Made by a program: the position numbers and the translations under genes. Below, piece after piece: positions 1-64,000 of a stretch of DNA of 64,000 nt. The notes under the pieces were generated by a model. That model saw only the letters and a list, made by a program, of their open reading frames with translations. It did not search any database and was not told the origin of the DNA. Positions within the stretch are counted from its first letter, which is position 1, and every line of letters starts with the position of its first letter. The DNA lies in assembly GCA_021432605.1 (NCBI GenBank), contig MU271161.1:426004-490003 (forward strand), given 5' to 3'. The DNA is from Coniochaeta sp. PMI_546. Lineage: Eukaryota; Ascomycota; Sordariomycetes; Coniochaetales; Coniochaetaceae.

Positions 1-2352
1 ATTGGCAGTGAGGTCGATTTCTTCTTCCGCATTGCTGGACGTGATCTGTTTCAGTTTACTCTTCTTAGAAATAATCTTAAACTTCGGATCGACAAGGTAA
101 ACATCGTAGATGTTCATGTTCTCGGGCGATTCGACGCAGACGATGTAGCTCTGCCGCACCAGGAACCACTTGCGTGTGTGCCGGGCGAACACCCTCTGCG
201 GCGTCAGCACACGCCTGAAGTCGAGGCCTTTGGACGATTGGATATGCAGGTAGCACTCTTTGCCGTGGTAGCTGCCCTCCGCGGCCAACCGTACGCCGAG
301 CGCCGAGAGCTCGAGGAAGCGGCAGAGCCGGTTGCTGTCGGGCCTGAATATGAGCCAGTGTACCATCTCGGTGAGGTATTTCTCCAGCATCCGCTGTTGA
401 CGCTCGACATATCTCCTCCTCGCGGCGGCAGGGTCCAGTTGCGACAGGTCGGCATTCGATCCAGTCAGGTCAAGCAAGCCGGAGCTCTTTCTTCTACCTC
501 CCAGCACATTCATGCGGGACCGCTTTTTCTTCGGCCGTGGACGACCTTCGCCCTCGGTAGCCGTGCCTTCTGCCGCTGTCATCTCGGCAGCCGTGGCCTC
601 GCCGGCCGTATCATCAGCGCCAGGTGGCGGAGGTTCGTCCTCGTCGTCTTCCAGCCCACGAACACCACGAAGGTAGGGGAAAGCTGAGAGTGGAAAACTA
701 GGTTGTTTCGGACGGTTGCTCCCAAGACTTGTGAGGTACTTCTCATTCTTCAGGGTGAGCTTGTACTTCCAGTGCATGTTCAGAATCTCCCTTATGGTTC
801 GCTTGACAGTCCACGTCATCCTGCTCGGCCCACTGCCATACTCCAGGTCGATGGTGAAGAGCCAATGACGCTCGCTATCACCGCCTTGAACCGGCTCGCT
901 GTCTCGGATCTTCAACTTGAGCTGCTCCAACAGGACAGGTATCCTCTTGTTTCCGTGCTCGTCGCGCTGGATCATACTGGCTAGCATCAGGACGGCTGGT
1001 GCTCCCGCGCGCAGCTCTGCCATCAGCTCCGCAGACTTCAGGTAGTCGATCTGCTCAGTCTTCTGCTTTCTCAGAGCCTTCAGCGTCCTTTTCACCTGCT
1101 GCCACTTCTGCGCGCCGTATGTGGACGCCCTCTCGCCAGTGAAAAACGGTCGCGAGATTCTCGGAGTCAAGGCGCCATTGTCGGATACGCCGCCATCTCC
1201 TACGCCCCGGCCACCGAAAGCCGATATCCTTCGGAAGTGGCCGAGCCTTGCTCGGGACGGACTCTCGCCGCCTTCCGGAGTATCCACGTGGTTGAGGGCC
1301 CAAGAACCCGTCCTGAACATCGAACGCTCCCTGTCGAACTGGTCACGGCCCTCTCCCTCCGAGAGCCCTGCGCGGTGATCGGAGGCGTCCGCAATGGTTG
1401 CTCGGCGGATGAAGTTCAACCGACTGTGTTGTATGGGCGTGTCGGGATCACCTCCATGTGAAGCAAACCTGGGCGTGGTCGGCGTAGAGAGAATGTCTCT
1501 GGGTCTCCGCATACGCCTTTTCTTCTTCGTCTTGACCGCGGCACCGTTCGCTCCAGCGCCAGGACCGGTGGGTCCTTCATCGGCTGTCTCCTCGGCATCC
1601 GCATCGACGTCGCTTCCCTCGTTCTGGTCCAAGTTCCTGAAGCCGGGTGCCCGCGTGCTCTGTCTTGTCACGGTCGGTGAGCTCGTTGTCGAACCAATGC
1701 CCAGGGCATCCGGTCCATGACTGCCGTGTGCTCCCGGCACGGCTAGCTCTTTCAGCTTGGCCATGAAGGCCGAGCTCCGTATCTTGCCAATTGCACCACT
1801 GGCATCCCAGCTGCTGTTGCGGACATGGCTATTGGTCTGGCTCAATGACGGCGGCGGAGGGAGGTCGTTGAGGACAGTGTCGTTCCGCGCGAACTGCACA
1901 CTCCTGCGACCGATTATGGGAGTGGATATTTCGCCTGGCTCAGCGGTGAAACCGACAGAATCTGTTCCGTTTGTAGCTGAGTCTGTCACTAATATCGGAG
2001 CTGGAGCAAGCTTGGGGGTCGAGGCAGCGGAGGCAGGGTTTGTTATCGCAGCGCCATTGCCGAGCTCGAGGTTCTGGTTGTGCAGGGGTGCAACGTCCTC
2101 GTGCGGATGACCGCCGTTCAGATAGTCTTCTGCAGGAGGAGTCGGGCCATCGCCATCGATTGCTTCGTGCCTCTGCTTCGCTGGAGAGCTGGGACTGGAG
2201 CCGAAGTCAAAGGTGTCGGAGCCGGAGTAGGTTCGGCCAGCAAGGTCCTGTTTCCGCAACAGGCTCGAGGGCTCGACAAGCTTGCCGGACGACAGACGGC
2301 GTTCCTCCTCGACTGCCGCCAGTGGGGAGTCGGATCTGGCTATTTCGCTCAT
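1..2352 (-). CDS. pld1: Phospholipase D1 (PLD1/Spo14 type), 3' part outside window
   Basis: Phosphatidylcholine-hydrolysing phospholipase D, which makes phosphatidic acid on membranes in vesicle traffic and sporulation. One frame is open from the ATG at 2352 to the window edge (784 codons, no intron seen). An in-frame TAA lies upstream with no other ATG between, which fixes the start. Residues 1-450 are low-complexity, Ser/Thr/Pro-rich, with a basic stretch (KTKKKRRMRRP) around residue 280. The PX domain begins near residue 485 (HWLFTIDLEYG, then WTVKRTIREIL and FPYLRG). It is interrupted by an acidic/basic insert containing PRPKKKRSRMN and resumes with MLEKYLTEMVHW. The PH domain starts near residue 695, with the family-typical RKWFLVRQSYIVCVESPENM followed by YDVYLVDPKFK. 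The two HKD catalytic motifs should lie beyond the window. This is seen directly; the function is by family. Confidence 0.95.
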   Translation of the reverse strand, partial: MSEIARSDSPLAAVEEERRLSSGKLVEPSSLLRKQDLAGRTYSGSDTFDFGSSPSSPAKQRHEAIDGDGPTPPAEDYLNGGHPHEDVAPLHNQNLELGNGAAITNPASAASTPKLAPAPILVTDSATNGTDSVGFTAEPGEISTPIIGRRSVQFARNDTVLNDLPPPPSLSQTNSHVRNSSWDASGAIGKIRSSAFMAKLKELAVPGAHGSHGPDALGIGSTTSSPTVTRQSTRAPGFRNLDQNEGSDVDADAEETADEGPTGPGAGANGAAVKTKKKRRMRRPRDILSTPTTPRFASHGGDPDTPIQHSRLNFIRRATIADASDHRAGLSEGEGRDQFDRERSMFRTGSWALNHVDTPEGGESPSRARLGHFRRISAFGGRGVGDGGVSDNGALTPRISRPFFTGERASTYGAQKWQQVKRTLKALRKQKTEQIDYLKSAELMAELRAGAPAVLMLASMIQRDEHGNKRIPVLLEQLKLKIRDSEPVQGGDSERHWLFTIDLEYGSGPSRMTWTVKRTIREILNMHWKYKLTLKNEKYLTSLGSNRPKQPSFPLSAFPYLRGVRGLEDDEDEPPPPGADDTAGEATAAEMTAAEGTATEGEGRPRPKKKRSRMNVLGGRRKSSGLLDLTGSNADLSQLDPAAARRRYVERQQRMLEKYLTEMVHWLIFRPDSNRLCRFLELSALGVRLAAEGSYHGKECYLHIQSSKGLDFRRVLTPQRVFARHTRKWFLVRQSYIVCVESPENMNIYDVYLVDPKFKIISKKSKLKQITSSNAEEEIDLTAN

Positions 2353-3192
2353 GATCGCGTGCTCGGAGGGTTGCAGGGTACTATGTCGAGGTATTCGGTA
2401 GGGTTGGTGAACGGGGACGAGCTGGACAGGGCAAGTCACCTCAATAACGATGCATTACAACGCGGTGGACGGCCAAGCAGCTCTCGAGTGAGCGAGTTTC
2501 TGTGTAAGAGGATACTGGTGGTAGCTGCGTCTCGCACCGAGGATCGAGATGTCTTCTAGAACCTCAGCAAGCGGAGAGTGATTGTTGAGTCGTTGAGCCG
2601 GCCGAGCAACAATGTCATGTGAAAGCTGGTTGACAGCTCCGTGTCGTCACCGGACAATGGCAGTTGTAGGGGCAGCCGCAATTGGTAGCTGAATGGACTT
2701 CCGACGCAGGTACGATAGCAAGGACTCTCGATGTGCGCGTGTCACGGCTTCTGGATACTCGGTTCCGTCAGTTCGGTTCGGACAGTTTGGAGCTGAGGGT
2801 GGGTTTGAGAGTCCGAGTCCGAAGAAGTCAATTCCACATTCCAAGGAGAGTTGTGATTGACAAGCATCATCATAAACCTGGAAGTTACAGGGGGCCAAGC
2901 CAGCTAGAGCCGGGATCGATATTAGGGGGTCCACAGCAGACCCGCGCCTAAAATGACGGTCCTGGGGTGGCAGCTCAAGCCACGAATGTCACGTCTGGTA
3001 GTGGGTTGGTGCGGCAGGCATTGTATGTACAAGTGTAAATGGTGCGCCACAGCGACAAATCAAGGAAGTATCAGTGAAAAGTAAGACCTCTTCCCTGCCT
3101 TGTTGTTCAGAAAACAGTGTACACGTAAGGATCAAGATTTACTAGCACGATCAAAAATGAGAAGTCTAGACAGAGACAGGCAAAAGTTTCGT
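2353..3192. other. Intergenic: 5' region of PLD1
   Basis: About 840 bases between the PLD1 start and the tRNA gene. It should hold the PLD1 promoter and leader. Short open frames here lack conserved motifs and are not called. Confidence 0.6.
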
Positions 3193-3290
3193 TGCAGACA
3201 GTGGGATTCGAACCCACGAATCTCTCGATAATGGTGATAAGTGTTCTGCAAACTTAAGACCACCGCCTTAAACCACTCGGCCATATCTGC
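3193..3290 (-). tRNA. tRNA-Leu(UAA) with a 13-nt intron
   Basis: Read on the minus strand, the acceptor stem GCAGATA (3290..3284) pairs with TGTCTGC (3200..3194). There is a D-arm with the Leu-type GCCGAGTGGTTTAAGGC, an anticodon stem GTGGT/ATCAC, a long class II variable arm and a T arm GTGGG-TTCGAAT-CCCAC. The loop reads CT-TAA-G, so the anticodon is UAA (3256..3254). A 13-base intron (3240..3252) sits one base 3' of the anticodon, the canonical eukaryotic position. A TTTT run just downstream on the minus strand (3182..3185) would stop RNA polymerase III. CCA is not encoded, as expected. Confidence 0.93.
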
Positions 3291-3740
3291 TTTTTAGTGA
3301 AACTTTATGAGGATAGAGCCGCACTATATAGTCACAACATCCCATGACGGGAATTGATTTCCCATGTCTATATGTCTAGGATGAACCCCTTTTGAGCTGC
3401 AGGATAGGCTCAATGTGCTAAATAGCTCATTTACTTGAATGCCTACTGTTGTTCAAGCTCTGCAGCAGCCACAATCTGGCACTAGGCGGTGATCATGAGC
3501 AGGGCTTCTACCAGTGAAACGAGTCCCCACGGCGACTTGAGAAGCACCTTTCACTTCTATACAGGGCCTCAACTAGAGTTAAAAGTGTAAATAGCCCGAG
3601 TGTTGTTCCAAGCTCTACTCTCAGTATTTACACCTCTGAGCCGAGTGATTGCTGTATTAGCCACTTCAACGTGACTGTCTTCAGCCCCCTCACAAGCCAT
3701 CGTACCTCCCGCTGCCATCATTCCTTTGACCAGTTGGTCC
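3291..3740. other. Intergenic between tRNA-Leu and the DDHD phospholipase gene
   Basis: About 450 bases between the tRNA 5' end and the DDHD stop codon, covering the 3' UTR of the latter. No gene is supported. Confidence 0.5.
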
Positions 3741-6700
3741 TCACTTCGCCTTAGGAGTCGTGGCCTTGGGCGTCCTCGCCTTACTAGCCAACATCTGCGA
3801 CAGCGTAAAATGCGCCACATCCTCGTCCTGCCAGTACGACATGTGCGACGCGATGACGTTCATCGGGTTGAAGTCGAGCACACTCCTGTTATCGCATTAG
3901 CATATCTTCAACCACCTCAAACACAAAAAGAAAAAGGAAAAGAATACTCACTCCTGGATAGTATAATCCACCCTCCCATTCCGATTCAGCGCCCGGACCT
4001 TCATCTCCTCCCTCCTCAGCTTCGCCGCCCTCTTCTCCTCCTCGACCCAGTTAACCTTTTCAACCTCCACCCTCCTCTCCCCCTCCTTCCCGTCGTCTCC
4101 CCCAGCCAAATCAGCCCTCTTCTTCTGAAACCTGCTAAAAAGCGTCTCAAGCTCATCATCAATAAGCGTAACCTCGTTCCCGCTCTCACTAACCCTCTCC
4201 CCCTTCCCACCGAGCCCCGTATTCCGCCTACTGAGTGCAAGCTCCCTCTTCCTCTCCGCCGCCTTCTCCGCCCTGGCCGCATCAGTCACCGCCTCGACGG
4301 GAGACACCACCCCGCCCCCCAAGATATTCGTCCCCGCGGCCGGGCTGGGCACATGGCCCGGCTGGAGCGCGCTCTGGTTGGCCTGCTGCGCCGCCGCGGC
4401 CTGCTGCCTCTCGAGCGCCGCGACGTCCTCCTGCGTCAGCCCCAGGGACCGGTTGAGCAGGCTGCTAGCTATGCCGGCGCTGAAGCTGCTCCACAGCCCG
4501 CTCACGCTCTGGCCCACCTTGGCCCCGATGCCCGTCAGCCCTTGCGGCGCCACGGTGCCGAAGATGCCCTTCTTGGTGTACGGCAGGGCCTGCGGCTTGA
4601 GGCTCGACATGGCCTTTGAGATGAGCGGCTCCAGCCGGTAGGCGATTGGGTCCGACGGGTGGAAGATGTTGTACAGCTGCTGGATTTTGGGCGAGGAGAC
4701 GGCAAACGGCAGCCCGGTGATGGGTGATAGGCGGTGGTCGGTGCTGTGCGCGTGGTGCTGGGCCGGCGAGATGAAGAAGGGGTCGTCTGCGTCTGGGTTC
4801 AGGGGGCTTTCCGACGGTAGGGAGTTGGGCAGGTGGCGGGCTGCGATGTTGCGACCTTTGAGCATCTGGAATAGGCCGATTGGGGAGCCGAGGCAGTAGA
4901 AGTCTTCCACGTCGAAGTTGAAGGCCAGGTCCTTGGGATTGCTGGGTTCGTATCGGTCCTGGGAAGGCCAGAACCGGAGCGGGTTTCGGGCCGGCTCTTG
5001 GGAAGACTTCTCCTTCTGCCGGCAGAGGATGTCGAACATGATGGCCGAGCCCAGGGAGTGGCCCATGATGTGCACCTTGCCTTTGAAGTCGGGGTTGCGC
5101 TCCATGAAGAGCTGGTATATCCTGTTTGACTCCTTGAGCACGATCTCGCAGATCTGCTCGCGGTAGGCGCTCTGGTACAGGAGGATGTCAAGGGCGAGGT
5201 CAGACACCAGAGACCGGGCGAAGGCCATGCCTTCGATTGTGATGTCTTCCAGTGAGGGGTATTCGTCTTCGTCGTTGAAGGTGTCGCTAAGGTCATGTTC
5301 GCCCTTCTTCTCCCGCCGCTTGGGGAACTCGAGCAGATGCCGCCAGCATACGGGGAGGACTTGGACACGGCAGTTGCCAGGACCGCTCTCACCGATTTCC
5401 GAGTTGAGCGCCCGCAGGTCGTCGGAGCTGGAATATGTTGTCTTTAACGTCTTTCGGAGCATGTTCACGTCGTGGACGAAGTTGAGACTCTCCATCCTGA
5501 GGCTCAGGAGCTGGCCGATTCCGTGAGTGATTAGGATCAGATGTTCGATCTCGCGGCCCTGAGTCTCGCCAACCTGGGCGGTGTAGTCTTCTTCCATTTG
5601 CTCTTCCTGCCTTTTCCGAATGGCTTCCTCTTCCTCCTCGGAATTCCGAGCCTCAGCTCCTGGCATGAGGTTGGACAGCTGGCGGGTTAACAGATTCGTC
5701 TTGGGCTCGACCACCTCTTGTTCCTTCTCTTTCTCCTTCCTGAACTCATCTTCAGTAGTCTTCTCGGACCTAGCGGTGGGAGGAGCAGAACGCCTCTTAA
5801 GCAGCTTCTGCTGCTTCTCTTCTGCTTCGGTGAAGGTGGACTTGGTTCCGGTTGGCGTCGAGGGGCGTGGAACCTCCTTGGCCTTCTTTGGTTCCGTATA
5901 ACCACGGACGACCTTGACGCCGCTCATGTATGCGCCTCCCGCAAACCTCTCGTAGACGGTTGATGTCACCCAAGACAGCACGCCGTCAGAGGACAGCCAA
6001 GCGGTATTTCCGTCCTGATACGTGGCTACGCTGTTCATGTAAGTGCCGAACAAGCGGTACGTCTGCGGCTGATGCTGTTGCGGTGCCGTAGCTGCCGCAG
6101 CCTTTGACGATCCCTGCCCGTCCGCCTGCGCCGACACGTCTGCTTTGAGGTTCTCGGAGGAAGGCTTGGGAGTCACGGTCTTCCGAGGGGGATACCTCCA
6201 TGGCTTGATCTTGAGGTAGCCTTCCTCTAGCTGGGCAGCAAGATTTTCTTCGCACGGTCGCAGTGTTGAGCCCTCTTGGTAGAACCAGCTCCCGCGACGG
6301 ACATCGTAGACAGGGCCCAGCCAGTACACGGGACCGAGCTCGCGTGTCTCGATCTCAACGTCAAACAGGAAGTCTTCATTGACTGGCACACGAGTGCTGC
6401 TCTTTGCCTGGCCCTCGTCACCGTCAAAATCTTCGAGACTTGTGTTTGGCGCATCCTCTGCCGACACCGCGCGTGGTCTCTTCGCGCCCGTCTTTACGCC
6501 GGTCTTGCTGGACGATGCTCGCCCATCTTCGATTTCTTCCAGCTTTTTCTGGTATGCGGCCTCGATAGACTTGGAGTCCTTCGGGGAGAATGCAACGAAC
6601 TTCTTCGGTTGCGCCGGCGGTTTCTTGTCGTCCGGGTCGATGGTCTGCAGTCCCTTTCGGAACTTGGGCTTCCGCTTTGGTATCTGCGCGAGTCCTCGTC

Positions 6701-7128
6701 AGTAAGGGGCAAAGATATGATTCCGTCTATCGCTTCCAATAGGCAATGCTCACATCTACAGCATGGAACCACTGCACGTTCAACCTCGGACAGTCAGGCG
6801 GGTATCTCCGGAAGCTCTGCCCATACAAAGGATTGATGATGTGATCCCCCGGGTTGACTGGTGGCTGTTGACTCGGCTGAGGATCCTTCTGCGTCGGCGT
6901 AGAGCTCCGACTCCCTCCCCACGGGTTGATAGAGTCGACGGCGGAGGCCAAGTAGGACTTCTCGGCCTTCTTATCCCCTGGTGCGGGGCTCATGGTACCG
7001 GTTTGGCCGGACGGCCACCCAAACACGCATCCAGGGACGAAAAGTCGCTTGACGGCGCTGCGGGAGCGAAGCTGGCTTAGTGCACGTCTTCCAAAGCTCT
7101 GGAGGAGGGCCTTGTTGAGGAGCGCCAA
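3741..7128 (-). CDS. DDHD-domain phospholipase (PA-PLA1 family, Ddl1-like)
   Basis: Intracellular phospholipase A1 acting on phosphatidic acid and related phospholipids. Three exons: 6754..7128, 3952..6683 and 3741..3885, giving 1083 aa. Intron 1 (6684..6753) runs GTGAGC to CAG with a CTGAC branch. Intron 2 (3886..3951) starts GTGAGT right after ATCCAGGA and restores the conserved C-terminal end (SYWQDEDVAHF). Ignoring intron 2 gives an early TGA. The lipase nucleophile is Ser668 in GHSLG (TCC at 5055..5057); the LILITHGIG strand lies before it and the DDHD domain (FNFDVEDFYCLGSPIGLF) after. The N-terminus (MALLNKALLQSFGRRALSQL) has Arg and no acidic residues, a plausible mitochondrial presequence, as for yeast Ddl1; a second ATG at residue 46 would remove it. 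Divergent from RPC1. Confidence 0.95.
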
Positions 7129-7973
7129 CGTGAATAGCTAGCCGTGGATTGGGGGGGAAATGGTTGAGCAGGTTGGGGGGAGAGTTGGCCAAAGGTCTAG
7201 GGCCGCAGTAATGACTCTCTATGGCTGCATGCTAGAGAGTCTAGGTAAGAGGCTGTGACAATAGGAGAGGGAGCGGTGTAGGGGCAGGTGTAGGAGCAGG
7301 TGTTCACAAAAGGAGAAGCTTTATATCGTTATCCGTTTGGCGGTTGAGTTTAACATGTGGTCGCGTCTTGGGAGCTTTCCACGAGCGCATGCATGTGAGA
7401 CAGCTGTCCAACTGTCCACTATCCACTGTCCACTGCTCTCTCCAGGGCCACAGAAGCACCCACGTTCCATAATGACGTACCCACCTCACTCAGCGGTTCA
7501 CTCAGCCCAAGCAAACCGATAAGATGCCCCACCCCCGCTATCGTTGCCGAACTGTGGCCACCACTGCCACCATTTGTACCGCTGCTATTGCAGTAATCAA
7601 CGTGCTTTTAGTGAACCTTGCGTCTGGACCGTGGTGGGGTACGAGCTGGAGGGGACTTTTTTGACAAAAGAGACTTTGAACAAAATATTTCCAGCCTCGC
7701 CGTCGAGTCACAGATGCACGTAACATTTCTCCTGCCTCGATTCTTATGACGCCACACAACTTCTAAGATCACGACTGTCTCGACTCCCTTCAGAAAATAA
7801 AGTTCCTCTGCATGTCAGGATAACATCGAGGGGCGTGACACTTCGCGCGAGTGTCCGTCAATCTTGGACTGCATCTTCCGCAACTGCTTTGCGCCGCGAC
7901 GCCCCACGGTTCCTACCAAAAGTTATAACCACCACCAGTCTGTTGTCTACTCAGCCACGGAGTAGTGTCGACA
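7129..7973. promoter_or_regulatory. Divergent promoter region, DDHD phospholipase / RPC1
   Basis: 845 bases between two start codons pointing away from each other, so both promoters must lie here. A short imperfect tandem run of TGTCCA/ATCCAC units occurs near 7400..7432. I see no decisive factor site and no gene. Confidence 0.6.
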
Positions 7974-10900
7974 ATGGCGACCTCGACAGAGACATTGACC
8001 GTTCCGGTCAAGCAGCAGGTGGTTGATCGCCTGCCCAAGCGCTTCGCCAGTCTGAAGTTTGGCATCCAGTAAGCTCCCTACCCTCCCTCCTTTTTCACTT
8101 GGTGGTTGGCGAGGCACCAGCAGTTGCTCACCTCCGGTTACTCAGGTCGAACCAGGATATCGTCAACCAGGCAGTGCTCGAGGTCTCGGACCGCATGCTC
8201 TACGACATCGAAAAGGGTAGGACTCCCTCACAACATGGACCTCTCGATCCGCGACTGGGAACCTCGAGCAAGACCGGCAAGTGCAGCACATGTCTACAGC
8301 CACTACAATTATGCTCTGGTCATTTTGGACATGTCCGCCTGCCATTACCCGCCTTCCACATCGGTTACCTACGATATGTCACCACCATACTCCAGAACAT
8401 CTGCAAAGACTGCGGAAAAGTCCTGCTCACCGAGTCCGAACGACGGCAGTTCCTCAAAGGGCTACGGAAACCCGGTATCGATAATCTCAAACGCACGAGC
8501 ATCCTCAAGCAGATCAACGAGCAGTGCAGAAAGACCAAGATATGCCATTACTGCGGAGAAGTCAACGGCCAGATCCGGAAACAGGGTGTCTTGAAACTCG
8601 TACACGACAAGTTCGTGGCCTTCAACAAATCCACAGCCCAGAAGAAAGTGGCGCCGGAGAGCAAGCTGGCGTTCGATGCCTCCTTCGCCGAGGCAAAGAA
8701 GTTCAACCCAGAACTCGAGAAACATTTTCGAAAGGCTATGGAAGATCTCAATCCCTTAAGAGTCCTCAATCTCTTCAAGAAGATTAGTCCGACAGACTGT
8801 GAGCTTCTAGGACTGAACCCGTCCGAGGGCCGGCCAGAAATGTTTATATGGCAATATCTACCCGCGCCGCCCGTCTGCATTCGGCCTTCTGTTCAACAGG
8901 AGACCTCCAGTACCGAAGACGACCTCACCACCAAGCTTGCGGAGATTGTCCTAATCAGCGGACTGATCCGGACAGGCCTGCAAAAAGGTGTAGCCATCCA
9001 GACGATCATGGAGCAATGGGAATACCTCCAGCTCCAGATCGCCATGTACGTCAACAGTGATATCCCGGGCTTGAACCAACCTGGCTTTGGCAAGGCCATA
9101 CGAGGCTTCTGCCAACGGCTCAAGGGTAAACAGGGCCGCTTCCGCGGTAACCTGTCAGGAAAGCGTGTCGATTTCTCTGGACGGACTGTCATTGGCCCTG
9201 ATCCCAATCTCGGCGTCGATCATGTAGCTGTTCCCCAGCTGGTGGCCAAGAATCTCACATATCCGGAGCGAGTCCAGAGACAAAACATCGAGAAGTTGCG
9301 AGAGTGTGTCCGCAATGGACCTGATGTCTGGCCAGGAGCTCAAGGGCTCATCAAGAGCGAGGAGGGCGGCTACAAGATCAACCTAAAATTCGGTGATCGC
9401 GAGATGCTCGCCCGGCAACTCCAGTACGGGGATGTCGTTGAGCGGCATCTTGAAGACGAGGACATTGTGCTCTTCAACCGACAACCTTCACTGCACAAGC
9501 TGAGTATAATGAGCCATCTTGTCAAGGTTCGTCCTTGGAGGACATTCCGTCTCAACGAGTGTGTCTGTGGTCCGTACAACGCTGACTTCGACGGCGACGA
9601 AATGAATCTGCACGTCCCGCAGACCGAGGAGGCAAGGGCCGAGGCCATCAACTTGATGGGAGTCAAGTATAATCTGGCAACGCCAAAGAACGGAGAGCCC
9701 ATCATTGCTGCCACACAGGATTTCATCACAGCCGCGTATCTGCTCAGCAGTAAAGACCGGTTCTTCGATCGGAAGTCCTTCACTTACATCTGCATGATGA
9801 TGCTGGGCGGCGATACGCAGCTCGACCTTCCACCACCTGCTGTGCTAAAACCCCGAATGCTCTGGACCGGAAAGCAGGTTTTCAACATTATGATTCGACC
9901 AAACAAATCCTCGCCAGTGCTGGTAAATCTCGACGCGAAATGCAGAGAGTTCAAGGCTAGACCAGGGCACGCCCCCGATATGGATCTCAACGATGGATGG
10001 CTAGTTATTCGAAACTCCGAAGTCATGTGCGGTCGCATGGACAAGTCAACGGTTGGAGCTGGCAAGAAAGACTCAGTCTTCTACGTTATCCTCAGAGATT
10101 TCGGTCCGGATTATGCAGTCGGAGCCATGAACAGGCTGGCCAAGCTCTGCGCACGACAGTTGACGCAGCGCGGATTCTCTATCGGCGTGGGGGACGTCTT
10201 TCCGACCCAGACCCTCACTGAAGCGAAGCTTGAGCTCGTTGCTGTGGCTTACAAGCAGTGCGACGAGCTGATCGCCACCTTCAAGGCAGGCAAATTGGAG
10301 AAGGCCGCCGGATGCAACATGGAGCAGACCCTGGAAAACGCCATCTCGGGAATCCTGAGCAAGGTCCGTCAGCAGGCCGGTAGTTACTGTGTCGAGACGC
10401 TGAGCCGGAACAATGCGCCTCTTATCATGGCCAAGTCTGGCTCGAAAGGTTCCGAGATCAACGTCGCCCAGATGGTGGCCTGTGTCGGACAGCAGATTAT
10501 CGGCGGCCAGCGTGTGCCGGATGGCTTCCAGGACCGCAGTCTGCCACATTTCCACAAGAACGCCCGCCAGCCCCCGTCCAAGGGTTTCGTGAAGAACAGC
10601 TTCTACACCGGCCTCGTCCCGACCGAGTTTCTTTTCCACGCTATTTCCGGAAGAGAAGGTCTGGTCGATACGGCTGTCAAGACGGCCGAGACAGGTTATA
10701 TGTCGCGTCGTCTGATGAAGTCCCTTGAGGATCTCTCGACGCAGTACGACAATACGGTACGGACATCTGGAGGAGGCATCGTGCAGTTCCAGTTCGGCGC
10801 AGATAACCTAGATCCCGTCGATATGGAGGGCTCAGCTGTGCCCGTGAACTACGACAGGACGTGGATACACGCCGAGAACATCACCTGGAACAACTCTGAC

Positions 10901-12553
10901 CGCGGCCTATTACCCCAGGAAATCCTAGATATCTGTGATGGAATTCTTCAAGGAGAGCGCAACAAACTCATCAGGAAGAGGCTGGGCACCGACGAAATCC
11001 TCGATTACTACGACCAGACCGATGTCGGTATCGATGAGCACGAGGGTGCGCGGAACTTCATCGAGACGACGCGGAGATACATCGCTGCGCGGGTTGCCAG
11101 GCTGGAAAATGCCCGCAAGCTCATGGGGCTCGAGACAGTCGACTCCCTCGGAGACATCATGATGGAGGACGACGCTAAGCCCGTCGTCAACACTGCTGCC
11201 CAGGCCTACGTGGACCGCGTCTACAAAGTCTCGGAGGCCACCTTGCGGAAGTTCCTGCAAATGTGTCTCACCAAGTACCACAAAGCGAAGGTCGAGCCCG
11301 GCCACGCCGTCGGCGCCGTCGGAGCCCAGTCCATCGGCGAGCCGGGCACGCAAATGACGCTTAAGACTTTCCATTTCGCCGGTGTCGCCGGTATGAGTAT
11401 CACCCAAGGTGTCCCGCGTATCAAGGAGATCATCAACGCCTCCAAGACCATCTCGACCCCCGTCATCACCTGCCCCTTGCTCAACAACAAGCAGATCGAG
11501 GCAGCGCGCATCGTCAAGGGCCGCATCGAGAAGACGTACATCTCGGACGTGCTGGCGTGGATCGAGGACGAGTGGCACGCCAACACCGCCAACATCGTAC
11601 TGCAGGTCGACATGCAGGCCCTGTCGGACATGCACCTGGGCATCGGCATGCAGGACATCGCGGACGCCATCATCAAGGCCAAGAAGCTGAAGATGAAGCT
11701 CGACACGGCCGACCTCCGGGTCGGCTACGACCGCATCGAGGTCGTGGTGCGTAACGACTACTACGACGCGTCGGCGGCCAAGAAGGCGGCCAAGGTCCGG
11801 GCCGCGGCGGCCGAGAAGGGCATCACCATGTCCGGCGCCATGGACGAGGCGGGCGACATGCTGCTGCGGGTGAACTACCTCAAGCGCCTGCTGCCCACGG
11901 TGCCCATCTCGGGGTACCCGGACGCGACCCGCGCCATCATCCAGACGAGCGAGCAGTCCGAGCACGCGGTGGTGGTGGAGGGCTACGGCCTCCGGGCGTG
12001 CATGACCACGGAGGGCGTGATCGGCACCAAGACGCGGTCCAACAGCATCATGGAGTGCCGCGACATACTGGGCATCGAGGCGGCGCGGACGACGATCGCG
12101 CACGAGATCGGCGAGGTGATGGGGGACATGGGCATCGACCCGCGGCACATGCAGCTGCTGGCCGACGTGATGACGTACAAGGGCGAGGTGCTGGGCATCA
12201 CGCGGTTCGGGCTGAGCAAGATGCGGGACTCGGTGCTGCAGCTGGCCAGCTTCGAGAAGACGCCCGACCACCTGTTCGACGCGGCCGCGGGGATGAAGAC
12301 GGACCGCATCGAGGGCGTGAGCGAGTGTATCATCATGGGGCAGACGATGAGCCTGGGCACGGGGGCGTTCCAGGTCGTGAGGCGGCTGGGGATCCCGGAG
12401 GCGGCGTTGGCGCCCAAGGGGACGGTGTTTGAGGATTGTTGGAAGGTGGCTGAGAAGGAGAGGAGGAGGAGACAGGCTGAGGGGGCGAGGGAGAGGTTGG
12501 GGAGGGGCATGGGTGGGTTCGAGCAGGGACGGGTGGCGGTTGCTGCTATGTGA
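7974..12553 (+). CDS. RPC1: DNA-directed RNA polymerase III largest subunit (RPC1/RPC160)
   Basis: Catalytic largest subunit of nuclear RNA polymerase III, which makes tRNA, 5S and U6 RNA. Exons 7974..8068 and 8146..12553 give 1500 aa. The 77-bp intron (GTAAGC to CTCAG) splits a Gln codon and rejoins as GIQSNQDIVNQA, a conserved family segment. Without the splice the protein would lack its first exon. The N-terminal zinc region has CSTC...CSGHFGH from about residue 78 and a CKDC/CHYC pair after it. The active-site loop NADFDGDEMN starts at Asn510 (9578); Asp512, 514 and 516 hold the catalytic Mg. The bridge-helix/trigger-loop region (GAVGAQSIGEPGTQMTLKTF) is present near 11300. The last ~40 residues are a basic Arg/Gly-rich tail. 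Full-length and apparently intact. Confidence 0.98.
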
Positions 12554-14772
12554 TTTTGACTGGATGTTCCTGGTGGAAGGTTAGGGAGGTTGGATCTTAA
12601 GTATGATGGATCTGGCTTTGGTACAGACTACGTTGTGATACAACGACATTGAGGAATATGTTGATGAGGAATCAAGTTGTGGGTGACACTATATACTATC
12701 AAGGGGTTATTCCGCCAGACTTGTCTTGAGTACATGGATTGCTCGAGCAGATATCAGCACATCCTTGGTCGGGAAGATGTACTTGGTATATCAGGTTAAG
12801 GCAAATAGATGGGCTTTCGAGGAACAGACACAGTACTACCCAGAGCAATCTGCCTCAACTACGCAAGTGCGACGCCAATCACCCAGCGCCGCCGTTCTAC
12901 TCCAGTGTGCTTGATCCGTATATCCTTTTGCCCCTAAATCATTCCTGCCCGCTCAAAGGGATCCGAGTTTGTCTTCCAGGAAACAGGAAACGGTCCCTGT
13001 GGCTTTGTTGCCTTGGGCGTTGAGAGTTGAGGCATGTTGACGTACAATAAATGTTTTACTTGCATGAATACCGAAAGAGATTAACTCTCTCACACACACA
13101 ACACTCACGGCTACGAAAGCGGAGATTTGGGATAACATGGATCTTCCCTTGACTCTAATCAAATCTCACTGCCCATCCCAAGACATCACCCGCCCATCTC
13201 TACCCATTTCACTAAGCTGTCTGGTCAGCCGCCCCCGTAGCAGTCACAGAAAACCACAACACCTCTGCCGAAGACTGTATTGCTTGTTATGTCTCTCTGC
13301 CGCCTCCAGCCTCTAGACCACAGCTCGTATCTGTCTGCGCGCCCCAATCACACTTGCCCTGAAGCCTTCCTTCCTACGTAGCGTTGTCTTTGATCTACGC
13401 AGCCCAATTCTTAGATAACACCAGAAAGTAGGTGCCCGTATAAGAAGACACAAGTGCTAAAGATACAGACAGGTCACTAACTGATAGTGTGCGGCAGGAG
13501 TTTCACGTTTTGGCTTGCTGTCAGGCAAGAATGGGTAGGTTGGTACCTTAAGGTAGGTAGCTGTTCGAAACTGTAGATTACCTCATGTTACACATGTACA
13601 GTGTAGTGTAGTGCATCATTGCCACTACATCACAAATGGGACAGCTGGATCTCCAATTTAGACTAGATCTGGATTGATCGACCCCCAAAGCTCGAGGCTG
13701 AGGTCAAGTGACCGAGTCTGTATCCGCGTGGCGGCAACCTCATGCCTGTCAACATGCTCATTCCGGACAGCTTCTCCGCATGATCGACTTTCCACGCAAA
13801 GCATCTAAAACGAAAGCTTGCTAACCGTGTCCGGCTCACACACATTTACTGGCCGGGTGCTTTTATGTCTGCGATCAAGCACAGGGGCGCAATTTGTCCA
13901 CGACTGAAGCCGTTGTCCGGCAACAGTGACTCAAGCAAGTCCCATTAGGGATATCTGGGTTGGTGTGATGGAAGTGGACTACACTACGTGTAGTATGGTG
14001 CTGAGTGGCTGTCGGCAGCGTGTTATACCCCCAACTATACCTCATCGCCCCACTGGAGCAAGAGGGCTGCAGCACGGCTCCCTCCGCTGGCAACGCTGAC
14101 AGCCAGTTAGATGGCCAAGATATAGCAGTCAGGGAAGAAGGGTGCCGGCGCCCATGTGGACGAGGGTGGGATTCACCTGGCAACAGCATGAACATCCAAT
14201 TTTGTTTTCATGGAGCACGGAATCCACTCCGGTTTTTAGGAAGTCGGTATAGGTAAGGTAAACATAGGTCTGAAACTTGTTGAGAGTTTTCAACAACTGA
14301 TATGTGTATGAATGTTCTGTTGATGTTTTTGTCACTACACGTGTAATCAAGACCCGTGAGTGGTGAAGAGAGGCCAAGCAATTCCATAAGCGTCCATCTC
14401 GCTGCCGGTACCTTATCGATAGTGTCGGATATCTCCCCGCAGCCACATCCCAAATAGCGGGGCATCGAACCTCCAAATCAACATTTCTACTCGCCAACGA
14501 CGCACCGCCGCTTCACACCTCCAAGCTAAACCAGAACTAAACGACCGCTGTTGATTAAGAACTACGCATCCGCAACTACTTTCCTTCGCTGTCTTGACTT
14601 CTGACCATCCTTTCCTCGCGAATACCAGCAACGACCTTTCCTCCAGTCCTACCTGTCACGTCCCCATCAAACAGACGAGCCAAACATCACAGCTTAACGA
14701 GCGACGAGCTCTCGCAATCGACCAGACGGACAACTAGACCTCGGTCAAAGCTACCAAAGCTCAACCGCAGCC
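12554..14772. other. Intergenic, RPC1 3' UTR to the endosulfine promoter
   Basis: About 2.2 kb with no convincing coding frame: all open frames are short and without motifs. Local TTAAGGTAGGTAG-type repeats occur near 13540..13560 and GTAGTGTAGTG near 13600. The last few hundred bases, pyrimidine-rich with CAAC/CATC runs, look like the leader of the next gene. Confidence 0.5.
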
Positions 14773-15372
14773 ATGAATCCTCACCAGAAGAACAAGATCG
14801 ACGTCAGCGTAAGTCGTCACCGACACACCTTGCCTCACTGTTCACCCACGCCCTCTCACTCTATGTCCACTTGTCTCTCTCCCTCCCCTCCTCTCAATCT
14901 CACAAACCCCATCGCTAACCTCCGCTCGTCACCAAACCCACAGTCCCTCTCCCCCGAAGAACAGCGCCTCTTCCGCCTCTACGGCAAGCTCCCCTCGCGC
15001 AGCGACCACTTCGCCAAGCACCTCAAGGAGCGCAAGTACTTCGACTCGGGCGACTACGCCCTCTCCAAGGCCGGCAAGGCCGACTCCGTCGACACGGGCT
15101 CCGTCGGCTCCGAGCACCCCGTCCCCGAGAACATCCCCCACCTCTCCTCCCCCGTCGGCGGCCCCAACGGCACCGGCTCCGTCGGCGGCGGCCTCGGCCT
15201 GGGCACCCCGCTGCTGGCCCCCCACCACGTCCACCAGGCCCACCAGGCCGGCAGCCCCGTCAAGGAGAGCAGCTTCCTGCACCGCGAGACCAGCGCGGAC
15301 GACGTCCAGGGACAGGCGGACGGGAAGGGCAGTGAGAACGCCGAGGCTTCTGGGATTCCCATCAGGCGATGA
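14773..15372 (+). CDS. igo1: Endosulfine/ARPP-family mRNA stability protein (Igo1-like)
   Basis: Small disordered regulator that, when phosphorylated by the Rim15/Greatwall kinase, inhibits PP2A-B55 and promotes quiescence programmes. Exons 14773..14808 (12 codons) and 14944..15372 give 154 aa. The 135-bp intron (GTAAGT to CACAG) is a multiple of three without stops, so an unspliced reading also stays open; splicing restores the conserved MNPHQKNKIDVSSLSPEEQ. The core LFRLYGKLP...HLKERKYFDSGDYAL is complete. Ser47 in FDSGDY is the expected phosphosite by homology. The C-terminal half is Gly/Pro/His-rich and poorly conserved in the family. Convergent with the downstream MYG1 gene. Confidence 0.95.
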   Translation: MNPHQKNKIDVSVSRHRHTLPHCSPTPSHSMSTCLSPSPPLNLTNPIANLRSSPNPQSLSPEEQRLFRLYGKLPSRSDHFAKHLKERKYFDSGDYALSKAGKADSVDTGSVGSEHPVPENIPHLSSPVGGPNGTGSVGGGLGLGTPLLAPHHVHQAHQAGSPVKESSFLHRETSADDVQGQADGKGSENAEASGIPIRR

Positions 15373-16074
15373 AGAGGTGTGCAGGGGAAAAAGGGAATGT
15401 TGAGGAAAAATTGATTGATATTTTTGATGCTGGGGTAACTTCCTTTATTACGGTATCAACAAACAAGTCCTTCTGACCGATGGATATGGGAGGAAGCTTG
15501 TCGGGTCTGATTTGAGCTGCCAGAGGAGATGTGCTTCCATTATGAGTCTACGAGGGGTTCTGCTGGCGTTTTTTCCTCTCTCAAATGATATGGATGTGAT
15601 CTGCGTTTTACGGCCGTGAAAGGAAGGGGGATTATGAGGTCACTTTTCGAAAGTTGTTCTTTTACCACGTTCCCCCTATGCTTTTTTTCCGTTGTGACAA
15701 ACACTCGCTTTCTTCGTGGTGTGACTTCTTGGTACAGTGGCTTCTATCGAGAGATTTGAGGTCGGAGCAGGGAGCAGGCCAGATTGATGTGCTGATAGTA
15801 GTCTTAGTGACGACGGAGAGAAAGGTGAATCAAATGACCTTTGTGTATTGTTCAGCAGGCATATCGCCGAGATAGATTCGTGAATGCTTTTCTCTAGACC
15901 CAATCCCATTCCTTTTTAGTCCTCAAACCAGACGTAACCTGAGCGCCCACATGGTCGGCTACCCATTTCCCAAATCGCACAAGTTCCTCTCGGATCCTAA
16001 CCCGACTCTTTGAGATCCAGAGCCAAGGGTCACTGGCAAGTCGCTTTAACAACCCAAACCCCCGGAAGGAAGCC
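15373..16074. other. Intergenic between convergent genes
   Basis: About 700 bases between the stop codons of the endosulfine gene and the MYG1 gene, covering both 3' UTRs. No gene is supported. Confidence 0.55.
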
Positions 16075-17256
16075 CTATAACTCCAGCGCCTTCTTCGCCA
16101 TAGCCAACGCACCCTCAAACGTCTTGTTCCCGCCAATGAAGCCCGCAGCATGCACAAACACACCACCGGGTATGCCCGTCTTCTCGCTCAGCTCCTCGTC
16201 CCTGACCCCCCTCCACGCCTCGGGCAAGGGCTTCCTGCTCTGAAAGCTGTCCTTCGTAATCGGCACAGCCTGGATCCTCCACTTGGAGTCCGGCGCCGGC
16301 TTCTCAGGGTACAGGACGTAGAGCACCTTCTGCTCCGTCTTCTCCGCCTCGCCCTCCTCCAGGGTGTACAGGTGGTCCTTCCACGGCACCATCTGGCCCA
16401 TGAACACCACTATCCGTCCCGCGGGGTCGATCTCCCTCCGGCCCCCGAAGGCGCCCTCGACGATCTCCCGCGCCGGCAGCCAGCTGCGGACGTAGTAGTC
16501 CAGGTCGCGGTCGAACTCCTCACCTATCCGCCGGCTGGCGGCCAGGAAGCGCTCGTCCTCGGCCGCCTGGGCGGCGGCCGGGTCGGAGGGGGCGGGGTCG
16601 TTCCAGTTGGGGTTGAGGCGCGAGACCATGGCGCCCAGGGTGAAGCCGCCGTCGGAGAAGCGCTTCTCGATGCCTGCTGCAGCTAGGGCGGCGGGGTCGT
16701 AGACCGAGATGCCGTTGTCGTTGGCGTCGACGGGCTCGATGAAGGAGGTGTAGATCTTGTTCCAGATGAGGTCGACGGTGGCGTCGTTTGCTGCTGCTGC
16801 CTCGGTGGTGGAGGGGTTGGAGGAGGTGGAGGCGGCGATGGACCGGGACACGATCTCCTTGCCAAAGTGCATGTATACCAGTCCGGCGGAGCTGAGCTTC
16901 GTCTGCCGTCCCGGAAAGACGGTGTCGAAGGTGCGCTGGTGGTGGTCGTAGCGGTTCTTGGCCGGGTCGTACTCGCCGCCCACGTCGACGACGGTGTGGC
17001 AGGTGGCCAGCACGGCCGGGTCGCGCGTGCGGATGAGCTTGGCGTGGGAGTAGGCGGGGATGTGCTTGCGCAGCATGTGCACGGCCAGGGCCTCGTCGGC
17101 GTGGAAGTGGCCGTTGTGGGTGCCGATCGTGACGGGGGAGCCCATGACTTCGGTCTTGAGCCGCTTGGCTGCGTTTTCGACTGTTTCGAGGACGGAGGAG
17201 GCCATTTTGGAGGACAGGATAGGGGTGGTGAAGAATGGGAGACGGAAGAATGGCAT
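16075..17256 (-). CDS. myg1: MYG1-family protein (UPF0160, DHH-like nuclease)
   Basis: Member of the conserved eukaryotic MYG1 family, a metal-dependent DHH-like enzyme reported as a 3'-5' RNA exonuclease in nucleus and mitochondria. One exon, 393 aa from the ATG at 17256. The metal-binding start motif is THNGHFHADEALAVHML, followed by the VVDVGGEYD and RYDHHQRTF motifs. The C-terminal half has FMGQMVPWKDHL and FVHAAGFIGGNKTFEGAL, as in orthologues. The start is uncertain. The frame is open to an ATG at 17385, but that would run through the shared promoter. Starting at 17256 gives a short hydrophobic/basic leader (MPFFRLPFFTTPILSSK) that could target mitochondria, and an inner ATG at 17205 (MASSVLE) gives the cytosolic/nuclear form. 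Confidence 0.94.
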   Translation of the reverse strand: MPFFRLPFFTTPILSSKMASSVLETVENAAKRLKTEVMGSPVTIGTHNGHFHADEALAVHMLRKHIPAYSHAKLIRTRDPAVLATCHTVVDVGGEYDPAKNRYDHHQRTFDTVFPGRQTKLSSAGLVYMHFGKEIVSRSIAASTSSNPSTTEAAAANDATVDLIWNKIYTSFIEPVDANDNGISVYDPAALAAAGIEKRFSDGGFTLGAMVSRLNPNWNDPAPSDPAAAQAAEDERFLAASRRIGEEFDRDLDYYVRSWLPAREIVEGAFGGRREIDPAGRIVVFMGQMVPWKDHLYTLEEGEAEKTEQKVLYVLYPEKPAPDSKWRIQAVPITKDSFQSRKPLPEAWRGVRDEELSEKTGIPGGVFVHAAGFIGGNKTFEGALAMAKKALEL

Positions 17257-17738
17257 GCAAGAGGTTCTTCTGAGAGTAGATTTGGCAGAGAAAGAACCAG
17301 GTAGTGTTTGATACCAGGTTACTTTGAGCCTTCTCGACTGAGATCTATTGGTGAAGACCAGGATGCCACTTTCAGATGCTAACAAAAGATTAGTGAGCCT
17401 GTGATTGGCTCATCTCTTCATATCACGTGAGACGGTATCAAGAGAGTCGCTCTTTCCCAAGGATATACCCAAAAAATTACGGGTCCCCTCTGCTCAAAAG
17501 CTGTGGGGCAGATTGGCCAATCACTGTCATTATTTTGCTGCTTAGCGGAAGCTCTTGACCGGGCGGCGAAAGATATCATCAACGTCAACCGTTGACGGCA
17601 GGAGCTCTTTTCATAATTCCCCCCCAAGGGACCTCGCCTCGACTCGCCGCGACAGGCACATCAACACTCCTCGCCCTTCAATTCTAACGGCACATTTCTC
17701 CTCTCTGCTCTAGCAACGATCACGACACACAATTCGAA
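17257..17738. promoter_or_regulatory. Bidirectional promoter, MYG1 / complex I PSST subunit
   Basis: 482 bases separate two divergent starts. It contains a further ATTGG (CCAAT on minus) at 17404..17408, a CACGTG at 17424..17429 and the CCAAT palindrome listed separately. CCAAT boxes are bound by the HAP/CBF complex, which in fungi commonly drives respiratory genes. That fits a complex I subunit on one side, but the regulatory role is inferred. Confidence 0.7.
17511..17522. promoter_or_regulatory. Palindromic double CCAAT box (GATTGGCCAATC)
   Basis: A perfect 12-bp palindrome carrying CCAAT on both strands, about 220 bp from the PSST start and 255 bp from the MYG1 start. It is a candidate HAP2/3/5 (NF-Y) site able to serve both genes. 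Confidence 0.6.
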
Positions 17739-18506
17739 ATGCTTTCTTCAGCAAGGACAGGAGCCTCGCTGGCTCTGCGAGGTGCGTGCTTTACCCCCAG
17801 GCGCGATTCGACGTCTCCTCGCTCCCTACCCCTACACTACTCTGACATAGCTAACACTGCAGCAGCCAAGCCAACCTCCGCCCTCATCCCCTTCCGCGCC
17901 GTCGCAGCAGCACACATCTCATCCTCCTCCCGCAACAACAACGCCTCAGCCGTCCAACCCCACGGCTCGCGCTCCGGCCCCCTCGCCAACCCTCTCCCCA
18001 CCTCGGTCCCCCTCCCCAGCCAGGAGCGTCCCAAGGGCGCAGTCCAGTACGCCCTCACCACCCTCGACCAGGTCGTCAACTGGGCCCGCCAGTCCTCCCT
18101 CTGGCCCATGACCTTCGGCCTCGCCTGCTGCGCCGTCGAGATGATGCACCTCTCCACCCCGCGCTACGATCAAGACAGGCTCGGAATCATCTTCCGCGCC
18201 TCCCCTCGCCAGTCCGACGTCATGATCGTCGCCGGCACGCTGACCAACAAGATGGCCCCGGCCCTGCGCCAGGTCTACGACCAGATGCCCGAGCCGCGGT
18301 GGGTCATCTCCATGGGCAGCTGTGCCAACGGAGGCGGCTACTACCACTACAGCTACTCGGTCGTCCGTGGCTGTGACCGGATCGTGCCCGTTGATGTCTA
18401 CGTGCCCGGTTGCCCGCCTACCAGCGAGGCGCTCATGTACGGCATTTTCCAGCTGCAGCGGAAGATGCGGAATACCAAGATTACGAGGATGTGGTACCGC
18501 CGTTAA
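17739..18506 (+). CDS. NADH:ubiquinone oxidoreductase 20-kDa (PSST/NDUFS7) subunit
   Basis: Nuclear-encoded complex I subunit that carries iron-sulfur cluster N2, next to the quinone site, in the mitochondrial inner membrane. I call exons 17739..17781 and 17863..18506, 228 aa. The 81-bp intron begins GTGCGT, has CTGAC and CTAAC branch candidates and ends CTGCAG. Being a multiple of three without stops, it also reads through as a 255-aa version with an unlikely insert. After a mitochondrial presequence comes the conserved core: [16 protein letters not shown] (two adjacent cluster Cys), [31 protein letters not shown] and [17 protein letters not shown], supplying the remaining cluster cysteines. 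It ends in KITRMWYRR as expected. Confidence 0.97.
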
Positions 18507-19607
18507 GCGGGTATTGAGGTGGGTATGCTCAGAGGCTAAGGTGGGAGACATGGAGAGAGGGAAAGGATGAGGACAGAATGACTGCCCATATGCATGGTTC
18601 CCTTTGTGTGGTTGGGTGTTGTACATATTTGAAGGCTTTAAGATGGGCGAGGTCAGATACAGACGGCTGTATAGTATGCTAAAACACGATCAGGCTATCG
18701 GCGATGTTCCTGACAGTGACAGACGGCAAAGGTACTAGAGCTTGAAACTTTCCAGTATGGGTGTTATTGACAACGTCTCACAACCGCCCGTTCGAGCCAT
18801 CGAGGTTGACGTATATGCCCACGCACTCCAATCTTTCCCTACGCGCTTGAAGAGGCAGTACAGTACGAGTTACCGACAACTTCTACCGACAGGATGAACC
18901 CGGACCTCTCGCTGGAGACCAGAATGTTCCACCTGCTGCATCAAGCCAGACTTCACAGAGCGGCACTACGATATATTCCAGGACATCATCACCTGGAGAC
19001 ACGGGTTCAAGTTTCCAATACAATCATCATTCAACCATTAAGCCCATGCATAAGTCCCCAAATATGCCCTCAATCAAGCAAGAAAAAGGCCTTCATAAAC
19101 TCCGCTCCCGATTCAATGCCCAACCATAAATCCCACTAAAACACCCATCCGGGTATCATGCAACCGAGGTATGCAAGTAGAAGCGAAATGCCCCCTAATC
19201 CCAATGCAAGAACGAAGCGAAGAAAGTGGGGGAAAAAAAGACAGGATGCAATATCCAATGCCGGAAGAAAGAAGAAAGAGAAAAAAAGAAGCAAAGCGAC
19301 GAACAAAGCCAGCCAGAAAACCCCTCCACTAAGAACCCGGTGGCGGCGTCCGACAAGTCCGACAGGTCGGCCAAGGCTGCGGTCTCCTCCCCAGATTAAC
19401 GTACGGCATCACCAGCAGCGCAAACTCGCCCCCGACAACAGGCCTGGCACAGAAAGTATTTGGCGTGTGGCTCGGCCCAATCCCCCTCCTATCGCACGAG
19501 TTCCTATCAAACTTGTCCGGTGGCGGCCGCTGCTGCTGCCGCCGTCCCCTGACCATCGCCCCTGCCCTCGCGACGGCACTGCCCCCGCCTCCGCCCGCGC
19601 CGCAACC
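18507..19607. other. Intergenic between convergent genes
   Basis: About 1.1 kb between the PSST and glutaminase stop codons. A purine-rich stretch (AGAAAGAAGAAAGAG-like) lies near 19260..19300. Long open frames running plus-strand into 20.6 kb are antisense shadows of the glutaminase gene. Confidence 0.5.
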
Positions 19608-22257
19608 CTAAGGCAGCGCGAGCAGGGCGCACAGGGCGCCCGCGACGGGCCGGGCCTTGAACTGCGGGCCGCCGCCCTCGGGCCACCCCCCCGTGCCGGC
19701 GTCGTAGAGGTCCGTCATGGCCAGCTGGGTGGAGGTGCGGCCTATCCAGCCCGCGAGCTTCTGGACGAACATGGTCTGGGTCTCCGGCCCGGCGACGGCG
19801 GCGGCGAACATCTCCCAGTCGGACTTGGTCCAGGTGTGCCGCGTGTCGAGCGGGACGCCGAACTCCAGCGCCACGGTCGGGTAGAAGGCCGACTGCATGT
19901 CGTAGATGGACTGCGGGACGAAGTTGAGGCCCAGGAGCTTGTCGGCGTAGAGGTTGTAGAGGAGGCCGTGGCTGTCGGCGTCGCCGTAGGAGAGGGTGGT
20001 GTGGGGCAGGGTGGCGTTGGTGTTGATGGCGTAGGTCTGCCATTTGGACAGGTAGTCGTCGGCCGTGGCGCCGAAGCTGTCGACGTTGCCGGTCAGGCGG
20101 GCGATCTCGCCCATGGCCTTGAGGCCGATGATGCCCTTGAGCGCCAGGTTGGTCTGGTTGGCCAGGGTGCCGGCGAAGTCGTCCGTGCTCAGCTGGGATG
20201 CCGGGATGAGCGCCTCGTCGACGAGGAACGAGGCCCACTGCGAGAGCTTGGTGTAGTGGTTGGCCAGGTACGCCATGTCGCCGGTGCGGTTCGCGTAGGC
20301 GAGGGTCATGATGATCATGTTGCCGCACTCTTCGAGCGGCATCGCCTCGTCGTTCCCGTCCGGATAGCCCTTAGCTACGGGGAAGGTTCCGAGGTCGTGT
20401 TCGGCGTACTTGTTGGGATAGCGGCCGGTTGTCTCTTGGTTTTCGAACAGGGGATCCAGCAGGTACTTCAGCAGTTCCGGATTCAGGTAGAGAAGGATGG
20501 GGTGGGCGGGGAAGATGACGTCGACTGTCTGGATATCGCTGTTGGAGCTGATCTCCTTGAGGAAGATGTACGGCTTGTCAGACGTGCCGGCGAACTGCAA
20601 ACCACCGAATGTCTGTCGCACGCTGAGAGTGGTGATGGTGGCGTAGTCCTGCGAGTGGGCCGCAACTGAGTCTGCTTGTATCTTGGCGTCGAGGCCTTGA
20701 GCATATGTCAGAGCAGTGGGGTAGTCCTTGTAGAAAGCAACCATGCCCTCCACGCTGTTGCTGTAGAAGGCAGACCACAGCCCAGGCAGCGAGGTCATGT
20801 TATTGCCGGCGCCGGCAAAGCTGATGACCGCATCCTGGACGATACCTAGCGTGTAGACGACCTCCACCGCGGTGGCACTGACGTTACCGAGGTCATTGGA
20901 GAAGGCAAAGACCGGCCTAGTTCCGGGTCAGCAGGAGACTTGCGCATCTTTCCAGCGTCGTGACTTACCACCTGTCGCTTACAGCGCGAAAGTTAATGTC
21001 TTTGGTGTTGTCGAGGCTGTGATTGCTCGCAAATTGCGCGCGGACATCATCGGCAAAGCCGGCTCGGAAGGTCAGCTGCAACAACAGACAACATCAGTAA
21101 GTGAGATACTATTTGAGCCCCAACCAGTCTCGAGTGGTATCCTGCGAGTCTCGTGTCACTTACACCGTCTGTAGAGCTGGTAGCGAGGTACCATGTTCCC
21201 CAGGCGGCAATCTCGCCTGTCTCGCCGAACACAGCCTGGTTTTGGCGCTGGAATGTGTGGTATGAGACACCGTTGCTGGTGTTGTAATCCCAAGTGATCA
21301 CTTGTGAAAGGTCACCGCTTGCCCATTCTGCGACACGCGTCAGTCACAGCACAAGTGGTAACATGATAGCTGGCACACGTGACTCACCGCCAGAAACGTC
21401 CATGTAAACCTGGACGCTGTGAGAAGCGCCATCTGATGAAACGGCCTTGGCAGATATATACGAGAACTGCTGCGACTGCTTTGCGAGGTCATCCGGATAG
21501 ACGGGGGATAGGAATGTAACAGTCAGAGTGACCTTATCGGCCACATTGAAGGTGAAAATAGTTTGCGTTGATGTGTACTAACACGTCGGTGGTCAGCGGT
21601 GTTCCAGAATGCCGGGTACATCAGGGTATTTCTGGACTGACAGGTATCGAGAATCCAGGGGCTGAACTGGGGCTGCAGTGCACTAAGGAGAAAGTTGGGA
21701 CGAACTCACCTCGGCGCTGATTTGTTCAACAGGTGTTGGACCGGGAGCTTGGCCCATCCAATTGTACTATGGAATTTTCGTTAGCATGCAAGATCGCCGA
21801 GAGAGAGGAGACCGTCTGAAGCCCTCCGAGGTCCGTCAGACCGAGCGGTCCTGCGCCGACGGTTCCCCACAGTCGACCACGACGACACAAAGGCTGGGTC
21901 GTGAGATCTTGTCACTTACAGCGGTACCACTGTGATCCAGTTAGCTTCCGTCACGACGCACGAGGGGATGTGAACACTCACTCAACTGACACGAAGCCCT
22001 GCCAGCCCAAAATCTGGGATCTGTGCACCCTGTCAGCTACATCGGACCTCAGCATATATGATAGAGACAACTCACGTCCAGTGTCTTGGCCAGCTACCAG
22101 GGAGTAGACCGCCACTGTCACCCTGAAGCCAGGCGTTGACGTAGGGCGATTTGACAGCTAATGGCCATGCTGGTGGCCGTGTTGGCTTGAATGTGGACCC
22201 GTGAACTAAAGAAGCGGCCATGGCGACGACGGTCGCGGCTAGACTTAAGAAACGCAT
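19608..22257 (-). CDS. gtaA: Secreted glutaminase (GtaA type), 8 exons
   Basis: Extracellular glutaminase that hydrolyses L-glutamine to glutamate and ammonia, of the fungal GtaA family (DUF4965/DUF5127/DUF1793 domains). Exons by eye: 22076..22257, 21982..22020, 21920..21929, 21710..21766, 21388..21577, 21164..21327, 20969..21075, 19608..20916; the frame closes at every junction, giving 685 aa. Residues 1-21 are a signal peptide (MRFLSLAATVVAMAASLVHG). The mature start TFKPTRPPAWPLAVKSPYVN and the PGSWPRHWT, YNWMGQ, EYDLGTFPVAKG-like (AEHDLGTFPVAKGY) and DARHTWTK-like (DTRHTWTKSDWEMF) segments are family-typical. Exon 3 is a 10-nt microexon supplying DGTA. A start 12 bases upstream (MVDN) is possible but less signal-like. 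Introns are 52-153 bp. Confidence 0.93.
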
Positions 22258-25200
22258 GTTGTCAACCACGGCTCTGGTATGAATGCAGAAGTGATTCGTG
22301 GACGTTTATGACGATGATCTGTAGCAGATGGTATGTCTGAGGGGTTATACTAGTTGGGGGAGGGATTTGGAACAAGAATGCAAGAGATATATAAGTGGTC
22401 CGGGGCGAGAAAGGTGAATCCAAGCAGCAGACACCACCCAAAGGTTACTTGTCTTGGAGACGGCCAGGTGACCAGGCGACAAGTGAATGAGGCTGCTGCC
22501 GGAGTTATCAGGTGGCAGACTAGTCACCGCAAAGGAAATGGCAGCCGAGTGAAGAGAGGTAGATTTGCATAGTAGAGATGTTCAAGAGGCATAGAACCAG
22601 CAAAAGTAACCGAGTAACCTTTATAGATGGCTACAGGAACAAAATCACCTAAACCACGGGAGGAACTGGGTGGTAGTCAGGCTCAGGAAAGTGAACACAC
22701 GTGGTATGAACTCATCATACTGCAAGTAAGGTAGGAGTGAAGAAGACAGGGGAGATTATGCAAGATCGCAGCTTGGAACCTTGGCCTCCCACAAGATGGG
22801 CCGCGGACGAGTCACAAGTGACATGGCCCAGAGTCTGTCTGTAAGCCAAGCAAAGTTGAAGCTGAGCATATGTGGGTCTGTGGTGCTGGGGCCCGCCATG
22901 GCCAGGTAGAGGCGAAGACGCCCCGACAAGGTTCAAAATCCGTCGAACGAAACGAACGGCAGAGGCGCTGCTGTCTCTGCAATGGCGTCGGCGGCGCTTG
23001 GGGACGATCCGGGACCATCAAGCAGATGACTTCTGCAGGGGAGACTCGCCCGTGTCTTTTCCTTGATCTGTCTCTGAAGATGAGACATGAGATGATCTCA
23101 GATGCAGCTGCTTACTGGGGGGAGACCTGATCAGGTTCTCGTCTGCTCGAGTCGGCTGGTTATGATGGACATGTAAATGGGCAAAGAGCCAGATCTGGCA
23201 GGCAGATTCCTGCCCGGAACATATGCGGGTCCATCCGTACATGGCCGTACATAAGGTTCGCTACGACGGGAAGTCCATGCAGATGGAAGTGTGATGTGGG
23301 AGCATGTGCTACGTACCGTGTCAGCGAGCGTTAGGAAATGCAGGTTAAGGTGACATGGACGGGCATATATCCATCCATTGGAATCCTTTTAGAAGCAGAG
23401 CTCAGCCACGTCAGCCTCCTTTAATCTGCAACAAAGTTTGCTGGCGAAGTTGGAAGTGCGGCGTGGTCCCCTTAAGTTTCCGGAGTGTTTCAAGATGGCC
23501 AGCCGGAGACGGCAAACATCCGGGTATGCGGTTGTTCAAGTAGGTTGTTTGTTCGGCTTGACTTGCTGTTTAAAACATTCAGGTCTGGCACTACACCAAT
23601 TATAAGGTACTTGACACTGATTTCTTACATAAGCCGCTGACGGCACGCACCGCTGCCAATTTTGGACGACGCATCATTGCTATTGGTGGCTGCAGGAAGG
23701 AACGATGTGCGGCTTTCAGCCACAGCGTGGCAGCCAAGAACGGTGCGTTCAAGTCCAACTTGGAAAGATTGTATGTAACATTTCCTTTGACGATGTGAGC
23801 TGATCGCTGGAGCAGATCCAGCCCATTTCAACGTTAGACCTCATATTTCGAAGCCAAAAGTCTGAAGTCGGCAAGTCGACGACAACTCTTGGCTAACTAC
23901 ACTACCTCAACCGGATGCTAAGGCCCCACCCGATGCCACGATCCGCAGATGCTGCAACTTCACAGGACAACCCATTGCCCAACAGCACAAGACGTGCTCT
24001 CAACCAAGGACAAAGGCTTCCAGTTGTCAAGCAGGACAGCGCTCCGCTTCAGACAGCTTCAGATTGAGAGTGTCGAGGGCACGAGACAGCCAACGAAGTT
24101 CTATGCATAATGTTTGGTAATTTGTGCGCCAAGGCAGAGACACCCATGCCTGGCACCCCCAGTCATTCCCCAGAGTCACCCGCACCGAACCAAAACAGGT
24201 CCACATCCCCGCATGCACGACATTGAACTGCCGGCTCAAGCGCAAGCCACTGCCGCATGCCGCCCAATCCCTCCCTCCGCTCAGGGTTGTGTTCTCCCCT
24301 GCTTTAGCTTCCTTCCGACTGCATCCCATGCGCTGGTGCCTTGACCTGCAATTTCACAAGCAAGCCTATAACATCTCGTAGGGCCCCAAGGTCTACTGCC
24401 CATGCTACGTATCACCAGCATACTCACATGCCAGTTGCGGTCGTTGGTTCACGCAACTTGACATCAGTCGCAAGCCCACTTGATCCTTCGGCGACCCCCC
24501 TTACCATTGCGCAAAAAGGCCGAAGCAAAGTCGCCGCTGAGACTTGGCGCCCGACTGACCGTCACGTCGAAATCTGCATCTCTATAGTCGGCGGGTGATC
24601 CGGATCTCATTGTCACGGTTTCACCGGCGATAGACCGATGGTAGCCCTCTGTCCCTTTTCCCTTGCATCGCGGTGGTTGACAGTCACCGACATCATTTCG
24701 GGAGCCTCCCGGAACCGGCACTCATCTCCATCTTCGCAGAATCAGCTCGCCATCCAGTCTCGGGCTGAATCTCGGAATGTAGCTATTGTAACCTCTACAA
24801 TGCTCACCGCCTCTGCAAGGCTTTCAATGAACACGACAGACAGTATGGCCGAGTGACCGCATCCTGCATCCTGATCAGTCGTCTGCAGAAGTCGGTCTGT
24901 GCCTCAGGTGCCATGTACATCATTGTAGATCTCTGGCCGAATCCGGGGCATCAGCAATCTGGAGAACCCTTGGCGAGGGCCAATCTTAAGCCTACTGCGT
25001 ATAGAGCTGCCGTGTAACCCTACATCCCCACGCGGCGCGTACGGCGGAATCGATGTCGGTTTCCGATCGCACATGGACGCCTATCTAGAACAGCCACCAC
25101 GTGCCTATGCATGCGTGTCGCAGAGCCTCTGGCCAACGTCCTATTCGGGGAGCAATATGCATGGTTAGCGGGAGCACCAATACTACACCACATGTCTTAT

Positions 25201-27225
25201 ACTACTCCAGCCAGCAGCATACACCGCAAGTACTCCATTGATCGCTTCTCACGCGGTCATCCTCGGCTTCGTCTTCCCCGCACTGCGACCAACTTGGCAT
25301 CTGTCGCATCGTCCCCGTGCTGGCCTTGAATGCGACGCTCTTGCACGAGACGCCAAAGTTGACCGAGAGGCGATCTTCGGCGTACAGAGCTAGTTATCCA
25401 ACATCGAGCAGGGAGAATTCTATTGCAAAACATCGAGCTCCGATCCCTCTCATGGCCTCTTGCGATACGGTCTGCGCAACTATGGACGCCGCAGCCAACA
25501 CTAACATCGTCACCCGCTGCCTGAATCTAGGAGCTAGCAGCTAGCAGCTGTGAATCCCCTGAGCGCTGACACTCACTTCAGAAGGGGCTTTGCTGTATCT
25601 TCTGCGAGCAATCGTAGCTGATATGATAGCAACGTGCTAACAGTATCAGTGGACATTCTCTTGGAAACTGAATCTGAGTACCACCATAAATATGCCACGT
25701 GGCATAGAGAAAGCCTATTGGAGCAAGTACGATAGATGCCTTTACAACATACTGTGGTACTCTCCAGGTCTCCATGGCCGTATTCCACACTGTGGAACAT
25801 GTGTTCGTGGGCTGCAGGACAAACTCATTTCGCCATCGACCACACGGCGACGACACGCCCACATTCAGCGTTGCCCTGGATCAAGCGGAGAATAGGAAGC
25901 TCAGAGAGTAATTACTCATCGTTCTGGCACCACGAGGATAACCCAAAAAGGGATGTTACATTGCACAAGCCAGCCTGACGTCGCGCATGAACCACATCGG
26001 GGCCTATGTGCTCAGCGCACAAGCTTAACATATCCCCGTCTTGTGTTCGAACACGAAGGCTGCCTCTGATAGATTGCCAAGCCAGAGACACACGTGGCGG
26101 TATCTCCTGGTCAGTCCTGTTCCGCAATGTCCCGAGCATTCCTCTGCAGTGAAAGCTCCTAATATCCGCCCGCGGTTCCATTGCGTCTGGCTGTGCACTT
26201 TGGGTTTGCGTGGTCTGCGCAGGCCCCTCCTTGTGAATGATGTCTGTTGAAGAACTTTGAATTTGTTGACCACTTTGGCCTTGGTGCCAAGGTAGTCGTT
26301 TTGCGGACATATGTCTCTCTGTTACTTTGTGCATTAGAGGCAACCTTCTGGCTACGGGCCTCGGGCATCCGGCTTCTTGTATCTTTTCAGTTTGCAAAAT
26401 CATCCACTTGTTCATTCTTCATCTCTCCTTCTCACCGATGTCTCACTTTGTCATGTTCATAAGGCTCTCTGTCAGAAGTCCTATTGGCATGGGACCTTAA
26501 AGATGTCCTATGTCTAGGTCAGGGTCTTCCTTCATATGGATTCTCTACATGTCGCTCCTCCTAAGAGGAATTGAAGAGTTGTCTGGTAGCTGCGCCGGTT
26601 CTGAAATATACGTCTCTCTTTGATCATGACTCTTTCTCGGTGCTCGGATGCTTGCTCTCTTCTAGAGGCTTGTGATATTGATGCACCATCCACGCGTACG
26701 CTGTAATGAGAAGCACGGCGTCACCTACGTAGAGGGTGTGTGATAGATATGCATATTGCCATGGCTCGGTCCTTCATATCTATCTTGACCGCTTCGGAGG
26801 AGGATAGTATGTCTGAAAGGTAAACTCACTACATACGTGACTACCGACATCCTTGCTGTGGATTTACTGCTTTGTAGCTGAATATAAGGTATATTTGTAT
26901 CCTGAAATAACCTCATCGCCTCACCGTATAGTAGTCACTACCTGCTCGGGAATGACCTCCTAAACTCTGCCTAGTGATAACGTCACACTACAGCTCTATC
27001 CACATTACAATCACTTTCGTCATGGTAGGAGAACCTTGTTAAAGTAATACCAATATCACTGAATTCGTATTGATAACAGCTGTACTAAAGTCTAAACATG
27101 AAGTGAATCGACATTGACAGATCTTGCACCGCTATTCCTATGTTTCCTGTGTCAGCCTCAAAACTCCTGTGAACTCAAATATGAGTTAATTTTATTTGCC
27201 GTCACCAACGACTCATTTTCTCCGA
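22258..27225. other. Gene-poor stretch of about 5 kb
   Basis: Normal base composition, but no frame with recognisable motifs on either strand. The longest open frame (25912..26415 minus, 167 codons) has no domain, no start context and no neighbouring exon that I could join. The first ~300 bases hold the glutaminase promoter. A small GCTAGCA-type tandem lies near 25531..25549. A decayed gene or a non-coding RNA could be hidden here but cannot be supported. Confidence 0.45.
22505..22510 (-). promoter_or_regulatory. GATA-type site upstream of glutaminase
   Basis: TGATAA on the minus strand, about 250 bp before the glutaminase ATG. This is the core bound by AreA-type nitrogen regulators, which would suit a glutamine-using enzyme. 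A single short site; the role is inferred. Confidence 0.3.
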
Positions 27226-27726
27226 CTATCTCCTCTGAGTCGGGAGGAAGCGCTGTCCACGCTTACGATGGGAACGGCCAGCCGTCCATGAGTCCCATTC
27301 CTCGGCAAGCGTGTTGATCGGCCCCGCCTCGATTTCGGCCTCGATGTCGGCCTCCAGCCTAGCACTGAGATCATCAATGGATCTCTGCAGCTCACAAATC
27401 AGCACATCAGCCTCTTTCAGAGTATCATAAAATGGCACGGCGAAAGGCAGTAAATCCTGGAGCGTAAGGCCCTCCACCACGAACAGCTCGCTGTAGAGGA
27501 TGTCCAACTCGTCCTCGACCCTGGCCAGTCCCTCAAGGGCAGTACGTTTCAGCCGTTCGCACGCGCGGATCAGGTCCTGCGCTTTCTCGTGCTCATGGGG
27601 TGGCTGGCTCTTCAGGGCGTCGACGTGGCGGCTCAGGTCGTCTTTGATGCCCGAGCAATACATCAGTTGGTCCCGGAAGGGTGCCCTCTCCAGAATGCTG
27701 GGCCCTTGGAACCTGAAGGTAGCCAT
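27226..27726 (-). CDS. Hypothetical protein, 166 aa
   Basis: Not recognised. Single exon with ATG at 27726 and good coding-like composition. The sequence is mostly helical and charged (DDLSRHVDALKSQ, DLIRACERLKRTALEGLARV, EADVLICELQRSIDDL), with a heptad-like pattern suggesting a coiled coil or small helical bundle, and a basic tail (RSHRKRGQRFLPTQRR). No signal peptide or membrane segment. It sits alone between the gene-poor stretch and the lipase gene. Its intact length on the less favoured strand context and its amino-acid make-up favour a real gene, but there is no family evidence. Confidence 0.55.
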   Translation of the reverse strand: MATFRFQGPSILERAPFRDQLMYCSGIKDDLSRHVDALKSQPPHEHEKAQDLIRACERLKRTALEGLARVEDELDILYSELFVVEGLTLQDLLPFAVPFYDTLKEADVLICELQRSIDDLSARLEADIEAEIEAGPINTLAEEWDSWTAGRSHRKRGQRFLPTQRR

Positions 27727-28382
27727 GGGATGTGTATGGTGGAGTTTCTGTATAAATCGGTAATGCTGCTGCGTGGATTTTTGGGCTCTATCAGCAACTC
27801 GGTCTGCAGATGCTGTGAATAGAAGTGGGATGTTTGGTTTGAACGTTTTGTCACGATCATAAATGCCATGCTCAATATATACACAGTTTACCGGCTCTAT
27901 GCTTTGAGAGCCTCGATGAAAGCATCTGAGAATGATATGCTGGAGAACAAAGACACTATGTAACGTTCAAAGACATCGACTTCTATGTCTTCCATAGCGC
28001 AATGTGTCTTTTTATAGTGCTTTGTAGTGGTTCCTCAAAGGGGATTTTTATCCCAAAGCCTTCGGGGAGCCGGCTCTCAATATTGACGTGGAAGAAAATG
28101 GTGGCAGATTATCACTCACAGTCACAGCCAAATAACACAAAACTGCGAAAAATCGACGAGACTCACTTACCTCATGGTTAAACTCATTGGTACACGGTCC
28201 ACAAAAGATTATTTGCTGGTAGGGACTTGACTGGCAGTATGTAGACAGGAAGATTATCTACATGCTATAGAACATATATACAAGTACAAGATAGGCGCAG
28301 GGTATCTCGTTGCTCAGACACGCACTGAAAGCCAGTCACCAGAAGATACTTCGACAGGGAGAGCGGTGAAAGCATAACGGAG
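27727..28382. other. Intergenic between the hypothetical gene and the TGL2-like lipase
   Basis: About 650 bases, moderately AT-rich, covering the promoter of the 166-aa gene and the 3' UTR of the lipase gene. No gene seen. Confidence 0.5.
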
Positions 28383-29534
28383 CTAGAGGCCCTCCTTAGC
28401 CAGCATATCAGCAATGTCCAAGTAGAATGCAATGGCGTTGAACCTATAAACCACAAGTCAGCATCAGAACCCGGACAAGCTCAGGATACAGGTCTTGACT
28501 CACGGCCTCTCTCTCCCCATCCATCGCAGAATAGTCCACCTTAGCCGGTTCGTCCAATTGATCAAGTCCAAATGATTGACCCCCTCCAAACTTCCCTTGT
28601 GCGTCCCCCACTTACTGCTCGCGACGCTCACAAGACCGTCATTCGGCCCTTCCAACCGTTCCAGCACCCTATGACTCCACCGAAACGGGCTCAGCAGCGG
28701 CGGAGGCGTGTTAATGTACGCTCCGTAGGAAAAATACCTCACCGTCGGATCGTCGGGTGTCCGCGGGTTGAACTCGTTGATCATATACCCCGTCCGCAGC
28801 TGCGCGAAGGCCCCGCTGTCCAGCCCCGTCACCCTCTCCCAGGCGCGGTAGAGCTTCGGCAGCAGGTCCGGGCCGATCCCGTCCATCAGCCAGTCCGCCA
28901 CCGCGCTGCCGTGGTGCGGGGTCGCCACGGTGACCAGCGACTTGACCTCGACGTCCCTGGGCTGCAGCTGGGAGATCATGTACCGCGCGTCCAGGCCGCC
29001 CATGCTGTGGGCCACGATGTTGACGGCCTTGCCGCCGCACTGGCGGGCGATGTCCTCGCCCAGCTTGGCGGCGCGGTGCTCGATGGTGCCGGAGGCCGGC
29101 ACGGTGGCGGTGATGACCTCGCAGCCCTGGGCGCTCAGGGCCTCCTTGATGCCGCGCCAGTAGTGGATGGGCGGCAGGTAGTTGGCTGCCAGTTTCAGCT
29201 CGGCGAAGCCCAGCAGGCCGTGGGCGAGGACGATGGGGTAGCGCGGGGTCTCATATTTCTCTCTGAGGTGGGCGAACTCGTTTGACAGGGTTCTTCCGAG
29301 CTTGGTCAGGTCGTGGTCGTTGAGGTGCGCGGCTCGGTCGTCTTGTCTAAGGTTTGTGTGGCTGAAGGATCTGCGGCAGCTTGAAGATTGGTGGCATATC
29401 CGATGGGTGGTGACCGGCCTCTCACGGTTGAGATTGAGGCGGATGTGCCCTGCGGCGCATGTCGACCGGGCCGCTCTTGTGAACCTTGGGGCTGCGGGAC
29501 ATGCTCCGGTGAGACGAAACACGGTAGCGCTCAT
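28383..29534 (-). CDS. Mitochondrial triacylglycerol lipase (Tgl2-like)
   Basis: Alpha/beta-hydrolase lipase resembling yeast Tgl2, a mitochondrial acylglycerol lipase. Exons 28504..29534 and 28383..28443 give 363 aa. The 60-bp intron (GTGAGT to TATAG) splits a Pro codon, and the second exon supplies the conserved end FNAIAFYLDIADMLAKEGL. Reading through the intron would stop after RERP. The oxyanion motif HGLLGF is at residues 105-110. Nucleophile Ser177 lies in AHSMGG; Asp299 (GPNDGLVSV) and His321 (GVNHLDL) complete a likely triad. The first ~60 residues are rich in Arg, Ser and Ala with few acids, as in a mitochondrial presequence. Confidence 0.93.
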
Positions 29535-30615
29535 TAGATGTAGACTCCCGGGTCATCGACTGCTCATTGTGAGATTACGGCCTAATGTTATGCAGCTTTA
29601 TGTTTCGCGTTTTGAGTTTGCCGTCGGGGTCTAGGTTTGCAACAGGACACGGGTCATCAGAGTTTCGGCTTGAGTCAGACTACCTACTGATTCGCCTGCC
29701 GTCTTGACCCAATCTTCGTGATGGTACTGGGCATGAAAGTGTAAGGTAATGAATGGGTCAAGGTAATACTGCGTTGCGCTACTGTGGCTGTCAAGATATT
29801 TGGCGTTCCTGCCAAAAGTGAAGCTCCTTCAAAACAAGCTTCCTGACGTCACGTCACGACGGCGAACAGACTTGTACCGTTTGGGAAAGGCCGGTGTGGG
29901 GCCTGTTAGTGCAACGGCCGCTCCCGTCGCGTACCGGTACCTTCCCCAACCTGGGCTGATCAGGTGTCGCCCTTGGGACTGTTCGCGGAGCTATATCCAA
30001 GGCAGTAAGCTCCTACCTTACGAATGGCTGGCATCTTCTACAGAGGTATCTCTAACATCGATTTGGTTAACACAGACGACGAAAACCTTCCTAGCCTTCG
30101 CTTTTGGGATTGACTTGCATCTCGCTATTGGATCAGAACGAGCAGGTGCGTCGGGGGCGAAAGCGAAGACCGGTACGAGGGCGTTTAAGGCAATCGGGGC
30201 GCCCCCAGGTGAGGAGCATTCTCTCGAATACGATCTCGAGTTCAGTCTTCCAAGCCCTGTTCTCGGTATGCATTCATTGCAGCCTCTCACCGCTGCTTTC
30301 CCCAAACAGCATGCAGGTTTTATGTTGCGTAATAAGTCAGAAGACGGATCCGGCCACGACCATGGGCCGCTCCAGAGGCAGGGAGAGTTTTAACTACCAG
30401 GTAGGTCATCGACAACCAAGTCTACTTCGAAAAAAGGTGAATGTCAGTCCCGAGAGCTGTCGCGCTTTTTGGGGAAACGCTTTGCGACGTTTGCATTTAC
30501 ACAATCAGAATCCACAACATGTATTGCTGTTGCTATAAATGCCCTTTCATCCTTGATGCGGCTCTCCGCCCATAGTCTATCTGCCGCACTGGTGCTCGGA
30601 TACTTAGCCCCTTGA
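29535..30615. other. Intergenic, lipase promoter and beyond
   Basis: About 1.1 kb. The first part is the promoter and leader of the lipase gene. An ATG at 30361 in good context opens a 13-codon stretch (MGRSRGRESFNYQ) ending at a GTAGGT donor-like site, but no second exon could be joined, so no gene is called. Confidence 0.4.
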
Positions 30616-31776
30616 TTATCTCATCGACCTTTTCGAACGGTTCGTCCCTTTTTGTCCATACTTTGAAATCCCTTGAGGCTTTGCGCCTTCGGCCGTTGGC
30701 TTCTTCAACAGCCGGCCGTTGCGAGGACCTGTGCTGCTCATTTTGCGCGTGTTCGAAGACTGTAGAGATGCTTTGTAGAATGACTGTGTCTCACCACGTC
30801 CTGCTAGCAACCCGAACTCAGGCACCTGTCCGGCGAGCCGTCGGCTTGCCCGCTCTTTCTGGTATAACCTGCGTTGCCTCATGTGGCCCCGAGGTACGAT
30901 TTGAGGTTTATCGCCAGGCTCTTCGGATGCGTCAGGGTTGGACGGGCGGCGCCTTCGATCAAGCGGCAGGGCTTCTGTGCTTGCTGGTGCGGACCGCCGG
31001 GATCGAGCAGCCCCGTGGTTGCGGCTCTGTGGTGTATTCTTCGTGACACTGCCGCGAGCCGAAGTATCCTTGGCCGGTCGCAATGGTGATACCTGCGACG
31101 CCGTTCCGCCTTCAGCATGTCTATCCGTGCTGGCATTGCCTTGGGTTGAAGCCATACATGCGAGCCAATTCGGTCTGCTCTTCGCGGCTGAGTATCCAAT
31201 TCCAGGAAGAAAACAGCTGGTCCATTTCCTCTTGGTTTCTCGGCGGTGGTCTCTTCTCCTTTGGAGCACGGATAAGATAGGGGTTGGGCGGCCTTTCAGA
31301 GGAGCCATGCATGCGACCCAACTGGTCCTGCTCCTCGCAGCTGATCCCGGCGCTGTCCCAGAGGCGGAATCTTGAATTCATCTCCTCCTGGCTCCGCGGC
31401 CGCATGTTCAACTGCTTCTCGAGCTCATCACTACGTTTCTTCGCTTCTGACCCCACGCCGCATAGGTTTGGAGACTATATCGCTCTGGCTCGGGCGTCCA
31501 CTGCACTCGGCCATCGGGATCGTATGTATCAGGATCGTATGTTTGTGGTACTAGCATCTGCTCGCCCAAGACCAATGCGTACGATTCAGGTGCTGGTGTC
31601 TTCATTTTCGCGTCTTGCGGATCCTCGGTCCCGTAGCCGATATTCTTGGCTTCGTGGTCGCCGCTGAGCTTGTCGCCATTGGAGAGAGGACGCACATGGT
31701 CGGAGGTGGCCTCACCGGATGAACGAAGCGTTGAGGTGTTGTCGCGTCTCCGCTTTGCGCGCGCGCGCGGAGCCAT
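30616..31776 (-). CDS. Possible hypothetical gene or decayed gene, coding-like in several frames
   Basis: Not recognised. From the ATG at 31776 a frame of 122 codons begins MAPRARAKRRR (nuclear-signal-like) and contains a TYDPD/TYDPD doublet. Around 31440 coding character shifts to another frame (31121..31456) without a usable intron signal. That frame holds two ~30-residue repeats, RSQEEMNSRFRLWD... and RNQEEMDQLFSSWN..., each ending in EEQ..LxRMxG. A third frame (30616 to ~31150) is basic and Ser/Pro-rich. The order suggests one disordered, basic, possibly nuclear protein, either with introns I cannot place or with frameshifts. Exact exons are not supported, and the whole may be a pseudogene. 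Confidence 0.35.
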
Positions 31777-32522
31777 CGAGTGAACGAGGGACCGATCGAG
31801 GATGTGTCCTACGGTACAGAGGTTCGTCGCCGGCGAGTTTGAGGTACGGTAAGGGAAGGATGGAATGGAGGATGTTGATGGACGGGATGGTTTGCCGGAC
31901 TCGGTAGCAGCTTTTTGCTGAAGCTGCCCAGTGTACACGTAGTGTAGGGTACCAAACCAATAAACATTTCGGTCGGTGTAAGAATGTAGGTGACGGTTTG
32001 TTCATCAATGAATGCTCTTGGCCTTCTTTGTAGCCTTTACCTATAACGTCCAAGCGGCTGGCGGCTACCCACGGCACCGATACTATAACAAAGGGCTACT
32101 CTTCCTAGTCCCACCATCCTACGTTTCCAAATTTAGGCCTAACTTAGTCTTCAAAGTAAACAAAGCCTGCTCCTCCCCTTGCTGGACTCGGCCGAGTACT
32201 CTGGAGCCCTCCTCTCGGTGCCACAAAGAAATACCGACCTTATGCGGAAGGACACCTCTCCAGATGGCTTTACCCTTGGGGCTCGCCAGAAGCACACCAG
32301 CTTCCATCATCATCTTCTTTCTCATCACCTCGCCGCAAGCGGTTCATCTCGCCAGCCTCGGATTTTTTTGACTTTTCCTGCCGGATGCGGCCACGTCGAG
32401 AGCGACGCCAATAATACTTAAGTCCCCTCCTCCAACAACTTCTCAAACTTAGGGTTAGCCTCGACTACTGACCAGAACTTACCTTGAGCCGGCTCTTTCT
32501 ACAAATTTCCCAACCAACAGCC
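31777..32522. other. Intergenic between divergent genes
   Basis: About 750 bases between the start of the unknown minus-strand gene and the kinase-like gene. An alternating GC tract (GCGCGCGCGCGC) lies just inside the minus-strand gene near 31758..31769. No gene seen. Confidence 0.45.
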
Positions 32523-33413
32523 ATGGACTCACAACTCACTTTCCGTTTCCGTGTGCCAGACGAGGACTTACCGGCACCTCTCCCCACACTTGCCGACATC
32601 AAGTCGGCGCAGGGCTCTGATAATCTCGACGTCCAATCGCGGCACACGATTGTGCGCGTCAACAGCCATTTTGTGGTAAAGTACGGTCGGAACATCGAGT
32701 TCCTCGAAGGCGAGAACATGGTCTTTGTTAGAGAGTCGACCAACATCCGAGTTCCAAAGCTATACGCAATGTTCGCCGAAGTCTCCACCGACATCAGGTT
32801 CCTCGTCATGGAATACATTCCGGGAAAGACGCTCGGGCGCCGCTACAAAGAGCTCGACCGCAACCAGAAACAGCTCGTCGCCGTACAACTGCGACGCTAT
32901 TTTGACGAGCTTCGGAGTCTGCCATGTCCCAATCCCGCCTATTTCGGAAGCCTCGATGGGAGCGGTCTGAGACACTTCTTGTTCGATTTTGTGGGGAGAG
33001 ACAATCCGTTCTGCGGCCCGTTCGAGACAGAAGAGGGAATCAACCAAGCATTGGCGGACAAGCTGAGACATCAGAGTCAATATTCCGACCCCGGGAGCAA
33101 AAAGGCCGACTTCATTAAAGCTGCACTGATGGCCGTTTTCCAGGGGCACAAGGCAGTATTCACCCATAGTGACTTCCACTGTGGCAATTTTATCATCCAA
33201 GACGACGGAGGAGTGGCTGTCATCGACTGGGCCTTGGCTGGTTGGTACCCGTCCCATTGGGAGTACGGTACAGCCATATTGGGTTGCTTTGTAAATGGCT
33301 TTGCCGACGACTGGCACGAATGGGTCGCCCAGATTCTAGAATGCTTCTACGCAGAGTGGGGTTGGTTCAAGGTCCTTCTCGATAACTTTTTGATAACAGG
33401 AGATTCTGTTTGA
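32523..33413 (+). CDS. APH-fold (aminoglycoside phosphotransferase-like) kinase family protein
   Basis: Member of the large fungal APH/choline-kinase-like superfamily (Pfam APH); substrate unknown. Single exon, 296 aa, starting at the ATG in ACAGCCATGG; an upstream in-frame ATG-like start 13 codons earlier is less likely. The ATP-site lysine is probably Lys53 (FVVKYG). The hinge region FLVMEYIPGKTLGRRY is at residues 93-108. The catalytic loop THSDFHCGNFII gives Asp217 and Asn222, and the metal-binding Asp235 lies in VIDWALAGWYPSHWEYG. All key residues are present, so it is probably active. The family is greatly expanded in fungi and usually orphan; it should not be read as an antibiotic-resistance gene. 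Confidence 0.88.
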   Translation: MDSQLTFRFRVPDEDLPAPLPTLADIKSAQGSDNLDVQSRHTIVRVNSHFVVKYGRNIEFLEGENMVFVRESTNIRVPKLYAMFAEVSTDIRFLVMEYIPGKTLGRRYKELDRNQKQLVAVQLRRYFDELRSLPCPNPAYFGSLDGSGLRHFLFDFVGRDNPFCGPFETEEGINQALADKLRHQSQYSDPGSKKADFIKAALMAVFQGHKAVFTHSDFHCGNFIIQDDGGVAVIDWALAGWYPSHWEYGTAILGCFVNGFADDWHEWVAQILECFYAEWGWFKVLLDNFLITGDSV

Positions 33414-34037
33414 TAGGAGATCAGGGCTACCCAGATCAACATCATGTAAGGCCGCTGTCCGTGGTGTACAGATGGCCTAATATGGCGCTGTGGTCCTCTG
33501 CCTCTGTGATCAAAGCAGAGCTCCTGAATGACTTGGCTCGGCACCAGTCTTTTTCTTTTGGATTCTCGATGGTACCTGGAACGGGGGCGGGTGCTGGAGT
33601 GTCAGGGGACAAAAGGAATCCCCTTTTTTCTTTCCTTTTGTCCCTTGTTTCCTTCTTTTCATTAGTACAAGCGAACTTAAGAAAGGGACTTCCCCACCCC
33701 CTGCTTCTCAAGACTCACAGTCTCGTGTGCCGGCGGAGGCTCCAGAAGGTGTTCTTTGTGGTTCAGATTGGTTCCTAGTGCCACAGATTTAGGAAAGGAA
33801 GTTTAAGCATCCTAAGAAGGTGTCCCTTTGTGGTTTTGGTCTGTTTGTTACTCTTTATGCTAATGAAACTGATCAGCCAACATGTTGCGAAATCCCAGTT
33901 CTAGAAAACACGATAAAAGAGCATGAGCCCTTCGGTGTTTTCGTTCCTACCTCTAGAGCACTGTTGAGTTCTACGTGTCCATCAAATCTAAACAAGAATT
34001 CTATTCCTCCACGGCCAATTCCGACCTCTCCGCCACC
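33414..34037. other. Intergenic
   Basis: About 620 bases between the kinase-like gene and the broken gene after it. Ends in an ideal start context (CGCCACCATGA). No other gene seen. Confidence 0.45.
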
Positions 34038-34481
34038 ATGAATTCCGAGCCGTCCTCCTATCGAGTTTACCTTGGTAAATATCTTACTTGGAAGGATACT
34101 CATCACCACGCCATTTACGTGGAGACTGACGAGGTGAATGAAGAAGGCGTGCTCTATCATGCTGTCGGTAGTGTCCTACGTGGAATGAAACTCGACATCA
34201 GAACAGATAAAGACCCGCTACGCTCTGATACAGGCGTGAGCAGACAACAGATTGGATGGGTTACGAAGCAGAACCACCATCGTATGCAAGAAGTCTGTTT
34301 GACGATTCCTCCGCCAGCAGCGCAGCTGGCTCTGAATGGGAAGAAATTGAATCCTTCCCAGCCTATCCGCCATTGCCAGCACTAGGTGGCTAAGGCCATC
34401 GACGCTCTGAAAGCAGACGGAGTCCTCGATCCGCTAGGTCCGACCGATGATGCGGGGATCCAGTTCCGAAGCCCTCGGTAA
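34038..34481 (+). pseudogene. Small fungal hypothetical gene broken by one nonsense codon
   Basis: From the ATG at 34038 the frame reads a compact protein (MNSEPSSYRVYLGKYL, HHHAIYVETDEVNEEG, LYHAVGSVLRGMKLD, IPPPAAQL, QPIRHCQH). It resembles a widespread fungal family of ~150 residues, which I believe is DUF6914. A TAG at 34383..34385 ends it right after CQH, where family members usually have Trp. The frame stays open beyond it (VAKAIDALKADGVLDPLG) to TAA at 34479..34481, matching the family's C-terminal helix. TGG to TAG is a G-to-A transition, the kind RIP makes, and the AT-rich block starts about 300 bases away. Family assignment is from memory; the in-frame TAG is directly seen. Confidence 0.65.
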
Positions 34482-35159
34482 GCACGAGATCCCGAAAAGG
34501 GGGATTTGTTTTGGGTTTGCGGCAATCGTTCGGGACCGAGTATGCCCTTGAGGAGACGCTCGTTGAGGATGGCTATGAGGACCGGTATTATTATTCTCCG
34601 ACATGGATCTAGGCCGCCATGGCCGGCACCATTGCGTCAATTTCTGGTTATCAACGGATTGGATACTAGGTAGGGCCACCCATTACGACGCTTTTGCCTT
34701 AGTGCTCAAGGTCGTAAACAGTTCTTTCGTTTTCTTTTAACAAAAGAAGTTAAGTAATTAATAGAATTCTATCGAGTTACAAATTATATATTAGTATTTT
34801 ATATTACTTATTAAAGCTAAACGATTATAAAGGTTATTCTTTTTTTAAAAAGAATTTCTTATTTATAATTCTATTAGTTACCCTTATTTATAATCTATTA
34901 TTAAGATATTTATTTAGTAGTTTATTAAAATTATTAAACCGGTACGTTTAATTATAAAGTAAATACCCTTTCTTAACTAAAGGGTTATATTAGTCTTAAA
35001 GGCTTAGTTATACTTCTAAGTATTTTACTTTATTACCCGTTATACCTAATCAAAACCTATTATATAAAAGAATATACGAAGTAGTTTAAGAATAACGAAT
35101 ATAATTTTATCTCTAGCCTTATACTTATTTATTATTTTAATATAAATAGTAGATATATA
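34482..35159. other. Border between normal and AT-rich DNA
   Basis: Composition is normal to about 34710 and then drops abruptly: from there to 35159 nearly everything is A/T with CpA and TpG almost absent. No gene. The last bases (ATATA) flank the first LTR. Confidence 0.6.
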
Positions 35160-35572
35160 TATAACGAATCAATATTCTTAAGTACTAACCGATACTAAGG
35201 GTTTATTAACAATTAGTTAGGTATATACGGTAAGTTATAATAAGATCGTATTTAGTTAAAAGGTAGACTACTATTTTAAAAAGGGGTAGGTAATTAAATA
35301 TAAAGAACTATATATTAATCGTTATAAAAGTAACTCGTAACTATCTAATTATAACAATTATTTAAATATAAATATTTCTTCGTAGATTATTCCTAACCGT
35401 AATCCTAAAGCCTTCTTTTTAGAACGTTATTAATATAATAATCCTACGTTTCTAAAACGTTAGATTACTTATTATTATTAGATCTCGTAATCCCGCTTTT
35501 AATTAGCTAACGGTACCTTAGTTATTCCGTTCCGGTTATTATAACCTAACTTAACGGGACTAGTTCGTAATA
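35160..35572 (-). repeat. LTR (413-bp family), left copy
   Basis: Near-identical in length and order to 44200..44612; differences are mostly C/T and G/A transitions. For a minus-strand element this is the 3' LTR. Confidence 0.8.
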
Positions 35573-36349
35573 CGATATCCTTCTTTTAAACCTTCGTCCC
35601 GGAAACTAAGGTTATAAAACGTTATTAACGTTTACGTTAAGGTAAATCTCGCGTACCCGTCTTCTTTTCTTAAAATATTAATAATATATTAAACCGCGTA
35701 GAAAAGAGATAAAACGAAAAATCCGAAAAATCTTTCTCTAAGAAAACTCTTAAACGTTTTATTTTAATAATATACGTCGAAGAATTAAGTATTCTAACCG
35801 ATATACCTTATTCCTTTTATTTTCGTAATAATAAACCTTATTATATAACGGGGGAAAACTCCCGTTATAATAAATATATTCGCCAAGGTCGTTCTTACGA
35901 CGGTATATTAATAGTTTCCTCTTATTCGTTACTTTTTAGTTTTCGTTATTTTGAATTATCTTTATTAACCTTTAGTTAATATCCCGTTTATTTTCTTCTT
36001 AAAAATAATTACGTAACGATAAAAAAGCCGTAGAAAAAACGTTATTCGTATTTTAATAATAATTAGTTACCGTTATAAATCGTCTTTCCCGGATCCGTAA
36101 GGTTCGTAAGAAGATCGAAAAACGAAGTAAAGAGTTATTTTAACGAGGGATATAAAAGTTAAACGAAGGTAACGATATTATTTAATCCCTTAATGTTTAA
36201 GATCGTTTTATTATAAAGGATTTATAAGTTATAAATATTTCTAACGAGACCGATTAGAATACGTTTGGTTTAAGCGGGGACCTTTAAAACCTTACGTTCG
36301 GCCTCGGTAATAGTTTATTAAAAACGGATTAGGATATTAACGGTAATAC

Positions 36350-39300
36350 TATTTACGTAATTATTAATAATTCGTTAGGTTCTTAACTAGTTCCTATATA
36401 TTCTCCGAGTCGTTATAATCTTTCTATTTAATCAAGTATTTTATCTAATACCTTCTTTTCTTAGAATTAAGGATTATTTTAATTTCGTACTTTAGTTTTA
36501 CGGATTCTACTTCGATTAATTCCTAAAGTTTAACGTTAACCGTTATTAGTTCTAATAATAATATATAAAATACCGGGTAAACTTTTATTATCTTTAGTAA
36601 ACGAAGCTTATAATTAGTATCCAATATTATTTCTCTAACTTTGAAAAGTCTAAGTTTTTTATAATCTAATTTATTACTTAGTCGTTTGGTTTTGATATTT
36701 TTTCTAAATAGGTAAACCTTATTTCCCTTCTTAAAAGTTAATCCTTTTAACTTTCCTTCGTTATAATATTTCGTTATAATTTCTTTCGCGAGTTTTAAGT
36801 TTTATTATAGCTTATTATATAACTCTTTAAATTCTTTAACCGTTATAAAAGCTTTAGGTACTTCTTAAGATTAGTAAGGTATTTAATTAATCTTTAGTTC
36901 GAAGTTATAGTTTGTAAAAAAGGGCGCGTATCCAATACTATCTTATTTTACGTTATTATATATAAACTATACTAAAGGTAAGAGTTCTATCTAGTTATCT
37001 TATTTATAGTTTATATAATATCGTAAGTATTGTTTTAAGACCTAATTTAGTCTTTCGGTTTATCTATCTAGTTGTAAATAGTAAACGGTTAATAAGGAAT
37101 ACTTTATTCTTAACCTTATTATAAATACTTTTTAAAAGTTACTCGTAAATATTATTCTTCGGTTAAAGATTATTTCGGTAAGTAGTCCGTAATTATTAAT
37201 AATATACTTTAAAAACGTATCCGTAAGGTCTTCGGCTATATTAGCTTTTACGTATAGTATAAAGTACTTATACTTAGTTAATCTATCGATAATAACGAAA
37301 ACGTTATCGCATCGTATTCTTATTATTAATTCTCTTAATAAAGGTAACTTAACGATATAATCGAATACGATATATCCCTAAGCTCTTTTTAATACCGGTA
37401 AAGGTTTTAGCTCTCTATATAATTTATATCGTATTATTTTATTCTAACTATATTATTAATATTAGTCGACGACTTCCGTAATACGTTTTCGGAACCTATT
37501 TTATTTCGGTACGTAAACTAATCTTCGGTACCGTAATAACTTATCCGTAGAGTTCCTTAGGTACTCCCTTTCTTTTTCGAACGTATAAACTCTTTTGATT
37601 TTACGTAATTATTTCTTATCGGGTTTAACTACTTACGTAACCCCGAATTCGAAGTTACCGTATTAGTTTACCTTAAAAAAGTTTACCGAATATACTTTTT
37701 TTTCTAATTTTAAATTTTCTCGTCGGTTTAAAACGTCCGTTCTACCGTTTTTATTACCTTTTTAATACGTTATTTCGAAATCGAAATCCGTAAGAAACTT
37801 ATATTATCTTATCTATCGTTTATTAAGTTTTTTAATTATAATAAAGGTAATAAGGTTTTTATAATCTATTAAGATTTTAACCTTATACCTAATTCTTATA
37901 AGGTAATATTTCTATTTTTTAAAAGTTTTAACGATAATTACTAATTTTTAATCTAAAATATTATAATTAAGTTCCGGTCCGTTTAATTTCTTCGAAAAAA
38001 ACGTTATTAAATATAACTTTTTTTATTTATCTCGTTATCTTAATTAGTTTCTAAACGCGAATCCCGACGCGTCGGTTTTTATTTTATAAAGTTTTTTAAG
38101 ATCCGCGGTAACTAATACCGGTCGGTTTAAAATCTTCTTTTTAAGTTTTTAAAAAGCTTTTTCTTTTTTCGAAATCTATTCGAACTTTAAATCTTTCTTA
38201 ATAAAGTTAATAAGGGGTATTACGATCTTACCGTAATCTTTAATAAACTTACGATAAAAGTTAATAATTCCTAAAAAAGCTCGTATTCCCGTAACCGTTT
38301 TTAATATAAATTATTTTACGATAATTTTTAATTTATCTAAATCTATTTCGAATTAGCTTAATAATAATATATTACCGAAAAATTTTATTTCCTTCTAATA
38401 AAATTCGTATTTTTCGGGTTCGACTAATAAATTCGTATTTTATAATATTTATAAGATGAAATAAATATATTTTTTATATTATTCGAAATCTTCCGAATAG
38501 ATTAAAATAATATCGAGGTATACGACGACGAAATCGTTTAAATACTTTCGAAATACGTAATTGATTATTTTTTAAAATAAAGTTAATATATTAATAAGCC
38601 CGAAGGGTATAATATAATATTCGTATTATTTTAACTTAAATCGTTATACCGTCTTTTATTTATCTCCTTTTTTAATTCGTATTAGGTTATACGTTCCTTT
38701 AAAGTCCAAGGTAATAAACTATTAAACTTTATATAACCGATCTCTTAATTTAGATATAAGAAGTAATAGTTTTCGATCTTTAATAATAATATTATTAAAT
38801 TATCGATAATCTATAACGAGACGTAACTTCTTGTTTTTCTTAAATATAAATAAAATAGGGTATCTTATTAATAATTATAATAATCGAATATAACCTTTTT
38901 TTAAATTTTTATTAATATATTCTCTTAACGCCTTTAGTTATAAATTATTAAAAAGATAGATCTTATAAAATCCAGGTTCCTTATTTAATTAAAGATTAAT
39001 CTCGTAATCTTAACGATTATATTTAAGTAATCTTATCTCAAATTCAGGTTTAAATAGTTTATCGTATCGATAATATTCTTTCGGAATCGTTCGCGTCGAT
39101 ACTAATTAAATCTTTATAACTATTTCGCAAATTATCAAAGTTTTTCTAAAATCGTATATAAGCTTTTCTTCGTAAGGTTTACTCTTTATAAAGGTTAACT
39201 TTCTTTTTAACGTATCCTATTAAAGTTAACTTATTTTCTAATTAACTCGGGGATTATTCGTTCGTAATTAAGGTATCCTTAATATTATACCGTACGATAA

Positions 39301-41440
39301 GATCTCCGTAATATCAAACGTTATTTCCTAATTATATCTTTAGATAATAACCCGGAAAGGTATAATCTTTATATCTACTAGTCCTTATCTATAATTGATA
39401 AGGCTTTTATTAATAGTTCTAAATCGGTAAAGCTCGTTCTTTTTCTTTTAAGGTAATCGTAATATATTAACGAGATTTAACGAGATATAATTTCCTTATA
39501 TTCCGTTATCTATTATTATTTAGGTATAGTTTTCTTATATATCAACCGTAATTCGTAAATATTCAACTTTTACGGTCGTATATAAAGATCTCTTTATATT
39601 ACGTCGATATAATCCTTTTATAATCGACGTTAGTTGTTTTTTATCCGTTTTTCTAATTTTTAGAACGAAATATTATAATATTCTAATTAATCTTAAATTT
39701 ATATAAAGGGGGACCGACGGCTTTCCGCGATCGTCTTCTTCTATCTTAGAACTAATATCTAATAACTTATTCGAATATCTTTCCGTTAAAAATCTCCCTT
39801 ATTATAATATTACGTATCCTTCCTATATTTATATAATTCGGTATCTAATTAAAAATTCTTCGGCCGATTCTTCCCTTATAATTTACGTTACGATTTTAAA
39901 TATTAAATGTCCGGGTTAATTTAATCTTTTTATTAGGTTTTCTAATAGGTACGTAATTTATAATTAGTTCCTTTTTTCGATTCCCTATCTCGGTTCGGTT
40001 ATTATTAAGAACTCCTATCCCGTTTAATTAAGTTATAATTATATAGTTCCGGGTAACGTTAATAACAAAAACTATCTATTCTTATATACTTCTTCATATC
40101 CTTCGATATCTCTTAATCGGTAAAGATAAAATATAAGCCTAATTATTAATATTCGCGTTAGTATCTATTTATAATTTAGTTTTTCCTATATATATTAAGT
40201 ATAACGGTAGAAGATATACGAATTTTACGAAATCTAATTATAATAGACCGAGTTAATATATACCGACTTGTAATCTTTATATAACGGTATTTACTCTTTT
40301 TTAATTTCGTCTTATTTTTGGTTTAATAAACTAACTAGATATATTATATCCGTAATATTATACCTTAATACTATTATTAAATCGACTTCTTCTCCTAATA
40401 ACCTAAGAAATACTTTATATTATTATTCTCTACGTATTATCGCGATAACGTAAGATTTATTATCCTTTATTATTACCTAAGTCTTATTTTCGGGGATTGG
40501 TTTCTAAACCCTTTTAGGTTAACGATACTTGTTAACGTAATATCTTTATTTCTTATAGTTAAAATATTTACCTTTTTTCTTAAATTAGCTTCGTTAAATA
40601 ATATCTAGGTTTATAAGTCTTAGATAAGAGCCCGTAACTATAAACCGTTTTTTTTCTAAAATTTACGATTTCCCTTATTATCTAAAAGGCTTTTCCTTTT
40701 TTTTTTTTTTTCAAATCTTCGTTTATATAATCGATTATCGATTTGATTACGGATACGATATATTTATATAAAGTATCCGGTCGATCTTTTTTATTAAGTT
40801 TATCCTTAACGTTATCTTATAATCTTCCGTAAAAATAAAAGAATAATATTTATTCCTTTAAATCGAATTTAACCGTAATTCGTTTAAACTTTACCGTATA
40901 CGTTCTTACCGAACCTTTTTATCTTAAAAATAAGAATTATCGTTCCGCCGATCTTTATTCGTTAAGATTTCCGAAAGTTTCCTTAAGTTTTTCGAATAAT
41001 CGATTGATATTAGAAAATATAATACGGGTTTCTAATTTCCGCCTTTTTATATTTAACTAGTTTTATAAAAAGTCTCGAAAGTTAAGTTCGAATTATTCCG
41101 CCGCCTTCCTTTTTAATAAACTTCTTATATAAATTACTTTCTCGTATTCCCGAAAAAAAGACGCCGTATATATTTTAAAATACGCGTAAACCTAAATAAC
41201 GAAAGCTTATAATCCTTCCTTATTCTTATCGTAAGGTTTAAAACGCGGAACCTTAATCTTAGCCGTAAGGTCGACTTTAAATCTTTTTTTAAGAATAACG
41301 ATTTCCGTTTATAATTATACGATTATTACCGTTATATTATTCGCCTAAACTTAAGCTTAAGCTTAGGTTATAAAGTTTTATTAAGGTACGGGTATTCCGA
41401 ATACTATATTAACTACTTAATATAAGGTTAACTTATCTAA
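36350..41440 (-). pseudogene. gag-pol remains inside the composite element
   Basis: Degenerate coding region of a Ty3/gypsy chromovirus, read on the minus strand from ~41.0 kb leftward. It holds gag (FKRITVKFDLK-like, ~40.8..40.9 kb), RT with YLD near 38.51 kb, an integrase C-terminal RKNIKTKRL-like segment near 36.70 kb, and a chromodomain relic (DYNDSENI) near 36.4 kb. It is full of TAG/TAA. Distances from the 41.85 kb LTR edge match the complete copy at 45..51.8 kb, except for about 250 bp missing before the chromodomain. Confidence 0.7.
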
Positions 41441-41455
41441 TAAGAGTAATCAAAA

Positions 41456-41848
41456 TATAACGATCTAAGATAAGGTTTAAGATTAGAAGGTAAGTTTTAT
41501 TACTTAAGATAAGTAAGTTAAGGTATAATAAATAATCTTTACTTTAGTATCGTTAAGATAAGAATCTTATTCAAATAATAACCTTAATTGAATACTTAGA
41601 TTGATTATTAAATAATCAAAAACTATTTATAATAGAGTTTAGAAAGACTCCTTCCTATATATTTGAATAAATATAATAATAATTATAATAAACAACTATT
41701 CGGAATATTAATAATAGTTATAATAGATAACTATTACGCTTATCGGTTACGTAACCCTAAGTCCCTTACCTATATAATACGATAAGCCCCGTTTATATAT
41801 TCCTTATCTATTAACGGGATATCCCTCCGTAACTATAGGTTTATAATA
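41456..41848 (-). repeat. LTR of the 392-bp family nested in the composite element
   Basis: Starts TATAACGAT and ends GTTTATAATA, the RIP-mutated form of TGTAACGAT...GTTCGTAACA. It aligns along its length with the LTRs at 45020, 51409, 61156, 63222 and 63689. The sequence just left (GAGTAATCAAAA, 41444..41455) is the region next to the 5' LTR in the other copies, so the internal part runs leftward and this is a 5' LTR on the minus strand. Confidence 0.85.
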
Positions 41849-44199
41849 CTTATAAACGGTCTTTTTCGTTTTTTACCTTCCGTTATTATTATTTAGCTAA
41901 CTCCCGTTAAACTCTTTTTAAATCCTTAATATTATACCTATAACTTCCCGAGCTAAACGATCTTATCTTTCAAAAAGTTCCCTCTTTCCGTTAACGTCGT
42001 ACTTATTAATTATTCCGTAATAGTTAACTAACGTATTACGTAAGGTTATCGTTCTTATTATATATTTCTAATACTTTAACAAACTCTTAATTTATTATTC
42101 GTACCTTAGTTAACTCTTTCCGATTTAGGGATAATTCGTCTAATAATTCGTTAATAATCCCCGACTATTATACTTTTAATAATTTCGTCTTTTATTCTTT
42201 AAAAAATCCTTCGAATCTTTATATCGTTTCGGTTTAATTTTATAACGTAGGTTAACGTTCGTACGTTTATTTATTAAATCTTACTTAAGTTATCGTCCTT
42301 TTCCGAATAAAGGTCTAACGTTCCCGTCCCGGTTATAAGATAACGATAAACCTTTCTTCTTCTTATTTTTTATCTATTATATATACGTATTATTATAATA
42401 TCTTATTAACGCGATATTATTTATACTTAAGTTCTTTATAGTTTTGGAATATTTTTTTATATATCTTAAAATACTTTGGATCCTTAATTAATATAACTAC
42501 CCCGTAATAAATATGTTTTCCGATTATTTTTTATTATTTTAATTTTTCTCGACGGTAAAGGTTATAAATAACGTCGTCTTTTTATCGTCGCGGGAAAAAG
42601 TTATTCTTAACTTTAAATATTAAATATTCGAGATATTCGTTATAAATATATAATACTTAATAAATCAAATAATAATATTCTCCGTTTAAGTTTATATCGT
42701 AATAATCGTTATTCTGATCTTTCGTTTATTTCTAATTTTCTAAAAATATCCCGATTTTAGAATTCTTAACGGTATCGCCGTAAATAATTATTATATTATC
42801 TCGAATTATAAATTAGTAACGGATCCGTATTAGATCTTTTGGGAACGTTAAAATCTAATCGAAGTTTCCCTTTTCCGTATTAAGAGTTACTTTTTCTTTT
42901 AAAAAAAATATTTCTTTTTAAAGTTCGTAATACGGCCTTTCGTTAGTTTTTATAAATCTTTATAACGGCTTTTTCGGGTTCGATTTTTATTATACTTACT
43001 TTATATCCGGCTAATATATTATCGTTATTATCTTACGAAATCTTTTCCTTTTCTAATATTATATCGTTATACGATCTTTATTAAATAATCCTAATAAAAC
43101 TAATCTATCTAGTCGTAATTTATCGGATTTCCGTCTTAATAACGGTTAATATAAGATTCGTAATTTCGTACTTATTTCTACTAATAATATTAACTTATCG
43201 GTTCGTAATTCTTTCTTTTAGTTTTCGAAGTTCTTAATACTTTCGAACGAAATATCCTTTTATCTAATAATTAAAATATTTTATATTTTTCTTATCTATC
43301 TTTTTATATCGTTAGACGATATCGAACGTTATCGGCCCGTTTCGTTATTTATAAAAAGTATCGTAATTTTAAATTCTCTTTAAAATATTAACTTACGTTT
43401 TCTTAATCGGTTACTAAAAAAGCTTTATAATTCCTTTTCTTTTTATACGTCGTTCGTATAAATAATTATCAATCTTAATTATTATCTCGATATAAATAAA
43501 TAACTTATTAAGTCGATCTTCCTTAACTAATTCGTCTTTAACGTCTTTTTTAAATCTTTAATAGAATTATATTATAAAAGGTTCGTCTTCCTATTTTAAT
43601 CTAAAGGAAATCTATCTAAATTACGAAACGTAATTCGAGGTTAACCTTTTTTACTAGAAAGCTTATAACTTACGTTTAACTATCCTTTCTTTATCTAAGG
43701 TATAAAAAGTCTTTTTAAAAACGTCGGCGAAACTTAAGAAAGATCTAAAGATCTTATTAGTCTTATCGTTACGATCTAATTTTCCGTTCTTAGAATAATC
43801 TCGTAAAATAGGTTTATACTAATTAAATATATCGCCTTTTAAAAGGTAAATAACGAAAAGGACCTTACGTTCTTTATCCGGAAAGTCGTATATATTATAC
43901 CGGAAATAAGTTTTAAATTAGGTTAAGAAACCTTAAAGGGTCCTTAGACTCTTATCGTAAGCTTAAAACTAAGATACCTTAAGGCGGTTACCTCCCCCTT
44001 TAACCTATTATTCTTAAAGTTATATAAATATAATTCGAAATTAGATGATTTTATTTGTTATAATTTAAAGCGTAATTCTTTAAGGTACGGTTTAAAATTA
44101 TAAGTTCGAATTACTTGCTTTCGGTATTACCGATATTATTATTTATAAAATATTATTTAATAATACGTAAGTAATTAAGTTAAATAAGAACGATTAACG
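41849..44199 (-). pseudogene. gag region of the outer element
   Basis: Degenerate sequence between the nested LTR and the right-hand 413-bp LTR. A minus-strand frame near 43.45..43.60 kb reads KKDVKDELVKEDRLNKLF and KIDNYLYERR, the conserved end of gypsy Gag. The rest is too mutated to delimit. Confidence 0.6.
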
Positions 44200-44612
44200 T
44201 ATAACGAATTAATATTCTTAAATATTAACCGATATTAAAGGTTTATTAATAATTAGTTAAATACGTACGGTAAGTTATAATAAGATCGTATCTAGTTAAA
44301 AGGTAAACTATTATTTTAAAAAGAGGTAGGTAATTAAATATAAAGAACTATATATTAATCGTTTTAAAAATAACTCGTAACTATCTAATTATAACGATTG
44401 TTTAAATACAAATGTTTTTTTATAAATTACTCCTAACCGTAATCCTAAGGCCTTCCTCTTAGAACGTTATTAATATAATAATCTTACGTTCTCGGAACAT
44501 TAGATTACTTATTATTATTAGATCCCGTAATCCCGTTCTTAATTAGCCAACGGTACCTTAGTTGTTCCGTTCCGGCTGTTGTAACCTAACCTAATAGGAC
44601 TAGTTCGTAACA
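44200..44612 (-). repeat. LTR (413-bp family), right copy
   Basis: Partner of 35160..35572, same length. It retains a few TG/CA dinucleotides (for example TTGTTCCG, CGTAACA), so it is somewhat less mutated. It is the 5' LTR of a minus-strand element. Confidence 0.8.
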
Positions 44613-45014
44613 TAATAGTATTATTTATATAATTTTGGCTATTTTATATAATAAGATATAAACAAGTGTTTGATTATTAAGTAAAATTAATATAATAATT
44701 AATACTACTTTTAATTAAATACTTATAATTATAAGAGTAATATTATACTAATAAAAAAGAAAAGCTTATTTTAATAGTAATATTTAATAAGTATAAGTAA
44801 TAATAGTATAAGAATAAAGGTTAAAACTATACAAAATAAATAAGTAAATAATTTTTTAAAATTTAACTTTTTAAATATAAGGCTTATTAATATATATTAT
44901 AAATAGTAAAAATCAGCTTTTTAAGTCGGTTTTAATAGTATACTTTTATTTTATTATACTTAATATTCGTTAGAAAATCACGTTTTAAGCTTAGTTTTTT
45001 CTATAAAAATATAT
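44613..45014. other. AT-rich spacer between retroelements
   Basis: About 400 bases of extreme AT content with no LTR or coding similarity that I can see. It may be the original AT-rich target or a remnant of another repeat. Confidence 0.4.
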
Positions 45015-45019
45015 ATATA
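45015..45019. repeat. Target-site duplication ATATA, left copy
   Basis: Five bases directly before the 5' LTR at 45020, repeated exactly after the 3' LTR. Confidence 0.75.
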
Positions 45020-45411
45020 TGTTACGAACCTATAGGTGACGGAAGGTGCCCCGCCAATAGATAAGGAACATATATACGAGACATATCGCAGTATATAGGT
45101 TAGGGACCTCGAGTCACGTGACTGATAGATAGGATCGGTATCGATCGTATTTATTACGATAGATCGGATAGACGTTTAACACGTCTATTACTATAGTCTC
45201 TACTAGTATATAGGAAAGAGTCCTTTCAAGCTCCGTTACAGATAGTTCTTAATTACCTAATGATCAATCTAAATATTCAATCGAGGTTATCATTAAGTAA
45301 AATACTTATCTTAACGATACCAAAGTAAAGATTGCTTGTTATACCTTAACTTACTTACCTTAAATAATAGAACTTACCTTCTGATCCTTAGCCCGTCTTG
45401 GGATCGTTACA
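45020..45411 (+). repeat. 5' LTR of element 1
   Basis: 392 bp, TGTTACGAACC to GATCGTTACA. It contains a 12-bp palindrome AGTCACGTGACT (45112..45123) and a TATA-like CTAGTATATAGG near 45204..45215, plausible U3 promoter parts. Confidence 0.93.
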
Positions 45412-45469
45412 TTTTGATTACTCTTATTCGGTAAGTTAACCCTATACCAAGTAGCTAACAATTATATCG

Positions 45470-48400
45470 ACCAAAGGAACCGTTATAACTATATCCAAGG
45501 AAGAGTTTGCTTAGTAGGTTACTAAGCTCGGAGCTAAATTAGAGAAGTTGAAGAACGAACATAAAGAACTAAAGTCCAGATCGGTAGAACCTAAGAACGA
45601 CTCTAAGACTACGGAACGAACGGCTAAAATCAAGGCCCCGCGGCCGGAACTTTACGATAAGAACCGCGAAGGGTTACAAGCTTTCATTACCTAGATTAAT
45701 ACGTACCTCTCGATTAACAAAGCGGTTTTCGTTTACGAATACGAAAAGGTAATATACGTAGTAAGAATATTAAGGGGAAAAGCTACGGAATAGTACGAAC
45801 TAACGTTACGCGATTGGATAGATAATATTACTAACGATCGTAAACCCGAAACTAGAATACTATTTAATAGTCTCGACAAATTCTAGGAGAAACTCCGCGA
45901 AACGTTCGGCAATCTTGATAAGACGCGAGCGGCCGAACGATAGTTGATAAACCTAAGGCAAAAAAGATCGGCGGGAACTTATACGGCCGAGTTCAAACGC
46001 TTTTCTACGAAATTTGATTTAGGGGAAACGGCTCTTATAATTCAGTTTTACGGAAGACTTCGTAATAACGTTAAAGACGAACTTAATAAGACCGATAGGT
46101 TTAAGACTTTTTATAAGTACGTTATATAAGTTATCTTGATCGACAATCGATTATATAAACGATAGTTGGAAAAGAAACGAAAAAGAGTTACGTAAGGACG
46201 GTTTAGTAATTATAATACCGCGAATATTAGCCAAAAGAGGTTTACTACCTATAGTAATCATTCCGGACTAATAGAACTAGACGCTATCCGGAAAGACAAT
46301 TCTAAGAAAAACAAGAAGTATTTTAACTACGGTAAGCAAAGATACTTCGCTAATAAATATCGATAACCTAAAAAAGCCTAGAAGCCAGTCCCCGAAAATA
46401 AGGCTTAAACGGTAATAAAAGATAGAAAATCCCGCGTTATCGTAATAATACGTAGAGAATAATAATATAAGGTACTTCTTAAACTACCGGGAGAAGAAGT
46501 CGACTTGGTAATAATACCAGGTTACGATATTACGGACGTAACGTATCTAGTCAATCTGTTAGATCGAGAATAGGACGAAATCGAAGAAGAACAAATACCT
46601 TTGTATAAGGATTACGAATCGGTATATATTAACTCGGTCTATTATAATTAGATTTCGTAAAATTCGTATATCTTTTACCGATATACTTAGTATATATAAG
46701 AAAAACTAGATTATAAATAGATACCAATACGAATATTAATAACTAGACTAATACCTTACTTTTATAAACCTAAAGATATCGAAAAATACGAGGAAGTATA
46801 TAGGAACGGACAATACCTATTACTAACGCCGCCCGGAACTATACAATTACAATTCGACCTAACGGGATAAAAATTCTTAATAGTAACGGAACCTAAACGA
46901 AAAGTCGAAGGTAGGAACCAAATACAAGTTACTTATTTACCCGAGAACTCGGTAAGATAAACGGGACGACTAAGATATTCGGTATTAGAAATCGTAACGT
47001 AAGTTACGACGGGAAGAGAATCGACCGAGGAATTCTAAGTACGACAATACCGTATTAGTATACAAGTCAATACGTATTTGGCGAGTTACCGAGGTTATAA
47101 ATTACAAATATAAAAGAGGGTCGAAGAGTTAGTATAAGAAGCGGACCAAATAGACAAATACTTGGATAGACTATTAGGCCCCGAGCCGGAAATAGAAGAG
47201 GAAGAGAACGGGGAACCGTCAAAACCTTCTTCAAGGGCTAAGGATAAACCTAAATATTACGGTATTTCGTTTCGAAGATCAGAGAAACGATTAAAAAACG
47301 ATAAACGTCGATTGTAAAAGGATTATATCGACGTAATATAGAAAGATCCTTATATACGACCGTAAGAGTTAAATACCTACGAATTACGATCAACATATAA
47401 GGAAGTTATACCTAGGTAATAATAAATAGCGGAATATAAAGAAACTATATCTCGCCAAATCTCGTTAATACGTTACGATTGCCTTAGAAGAAAAAGGACA
47501 AGCCTTACCGACTTAGAACTATTAATAAAAGCCTTATCGATTATAGATAAGGACTAGTAGATATAGAAACTACGCCCTTTTAAATTATTATCCAAGATTA
47601 TGATCAAGAGATAACGTTCGATATTACGGAAATCTTATCGTATAATATAATATTAGGGATACCTTAGTTACGAACGAATAACCCCCGAATTAATTAGAGA
47701 ACAAGCTAACTTCAATAGGATACGTTAAGAAGAGAATTAGCCTCTATAAAAAACGGACCTTACGAGGAAAAGCCTATACGTAACTTTAGAAGAACTTTGA
47801 TAATTTACGAAACGATTATAGAAACTCAGTTTATATCGACGCGAACGATTCCGAAAGAATACTATCGATATAACAAACTATTCAAGCCCGAACTTAAAAT
47901 AAGACTACCTAAATACAACCGTTAGGATTACGAGATCAATCTTTAACTAGGCAAAGAGCCCGGATTTTATAAGATTTACCCTCTTAACGACCTATAATTA
48001 TAAGCGTTAAGAGAATATATTGATAAGAATCTAAAGAAAGGTTATATTCGACTATCATAATCACTAGTAAGATACCCTATCCTATTTGTACTTAAGAAAA
48101 ACGGGAAGTTATATCTCGTTATAGATTATCGATAGCTTAACAATATTACTATCAAAGATCGAAGACTACTACCTCTTATATCCGAACTAAGAGATCGGTT
48201 ATATAAAGCCCGATAATTTACTACCCTAGACTTTAAGGGAATATATAACTTGATACGAATTAAGGAAAGAGATAAGTAGAAGACGGTATAACGATCTAGG
48301 TTAGGATAATACGAATATTATATTATACCTTTCGGGCTCGTTAACGTACCGGCTTCTTTCTAAAAGATAATCAACTACGTACTTCGAAGGTAATTAGACG

Positions 48401-50760
48401 ACTTCGTCGTCGTATACCTCGATAATATCTTAATTTATTCGGAAGACCTCGAGCAATATAAGAAATACGTCTACCTCGTCTTATAAATATTATAAGACGC
48501 AAATTTATTAATCGAACCCGAGAAGTACGAATTTTACTAATAAAAAGTAAAATTTCTCGGTTACGTTATATTACTAGGCCAGTTCGAAATGGACCTAGAT
48601 AAGCTAAAGGCTATTAAGGAATAACCTATACCAGAAACGGTTACGGGAATACGAACCTTTCTAAAGATTACCAATTTCTATCGGAAGTTTATTAAAGACT
48701 ATAGCAAGATCGTAATACCCTTTACCAATCTTATTAAGAAAGATTTAAGGTTCGAATAGACCTCGAAAGAAGAAGAGGCGTTCTAGGAACTTAAGAGGAA
48801 GATCTTAAGCTAGCTAATATTAGTTATTACGGATCCCGAGAAACCTTACGAAATAGAAACCGATACGTCGGAATTCGTATTCGGAAACCAATTGGGATAG
48901 AAAGATAAACAAGGGAAATTATACCCGATAATATTCTTCTCGAAGAAGCTAAATAGACTAAAACTCAACTATAGTATACCAGATAAGGAGTTGATAGCTA
49001 TTATTAAGGCGTTTAAGGAATAGAAATACTACCTTATAAGAACAAGATATAAGATAAAAATCTTAACGGATTATAAGAATCTTATTACGTTTATTTCTAC
49101 GAAGGAATTTAACAAACGACAAATCAGATAATATAAGTTCCTTACCGATTTCGACTTCGAAATTGTATATAAGAAAAGAAGTAAAAATGGTAAAATAGAC
49201 GTTCTTAATCGACGAAAAGATCTAAGACTAGAAAAGGAAATACGCTTGGCGAATTTCTTCAAGACTAACTAATAAGGAAACCTTAAGCTCGATATATAGG
49301 TCGGAGTAATATAGAACATAGAACCCGAAAAACAATAGGCGGAAAGGATTAAAAAGTATCGGAAAAAAGAAGTAAAGGAAGATGTTACCTTTATACTTCC
49401 GTTATACTACGGCTTACTATAGTTTAGGAACAAGGTATACGTACCTAACAAACTATAGAAGGAACTAGTAAAAGAATTCTACAAACATCTATTATATAGA
49501 TACTAAGGAGTTTATAAGACTAAAGAACGCGTACGGCGGACCTACGACTTTCTAAGACTAGATAAAATAGTTAGATAGGTAATCGGCGAATACGATAAAT
49601 ATAATAAAGCCAAATCAAGTAAATATAAACTATACGGGCTATTATAACCTATATAACTACCAGAGAAACTATAGGAAATGGTTACGATAGATTTTATCGT
49701 CAAACTACCAATATCGAAGGAACCTATAACGGGGGTCACTTACGACAATATATAAGTAGTTATAGACAAGTTCTCCAAATACGCGTACTTTATACCATAT
49801 AAAGAAACAAGTATAACGGAAGATATAGCCTACGCCTTTTTAAAGGTAATAATAAGCCAATATAGACTACTTAAATAGCTTGTTACCGATAGAGACAAAC
49901 TATTTACCTCGAAATTCTAGATAACGTTAATACGACAAATTAGAATCAAATATAAATTATTAACGTCGTTCTACTTATAGACGGATAGGTAAACAAAACG
50001 AACAAACTAGACCTTTAAACAATATCTAAGGATATATATCAATAAAAAGCAAGATAATTGGGTCAGGTAGCTATTAGTAGTACAATAGGCCTATAATAAT
50101 ATACCTAGCGAAACGCTAAACGGGTATTTACCGTTCTTTGTCAATTACGGTTATAAGCCTACTATAAAAGAAATACTAGGAGACGGACTAATACCGTTGG
50201 ATCCGGAATTACTACAAGCGAAATATACCGCGGAACAAATAAAGCTATTTTATAAGAGACTTCGCGGATATATAAAATTACTTAACTTACGAATAGTACG
50301 ATACGTAAATTAGAAAAGGTTAAAAGGACCAACCTTATAAAAGGGAGATAAAATCTACCTCGTACGACGAAATATTAAAACAAAACGACTAAACGACAAA
50401 CTAGATTGGAAAAAAATCGGACCGTTTAAGATCAAGAAGAAATTATCTGATTTGAACTATAAACTCTAGTTACTAACGAATATACGTATTTACCTAGTAT
50501 TTTATATCTCGCTTTTCGAACTAATACCTAAAAACGCGAAGTTAGCAATAGATATTAAAGTCGAATTAATATAAGAATACGAAGTGGAAAAGATCTTTAG
50601 GTATAAAAAGGAAGGAAACGTAAACTTCTACTACGTCAAATAGAAGAACTACGACGATTCGGAAAACACGTAGGAACCGGAAACTTACCTTACGAACTAT
50701 TAGTAATTACTATAGGAATTCCGTACTATAATAGTATTATTACCCTAAGAATCGAAAGGG
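45470..50760 (+). pseudogene. gag-pol of element 1, inactivated
   Basis: Remains of a Ty3/gypsy polyprotein. The longest intact gag stretch is 45944..46129 (TYTAEFKRFSTKFDLGET, NNVKDELNKTDRFKTF). A zinc-knuckle relic (FNYGKQRYFANKYR) is at ~46.32..46.36 kb; its cysteines are lost to TAC/TTT-type changes. RT: LDFKGIYNLIRI near 48.23 kb and the active site Y-L-D-N at 48415..48426, where the second catalytic Asp codon reads AAT (G to A). RNase H ~48.83..49.23 kb (LTDYKNL). Integrase 49.5..50.3 kb (DFIVKLPISKEP, YAYFIPYKET). The chromodomain 50574..50697 has both expected Trp codons as TAG. Confidence 0.9.
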
Positions 50761-50779
50761 ATAATACTACGTCGCCGTA

Positions 50780-51385
50780 GATTATATCCTAACCTGAAAT
50801 AAAATCGTTGTCAAAGGAAAAGGACGTAACGGAAGGCGGACGATTCTCGGTAACTCTCGTTACCTCGCGATCGGCTTCCTCCTTCTCAACCCGTTCCAAT
50901 TCTTCTATACTCGTTATACCTTTACGGATAACACGTATCATTTTCTCGAACTATATTTTCTTTTGTTTTCGCAAACGTTATACGCGGGCGTCTACCTTTC
51001 GTTAGGTAACTTCGGTAGCTTCTACTTTTTTTTCAAGGCGACGGAACTGATCGCCGATCCTTACGAGGTCCTCGTTAGAAGGACCAAGTACGTCGTATTT
51101 TGAGCGACCATTACGAATATATTCGGAATACCTCGAAGAATTATTAGGCGAGGCGCGATAGGTAAGACCTAGTCGCTCGTAGGAAGAATATTCGGGTATC
51201 TCGATAGAAAATTCGAAGATAGTACGTAACAAGGCGTTTTTACGGTTAGTCGATAACTTAGAGGATTTCTTTTACTTTTATATATTACGGTCAGATATGA
51301 TAACGATAAAGAAGGGGAAACCTTCGGACGTAACTTATACGGGCTATTGGTACTATTTATAAGAAATATTAGGCTTTGGGGATAA
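50780..51385 (-). pseudogene. Conserved antisense reading frame between chromodomain and 3' LTR (element 1)
   Basis: Not a known gene to me. On the minus strand one frame reads coding-like for roughly 200 codons; 76 of these are free of stops (51002..51232). Nearly all remaining stops are TAA/TAG where the ancestral codon was probably CAA/CAG. It reads PIARISYVRRFPLLYRYH, then RYSEYIRNGRSKYDV, GPSNEDLVRIGDQFRRLEKK, and a charged C-terminal part (RKGITSIEELERVEKEEADR, TENRPPSVTSFSF) suggesting a coiled coil. The sister copy (57.36..57.94 kb) has the same frame with conservative replacements and silent differences. Start codon not identifiable. Function unknown; promoter might be the 3' LTR read backwards. 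Confidence 0.5.
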
Positions 51386-51390
51386 TGGCT

Positions 51391-51406
51391 AAAGGAAGAG
51401 GGGGAT
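51391..51406 (+). other. Polypurine tract of element 1
   Basis: AAAGGAAGAGGGGGAT, immediately before the 3' LTR; this primes plus-strand DNA synthesis in LTR retrotransposons. The equivalent in element 2 lies before 57994. Confidence 0.8.
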
Positions 51407-51408
51407 AA

Positions 51409-51800
51409 TGTTACGAACCTATAGGTAACGGAAGGTACCCCGCCAATAGATAAAGAATATACATACGAGATATATCGTAGTATATAGGTTAGAAACCTCG
51501 AGTTACGTAACTGATAGATAGGATCGGTATCGATCGTATCTATTACGATAGATCGGATAGACGTCTAGTACGTCTATTACTATAGTCTCTACTAGTATAT
51601 AGGAAGGAATCCTTTTAGGCTCCGTTATAGATAGTTCTTAATTACCTAGTGATCAATCTAAGTATTCAATCGAGATTATCATTGAGTAAGATACTTATCT
51701 TAACGATACCAGAATAAAAACTACTTGTTATACCTTAACTTACTTACCCTAAGTAATAGAACTTACCTTCTGATCCTTAACCCGTCTTAGGATCGTTACA
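51409..51800 (+). repeat. 3' LTR of element 1
   Basis: 392 bp, same ends as the 5' LTR. The central CACGTG of the palindrome has become TACGTA here, a double RIP-type change. Confidence 0.93.
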
Positions 51801-51805
51801 ATATA
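51801..51805. repeat. Target-site duplication ATATA, right copy
   Basis: Exact repeat of 45015..45019. Its last two bases coincide with the first two bases of the next element's LTR. Confidence 0.75.
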
Positions 51806-52195
51806 GTATAAACCTACGGCTATAGAAGGTGCCTTACTAATTAATAAGAAACAAATATATAAGGTGTATTATATTATATAAACAAAGGACCCCGGGTTAC
51901 GTAATTAATAAGAGGAATAGTTTTATAATAGATATATTAGGATATAAGTAATAGTTACCTATCGATTATATTATTATATTTATTTAAGTATATAAGAAAG
52001 AGCTTTTCTAAACTTTATTATTAGTAGTTCTTAATCACCTTACTAATCAATTTAAATATTCAATTGAAGTTATTATTTGAATAAGATATTTATTTTAACG
52101 ATACTAAAATAAAGATTACTTATTATACCTTAACTTACTTACCTTAAATAATAAAACTTACCTTCTAATCTTAAACCTTATCTTAGATCGTTATA
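51804..52195 (+). repeat. 5' LTR of element 2
   Basis: 392 bp; followed, as in element 1, by TTTGATTACTCTTATTCG. Strongly AT-shifted. Confidence 0.85.
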
Positions 52196-52259
52196 TTTTG
52201 ATTACTCTTATTCGATAAGTTAACCTTATATTAAGTAACTAATATAATACCCGGAATCC

Positions 52260-55200
52260 CCGTACCTTAGTAAACCTTTATAACTTAAGCCTAAACGAAC
52301 GATATAACGATAATAATTATATAATTACAAACGGAAATTATTATTCTTAAAAAAAGATTTAAAGTCGATCTTATGATTAAGATTAAGGTTCCGCGTCTCG
52401 AACTTTACGATAAGAATAAAAAGAGGTTATAAGCTTTTATTATTTAGGTTTACGCGTACTTTAAAATATACGTAATATTTTTTTTAAAGAATATAAAAAA
52501 GTAATTTATATAAGAAACTTATTAAAAAGGAAAGTAATAAAATAATTCGAACCTAATCTTTAAGACTTCTTATAAAACTAATCGAATATAAAAAGATAGA
52601 AACCGGAGATCCGCGTTATATTTTCTAATATAAACCGATTATTCGATAAGTTTAAAAAAACCTTTAGGAATCCTAATACATAAAGATCGGTAGAACGATA
52701 ATTCTTATCGTTAAGATAAAAGGGTTTAATAAAAACGTATATCGGCGGAATTTAAACGAATTACGGTTAAACTCGATTTAAAATATACTTTATTCTTTTA
52801 TTTTTATAAAAGGTTATAAGATAACGTTAAAGATAAACTTAATAAAAAAGACCGATTAGATATTTTATATAAGTATATTGTACCCGTAATCAAAATTGAT
52901 AATCGATTATATAAATGAAAATTCGAAAGAAGGAAAGGAAAAGCTTTTTAAACAATAAAGAAAACCGCGAATTCTTTTAAAAAAAACGATTAATAATTAC
53001 GGGTTTTTATTTAAGATTTATAAATCTAAACGTTATTTAACGAAGTTAACTTTAGAAAAAAGGTAAATATTTTAATTATAAGAAATAAAGATATTACGTT
53101 AATAAGTATCGTTAACCTAAGAAAACCTAAAAGTTAATCCCTAAAAATAAGACTTAGGTAATAATAAAAGATAATAGATCCCGCGTTATCGCGATAATAC
53201 GTAAAAAAGAATAATATAAGGTATTTCTTAGATTATTAAAAGAAGAAATCGATTTAATAATAATATTAGGATATAATATTACGGATATAATATATTTAGT
53301 TAACTTATTAGATCGAGAATAAAACGAGATCGAAAAAGAATAAATACCTTTATATAAAATTTACGAATCAGTATATATCGACTTAGTTTATTATAATTAG
53401 ATCTCGTATAATTGGTATATTTTTTACCGTTATACTTAATATATATAAATGGATAGTTTTTATTATTAATATTACCCGGTATAATATAATTATAACTTAA
53501 CTAAATAAGATAAAAGTTTTTAACAACGACCGAATTAAAACGATAAATCGAAAACAAAAGTTAATTATAGATTATATATTTATTAGAAGATTTAATAAGA
53601 AAATCAGATTGACGAAGATATTCGGTATTTAGAATCGTAATACAAATTACGACGTAAAGAGAAAAATCGACCGATACGTTTTTAATTCGATATATCGTTT
53701 AAAAAGAATAAACGTAAAAAAGGATTGAAAAAATAAATTAAAAATAAATTCGAATAAAGGTATACGGGGATAAGTTATAAACTTTAAAATCCGGGATAAA
53801 AAAAAGGATTACGGGGAACTGTCGGAACCTCTTTTTCGAACTTAGGATCAATTAAAATATTATAGTATTTCGTTCCGAAAATTAAAGAAATAGTTAAAAA
53901 ACGATTAATATCGATTATAAAAGGATTATATCGACGTAATATAAAAGGATCTTTATATATAACCGTAAGAATTAAATATTTATAAATTACGATTAATAAA
54001 TAAGGAAGTAATATTTAAATAATAATAAATAACGGAATATAAGGAAATTATATCTCGCTAAATCTCGTTAATATATTACGATTACCTTAGAAGAAAAAAG
54101 ACGAACCCTATTGATTTAAAATTATTAATAGAAGCCTTATCGATTATAAATAAGGATTAATAGATATAGAAACCGCGCCTCTTTAGGTTATTATCTAAAG
54201 ACGTAATCAAAAGATAATATTTAATATTACGGAAATCTTATCGTACGGTATAATATTAAAGATACCTTAATTATAAACGAATAATCCCCGAGTTAATTAG
54301 AGAATAGGTTAACTTTAATAGAATACGTTAAGAAGAAAGTTAACCTTTATAAAAAATAATCCTTACGAGGAAAAACCTATATATGATTCTAAAAAAGCTT
54401 TAATAATCTATAATAGGGTTATAAAAATTCAATTAATATCGATACGAACGATTCCGAGAGAATACTATCGATATAACAAACTATTTAAGCCCGAATTTAA
54501 GATAAGATTACCTTTATATAACCGTTAGGATTACGAGATCAATCTTTAATTAGGTAAAGAGCCCGGATTATATAAAATTTACCTTTTTAACGACTTATAA
54601 CTAAAGGCGTTAAGAGAATATATTAATAAAAATCTAAAAAAAGATTATATTTGACTATTATAATTACCTATAAGATATCTTATCTTATTCGTATTTAAGA
54701 AAAACGGGAAGTTACGTCTCGTTATAAACTATCGATAGTTTAATAATATTATTATTAAAGATCGAAGATTATTACCTTTTATATCCGAATTAAAAGATCG
54801 GTTATATAAAACCTAATAGTTTATTACCTTAGATTTTAAAGGAACGTATAACCTAATTTGAATTAAAAAAGGAGATAAGTAAAAGACGGTATAACGATTT
54901 AGGTTAGGATAATACGAATACTATATTATACCTTTCGGGCTCGTTAATATATTAGTTTTATTCTAAAGGATAATTAATTATATATTTCGAAAGTATTTAA
55001 ACGATTTCGTTATCGTATACTTCGATAATATTTTAATTTATTCAAAAGATTTCGAATAATATAAGAAATACGTTTATTTCGTTTTAGAAATATTATAAGA
55101 CGCGAATTTATTAGTCGAATTCGAAAAGTATAAATTTTATTAGAAGAAAATAAGATTCTTCGGTTACGTTATATTACTAAGCTAGTTCGAAATAGATTTA

Positions 55201-57350
55201 AATAAGTTAAAAGCTATTAAAGAATAATTTATATTAGAAACGGTTACGGGAATACGAACTTTTTTAAGGATTACTAACTTCTATCGGAAGTTTATTAAGG
55301 ATTATAATAAGATCGTAATACCTTTTACCAACTTTATTAAGAAAGATCTAAAGTTCGAATAGATTTCGAAAGAAAAAGAAATGTTTTAAAAACTTAAAAA
55401 TAAGATCTTAAGTTAATTAGTATTAAATACCGCGGATCCCGAAAGACTTTACGAAATAAAAACAAATACGTCGGAATTTGTATTCGGAAGTTAGTTAAGA
55501 TAAAAGGATAAATAAAGGAGATTATACCTAATAATATTCTTTTCGAAAAATTTAAATAGATTAGAACTTAATTATAATATATTAGATAAGGAACTAATAG
55601 TTATTATTAAGGCGTTTAAGGAATAGAAATATTAACCTATAAAGGTAAGATATAAAGTAAAGGTCCTAATAAATTATAAGAACTTTATTACGTTTACTTT
55701 TACGAAAAAACTTAATAAGTGATAAATTAAATAGTATAAATTCCTTACCGATTTCGATTTCGAAATTATATATAAAAAAGGAAACGAAAATAGTAAAACG
55801 GACGTTTTTAATCGACGAGAAGATTTGAAACCGGAAAAGGAAATACGTTTAGCGAATTTCTTTAAGACTAATTAATAAGGAAACCTTGAACTTTATATAT
55901 AGATCGGAATAATATAAATTATAAAGCCCGAAGAATAATAGGTAGAAAAGATTAAGGAATATCGGAAGGAGGAAATAAGGAAAGATATTACCTTTATACT
56001 TTTATTATACTATAGCTTATTATAATTTAGGAATAAGGTATACGTATTTAATAAACTATAAAAGGAACTGGTAAAGGAATTTTATAAATATCCGTTACGA
56101 AGATATTAAAGAGTTTATAAAATTAAAAAATATATACGGCGGACTTACGACTTTCTAAAACTAGATAAAGTAGTTAGATAGGTCGTCGGCGAATACGATA
56201 AATATAATAAAGCTAAGTTAAATAGATATAAGCCGTACGGGTTATTATAACCGATATAATTATTAGAAAAACTATAAGAAATGGTTACAATAGATTTTAT
56301 CGTCAAACTATTAATATTAAAAAAACTTATAACCGGAATTATTTACGATAATATATAAGTAGTTATAAACAAATTTTCTAAATACGCGTATTTTATACCG
56401 TATAAGGAAACGAGTACGGCAGAAGATATAGCCTACGCCTTTTTAAAAGTAGTAATAAGCTAATATAGACTACCTAAATAATTTATTACCGATAAAGATA
56501 AACTATTTACTTTAAAATTTTAGATAACGTTAATACGATAAATCGGAATCAAATATAAGTTATCGATATCGTTCTATTTATAAACAGACGGATAAATAAA
56601 ACGAACAAACTAAACCCTTGAATAATATTTACGGATATATATTAATAAGAAATAGGACGATTAGGTTAAGTAGCTATTAGTAATATAATAGGCTTATAAT
56701 AATATACCTAGCGAAATATTAAACGGGAATTTACCGTTCCTTATTAATTACGGGTACGAGTATATTATAAAAGAGATATTAGGAAACGGACTAACGTTAT
56801 TAAATCCGGAATTATTAAAAGTAAGATATATTACGGAATAAATAAAACTATTTTATAAGAGATTTCGCGGATATATAAAGCTATTTAACTTACGGATAAC
56901 GTAATATATAAACCGGAAAAGGTTAAAAGGATTAACTTTATAAGAAGGAGATAAAGTTTATTTCGTACGACGAAATATTAAAACAAAACGACTAAACGAT
57001 AAATTAGATTAGAAAAAGATCGGACTTTTTAAGATTAAGAAAAAATTATCTAAATTAAATTATGAATTCTAATTACTAACAAATATATATATTTACCTAG
57101 TATTTTATATCTCGTTTTTCGAACTAATATTTAAAAACGTAAAGTTAATAATAAATATTAAAGTTGAATTAATATAAGAATACGAAATAGAAAAGATCTT
57201 TAGGTATAAAAATAAATAAAGAATAGATTTCTATTACGTCAAATAAAAGAATTACGACGATTCGGAAAATATATAAGAACCGGAAGTTTATTTTACGAAC
57301 TATTAATAATTATTACGGGAATTTCGTTCTATAATAATATTATTATTTTA
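52260..57350 (+). pseudogene. gag-pol of element 2, inactivated
   Basis: Same domain series as element 1 with many more stops. RT active site (Y-F-D-N-I) is near 55015..55030, RNase H near 55.4..55.8 kb, integrase 56.0..56.9 kb and the chromodomain relic near 57.18..57.30 kb (KNYDDSEN followed by a stop where Trp-containing sequence is expected). Confidence 0.8.
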
Positions 57351-57359
57351 AAGGTCGAA

Positions 57360-57940
57360 AAAGATAATATTACGTTACCGTAAATTATATTTTAGCTTAA
57401 AATAAAATCGTTATCGAAAAAAAAGGACGTAACGGAAGACGGACGGTTTTCGGTAACTTTTAATACCTTTCGATCGGTTTCTTTTTTCTCGACCCGTTTT
57501 AATTTTTTTACGTTCGTTATATTTTTACGGATAATACGTATTATTTTTTCAAACTATATTTTTTTCTAGATATAAAGACGTTAAACTTTAGTTTCGGCTT
57601 ATTTAACTTCTTTTTCTAATCTACGGAATTATTCTCCGATTCTTATAAACTCCTCGTTAAAAAGACCTTAGACGTTATACCGCAAACGACCCGAACGAAC
57701 GTATTCCGTATATCGGGAAAAGTCCTTTTCGGAAACTTAATAAGAAACGAGACCGCGTTTTTCGTAATTCGAATACGAAAATATTTCGATAACGTTAGAA
57801 AGGATAGTTATTAATAAAACGATACGGCGGTCGTTCGAAGATTTGGAAGATTTCTTTTATTTCTATATATTACGGTTAGATATAATAACGATAAAAAAGG
57901 GAAAACCTTCGGACGTAATTTATATAGGCTATTAGTATTA
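57360..57940 (-). pseudogene. Conserved antisense reading frame, element 2 copy
   Basis: Counterpart of the antisense frame in element 1. Minus-strand reading gives PIAYINYVRRFSLFYRYY, RYTEYVRSGRLRYNV, EEFIRIGE, FRRLEKEVK, and RKNITNVKKLKRVEKKETDR with TENRPSSVTSFF. At one position it keeps CAA (in FQIF) where element 1 has TAA, supporting Gln as the ancestral residue. Stops are TAA/TAG and mostly shared with element 1. Confidence 0.5.
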
Positions 57941-57993
57941 CTTATAAGAAGTATTAGGCCTTAAAGATAATAGCTAAAGGAGGAGGAGGATAG

Positions 57994-58386
57994 TATTATA
58001 AACTTATAAATAACGGAAAGCGCCCCGTTAATAGATAAAGGAATATATATACGAGGCTTATCGTATTATATAGGTAAGGAACCCCGAGTTATATAACTAA
58101 TCGTAACGATCGTAATAATCAAAAGGTATTACGGTAAGTATAATTATAACTACCGTTATAATTATTATAATCTCTATTAGTATATAAAGAAGAGTCCTTT
58201 TAGATTCCGGTATAAATAGTTCTTAATTACCTAGTAATCAATCTAAGTATTCAATTAAGGTTATTATTTGAGTAAGATACTTATCTTAACGATACTAAAG
58301 TAAAGATTATTTGTTATACCTTAACTTACTTACCTTAAGTAATAAAACCTATCTTCTAATCTTAAACCCTATCTTAAATCGTTATA
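57994..58386 (+). repeat. 3' LTR of element 2
   Basis: About 393 bp, preceded by the purine-rich AAAGGAGGAGGAGGATAG. Ends AAATCGTTATA. Confidence 0.85.
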
Positions 58387-61155
58387 TTAATAGGTATTTA
58401 TAATAATATAAAGAAAATATCTTATATATTCGTAAAAAATATAATAATAAAGGTAAAGAGGCGGGTAGTTAGCGAACCGGCGTCGGTATCTAACCGGAAC
58501 GGGAAAACTAATATCTTTAAGAATATAAAAGGAAAAGTAAAAAAGGAAAAAAGGGTTATTTAAGTCGTAAGATTTATTCCCCGTCGTCTTATAATAAAGG
58601 ATTCGGTATAAACCAATTTAGTAAACTAGGTTTTATAAGGTATTATCGATAGAAAACGACGATATTAAAGTCGTACTTTTAGAAGTTTTCGGCTAACTCT
58701 TAGCTTAATTTATATAAATACGGCTATTTAACCTTATATTATAATTCTTTCCTCTTATTAATTCGTTTGAAACGAAAATTTAATATCGTTTTGAAAAACT
58801 ATTCCGTTTCCCTATTATTAACCGCGACGGCGCCGTTTATTTAACGGTTATATTCCTCGTTAATAATATCTTACCCCGGGTATTTTACGGCGTTTTACCG
58901 GATAAGGGATACGTAGAAAATTAAGAATAAACGGTATTCCGGTAATAATTATACGGCGACCGTTTTAAGGTAAACTTTCGTAATAAAAAAAGGGCTAATA
59001 AATTTAACGTCGAGTTTTTTTACCGGTCGAATTATCCGTAAGTTTTTTATATTAACCTAAACGAGTTTGCCGATATAAAAGGTCCCCGCGTCTTCTTTAT
59101 AACGGTTTATGAAATAAGTTTATCGGGTTTAAATTTCTATTATAAAAGACCTTATTTTTTCCGTAATACGGCTAATACGGTCCGTTATTATAAAGGCGTC
59201 GAAATACTTTTATTTTTATACCGTTATAATCGCGGCTTTAATTTAAAAAACTAGTTTAATATTTATTCGGGGATATTATCCGTAGTTTACGAAAAACGGA
59301 AAGATTTCCGTAATCTCGAAAATATAGTTATTAAAAGAGAATTCTATTATAAATAACTAATCGACCTAATCGTTTTAATAAAAGCCGTAAAAGGCGTATA
59401 AATATTATTTTATAATTATATTAAATATTTCCGTTTAGCCGTCGTTTTCCGGATAAAACGCCGTCGATACGTATAAAGTAATACCGAATAGCCGATTTAA
59501 TTCTTTTTAAAAGTCGGAAACAAACTATATACCTTTATTTAAAACGATAATAAAAAGCGTCCCGTATAACCGGTATATTCCCGATACAAACGTAATTAAA
59601 AAGGTATTAACGGTTAAATCGGGGACAGGGAAGAAATACTATATCTTAATAAGCTTATCGACAATAACGATAATATACCGGTATATAATACCGGACCTTA
59701 TATAAGGTAAGAATAGGCCGACGTAATTTACCGAGATATTGTTCTAAAATTTATATAAGACCGGGAATAGTTAGAAAAATCTTTACGGTCGGATACGGGA
59801 CGTCTTCGTCCGTTTATAAAGGTTATATCTTTAAACAAAAGTAATAATATCCCGGGATAATTTAGGCTAATAATACGTTTTACTTAATAAGTTATAAGTT
59901 TTATAGTTCTTAAGGTAACCGCCTAGCGTTAACTTATATATATACTATAAAATACTTAAAGGTAAATATCATTTTACGGTAAAATATAAAGCTTACTTTT
60001 AACGAAAACCCGTCTTTATATTACGATATAATCCGTTTTTACGATACCGAATTTCCGCGAAACCGATCGTAAAAACTTACCGTTTATTATAACTAGTTCG
60101 GTAAATATATCGTAAAATAAAGGCGAATCGGTATATATTTTATCGATAAGCTAATCGATCGGTTATAATATATCGAAAGAATAGAATTAAATATACCGAA
60201 TATAAATTAGTAATTCCGTAAATAATATCGTTACGGACCCGACGATATATAAGTACCGAAACTATACCGTAATATCGTCGGGTTAAAGTATTTCAGTTCC
60301 TTTTATCGGAAATTAATAGTCTAATAATAAAAACGTACGGATACGGTAACCAATACGGTCGTCCGTTACGTTTATAAAATCGGTTAACTTATCCTTTAAT
60401 AATCGGGAAAAGGCGTCGGGGATAAACGTTATCTTTTTTAAACGGTAAATAATTTAGAAACGGAAATCGTTAAAGAATTTAAATTAACGGATTTACCGTT
60501 AATTAAAAAACTTCGTTATAATAAAATATTAGAGATTTTTATAATCGGTTAAGACTTTAATAAATTCTTTCGTCTTTTAGAATTCTAGTTATTATTTTTC
60601 AAATACTTTAACGATAATTAATAATTCTTTATCGTATATTTTATAATTATATTCCGCCGAAAAGTATTTAGACGAATAAAATACGACGGGTTTCGTAAAG
60701 CCGTCGGTACCGATTTAAGATAAAACGCCGCCTAACGCCTAGTCCGAAACGTCGATTTCTAAGATAATCTTAAATCGTAAATCGTAAAAAGGTAAGATTA
60801 ATACGGTAATAAAAATAGTTTTTAAGTTATTAAAAGCTTATTTCGCCTCCGATAATATCTCGCCCGGTTACTTTTATATATCGAGGAATACGGTAAATAG
60901 AATTATAATTTTCGAGAAACCTTTAATAAACCGACGGTAAAAGTTAATAAAACCGAAAAAACGTTAAAGTTATTTCACCGAATCGGGATATTCTTAATTC
61001 GTAATCGTAATAACTTTATTTAAGTCTATATAGATACCGGTTATCGATATAATTAAGCCGAGGTATTTTATTTTTATAACGTTAAACTCGTACTTTTAAA
61101 TATTAATTATTAAGCCTATTATTCGGAACCGTTAAAATACTTCCCGGACGTAAAT
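58387..61155 (-). mobile_element. Fragment of a second gypsy family (RT end, RNase H, integrase)
   Basis: Minus-strand remains of a different Ty3/gypsy element with no LTR seen. From 61155 leftward: the end of RT (YVREVF, KYEFNVIKIKYLG), RNase H near 60.5..60.78 kb (ALGGVLS, KPVVFYSSKYFSAEYNYKIY, VLTDYKNL), and integrase near 59.6..59.8 kb (VNYVGLFLPYIRSGIIYRY, IVIVDKL). The right end is cut inside RT exactly where the LTR of element 3 begins. RIP stops throughout. Confidence 0.75.
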
Positions 61156-61547
61156 ATAACGATTTAAGATAAGGGTTAAGATTAGAAGGTAAGTTCTATT
61201 ACTTAAGGTAAGTAAGTTAAGGTATAATAAGTAATCTTTACTTTGGTATCGTTAAGATAAGTATCTTATTCAAATAATAACCTTAATTGAATATTTAGAT
61301 TGATTATTAGGTAATTAAGAACTATTTATAACGGAGTTTAAAAGGACTCTTTCTTATATACTAGTAAAGATTATAATGATAATTGTAATAGATAGCTATT
61401 CGAAATATTAATAATAACTATAATAGATAGCTATTATATTTATCGGTTACGTAACCCCGGGTCCCTTATTTATATAGTACGATAAGCTTCGCTTATATAT
61501 TCCTTATCTATTAACGGGGTTCTTTCCGTAACCGTAAGTCTATAACA
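61156..61547 (-). repeat. 3' LTR of element 3
   Basis: 392 bp, TATAACGAT to TCTATAACA; no PBS-side sequence to its left, so it is the outer left end of the element. Confidence 0.85.
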
Positions 61548-63221
61548 CTTATCTAAATATCTTTCCGTCTAGGGTTTTCTTTGTTTTAGTTTTAAAAATC
61601 TTTTTTATATTCGTATAATACGGTATTTAGTTAAAAACTTATCGACCGACTCCTTTTCCGTAACTTACGTTACGATTTTAGATATTAAACGTTTAAGTTA
61701 GTTTAACCTTTTTATTAAGTTTTCCGGTAAATATATAATTTATAATTAGTTTCCCTTTTCGATTCGTCGTCGTAATTTAGTTATCGTTAAGAATTCCTAT
61801 CTTATATATCGTACCGGGTAATATTAATAATAAAAACTACCTGTTTTTACGTATTTTTTCGTATCTTTTAATATCTTACGGTCGATAAGGGTAAGGTATC
61901 GGTCGATTTGTTAATATTCGTACTAGTATTTATTTATAATCTAACTTCTTTTATATATACTAAACGTAACGGTAAAAGATATACGAATTCTACGCGACTT
62001 GATTATAATAAATAGAATTAATATATACCGATTCGTAATCTCCGAATAAAGGTATCCGTTCCTCTTTAATTTCGTTTTATTCTCGATCTAATAAGTTAAC
62101 GAAATACGTTATATCGGTAATATCGTATCCTAATATTATTACTAAATCGACTTCTTTTTTTAATAATTTTAAAAATACCTTATATTATTATTTTTTACGT
62201 ATTATCGCGATAATGTAAAATCCGTTATCTTTTATTATTATTTAAACTTTGTTTTTGAGAATTAATTTCTAAGCTTTTTTATGTTAACGATACTTATCGG
62301 TATAATATCCTTATTTCTTATAATTAAAATATTTACTTTTTTTCTTAAGTTAACTTCGTTAAATAACGTTTAGATTTATAAGTTTTAGATAAGAACTCGT
62401 AACCGTAAATCGTTATTTCTTAAAAATCGCGGTTTCCTTTATCGTTTAAAAAGCTTTTCTTTTTCCTTTTTCGAGTTTTCGTTTATATAATCGATTATCG
62501 ATTTTAATTACGGATACGATATACTTATATAAGGTATCCGGTCGATTTTTTTATTAAGTTATCCTTAACGTTATCCCGTAATCTTTTATAAAAACAAAGG
62601 AATAAGGCTTATTCCTTTAAATCAAATTTGGTTACGATTCGTTTAAATTTTACCGCGTATATTTTTACCGAACTTTTTTATCTTAGAGATAAGAATTATC
62701 GTTTTGCCGATCTTTATTTATCTAGATTCCTAAAGGTTTCTTTAAGCTTTTCGAATAGTCAGTTAATATTAAAAAATATAACGCGGGTTTCCGGTTTCTA
62801 TCTTTCTATATTCGACTAATTATCTAAGAAATCCTAAAAGTTAAGTTCGAATTATTCGGCCGCCTTTCCTTTTAATAAGCTTTTTATATAAATCGCTTTT
62901 TTATATTCTTTAAAGAAGGATATTGAATATATCTTAAAATATATGTAAGTTTAGGTAATAAAGGCTTATAACCTTTTTTTATTCCTATCGTAAGGCTTAG
63001 GGCGTAAAGCCTTAATATTAGCCGTAAGGTCGATTTTAAATCTTTTTTTAAAAAAAGTAATCTCTATTTATAATTATATAATTATTACCGTTATATCGTT
63101 CGTTTAAACTTAAGCCTAAACTTAAGCTTAAGCTATAAGGTTTCTATTAAGATACGGGTATTCCGGGTATTATATTAGTTACTTAATATAAGGTTAACTT
63201 ACCGAATAAAAATGATTAGAA
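61548..63221 (-). pseudogene. gag/protease remains of element 3
   Basis: RIP-mutated gag region (about 62.5..63.1 kb) and protease-side sequence (61.55..62.4 kb), homologous base by base to the inner copy of the composite element. The plus-strand open frame at 62628..62819 is a shadow. Ends on the right with the 5'-LTR-adjacent AATGATTAGAA, a mutated form of the sequence seen in the other copies. Confidence 0.7.
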
Positions 63222-63617
63222 TATAACGATCTAAGATAAGGTCTAAGATTAGAAGGTAAGTTCTATTACTTAAAGTAAGTAAGTTAAGGTATAATAAATA
63301 ATCTTTACTTAAGTATCGTTAAGATAAATATCTTACTTAAAAGATAACTTTAATTAAATATTTAGATTAATTACTAGGGTAATTAAGAACTATTTATAAT
63401 AAAGTTTAAAGGAACTCTTCCTTATATATTTAAACGAAATATAATAATATAGTCGATAAGAAACTATCGCTTATATCCTAATATATCTAATATGAAATTA
63501 TCTTTGTTATTAATCACGTAACCTAAGGTCCCTAGTTTATATAATACGATACGTCTTATATATCTGTTCCTTATCGATTGGCGGGGTACCCCTTTTGTAA
63601 CCATAGGTTTTATAACA
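63222..63617 (-). repeat. 5' LTR of element 3
   Basis: About 396 bp, TATAACGAT to TTTATAACA. It contains short stretches (TGGCGGGGTACC) less mutated than the left LTR. Confidence 0.85.
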
Positions 63618-63688
63618 CCCTATATCTCCTTTTTAGTTAACTAAGACCCTTCTGGTTACCTAAAAGGCTATTCTTACTTCGGCCAGAT
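63618..63688. other. Short spacer between LTRs
   Basis: 71 bases of more normal composition (CCTTCTGGTTACCTAAAAGG). It could be the continuation of the interrupted RT of the second gypsy family, but I could not find a matching motif. Confidence 0.4.
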
Positions 63689-64000
63689 TGTAACGATCCC
63701 AAGACGGGCTAAGGATCAGAAGGTGAGTTCTGTTACTTAGGGTAAGTAAGTTAAGGTGTAACAAGCAGTCTTCACTCTGGTATCGTTAAGACAAGTGTCT
63801 TACTCAAAAGATAACCTCAATTGAATACTTAGATTGATCACTGGGTGATCAAGAACTATCTGTAGCGGAGTCTAGAGAGACTCCTTCCTATATACTTGTA
63901 GAGACTGTGGTGATATGGTCGATAGGAAACTATCACCCATATCCTGATATGCCTGCTATGAAACTATTCCTTCTATCAGTCACGTGACCCGGGGTCCCTG
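63689..64000 (-). repeat. Nearly unmutated LTR of the 392-bp family, cut by the window end
   Basis: Starts TGTAACGATCCCAAGACGGG, and 312 of about 392 bases lie inside the window. Unlike every other copy here it keeps many CA and TG dinucleotides and normal GC. The bases to its left (63618..63688) do not match the internal region, so this is the left (3') LTR of a minus-strand element continuing to the right, or a solo LTR. Confidence 0.85.

What the first reader, a model, noticed from the sequence alone, without database searches (positions are those of the whole stretch)
50780..51385. Conserved antisense gene candidate carried by the chromovirus
Between the chromodomain and the 3' LTR of element 1 the minus strand keeps a coding-like frame of ~200 codons, and element 2 (57.36..57.94 kb) keeps the same frame. 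Example: RYSEYIRNGRSKYDV versus RYTEYVRSGRLRYNV. Several underlying codons differ at silent positions (TAT/TAC, CGC/CGT, GTA/GTC, AGG/CGA) or make conservative changes (AAA/CGG, Lys/Arg). RIP alone cannot produce that, since it makes only transitions. Residual stops are TAA/TAG expected from CAA/CAG, and one is CAA in the sister copy. This points to past selection on an antisense protein with a charged, coiled-coil-like tail. I know of no such gene in fungal chromoviruses.
Basis: partly seen in the sequence, partly recalled or inferred. Interest (0 to 1): 0.78.

Follow-up and report, generated by a model that had tools for sequence, protein, structure and literature searches.

The report
Antisense regulator gene in fungal retrotransposon
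This fungal jumping gene carries, backwards between its polymerase gene and its right end, a once working protein gene whose zinc-finger-like half changes between copies in step with the promoter stretch of the same element, which suggests that each type of element makes a switch protein for its own promoter.

Summary
The antisense frame runs from window 51298 to 50636. All 29 copies first aligned keep one phase, and transversion-only dN/dS, which RIP cannot distort, is lowest in this frame in 6 of 6 subfamily pairs (0.33-0.61). Profile searches found over 100 relatives in ascomycetes, many intact (about 200 aa). A fungal antisense gene in this place is not new: brtn of Boty elements (2011). 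New here: five module types (A-E) sit on nearly identical elements (0-4 pol transversions per about 1000 sites in 38 of 40 measured A-D copies; 14-30% in the module). The only other such island found is LTR U3 just upstream of a TATA-like box, with type-specific inverted repeats. Module and U3 types agree in all 43 copies tested, but these are only five lineages. In relatives elsewhere modules again vary over a fixed C-terminal part. Best reading: a self-encoded DNA-binding regulator with matched promoter sites. Zinc and DNA binding, sign of control and antisense transcription are inferred.

The parts
50636..51298 (-). Antisense frame of element 1, 220 codons plus stop, broken in this copy by in-frame TAA/TAG
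51095..51190 (-). Zinc-cluster-like segment: six Cys positions (all Tyr in this copy), spacing 2-6-9-2-7, codons 37-68
   Evidence: relatives
50939..51079 (-). Predicted long helix (coiled coil), about codons 74-120
   Evidence: by alignment with the helices 77-120 of P0008 and 96-139 of P0020
50638..50851 (-). C-terminal tail, about codons 150-220; acidic in relatives; codons 167-220 overlap the pol end
50931..51290 (-). Type-specific module: first island of divergence between element types
51481..51590 (+). U3 stretch of the 3' LTR: second island of divergence, agrees in type with the module
51529..51553 (.). Inverted repeat 1 of type A in U3
51557..51577 (.). Inverted repeat 2 of type A in U3, just before a TATA-like box at 51596-51601
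45020..45411 (+). 5' LTR of element 1, type A U3
51409..51800 (+). 3' LTR of element 1, type A U3
57239..57883 (-). Same frame in element 2, type B module

Best explanation
The element carries an antisense gene for a small DNA-binding regulator: a zinc-cluster-like domain, a coiled coil for dimerisation and an acidic tail. It is probably transcribed leftward from the 3' LTR. The dimer most likely binds inverted repeats in the U3 of its own LTRs just before the TATA-like box and sets the transcription of the element; I favour activation because of the acidic tail, but repression fits as well. Module and U3 stretch come in matched types that are exchanged between nearly identical elements, so that a new type could escape cross-control by resident copies. 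Shown here: a coding antisense gene under past selection, its six-cysteine and coiled-coil make-up in relatives, two islands of divergence and their agreement in type. Inferred: zinc binding, DNA binding, the target, the sign of control, antisense transcription and the escape advantage.
For: Coding and selection. Six-cysteine pattern in 89 of 121 proteins; the window's type A spacing 2-6-9-2-7 lies within the Zn(II)2Cys6 pattern quoted in PMC5542705 (passage). Models with confident cysteine region and 44-residue helix. Weak fold matches to Leu3 and HAP1 zinc clusters for model 1. Acidic tails. Two islands of divergence on near-identical gag, pol and R/U5. U3 and module agree in type in 43 copies, also on a diverged pol in L012 and a slightly diverged one in element 2. 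Type-specific inverted repeats, beyond shuffles in A, B, C and E. Module exchange over a fixed C-part in relatives.
Confidence: 0.5

Rival explanations
1. A real antisense protein with another task in the life cycle (nuclear entry, chromatin or integration targeting, nucleic-acid chaperone). Module and U3 travel together only because they are neighbours.
For: Adjacency in the window; type-level correlation not significant; weak zinc-cluster scores.
Against: The stretch between module and U3, 51296-51410, is almost identical between types (0-1 transversions in 114), so one block from a divergent donor does not explain it unless that stretch is under extreme constraint; type-specific inverted repeats in U3.
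Confidence: 0.33
2. The protein acts on the host, for example against silencing, and module diversity is an arms race; U3 diversity is independent promoter turnover.
For: Strong module diversity in several fungi.
Against: Module dN/dS is 0.31-0.61, not above 1, and modules are shared with relatives elsewhere; module and U3 types agree.
Confidence: 0.1
3. The antisense transcript, not the protein, is what matters (silencing or interference).
For: Antisense RNA regulation is discussed for such loci in PMC7264820 (passages).
Against: Protein-level constraint and intact relatives.
Confidence: 0.05
4. Not a gene: conservation comes from the sense strand or chance.
For: Codons 167-220 overlap pol, so conservation there could come from pol.
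Against: Codons 1-166 lie beyond the pol stop; no sense frame has a lower transversion dN/dS; homologous proteins.
Confidence: 0.02

Closest known systems
brtn, antisense gene of Boty-like elements of Botrytis cinerea (Zhao et al. 2011; the paper itself was not held)
   Same: Antisense gene between pol with chromodomain and 3' LTR of a fungal Ty3/gypsy element (passages of PMC7264820, PMC8365987, PMC4227169).
Antisense additional ORFs of plant LTR retrotransposons (Grande gene23, RIRE2, Retand TRP28)
   Same: Same place and strand; nuclear protein (Grande) or predicted DNA binding (Retand, PMC11963269 passages).
   Different: Non-fungal elements; other protein domains named there (TRP28, Smc).
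Fungal Zn(II)2Cys6 transcription factors (Leu3, HAP1)
   Same: Cysteine spacing nearly the same, followed by a coiled coil; weak fold matches.
   Different: Most relatives have 7, not 6, residues between cysteines 2 and 3; Pfam score weak; encoded by an element on the antisense strand.
HTLV HBZ
   Same: Antisense gene of a retroelement with an antisense promoter in the 3' LTR (passages on HTLV, on HBZ).
   Different: bZIP protein (recalled), not cysteine cluster; vertebrate retrovirus.
Foamy virus Tas
   Same: Element-encoded protein that binds and activates its own LTR (abstract of PMC4929722): the proposed way of working.
   Different: Sense gene (recalled), unrelated domain as far as known; binding not tested here.

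Membership tests
Zn(II)2Cys6 binuclear cluster family | Six cysteines as CX2CX6CX5-12CX2CX6-8C | tested here: inconclusive
   Type A positions (Cys or Tyr) fit, 2-6-9-2-7; of 89 relatives with the pattern 17 have 6 and 70 have 7 between cysteines 2 and 3, 2 have 8; pattern from PMC5542705
Zn(II)2Cys6 binuclear cluster family | Match to Pfam Zn_clus above the curated cut-off | tested here: not met
   12 of 71 relatives touch it at E up to 1, best E 0.03; the listed scores are 10-14.9 bits against a cut-off of 21
Zn(II)2Cys6 binuclear cluster family | Binuclear cluster fold | tested here: inconclusive
Zn(II)2Cys6 binuclear cluster family | Coiled coil after the cluster (common, not universal; recalled) | tested here: met
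   44-residue helix in both models
BRTN of Boty-like elements | Antisense gene between pol and 3' LTR | tested here: met
BRTN of Boty-like elements | Sequence homology to BRTN | not testable with these tools
   Sequence not held; no Botrytis protein among the listed hits; paper not held
HBZ-like antisense regulators | bZIP domain | tested here: not met
   No bZIP among the Pfam families listed; the list shows 25 of 115 families
HBZ-like antisense regulators | Transcript from the 3' LTR on the minus strand | not testable with these tools
   No RNA data
Tas-like LTR-binding transactivators | Protein binds its own LTR | not testable with these tools
   Only indirect: matched types and U3 inverted repeats

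The most novel reading that the evidence does not exclude
Fungal chromoviruses carry an immunity-like specificity system: an antisense-encoded zinc-cluster dimer and cognate U3 palindromes form interchangeable matched cassettes, so that elements with the same gag and pol fall into separate regulatory types, like phages with different repressor and operator types (recalled comparison), and the types are kept across species.
Probability: 0.35. Interest if true: 0.93.

Novelty: new variant of a known kind. Interest (0 to 1): 0.8.

Why it matters
What the antisense genes of LTR retrotransposons do is an open question (PMC7264820 says so for plants and mentions Boty). Here the gene is widespread in ascomycetes, has a recognisable make-up, and comes with a candidate target, the element's own U3, in at least five natural types. 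That makes a direct binding test possible. If matched types hold, retrotransposons would have specificity groups of a kind known from phage immunity regions (recalled), which would change how their copy number, coexistence and recombination are understood. It also shows how RIP can disguise a cysteine-rich domain as a tyrosine-rich one.

Tried and rejected
Viral contigs and genome contigs were scanned with profile A2: no relative confirmed. Pfam on the broken frames and PDB by sequence gave nothing informative; one hit (1zhc, E 0.007) aligns to the helix only and was set aside. A first count of swapped protein pairs (42 against 5 of 6983) was inflated by truncated proteins and gaps and was replaced (22 against 0 of 3258). 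In one search the C group (five copies) looked diverged in pol, 0.02-0.10; copy by copy four of the five have 0-4 transversions in about 1000 sites and the fifth, L029, has only 184 comparable sites, so I treat the difference as an artefact of that copy. I considered an intron at the start of the frame and dropped it: no good donor seen by eye, and relatives begin with MSxR at the same point. The fold search with the second model did not repeat the Leu3 match. The last protein search listed no Botrytis protein. Types were compared in gag, late pol, module and LTR; the RT stretch was compared by identity only (88-92% besides the window's own copy). Possible further types were seen as hits but not read.

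Full report
What is there. Element 1 is a RIP-damaged Ty3/gypsy element with LTRs at 45020-45411 and 51409-51800, 392 nt each, whose pol ends in a chromodomain-like stretch (read from the sequence). On the minus strand a frame begins at 51298, about 110 nt inside the 3' LTR, and runs to a TGA at 50638-50636. The start codon position is ATG in 3 and ATA in 42 of 45 copies; many relatives start with MSDR or similar at the same point. Pol stops at 50800-50802, so codons 1-166 are antisense only and 167-220 overlap the end of pol.

It was a protein gene. In 29 aligned copies no column of codons 1-169 is out of phase. The 45 copies with both flanks have module lengths of 355, 373 or 379 nt, which differ by multiples of three. 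RIP makes transitions only, so I counted transversions. Transversion-only dN/dS is lowest in this frame of six in all six pairs of subfamilies A-D: 0.38, 0.54, 0.55, 0.61, 0.52, 0.33. A first search found one 73-aa relative at 80% identity. A profile of five frames found 162 proteins at E up to 1 among 4250 candidates, 120 of them listed, many 199-237 aa long; named sources include Colletotrichum, Pyricularia, Hirsutella, Cordyceps, Fusarium, Beauveria, Metarhizium, Gaeumannomyces, Cytospora and Coniochaeta. Most named sources are Sordariomycetes (recalled; Coniochaeta checked); the weakest listed row is from Thermoascus, a eurotiomycete. In this genome an intact relative (P0008) gives 102 match rows; each has TAG or TAA stops and none TGA. 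No intact copy is among them.

Some relatives elsewhere are antisense too. Six of 97 relatives have C-terminal tails whose codons allow SENTWEP, a chromodomain stretch read in the window's pol, on the other strand in the same register, against 1 of 2000 random tails. For the others no DNA context was available.

Two islands of divergence. Against element 1, pol next to the gene has 0-4 transversions in 961-1000 sites in 38 of the 40 A-D copies with that much pol (element 1 itself is one of the 38). The exceptions are L012 (type A, 85 of 986) and window element 2 (type B, 11 of 998); the single E copy has 13 of 962; two L013 copies, L029 and L052 had too little pol in the locus. In gag, one copy each of A-E differs by 1-6 transversions in 1025-1100 sites; window element 2 is an outlier at 0.17-0.18. 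Between representatives of the five types the module has 51-104 transversions in 329-356 sites, 51296-51410 has 0-1 in 114, U3 51481-51590 has 11-28 in 107-109, and R/U5 0-1 in 200; E also differs in the pol end, 13-14 of 365. Faster evolution in place does not fit: synonymous transversion divergence in codons 1-108 is 0.32-0.50 while gag and pol are near zero. Some modules are older than this genome's elements: B is 91-92% identical to P0008, C 80-82% to P0005 and D 72% to P0007, more than to any other type here; for A and E the nearest relatives are little closer (0.61-0.69 and 0.64) than the other types (Tyr and Cys counted as equal). P0005 and P0008, both unnamed metagenome proteins, share their C-part at 82% but the module at only 46%: counterparts of B and C over one other backbone.

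U3 and module agree. Of 45 copies 43 had a usable U3 (L018 and L056 dropped): A 12, B 19, C 10, D 1, E 1 by module (typed by module length; D and E set apart by hand). In 41 of 41 A, B and C copies the U3 is closer to every copy of its own type than to any of another type; the single D and E copies are distinct in both parts. Copy-level distances correlate at 0.95. Only five lineages stand behind this, and over types alone r is 0.565, reached by 10 of 120 permutations. Two further points: L012 keeps A module (5 of 373) and A U3 (2 of 84 in the variable part) on a diverged pol, and element 2 keeps B module and B U3. The variable U3 stretch lies just before a TATA-like box and holds inverted repeats whose half-sites differ by type. 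Against shuffles, the score of the two best repeats reaches p 0.02 or less in A, B, C and E (seven copies), not in D (p 0.16) (no correction for several tests). A repeated 8-mer is significant in one of two A copies, both B copies and E, not in C or D; 0 of 45 control stretches.

Recurrence elsewhere. Of 84 long enough relatives (3258 pairs; the rest of 120 dropped), 22 pairs have C-part at least 85% and module at most 65% identical and none the reverse; they include two Cordyceps javanica proteins, P0043 and P0051 (module 52%, C-part 97%). Eighteen Pyricularia proteins fall into six module clusters (55-75% identical between clusters) over one C-part (81-94%), and P. grisea P0080 clusters with P. 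oryzae proteins. Their U3s were not available.

Mechanism. The simplest reading that joins these facts is a self-encoded regulator of the element's LTR promoter with type-specific sites. Zinc binding, DNA binding, target, sign and antisense transcription are inferred. That module and U3 are neighbours is the main alternative for their joint travel; the near-identical stretch between them argues against a single block from a divergent donor, but constraint there cannot be ruled out.

Prior knowledge. [quoted passage not shown] Zhao et al. 2011 itself not seen). A Monilinia transcript similar to BRTN is reported in PMC5987419 (passage). Antisense ORFs with predicted DNA binding are reported for plant Retand elements (PMC11963269, passages). 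My literature searches listed no paper whose title or abstract start describes a zinc-cluster antisense gene or module and U3 exchange in fungal elements; I read passages, one outline and listings only, and subscription papers are mostly not held.

Noticed in passing
window 51803-58388: Element 2 looks composite: its 5' LTR has a type C U3, its 3' LTR and module are type B, and its gag is far from the other copies (0.17-0.18 transversions).
   Followed up: partly
window 41458-41656, 61157-61353, 63224-63399, 63689-63889: Minus-strand LTRs in the window are nearest to U3 types E, E, C and C, so several types lie within one 64-kb stretch.
   Followed up: partly
L023: An insertion of several hundred bases resembling an LTR piece interrupts the antisense frame of this copy (seen in the alignment).
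   Followed up: no
G000:C15:636164-636778, C6:2202597-2203211, C17:162001-162615: Full-length matches with few stops and only 48-53% identity to P0008 may be further module types; their DNA could not be fetched.
   Followed up: no
window, whole: Host not identified. A Coniochaeta protein (P0077) is 92% identical to P0008 over the module, and P0008 is 91-92% identical to the local type B, which hints at a sordariomycete.
   Followed up: partly
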